From contig CASEQO010000126.1 in assembly GCA_949290035.1 (NCBI GenBank), forward strand, positions 1 through 10,952: DNA of 10,952 bases, given 5' to 3'. Source of the DNA: an uncultured Mycoplasmataceae bacterium. Lineage in GTDB: Bacteria; Bacillota_I; Bacilli_A; Mycoplasmatales; Mycoplasmoidaceae. The translations under genes were made by a program, and so were the position numbers. The notes beneath the pieces are model-generated. The model searched no databases. It was not told the DNA's origin and saw nothing but the letters and a program-made list of their open reading frames with translations. Shown in pieces: positions 1 through 10,952 of the stretch. The number at the start of each line of letters is the position of its first letter. The stretch's first letter is position 1.

Positions 1-1157
1 AAGATGTAATAATAATTGATCAAAAAAATAAAGGTCTAGCTGCCGCTAGAAATATTTTATCTAAAAATGCAAAAGGAGATTATATCTTTTTTTTAGATGT
101 GGATGATTATATTCCAGAAAATTCTCTTCAAGATTTATATGATAATTCAGATAATGGAAACAAAGATATAATTACAGGAAGAACAAAAATTGTTTTAAAG
201 AATAAATTTAAATTTCCATTTTTAGTATCTTATAGATATTTAAAATATATGTCTTCATTACATTATGTTAAATCAAATATTTGCACTCCTTGATCATCAT
301 TAATAAAAACTCAAATATTAAAAAATGAAAAATTCTTAGAAGGTTATTCGTATGAAGATATAGGATTAATGAATTATTTATATTTAAAATATACAAATTT
401 TAATCTGATAAAAAAAATAGTTTATTTTTATAATAAAAATGAAGAAGGGCTTTCTGCTTTTAATAAGAATAATAAGTGAAAAATAATTGATTTATATCAT
501 CAAACATTATATGTATTTAATAAATATAAAGATGAGGGTTGACTAAACAATAAACAATATAAAAGATTTATTAATGGAACATTGTTCCAAATGCTAGTTG
601 CAATTAATTGACTTTCAAAACATTATTCGATATCTAATAAATTAAATTTATTACCTTTTTTATCACAAATAGAAATGCTATTTAAATTCAATATAACTTT
701 AAAATATTCAAAAACATTTTGAAAAGCGTTAACTTTTTTTTATTTAAATAAAAAAATCAAAAAATGTCTATCTATTTTAAAAAATAATAAGAAAGTGATA
801 AGTGAAAACGATTTTTATTTTTGTGATAATAAAAAAGTTAAAAATAAAATTATAATGGTAGATGATTTTGATTCTATTGAATTTAATAATAAAAAATATA
901 AAAAATCTATTTTATTTACAACACAAAAAAATGAATCTATTAATAATTTATATTTAGGTATTAAGCCTAATTCATTAAAAGAGTTGAATGATATAGATGA
1001 AAGAATATATTTTATAGATTTAAGGCATATAAATAATTTAGATAAAAAAGACATTGATTTACTAAATAAAATAAATACTAGAATTTTAATTTTATTAAAT
1101 AAAAATAACAAAGATTTATTTAAAAAAAACAATAATATTAATTTTATATACATTTAG
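1..1157 (+). CDS. Family 2 glycosyltransferase, 5'-truncated by window edge
   Basis: The reading frame is open from position 3 to the TAA/TAG-type stop at 1155-1157 when TGA is read as Trp, giving 384 visible residues. The N-terminal strand and first nucleotide-binding loop, perhaps 50-60 residues, lie outside the window. The visible start carries the GT-A signature GLAAARN followed by GDYIFFLDVDD. The DVD is the metal/nucleotide-sugar DxD site. YEDIGL further on fits the usual acidic catalytic-base region. GT2 enzymes move a sugar from a nucleotide sugar onto a glycan or lipid at the inner membrane face; donor and acceptor cannot be read from this sequence. The last 120 or so residues (from about 795) are rich in Asn, Lys and Ile and match no domain I know. 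A GTG at 795 could be mistaken for a start, but it lacks a ribosome site and lies inside the open frame. The next glycosyltransferase gene starts 15 nt downstream, so the two are probably one operon. Confidence 0.85.
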
Positions 1158-1172
1158 TTTTATAGGAATATT

Positions 1173-2060
1173 ATGAATAAATTTACAATTATTATTCCAA
1201 TGTTTAATTCTGAGAAATTTGTAGCTAACACATTAAATTCAATTATAAGCACAAATTATGACAAAAATAATATAGAAGTTTATGTAATTGATGATGGTTC
1301 TACAGATAATTCAGGAGAAATTGTTAGATCTATTTCAAAAGAAAATCCATTTATTAAATATGTTAAAAAAAATAATGGTCATTGAGGTTCAGTTATTAAT
1401 TATGCTAAAAATAATTTAAATATGATAGGTGACTATATATCAATATTAGATTCAGATGATTTTTATGTAAAAGAAACTTTTAATATTATAAATAAATTAG
1501 TATTAAAAAGTAATGATGATCTTATTGTTGGTTCATTTAAAAAATATGATGGAAATAAACCAAGAAAAAAAGTAATGCCTTTTTGATTCATTTTTAAAAG
1601 AATTTTAAAAAATAAAACCCAAATGAATACACCTTTTTGTTTACCTCTTCCTTTTTTTGCAAAAAAAGAAGTTTTCTTAAAATTAAATGATTTAAAAGAA
1701 GGTGTTGCTTATCAAGATCCAGATTACTCGACACAGTTAGTAAAAAATAGTTCTTCATTAAGATTTACTAAAAAAGTTATAGGTCTTTATTATTACAATA
1801 GAGAAAATAATTCTGTTTCTCAAAAATGAGATAATAAAAGATTAGAACCAGAATTTCATGCTTGTTTAAAATGTATAGAAAATGATGCGCAAGAGTTAGT
1901 TTCATATAGATTAAATATTAAAGACTTTAGAGAATGCATAAAAGATAATAATTTAAAATTTAAAATAAATAGAAAGTTTAAATTTAATTGATATCCATTT
2001 TACATAAGGTGGGCATATTGATTAATTCATATAACTAGATACAAGAATTTTTTTTATTAA
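1173..2060 (+). CDS. Family 2 glycosyltransferase (GT-A fold)
   Basis: This is a complete 295-residue protein. The ATG is preceded by AGGA at 1164-1167, at good spacing. GT2 features appear in order: N-terminal strand FTIIIPMFNSEKFV, the nucleotide-binding VIDDGSTDNS (about residues 40-50), the subgroup motif NNGHWGSVINYA, the DxD site LDSDD with Asp93, Asp95 and Asp96, and YQDPDYS as the likely catalytic-base region. Trp residues, including the one in GHWGS, are encoded by TGA; one TGG is present near the 3' end. The aromatic and basic C-terminus (WYPFYIRWAYWLIHITRY) may lie against the membrane, but no clear transmembrane helix is seen. The gene follows the truncated glycosyltransferase by 15 nt and ends inside a terminator, so it looks like the last gene of a surface polysaccharide or glycolipid operon. 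The family call is firm; substrate is unknown. Confidence 0.92.
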
Positions 2061-2076
2061 AATTCTTGTATTTTTA
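2038..2076 (+). terminator. Rho-independent terminator overlapping the glycosyltransferase stop codon
   Basis: ATACAAGAATTTT (2039-2051) pairs perfectly with AAAATTCTTGTAT (2059-2071) around a 7-nt loop, and a G-U pair at 2038/2072 can extend the stem. A run of T at 2071-2075 follows. The TAA stop (2058-2060) sits at the loop/3'-arm junction, so the last codons of the glycosyltransferase form the 5' arm. Confidence 0.85.
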
Positions 2077-2106
2077 ATTAAATTTATTAATAGTGTTTTA
2101 TTTATT

Positions 2107-2117
2107 TAAAATATAAA
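2107..2117 (+). promoter_or_regulatory. Possible -10 element just upstream of the primase-helicase gene
   Basis: TAAAAT (2107-2112) and the overlapping TATAAA (2112-2117) resemble a -10 box in the 44-nt gap after the terminator. No convincing -35 is seen. No Shine-Dalgarno-like purine run precedes the ATG at 2121. If this box is used, transcription would begin at or next to the ATG, giving a leaderless mRNA. The background is so AT-rich that such matches occur by chance. Confidence 0.3.
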
Positions 2118-2120
2118 TAT

Positions 2121-4683
2121 ATGAATGATAAAAAGAATATATTTTATTATATAAAAATTGAAAAAATACTTAGTGAATATCGTAATAAATACGGTGATGA
2201 AATTTGGAATTCATTTTTTATTGATAAAAATGATAATCAAAAAGAAATTGATATAAAGCAAGGTGATATTAGTAATCAAATTCAGTATTATGAAATAAAG
2301 AACAGTAATATAAAACAATTTATAAAATTATTTTTTAATACTCCATTCTATTTAACATATTGATCAAGAAATGACAAAAGTGGTTTTGCAATAGCTTGTG
2401 AAAATGAATGAAAACAATATATTTGTAAAAAGAAAACTGGTGGATATTGTAATAATTGTCAAAATGTAAAATTTAAAAACATAAGTGAGGAAATAATATT
2501 TAATCATTTGAATGACGAAAATAAAATTTCTATATTTAGCTTGGATGAAAATAATAGTAGTAGATTTTTAATTATTAAATTTGATTATAAAAATTGACAA
2601 AAAGATATTTTAGAATTTAAATATTTTCTTAAAAAGATGAGTTTCAATAGTTATATTGAAATATTAAATAATGGTAGCGAAGCAAATCTATGAATGTTTT
2701 TTGAATCCAAAAAATCTTCAAATATGATTAAAACATTTGTTCAATTAATTTTATATGAAATGCTTGATTATAATAGTTTGTTTAACTTTGAAATATTTAG
2801 TAAGTTAATTCCAAGTAAGAATAATGTTAGCAATTGACTTTTAGGCGATGTTATTTTATTACCTTATTCAAAATATGAGTTAAATAATAATTCATCATAT
2901 TTCATCGACGATGAAAACAATTATTTAAATATAAATGATTTCGTTAACAAAGTAGAAATAATAAAAAATATTGATTTTGATAAATTTAAAGATAAGCATA
3001 AAAAAGACATTGAAAACATTTGAAATGGAGATAATTTTCAAATTGAATATAACGGTACTATAGAAATACTTAAAGGTTCAGAGTTAATATTTAATTTAGA
3101 AAACTTAAGTTCATCTATTTCAAAGTATTTAAGATTAAAATCATCTATAAAAAATCCTGAATTTGTTAAAAAGATAAGAATGAGAATGTCTACTTATAAT
3201 GTTCCATTTATAATATTTTGTAGCAGAGTAGAAAATAATAATATTTATATTCCAAGAGGGTTAGAAAAAGAGATATTAAATAAATTTAAAACAAGTGATA
3301 TTAGTTTTAAATTAATAAATAATTTTAATAAAACAAATAAAATAGATGTAGATGATAACATAACATTAAATAGTGATCAAGAAATATCTTTTCAAGATTT
3401 ATTAAAATATGACAATGCAATTTTAGATGCTAAAACAGGTTTTGGAAAAACTGTTTTAGCAATGAAATTAATATCAAAACTAAAAGTTAGAACATTAATT
3501 TTAGTTCATAATACAACACTTGCTAAGCAATGATACAATTCAATTTTAAAATTCTTAAACATTGATGAAGATAGAATTTCTTTTAATAAAAAGGAATACA
3601 AAGATATTAATATCAGAACTAATCAATCATATTTAAGAGAAGAAAATATAAGTAATGATACAAAAACTATAAATTTATTATTAATAGATGAATGTCATCA
3701 TTATGCTTCTCCATCATATGAAAATATTATCAAAAGAATAAATTCAAAATATGTATATGGATTTACAGCCACAGCTAAAAGATCTGATAGTTTATATAAA
3801 ATATTAGACTTTGTTATTGGTCACACAATTAAAGCAAAACAATCAGCAAATATTATAAAAAGAAGAGTAATTGTAAAAACAACAGATTTTAATGTTGTAT
3901 CTAATGATAAATTAGATTTATCAATTTATAACGAGGCGTTGTCTAGTGATTCTATAAGGAACAAATTAATTGCAAATACTGCAATTGAATTTGAAAAAAC
4001 AAAATAAAGTTATATTAATAATAGTTGAATGAGTTAAGCATTTAGAGTTCATTCAAAAAGAATTAGAAAATAACAATTTGAATGTAATTATATTGCATGC
4101 CCAACAAGACATTAAAAATAAAAAAATTAACTTTGAAAAATTGTCTATTAAAGGTCCAAAAATAATTATTGCTACTGGAGCATATATTGGAGAAGGATTT
4201 GATGTTCCTGATATTGATACATTAATTATTGGTTTTCCTTTCAAATGATCTGGAAGATTAGAACAATATATAGGAAGAATGAGAGAAAATGATTTGAAAG
4301 ATGAATTAACTATAGTAGATTTTTTAGATAAAGATGTACTATATTACTATAAAATGTTTATTCATAGATTATCAACATATAAGAAGTTTGGATACGAAAT
4401 ACAAAATAATAATAATTTTAATCAAATGGTATTTGATATAAAAGTTGCTAAAGATCACATAAATAGTGAAATATTAAATTCTAATACTCAAATAATTTCT
4501 AGTATTAATTTTAATAAGTTAGTTAAATTAAAAATAGAGCTACAAAATAAAAATATATTATATATAGATAATAATGAAATTGAATTTTTAATTATTGATA
4601 ATAATATAGTTTGAATATTTTCATCTAGTAAAATGTGTATTAGAATACAAAATGAGTATTTGGTAAAAGAGCTATCTAAGTAA
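2121..4683 (+). pseudogene. TOTE-type conflict-system primase-helicase, frameshifted
   Basis: The first frame runs from ATG 2121 to TAA 4005-4007 (628 aa). The C-terminal part continues in the +1 frame to TAA 4681-4683, for about 853 aa in all. The N-terminal part matches the archaeo-eukaryotic-type primase of TOTE systems: a zinc cluster at Cys93, Cys102, Cys110 and Cys113 around CENEW, then EEIIFNHL, then RFLIIKFD, then ANLWMFFE. A linker with NPEF (345-348) and IPRG (377-380) follows, as in the family. The SF2 helicase has Walker A TGFGKT (Lys443), DECHH (523-527) and TAT (549-551). After the frame break come the strand KVILIIVEW, motif V (ATGAYIGEGFD) and motif VI (QYIGRMRE). Known members are ATP-driven proteins linked to defence against invading DNA. 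Here the primase DxD is K-F-D (Lys153, Asp155) and the motif II His is Asn189, so priming is probably lost. About ten TGA Trp codons show long residence in this genome. The TOTE assignment rests on motif order recognised by eye. Confidence 0.85.
3970..4007 (+). other. Frameshift window in the primase-helicase gene
   Basis: The upstream frame stops at 4005-4007. The downstream frame is closed before 3970 by a TAA at 3967-3969. The switch (+1, or equivalently one extra base) must therefore lie between them. The window holds an A6 run (3994-3999), a C, then an A4 run (4001-4004). Removing one A from either run joins IEFEK to the NKVILIIVEW strand that starts the second helicase domain. Explanations are a real indel, an assembly error in a homopolymer, or slippage. 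The A runs are not placed in the 1-3-3 phase of a classical -1 slippery heptamer. Confidence 0.85.
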
Positions 4684-4736
4684 GTTTTTATAATTTCTTA
4701 TATTGAAAATTAATTATATATTTTTATAAAATTAAA

Positions 4737-4753
4737 TATAATTTAGATAGGAG
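4737..4753 (+). promoter_or_regulatory. Possible -10 box and clear ribosome binding site for the third glycosyltransferase
   Basis: A perfect TATAAT lies at 4737-4742, and AGGAG lies at 4749-4753, five bases before the ATG. The ribosome site fixes the start of the 304-residue protein. The -10 is only tentative because no good -35 is seen at normal spacing, and the expected start point would leave a leader of only about ten bases. A second TATAAT is at 4689-4694. Confidence 0.4.
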
Positions 4754-4758
4754 TAAAA

Positions 4759-5673
4759 ATGAAATTAAGTATAATATATTATTTTACAAATTATAGTGAC
4801 AATAAATTAAATGCATTGAAATCATTAGAAAAAATAGATAATGAGAATGTAGAAGTTTTAGTATTTAACTCTTGTGTTGATGGTAAAGTTTTTGAATTTT
4901 TAAATAAATTAAAATTTAATAAATCAAAATTAAAAATAATTAATACATATGATAGTGTTGGTCATTCATTTGCTTACAATATAGGAACAAGAATCTCAAA
5001 CTCAGACTACATATATTACTCAAACTCAAGAACATTATTTGATAAAGAATTACTTAAAAGTATATTGAATGAATTAAAGAAAAATCCTGACATTATTTCT
5101 ATAAACTCAAATATAAAAGAAAATAAAATAAATGGATTTAATGATTTTATTGAAATTGGGCTTTCACTAAAAAATTTTATTTTTAAAAAATCATTTGTTA
5201 TAAATAATCATTTAAGTTTTACAAATTATAATTATTTTCATAATGTGTTTGTTTATGAAGCGATATTGAAAACAAAAAATATTTTTAATATAAGCTATAA
5301 TATAGAACAAAGAGAATGTAGTAATTGTAAATATTCTTATAACTTATATGACATATTGAAATCTGCTGAAATTATTTTTAACAAAACTATTTTAAATGAT
5401 GAATTAAAAGATAATGAAAAAGAATCAATAAATGCAATACTAACTGTATCTATTTTATATGAATTTATAGATAAAACTATAAAGAGTAATTTATCTGATA
5501 GTTCAATTAATATAGCTTTAAATAATGCAAATAGTGTAATAAATAAAATATATCCAAAATACAAAAAAAATTCTTTCTTTATTAAAAATAAAAATCCTAT
5601 ATATAAATATATATTAAACTTTAATCCTTCATTGAAATACGTTAAGAAGGAATTTACTAATATAAAAAAATAA
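4759..5673 (+). CDS. GT2-like protein lacking the DxD motif
   Basis: This is a complete 304-residue protein with AGGAG just ahead of the ATG. The layout of its first 110 residues is that of a GT-A glycosyltransferase: strand MKLSIIYYFTNYS, a second strand VEVLVFNS, then a region equivalent to the usual 'G-x-x-x-ARN-x-G ... GDYI-x-FLDxDD' block. Here that block reads VGHSFAYNIGTRISNSDYIY and then YSNSR. The two metal-binding Asp positions are Ser88 and Ser90, with Asn89 between them. The remaining 190 residues contain Cys-rich RECSNCKYS and helical Asn/Lys/Ile-rich sequence that I do not recognise. There is no Trp and no signal peptide. It could be a non-catalytic partner of the glycosyltransferases upstream, an enzyme with altered metal use, or a decaying copy. 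It is flanked by the frameshifted helicase gene (75-nt gap) and a terminator. Confidence 0.75.
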   Translation: MKLSIIYYFTNYSDNKLNALKSLEKIDNENVEVLVFNSCVDGKVFEFLNKLKFNKSKLKIINTYDSVGHSFAYNIGTRISNSDYIYYSNSRTLFDKELLKSILNELKKNPDIISINSNIKENKINGFNDFIEIGLSLKNFIFKKSFVINNHLSFTNYNYFHNVFVYEAILKTKNIFNISYNIEQRECSNCKYSYNLYDILKSAEIIFNKTILNDELKDNEKESINAILTVSILYEFIDKTIKSNLSDSSINIALNNANSVINKIYPKYKKNSFFIKNKNPIYKYILNFNPSLKYVKKEFTNIKK

Positions 5674-5676
5674 TTT

Positions 5677-5708
5677 AGAAGAATTCCGAGAGGTTTTCTT
5701 TTTTCTTT
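5677..5708 (+). terminator. Rho-independent terminator with GAGA loop
   Basis: The arms 5677-5687 (AGAAGAATTCC) and 5692-5702 pair through two C-G pairs, a TT/TT internal mismatch, five further pairs, then a G-T and an A-T. They close a GNRA-type GAGA loop (5688-5691), and T-rich sequence follows. It lies four bases after the glycosyltransferase-like gene and separates it from pcrA. The stem is imperfect, but position and T tract support it. Confidence 0.7.
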
Positions 5709-5728
5709 ATATATGTTAAAGGTAAAAT

Positions 5729-7897
5729 ATGGAAATAAATAATAAACAAAAATTAGCAATAGAATGTGGCGAAAATCCTACAATGGTTATTGCTGGTGCA
5801 GGTTCTGGAAAAACTTTTGTTTTAGTTAATAGAATTATATATTTAGTTAATGAATTAGGATATCATTCAAATTCAATTTTAGCTTTTACATTTACAAATA
5901 AAGCTGCTAATGAAATAAAACATAGAATTACAAACACAACAAATGGATATGTATTTAATTGAATAGGAACATTCCATTCAATTTGTTTAAAAATTTTAAG
6001 ACAAGATGCAGATAAATTAAATAAAAGCAAAAATTTTATGATCATAGATGAAGATGAAAAATTATCCATAATTAAAAACATTTATAATATGCATGGAATA
6101 TCAAAAGATTCAATTTCTCATAAAAAAATAATTTCAATAATTTCATCTATAAAAACATTAAAAAATAGAATTATAACCCAAGAAGATTTTGATAATTTTT
6201 TTCTTTCTGAATTTACATTTGAATCAGAAAAGGTAAATTTAATTAAGATTATATATTTTGATTATGAAAAATACTTAAATGAAAGAGACTTGTTTGATTT
6301 TGATGATTTAATAGTATATACATTAGAACTTTTAAAAAATAATCAAGATATAAGAAAAAAATGACAAGAATATTTTTCATACATTTTAGTTGATGAATTT
6401 CAAGACACTAGTTATCATCAATTTGAATTAATTAAACTTCTAGTAAAAGATAACAAAAATTTATTTATAGTTGGTGATCCAGATCAAATGATATATTCAT
6501 GAAGAGGAGCATATTCTTCAATATTTAAAGATTTTACAAAAGTATATCCGAATTACGAACAAATAATATTAGATCAAAACTATAGATCTACAAAAAAAAT
6601 ATTAGATGTTTCTAATATGCTAATAAATGAAAATAAAGAGAGAATAGAAAAATCATTATTTACAAATAATCATGACGGAGATCAAGTTGAATACTATCAT
6701 GCATTATCTGCAAATGATGAAACTAGATGAATAATCAATAAAATAAAAGGTTTATTAGAACTTGGTTATAAATATAAAGATATTTTAATTTTATACAGAA
6801 GTAATTATTCATCAAGAGCTATTGAACAAGCATTAGTTGGATCATCATTACCATATACAATTTTTGGGGGATTTAAATTCTATCAAAGAAAAGAAATAAA
6901 AGATATTATTGCTTATTTAAAGTTATCAATTTATGATGATGATTTATCTATTTCAAGAATATATAATACCCCAAAAAGAAAAATAGGTGAAGCATCTTTT
7001 TCAAAACTTGTAAAATATGCAAATGATAATAATAAATCAATTGTACAAGCTTTAGAAGAAATAGATAATATAAATGATATAAATACTGCAACTAAAAATA
7101 AATTAAATGAGTTATATTCAATAATATGCGAATTAAGAAAATTTATGTCAATTGATTTTTCAGATTATGTAGATAAAATTTTAAGTCTAACTAAATATAA
7201 AGATTATTTAAAAGAAGAAGATGAAGAATATAGAATAGACAATATAATTGAATTAAAAAATTCAATGAAACAGTACCAAAATGAAAACCCTAAAGAAAGT
7301 TTGATGAATTATTTACAAGAAATTTGTTTATATACAGATAGTGAAAGCTCTAGTTATGTAGAAAATTCGATATCTTTAATGACTGTTCATAATTCAAAGG
7401 GATTAGAATACAAAGTTGTTTTTATTACATCATTTAATGATGGTGACTTTCCTTCAACGAAGGCTCTTGAAGAAAATGGATTAGATGAAGAAAGAAGAAT
7501 TGCTTATGTTGCAATGACAAGAGCAAGAGAAAGATTATATATTACTTCATCGAGTGGAAGTGGATTTTCAGGTAATGGGTTTAGTGAAAAAATACCTTCA
7601 AGATTCATTTCTGAAATAACCAAATCTAATTCTTTAAGAAAATTATTACCAGATACAAATGTAAATAAAAACTATTATTTTAATGAATATAAAAATAATA
7701 GTGATTATGTTAATAATAATCATCTACATGATGAAGACGTTGATTTTTATATTGGGGAAAAAGTTTCTCATAAAATGTTTGGAATAGGAACAGTTTTAAA
7801 AATAGAAGGTACATTAGTAGTGGTATCTTTTAAACCTCCTTTTGGAATAAAAAAATTATTAAAAAATCATAAAATAATAACTAAATTAGTTAATTAA
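5729..7897 (+). CDS. pcrA: ATP-dependent DNA helicase PcrA/UvrD (SF1A)
   Basis: This is a 3'-5' helicase used in nucleotide excision repair, removal of recombinase filaments and resolution of replication-transcription conflicts. The 722 residues equal the usual PcrA length. The SF1A motifs are all present: Q-motif region NNKQKLAIE; Walker A AGAGSGKT (22-29); motif Ia [13 protein letters not shown]; Walker B DEFQDTS (Asp222); motif [17 protein letters not shown]; motif [10 protein letters not shown]; motif [11 protein letters not shown]; and motif [18 protein letters not shown]. The C-terminus keeps the Tudor-like domain of PcrA ([20 protein letters not shown]), known in this family to contact RNA polymerase. 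Four Trp codons are TGA, including the one in YSWRGA, so a standard-code translation would break this intact gene into pieces. AAAGG at 5718-5722 supports the start. It is the first gene of the pcrA-thrS-cysS run. No clear promoter is seen between the terminator and the ATG. Confidence 0.97.
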
Positions 7898-7922
7898 CTA
7901 TAATTAATATTGGGAGAATTAC

Positions 7923-9536
7923 ATGAAAAAAGAAAATAACTCATTAACTCTAATTATTTTATCTCTTGCATTAAATAAAATATATTCTAATTTTAAGATA
8001 TATGAATCTAATTCATCAGATGAAAATTTTTATATAAATTTTGGATGTGATGAACAGGTTTCGTTTAATGATTTTAAAAAAATAGAAAAAGAGATGTCAA
8101 AAATAATATCAGGAGCATATAAGATTGAAAAACAAGGTAAAACTTATATTTGTAACAATATAAAGTTTAATGGTATAGATCTAGATAAAAAAAATAATAC
8201 AAAAGAACTTAAATTCTTTACATTAACTTCAATTGGTGGAGTTGATAATTTAGGTAGTAAAAATAATTATAGAATCTATGGAAATGGTTTTGATTCTCAA
8301 AATGAAAAAGAAGAATTTTTAAAATATCAAGAAGAATTAAGAAGTAGAGATCATAGAAAAATAGGACAAGAGTTAAAAATCTTCACTTTTGATGATCTTG
8401 CAGGCCAAGGTCTTCCTATTTTATTACCTAATGGTTCTTATATAAAAGAAAAAATATCTTCTTATTTAAAATCATTATTCTTCAAAAATGATTTTGAAAT
8501 GGTTAATACACCAGTATTAGGTAGTAAAAAATTATATATTACTTCTGGTCATTGAGATTTATATAAGGAAAATAATTTTCCACCTATAAAAATAGATAAT
8601 GAAGAATTTATGTTACGTCCAATGACTTGTCCTCATCATATTCTAGTTTATAAGTCATCTAATAGAACATACAAAGAATTACCTATAAAATATTTTGAAG
8701 ATGCTAAATTACATAGATATGAATCTAGTGGTGGATTAATTGGTCTTGAAAGAGTAAGAGCAATGGAATTGTTTGATACTCATATATTTTTAAAAAAAGA
8801 TCAAATAAAAGAAACTATTGCACAACTAAGTACAATGATTAAAGAAGTGTTTTCAAAATTAAACATGAAAATAGATAGAATTGATTTATCTCTAAGATCA
8901 AAAGAAAAAGATAAATTTTTTGATGATGATTCAATGTGAGAAGAATCACAAACAATGTTAAGAGAAATATTAAAAGAATTAAAATATGATTTTTATGAAA
9001 TTGAAGGTGAAGCAGCATTTTATGGACCTAAAATTGATTTTCAATACAAAACAATTTTAGGTAAATATATAACTATTTCAACTATCCAACTTGACTTTTT
9101 ATTACCAAAAAGATTTGAAATAACTTATAAAGATCAAAATAATGAAGAACAAACTCCAGTTTTAATTCACTTTGGAATTATAGGAACTTATGAAAGATTT
9201 ATTTCTGCATTATTAAGTCAAACTAAAGGTAATTTACCTTTCTGATTACAAAAAACACAAGTAGAAATATTTCCAATAAACAATGAATTCCATTTAGAAT
9301 ATGCAAAAAAAGTAGAACAAGAATTATTAAAAAATGATTTAAGAGTTAAATTAGATTCATCAAATGAAAGAATATCTAAAAAAATACTAAATGCTCAAAA
9401 ATCAAAAATTAGATTTCAAATAATTATTGGTGATGATGAAGTTAAAACTAAAACATTATCTGTTAGAAAATATGGGCAAGAAGATTCAACTAAAATGACT
9501 ATAAAGGAATTTATTGAATTAACTAAAAAAGAATAA
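7923..9536 (+). CDS. thrS: Threonyl-tRNA synthetase, short form without TGS and with degenerate editing domain
   Basis: It charges tRNA-Thr with threonine. The protein has 537 residues, against about 640 in full-length enzymes. The class II core is intact: [10 protein letters not shown]; motif 1 region; [10 protein letters not shown]; motif 2 [21 protein letters not shown]; the [10 protein letters not shown] strand; and motif 3 GTYERF. The zinc ligands are Cys236, His287 and His416, spaced almost as in E. coli (51 and 129 against 51 and 126). The anticodon-binding domain follows [13 protein letters not shown]. The N-terminal TGS domain is absent. The remnant of the editing domain (about 5-125) lacks both the HxxxH and CxxH catalytic pairs; where HxxxH is expected the sequence is LSLALNK. 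Only 25 nt separate it from pcrA, and GGGAG at 7912-7916 fixes the start, so no longer N-terminus is hidden upstream. Serine mischarging would probably not be corrected in cis. Confidence 0.96.
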
Positions 9537-9547
9537 AGAGGTTAATT

Positions 9548-10849
9548 ATGTATTTGTTAGACTCCTCAACAAATAAAAGAAAAGAAATAAATAAAAACAA
9601 AATATCTATTTATTTATGTGGTCCGACTGTATATAATCACATACACATAGGTAATTTAAGACCTATAGTAACTTTTGATGTTTTACATCGGTATTTAAAA
9701 TTTCTAAAAAAAGAAGTTATATTTATTCATAATATAACAGACATTGATGACAAAATAGTTAACGGAGCTAAAATAGAACAAATAGATGAATTAGAATTTT
9801 CTAATATTTATACTCAAAAATATTATGAGATTTTAGAAAAGACAAATATCTTAAAAATGATTACTCCAAAAGTATCAGAAAATTTAAATGAAATGCTAAA
9901 TTTTATAGATGAACTTTATAAAAAAGGATATGCATATAAATTAGATGATGGAATATATTTTGATGTATCAAAATTTAAAGATTATGGACAAGTATCAAAT
10001 AACGATGTTAACAATCTTGAATCAAATGTTAGAGTTGAAAATAATAAAGGAAAACATAATTCAAATGATTTTGTTTTATGAAAAAACAAAACAGAGGGAA
10101 AAACTTGAGATTCAAAATTTGGTAAAGGAAGACCTGGTTGACATACAGAATGTGTTGTACTAATTAATAAATATATAAAAGATACAGTTACAATTCATGG
10201 AGGAGGAATAGATTTAAGATTCCCTCATCATGAGAATGAAAATGCTCAATTTCAAGCATTATATAATAAACCATTAGCTAATACTTGAATGCATGTTGGA
10301 CATTTAATGATTGACAATGAAAAAATGTCTAAGTCCTTAGGAAATTTTATATTAGTTAAAGATATATTAGATAAATGAGGATCAAATTCTGTTAGATGAT
10401 TTTTTTATCAAACTAGATATCAAAAACCATTAAATTATAATTTAGAAAATATGGAATCATCTCAAAATCTTATAGATAAAATATTTTATGAATTAAATAA
10501 AGCCAAGTCATATTTACTATTAAATTCTAAATTAGATGAAAAAGAATATTTAGATGATGAAAAAATTAAACATTTTGATGATGATTTAAATTTTCCAAAT
10601 ATTATTTCATCAATTCAAAAAGATACAAAAAGTATTTCTAATTTAATTAGAGAAAAAAAATGAGATGAATTAAATAAAGTTAGAAATCAAGTTGTAACAA
10701 CTTTAAATATATTAGGAATAATCTATAAAGATGAATTTAATGAAAAGATTATTCAAACATTAAAAGAATGAAATAAATATGTTATTAATAAAGATTTTGA
10801 AAGTGCTGATAAATTAAGAAAAATTTTATTAGAGAAGAAAATAATATAA
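9548..10849 (+). CDS. cysS: Cysteinyl-tRNA synthetase
   Basis: This class I enzyme charges tRNA-Cys. It has 433 residues, slightly shorter than the usual 460 or so. The signature motifs are [16 protein letters not shown] with HIGH-type His33-Ile-Gly-Asn; [34 protein letters not shown]; and KMSKS at 259-263. The zinc ligands fit at Cys24, Cys202, His227 and Glu231, with the same spacing as in E. coli. The C-terminal [14 protein letters not shown] is where longer enzymes continue with a short conserved tail; here the tail is missing. Eight Trp codons are TGA. Residue 48, usually Arg, is encoded by a rare CGG. AAAGAGG (9535-9541) overlaps the thrS stop, and the gap is only 11 nt, so the two synthetases are almost certainly on one transcript that ends at the hairpin right after the stop. 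Confidence 0.97.
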
Positions 10850-10884
10850 AAAGTGATGTCTATTTTTGGCATCACTTTGTTTTT
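10850..10884 (+). terminator. Strong terminator after cysS, probably bidirectional
   Basis: The arms 10850-10860 (AAAGTGATGTC) and 10868-10878 (GGCATCACTTT) form 11 pairs including one G-U, around a 7-nt T-rich loop. GTTTTT follows on the plus strand. The run of A just before and within the 5' arm gives a matching U tract on the minus strand, so the same hairpin can stop the convergent tRNA transcript, whose 3' end lies 12 nt away. Confidence 0.9.
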
Positions 10885-10890
10885 ATAATA

Positions 10891-10952
10891 TGGTGCTTAG
10901 AAAGGGACTTGAACCCTTAAGATATCACTATCGGTGGATTTTGAGTCCACTG
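10891..10952 (-). tRNA. tRNA-Leu (anticodon CAA), cut by window edge
   Basis: Read on the minus strand, the 3' part of a class II tRNA is visible. The anticodon stem GTGGA/TCCAC encloses the loop CTCAAAA with anticodon CAA, which reads UUG. A long variable arm follows, with stem GATA/TATC and loop GTGA. The T stem AAGGG/CCCTT encloses TTCAAGT. The acceptor strand is TCTAAGC, with discriminator A and an encoded CCA at 10891-10893. The acceptor 5' strand and D arm are beyond the window. The long variable arm and A73 agree with leucine identity. Confidence 0.95.

Follow-up and report, generated by a model that had tools for sequence, protein, structure and literature searches.

A TOTE-type primase-helicase gene of an uncultured Mycoplasmataceae bacterium probably lost primase catalysis before its reading frame was broken

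CAPP_A, the third type of CRISPR-associated Prim-Pol, combines a Prim-Pol with a helicase, and work on CAPP, as far as the excerpts of the source used here go, centres on priming and synthesis (PMC8211822). The TOTE conflict system is described, in the portion of the source drawn on, as TPR, OB, TBP and Effector, with TPR/cold-shock and TBP genes alongside (PMC12458937). In animals, Twinkle joins a TOPRIM primase to an SF4 helicase, and excerpts of one account describe an active-site-mutated primase that is kept beside a working helicase (PMC9723800); Twinkle is also the subject of a second source used in part (PMC12230644). We found no report of primase-dead TOTE helicases in the parts of the literature searched, which is no proof that none exists.

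Here we describe such a gene in the window, by which we mean the whole stretch of 10,952 nucleotides that was analysed; it makes up all of contig C126 (10.9 kb) of a fragmented 0.88 Mb genome that is 78% complete. Residues 63-283 of the first open reading frame (ORF 1) match the Pfam AEP-TOTE model PF22548 with a score of 136 bits (cut-off 27), and ORF 1 also matches the ResIII helicase domain at 79 bits, in agreement with an earlier assignment to the TOTE primase-helicase family (the original prediction). The gene joins an AEP-TOTE primase to an XPB-like SF2 helicase, and its zinc cluster, AEP primase, PRG linker and helicase follow the same order as in other PF22548 primase-helicases; archaeal and eukaryotic XPB are not known to have a primase domain. 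The Prim-Pol domain fold is common to this protein and CAPP, but the first Asp of the catalytic pair, the His and the motif III Asp are lost in the window. With Twinkle only the working principle is compared, as an analogy and not as kinship, because TOPRIM/SF4 and AEP/SF2 belong to unrelated superfamilies. We consider it probable, at roughly 0.7, that primase catalysis was lost first while the helicase was kept, that the frame was broken later, and that the gene is now a young pseudogene.

With TGA read as Trp, the window encodes two glycosyltransferases, the TOTE gene, a third glycosyltransferase, pcrA, thrS and cysS, so that the neighbours of the TOTE gene within the 10.9 kb contig are glycosyltransferases, pcrA, thrS and cysS; no cas gene was recognised there. 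Both this reading of TGA and the size of the genome are consistent with a mollicute. The cas1 gene of the same genome lies on contig C88, and the TOTE gene on C126. It is an open gene (Pfam) in a CRISPR-cas locus (L108, G000:C88, positions 1-4531), where it stands between ORFs that resemble cas9, cas2 and csn2 by reading of the sequence and not by profile; the contig is short and showed no direct repeats. The hairpin that precedes the TOTE gene (Table 1) folds at -13.6 kcal/mol (z -6.0 against shuffles), and a G+C-based terminator scan listed no terminator, this hairpin included. A promoter scan was uninformative (34 sites against 33.3 in shuffles) and an Rfam scan returned no match at the gathering threshold. 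At the right end of the contig, positions 10885-10952 look by eye like part of a minus-strand tRNA gene cut by the contig end; ARAGORN, run on the window, listed no tRNA at that place.

Table 1. Positions of features of the TOTE gene and its upstream flank in the window
Feature	Position	Strand	Basis or location
Terminator-like hairpin with U tail	2037..2073	+	between upstream glycosyltransferase and TOTE gene
ORF 1: Zn/primase domain and helicase domain 1 of AEP-TOTE primase-helicase	2121..4007	+	ORF list, Pfam
AEP-TOTE primase domain, residues 63-283	2307..2969	+	Pfam
Four-Cys cluster C93, C102, C110, C113, retained	2397..2459	+	alignment, codons
Motif I: K153-F-D155 replacing D-x-D	2577..2585	+	alignment, codons
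Motif II: N189 replacing catalytic His	2685..2687	+	alignment, codons
Motif III: S227-K228 replacing Asp-Arg (DRMFP to SKLIP)	2799..2804	+	alignment, codons
Walker A AKTGFGKT, retained	3429..3452	+	alignment
Walker B DECHH, retained	3687..3701	+	alignment
ORF 2: helicase domain 2, motifs V/VI (IGEGFD, QYIGRMR), C-terminal extension, other frame	3970..4683	+	Helicase_C 37.7 bits
Six-A run, site of frame break, between two RecA-like helicase domains	3994..3999	+	two-frame P0065 alignment

ORF 1 has 628 codons with TGA as Trp, seven of them TGA, and ends at a TAA at 4005-4007. The closest AEP-TOTE relatives, for example P0002, P0065 and P0066, are 40-43% identical to it, and in the alignment with relatives K153 occupies the position of the first DxD Asp, and N189 that of the motif II His. 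Reading of the codons (K153 AAA, D155 GAT, N189 AAT, S227 AGT) bears out the residues that the original prediction had named, including the four zinc-binding Cys, and the alignment agrees with the catalytic positions that it gave them; the zinc ligands and Walker A and B are all kept, as it had also stated. What it had missed is the loss of the motif III Asp at S227. The catalytic set of D/D/H/D has therefore become K/D/N/S and all three primase motifs are lost, whereas AEP-TOTE relatives keep the DxD, His and Asp (the DDHD set is complete in 115 of 116 non-redundant relatives). The zinc cluster of the window protein remains CCCC.

Because D155 and the zinc cluster are kept, one could imagine a primase that still acts through a re-drawn site built from K153, N189 and S227. 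We regard this as very improbable. Stand-in acidic or His residues, which the original prediction had put forward as a possible refutation, were looked for near motifs I-III, and none was found: between residues 120 and 262 of ORF 1 no [DE]x[DE] begins, and the only His residues between 100 and 300 are H129 and H293. Furthermore, in the excerpts of the two studies used here, the Asp pair is needed in PolpTN2 (PMC5862659), and in MpCAPP changing both Asp residues of this pair abolishes polymerase as well as primase activity (PMC8211822). Judged from its residues, the window protein would have no primase activity.

To compare constraint along the gene, we counted broken columns, taking those at least 90% conserved among the 116 relatives and also trying thresholds of 85% and 95%. 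In the window, the primase has 22 of its 37 such columns broken and the linker none of its 3, and the counts for helicase domains 1 and 2 are 6/33 and 3/21; in the intact sister P0002 the four counts are 6/38, 0/3, 6/34 and 2/21, and the medians for relatives are 1, 0, 1 and 0. One relative, L034, breaks 21 primase columns and all others break seven or fewer, while the window's count is equalled or exceeded by 7 of 116 relatives in helicase domain 1 and by 14 of 116 in domain 2. For helicase domain 1, the other thresholds give 11/44 broken at 85%, a count that 5 of 116 relatives reach, and 3/23 at 95%, which 4 of 116 reach; P0002 breaks as many as the window at both (12/45 and 4/24). Distances point the same way: the ratio of primase core to helicase domain 1 distance from the window to three sisters is 1.72-1.82, a value that no pair reaches among 1775 active ones with comparable helicase identity, and active pairs with 45-55% helicase identity have a median of 0.90. 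Constraint, as estimated from the alignments, is lost mainly in the primase domain and is near-ordinary in the helicase. The helicase itself is not pristine: two motif changes (TATP to TATA and RSDG to RSDS) and the place of domain 1 at the family's high end for broken columns put its full function in doubt. In the helicase TxQS motif, N501 (3621-3623) is a private change of the window, with Ile at this position in its near-identical relative P0001 and Phe or Ile in the sisters.

This asymmetry bears on whether the whole gene has long been neutral, with the primase losses part of ordinary pseudogene decay. The gene is broken now, helicase domain 1 has the many broken columns just noted, and the lost positions are encoded by A/T-rich codons (AAA, AAT, AGT), as drift at 20% G+C would give. 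However, there is a single break in about 850 codons at 20% G+C, and it is the primase that has mainly lost constraint; we consider long neutrality unlikely. We instead favor loss of catalysis first, the simplest order in which the events may have occurred. In a first step, the AEP domain would have lost its metal-binding and catalytic residues in all three motifs, with the zinc site, the primase fold and the XPB-like helicase staying under near-ordinary constraint. Given that constraint, the interim protein was probably a helicase, whose dead primase domain may, by analogy with animal Twinkle, have bound or recognized DNA.

The second step, the frame break, would be recent. ORF 1 ends between the two helicase domains, which the original prediction had overlooked; the two SF2 helicase domains do not share one frame, domain 2 lying in another. 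Residues 7-608 of P0065 align to 2145-3995 and residues 607-832 to 3991-4677 in another frame; this two-frame match indicates a single ancestral gene, about 830 codons long, split by a one-base break in the A-run of Table 1. P0002, P0065 and P0066 keep a single reading frame where the window gene is split. In ORF 2, domain 2 is still 50% identical to P0065 across 226 residues and contains no stop except TGA, and the break therefore looks young. Since it parts helicase domain 1 from domain 2, the gene is most likely a young pseudogene. The original suggestion of a helicase with a non-catalytic primase fold thus fits the lost catalytic residues and the kept helicase constraint, but not the gene as it now stands, with its frame broken.

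A single-base change in a homopolymer, on a contig of a fragmented genome, could also be a sequencing or assembly error, in which case the gene would encode an intact primase-dead helicase. Yet all five other complete genes in the window have open frames, although they contain 44 A/T runs at least six long, and the cas1 on another contig is open as well. In addition, P0001, a near-identical protein from another contig and a different allele, differs by two substitutions over 488 residues, the start aside, and ends at the same residue as ORF 1. An error is accordingly improbable and the break is probably real, a conclusion that draws on two assemblies that are possibly not independent.

A real break might nonetheless be bypassed, by transcriptional slippage on the A-run, by ribosomal frameshifting or by separate translation of the halves, so that a working primase-dead helicase is made. 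Domain 2 is little decayed (3 of 21 columns broken), the same stop is present in P0001, the primase-dead form persists elsewhere, and by eye there is an AAGGA at 3956-3960, 9 nt before the TTG start of ORF 2 at 3970. However, the AAGGA overlaps a conserved Arg-Asn pair and may thus be due to chance, the A-run is only six long, and no marked structure of the kind expected for a programmed frameshift follows it (z -0.5). Bypass therefore seems to us about as improbable as an error, and we keep to the young pseudogene. The break itself is ordinary, in that it is not uncommon for relatives to carry broken TOTE genes: these are in two pieces at 4 of 62 loci (two of the 62 being longer copies of others) and at 2 of 31. 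These six, L024, L052, L067, L070, L086 and L103, are split in two by frame breaks or stops; the primase motifs were readable in five of them and are intact in each, L070 being unreadable.

The original prediction had raised lineage-wide conservation of the Lys and Asn as a sign of new function, which the relatives do not support: among the rows examined, the K/N state is found only in the window and in the 99%-identical P0001, and the nearest relatives of the window protein have intact catalytic residues. Because the K/N/S state is thus carried by one species and at most two alleles, it is constraint alone that points to a functional dead-primase phase. PF22548 matches come from three of the family's 95 genomes, and a search with P0065 found the same three among 320 of the order; in the other two (L002 and L004) all catalytic residues are kept. 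No match came from the two remaining genomes of the genus, whose completeness is about 90% and 77%, and one of them has, at L038, miaB, a glycosyltransferase, one further ORF and pcrA without a TOTE gene, miaB being named by reading of the sequence and not by a profile match. The TOTE gene is accessory. A phage origin was rejected; a scan of viral contigs gave three loci, each of which matches the helicase part only, at 27-35% identity.

A second primase-dead TOTE group is present in the Erysipelotrichaceae, with nine distinct proteins (P0183-P0190 and L076). Frames are open at the four loci seen as DNA; the catalytic set is lost, the zinc Cys are mostly kept and the helicase motifs are kept. 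The motif III Asp is kept in all nine, in contrast to the window gene with its split frame and lost motif III Asp. In three genomes of the genus g187, the primase-dead gene (L074, L106 and L107) has a UPF0158-GNAT gene as neighbour, and in two of these a DUF1848 gene also lies next to it. A single dead-primase lineage for the window and this clade was rejected by an AU test (p=0.0058) on a quickly built tree with 76 rows (55 of these a random sample of the relatives), in which the window row was flagged for unusual residue make-up. On this tree-based evidence the two primase losses are separate, and primase-dead TOTE helicases would therefore have arisen at least twice.

Tentatively, these observations suggest that TOTE/CAPP primase-helicases have at least twice become primase-dead, with the zinc-primase fold perhaps serving as an arm for DNA capture or target recognition, a bacterial SF2 counterpart of Twinkle. 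This would be a settled chromosomal gene in the Erysipelotrichaceae, and a route taken and then abandoned in the window. The more general point of the finding lies in the Erysipelotrichaceae clade. If TOTE/CAPP helicases can work without primer synthesis, then the helicase, steered by the primase fold, would be the working part in at least some of them; the unbroken Erysipelotrichaceae proteins, as natural separation-of-function mutants, offer a direct test of that idea.
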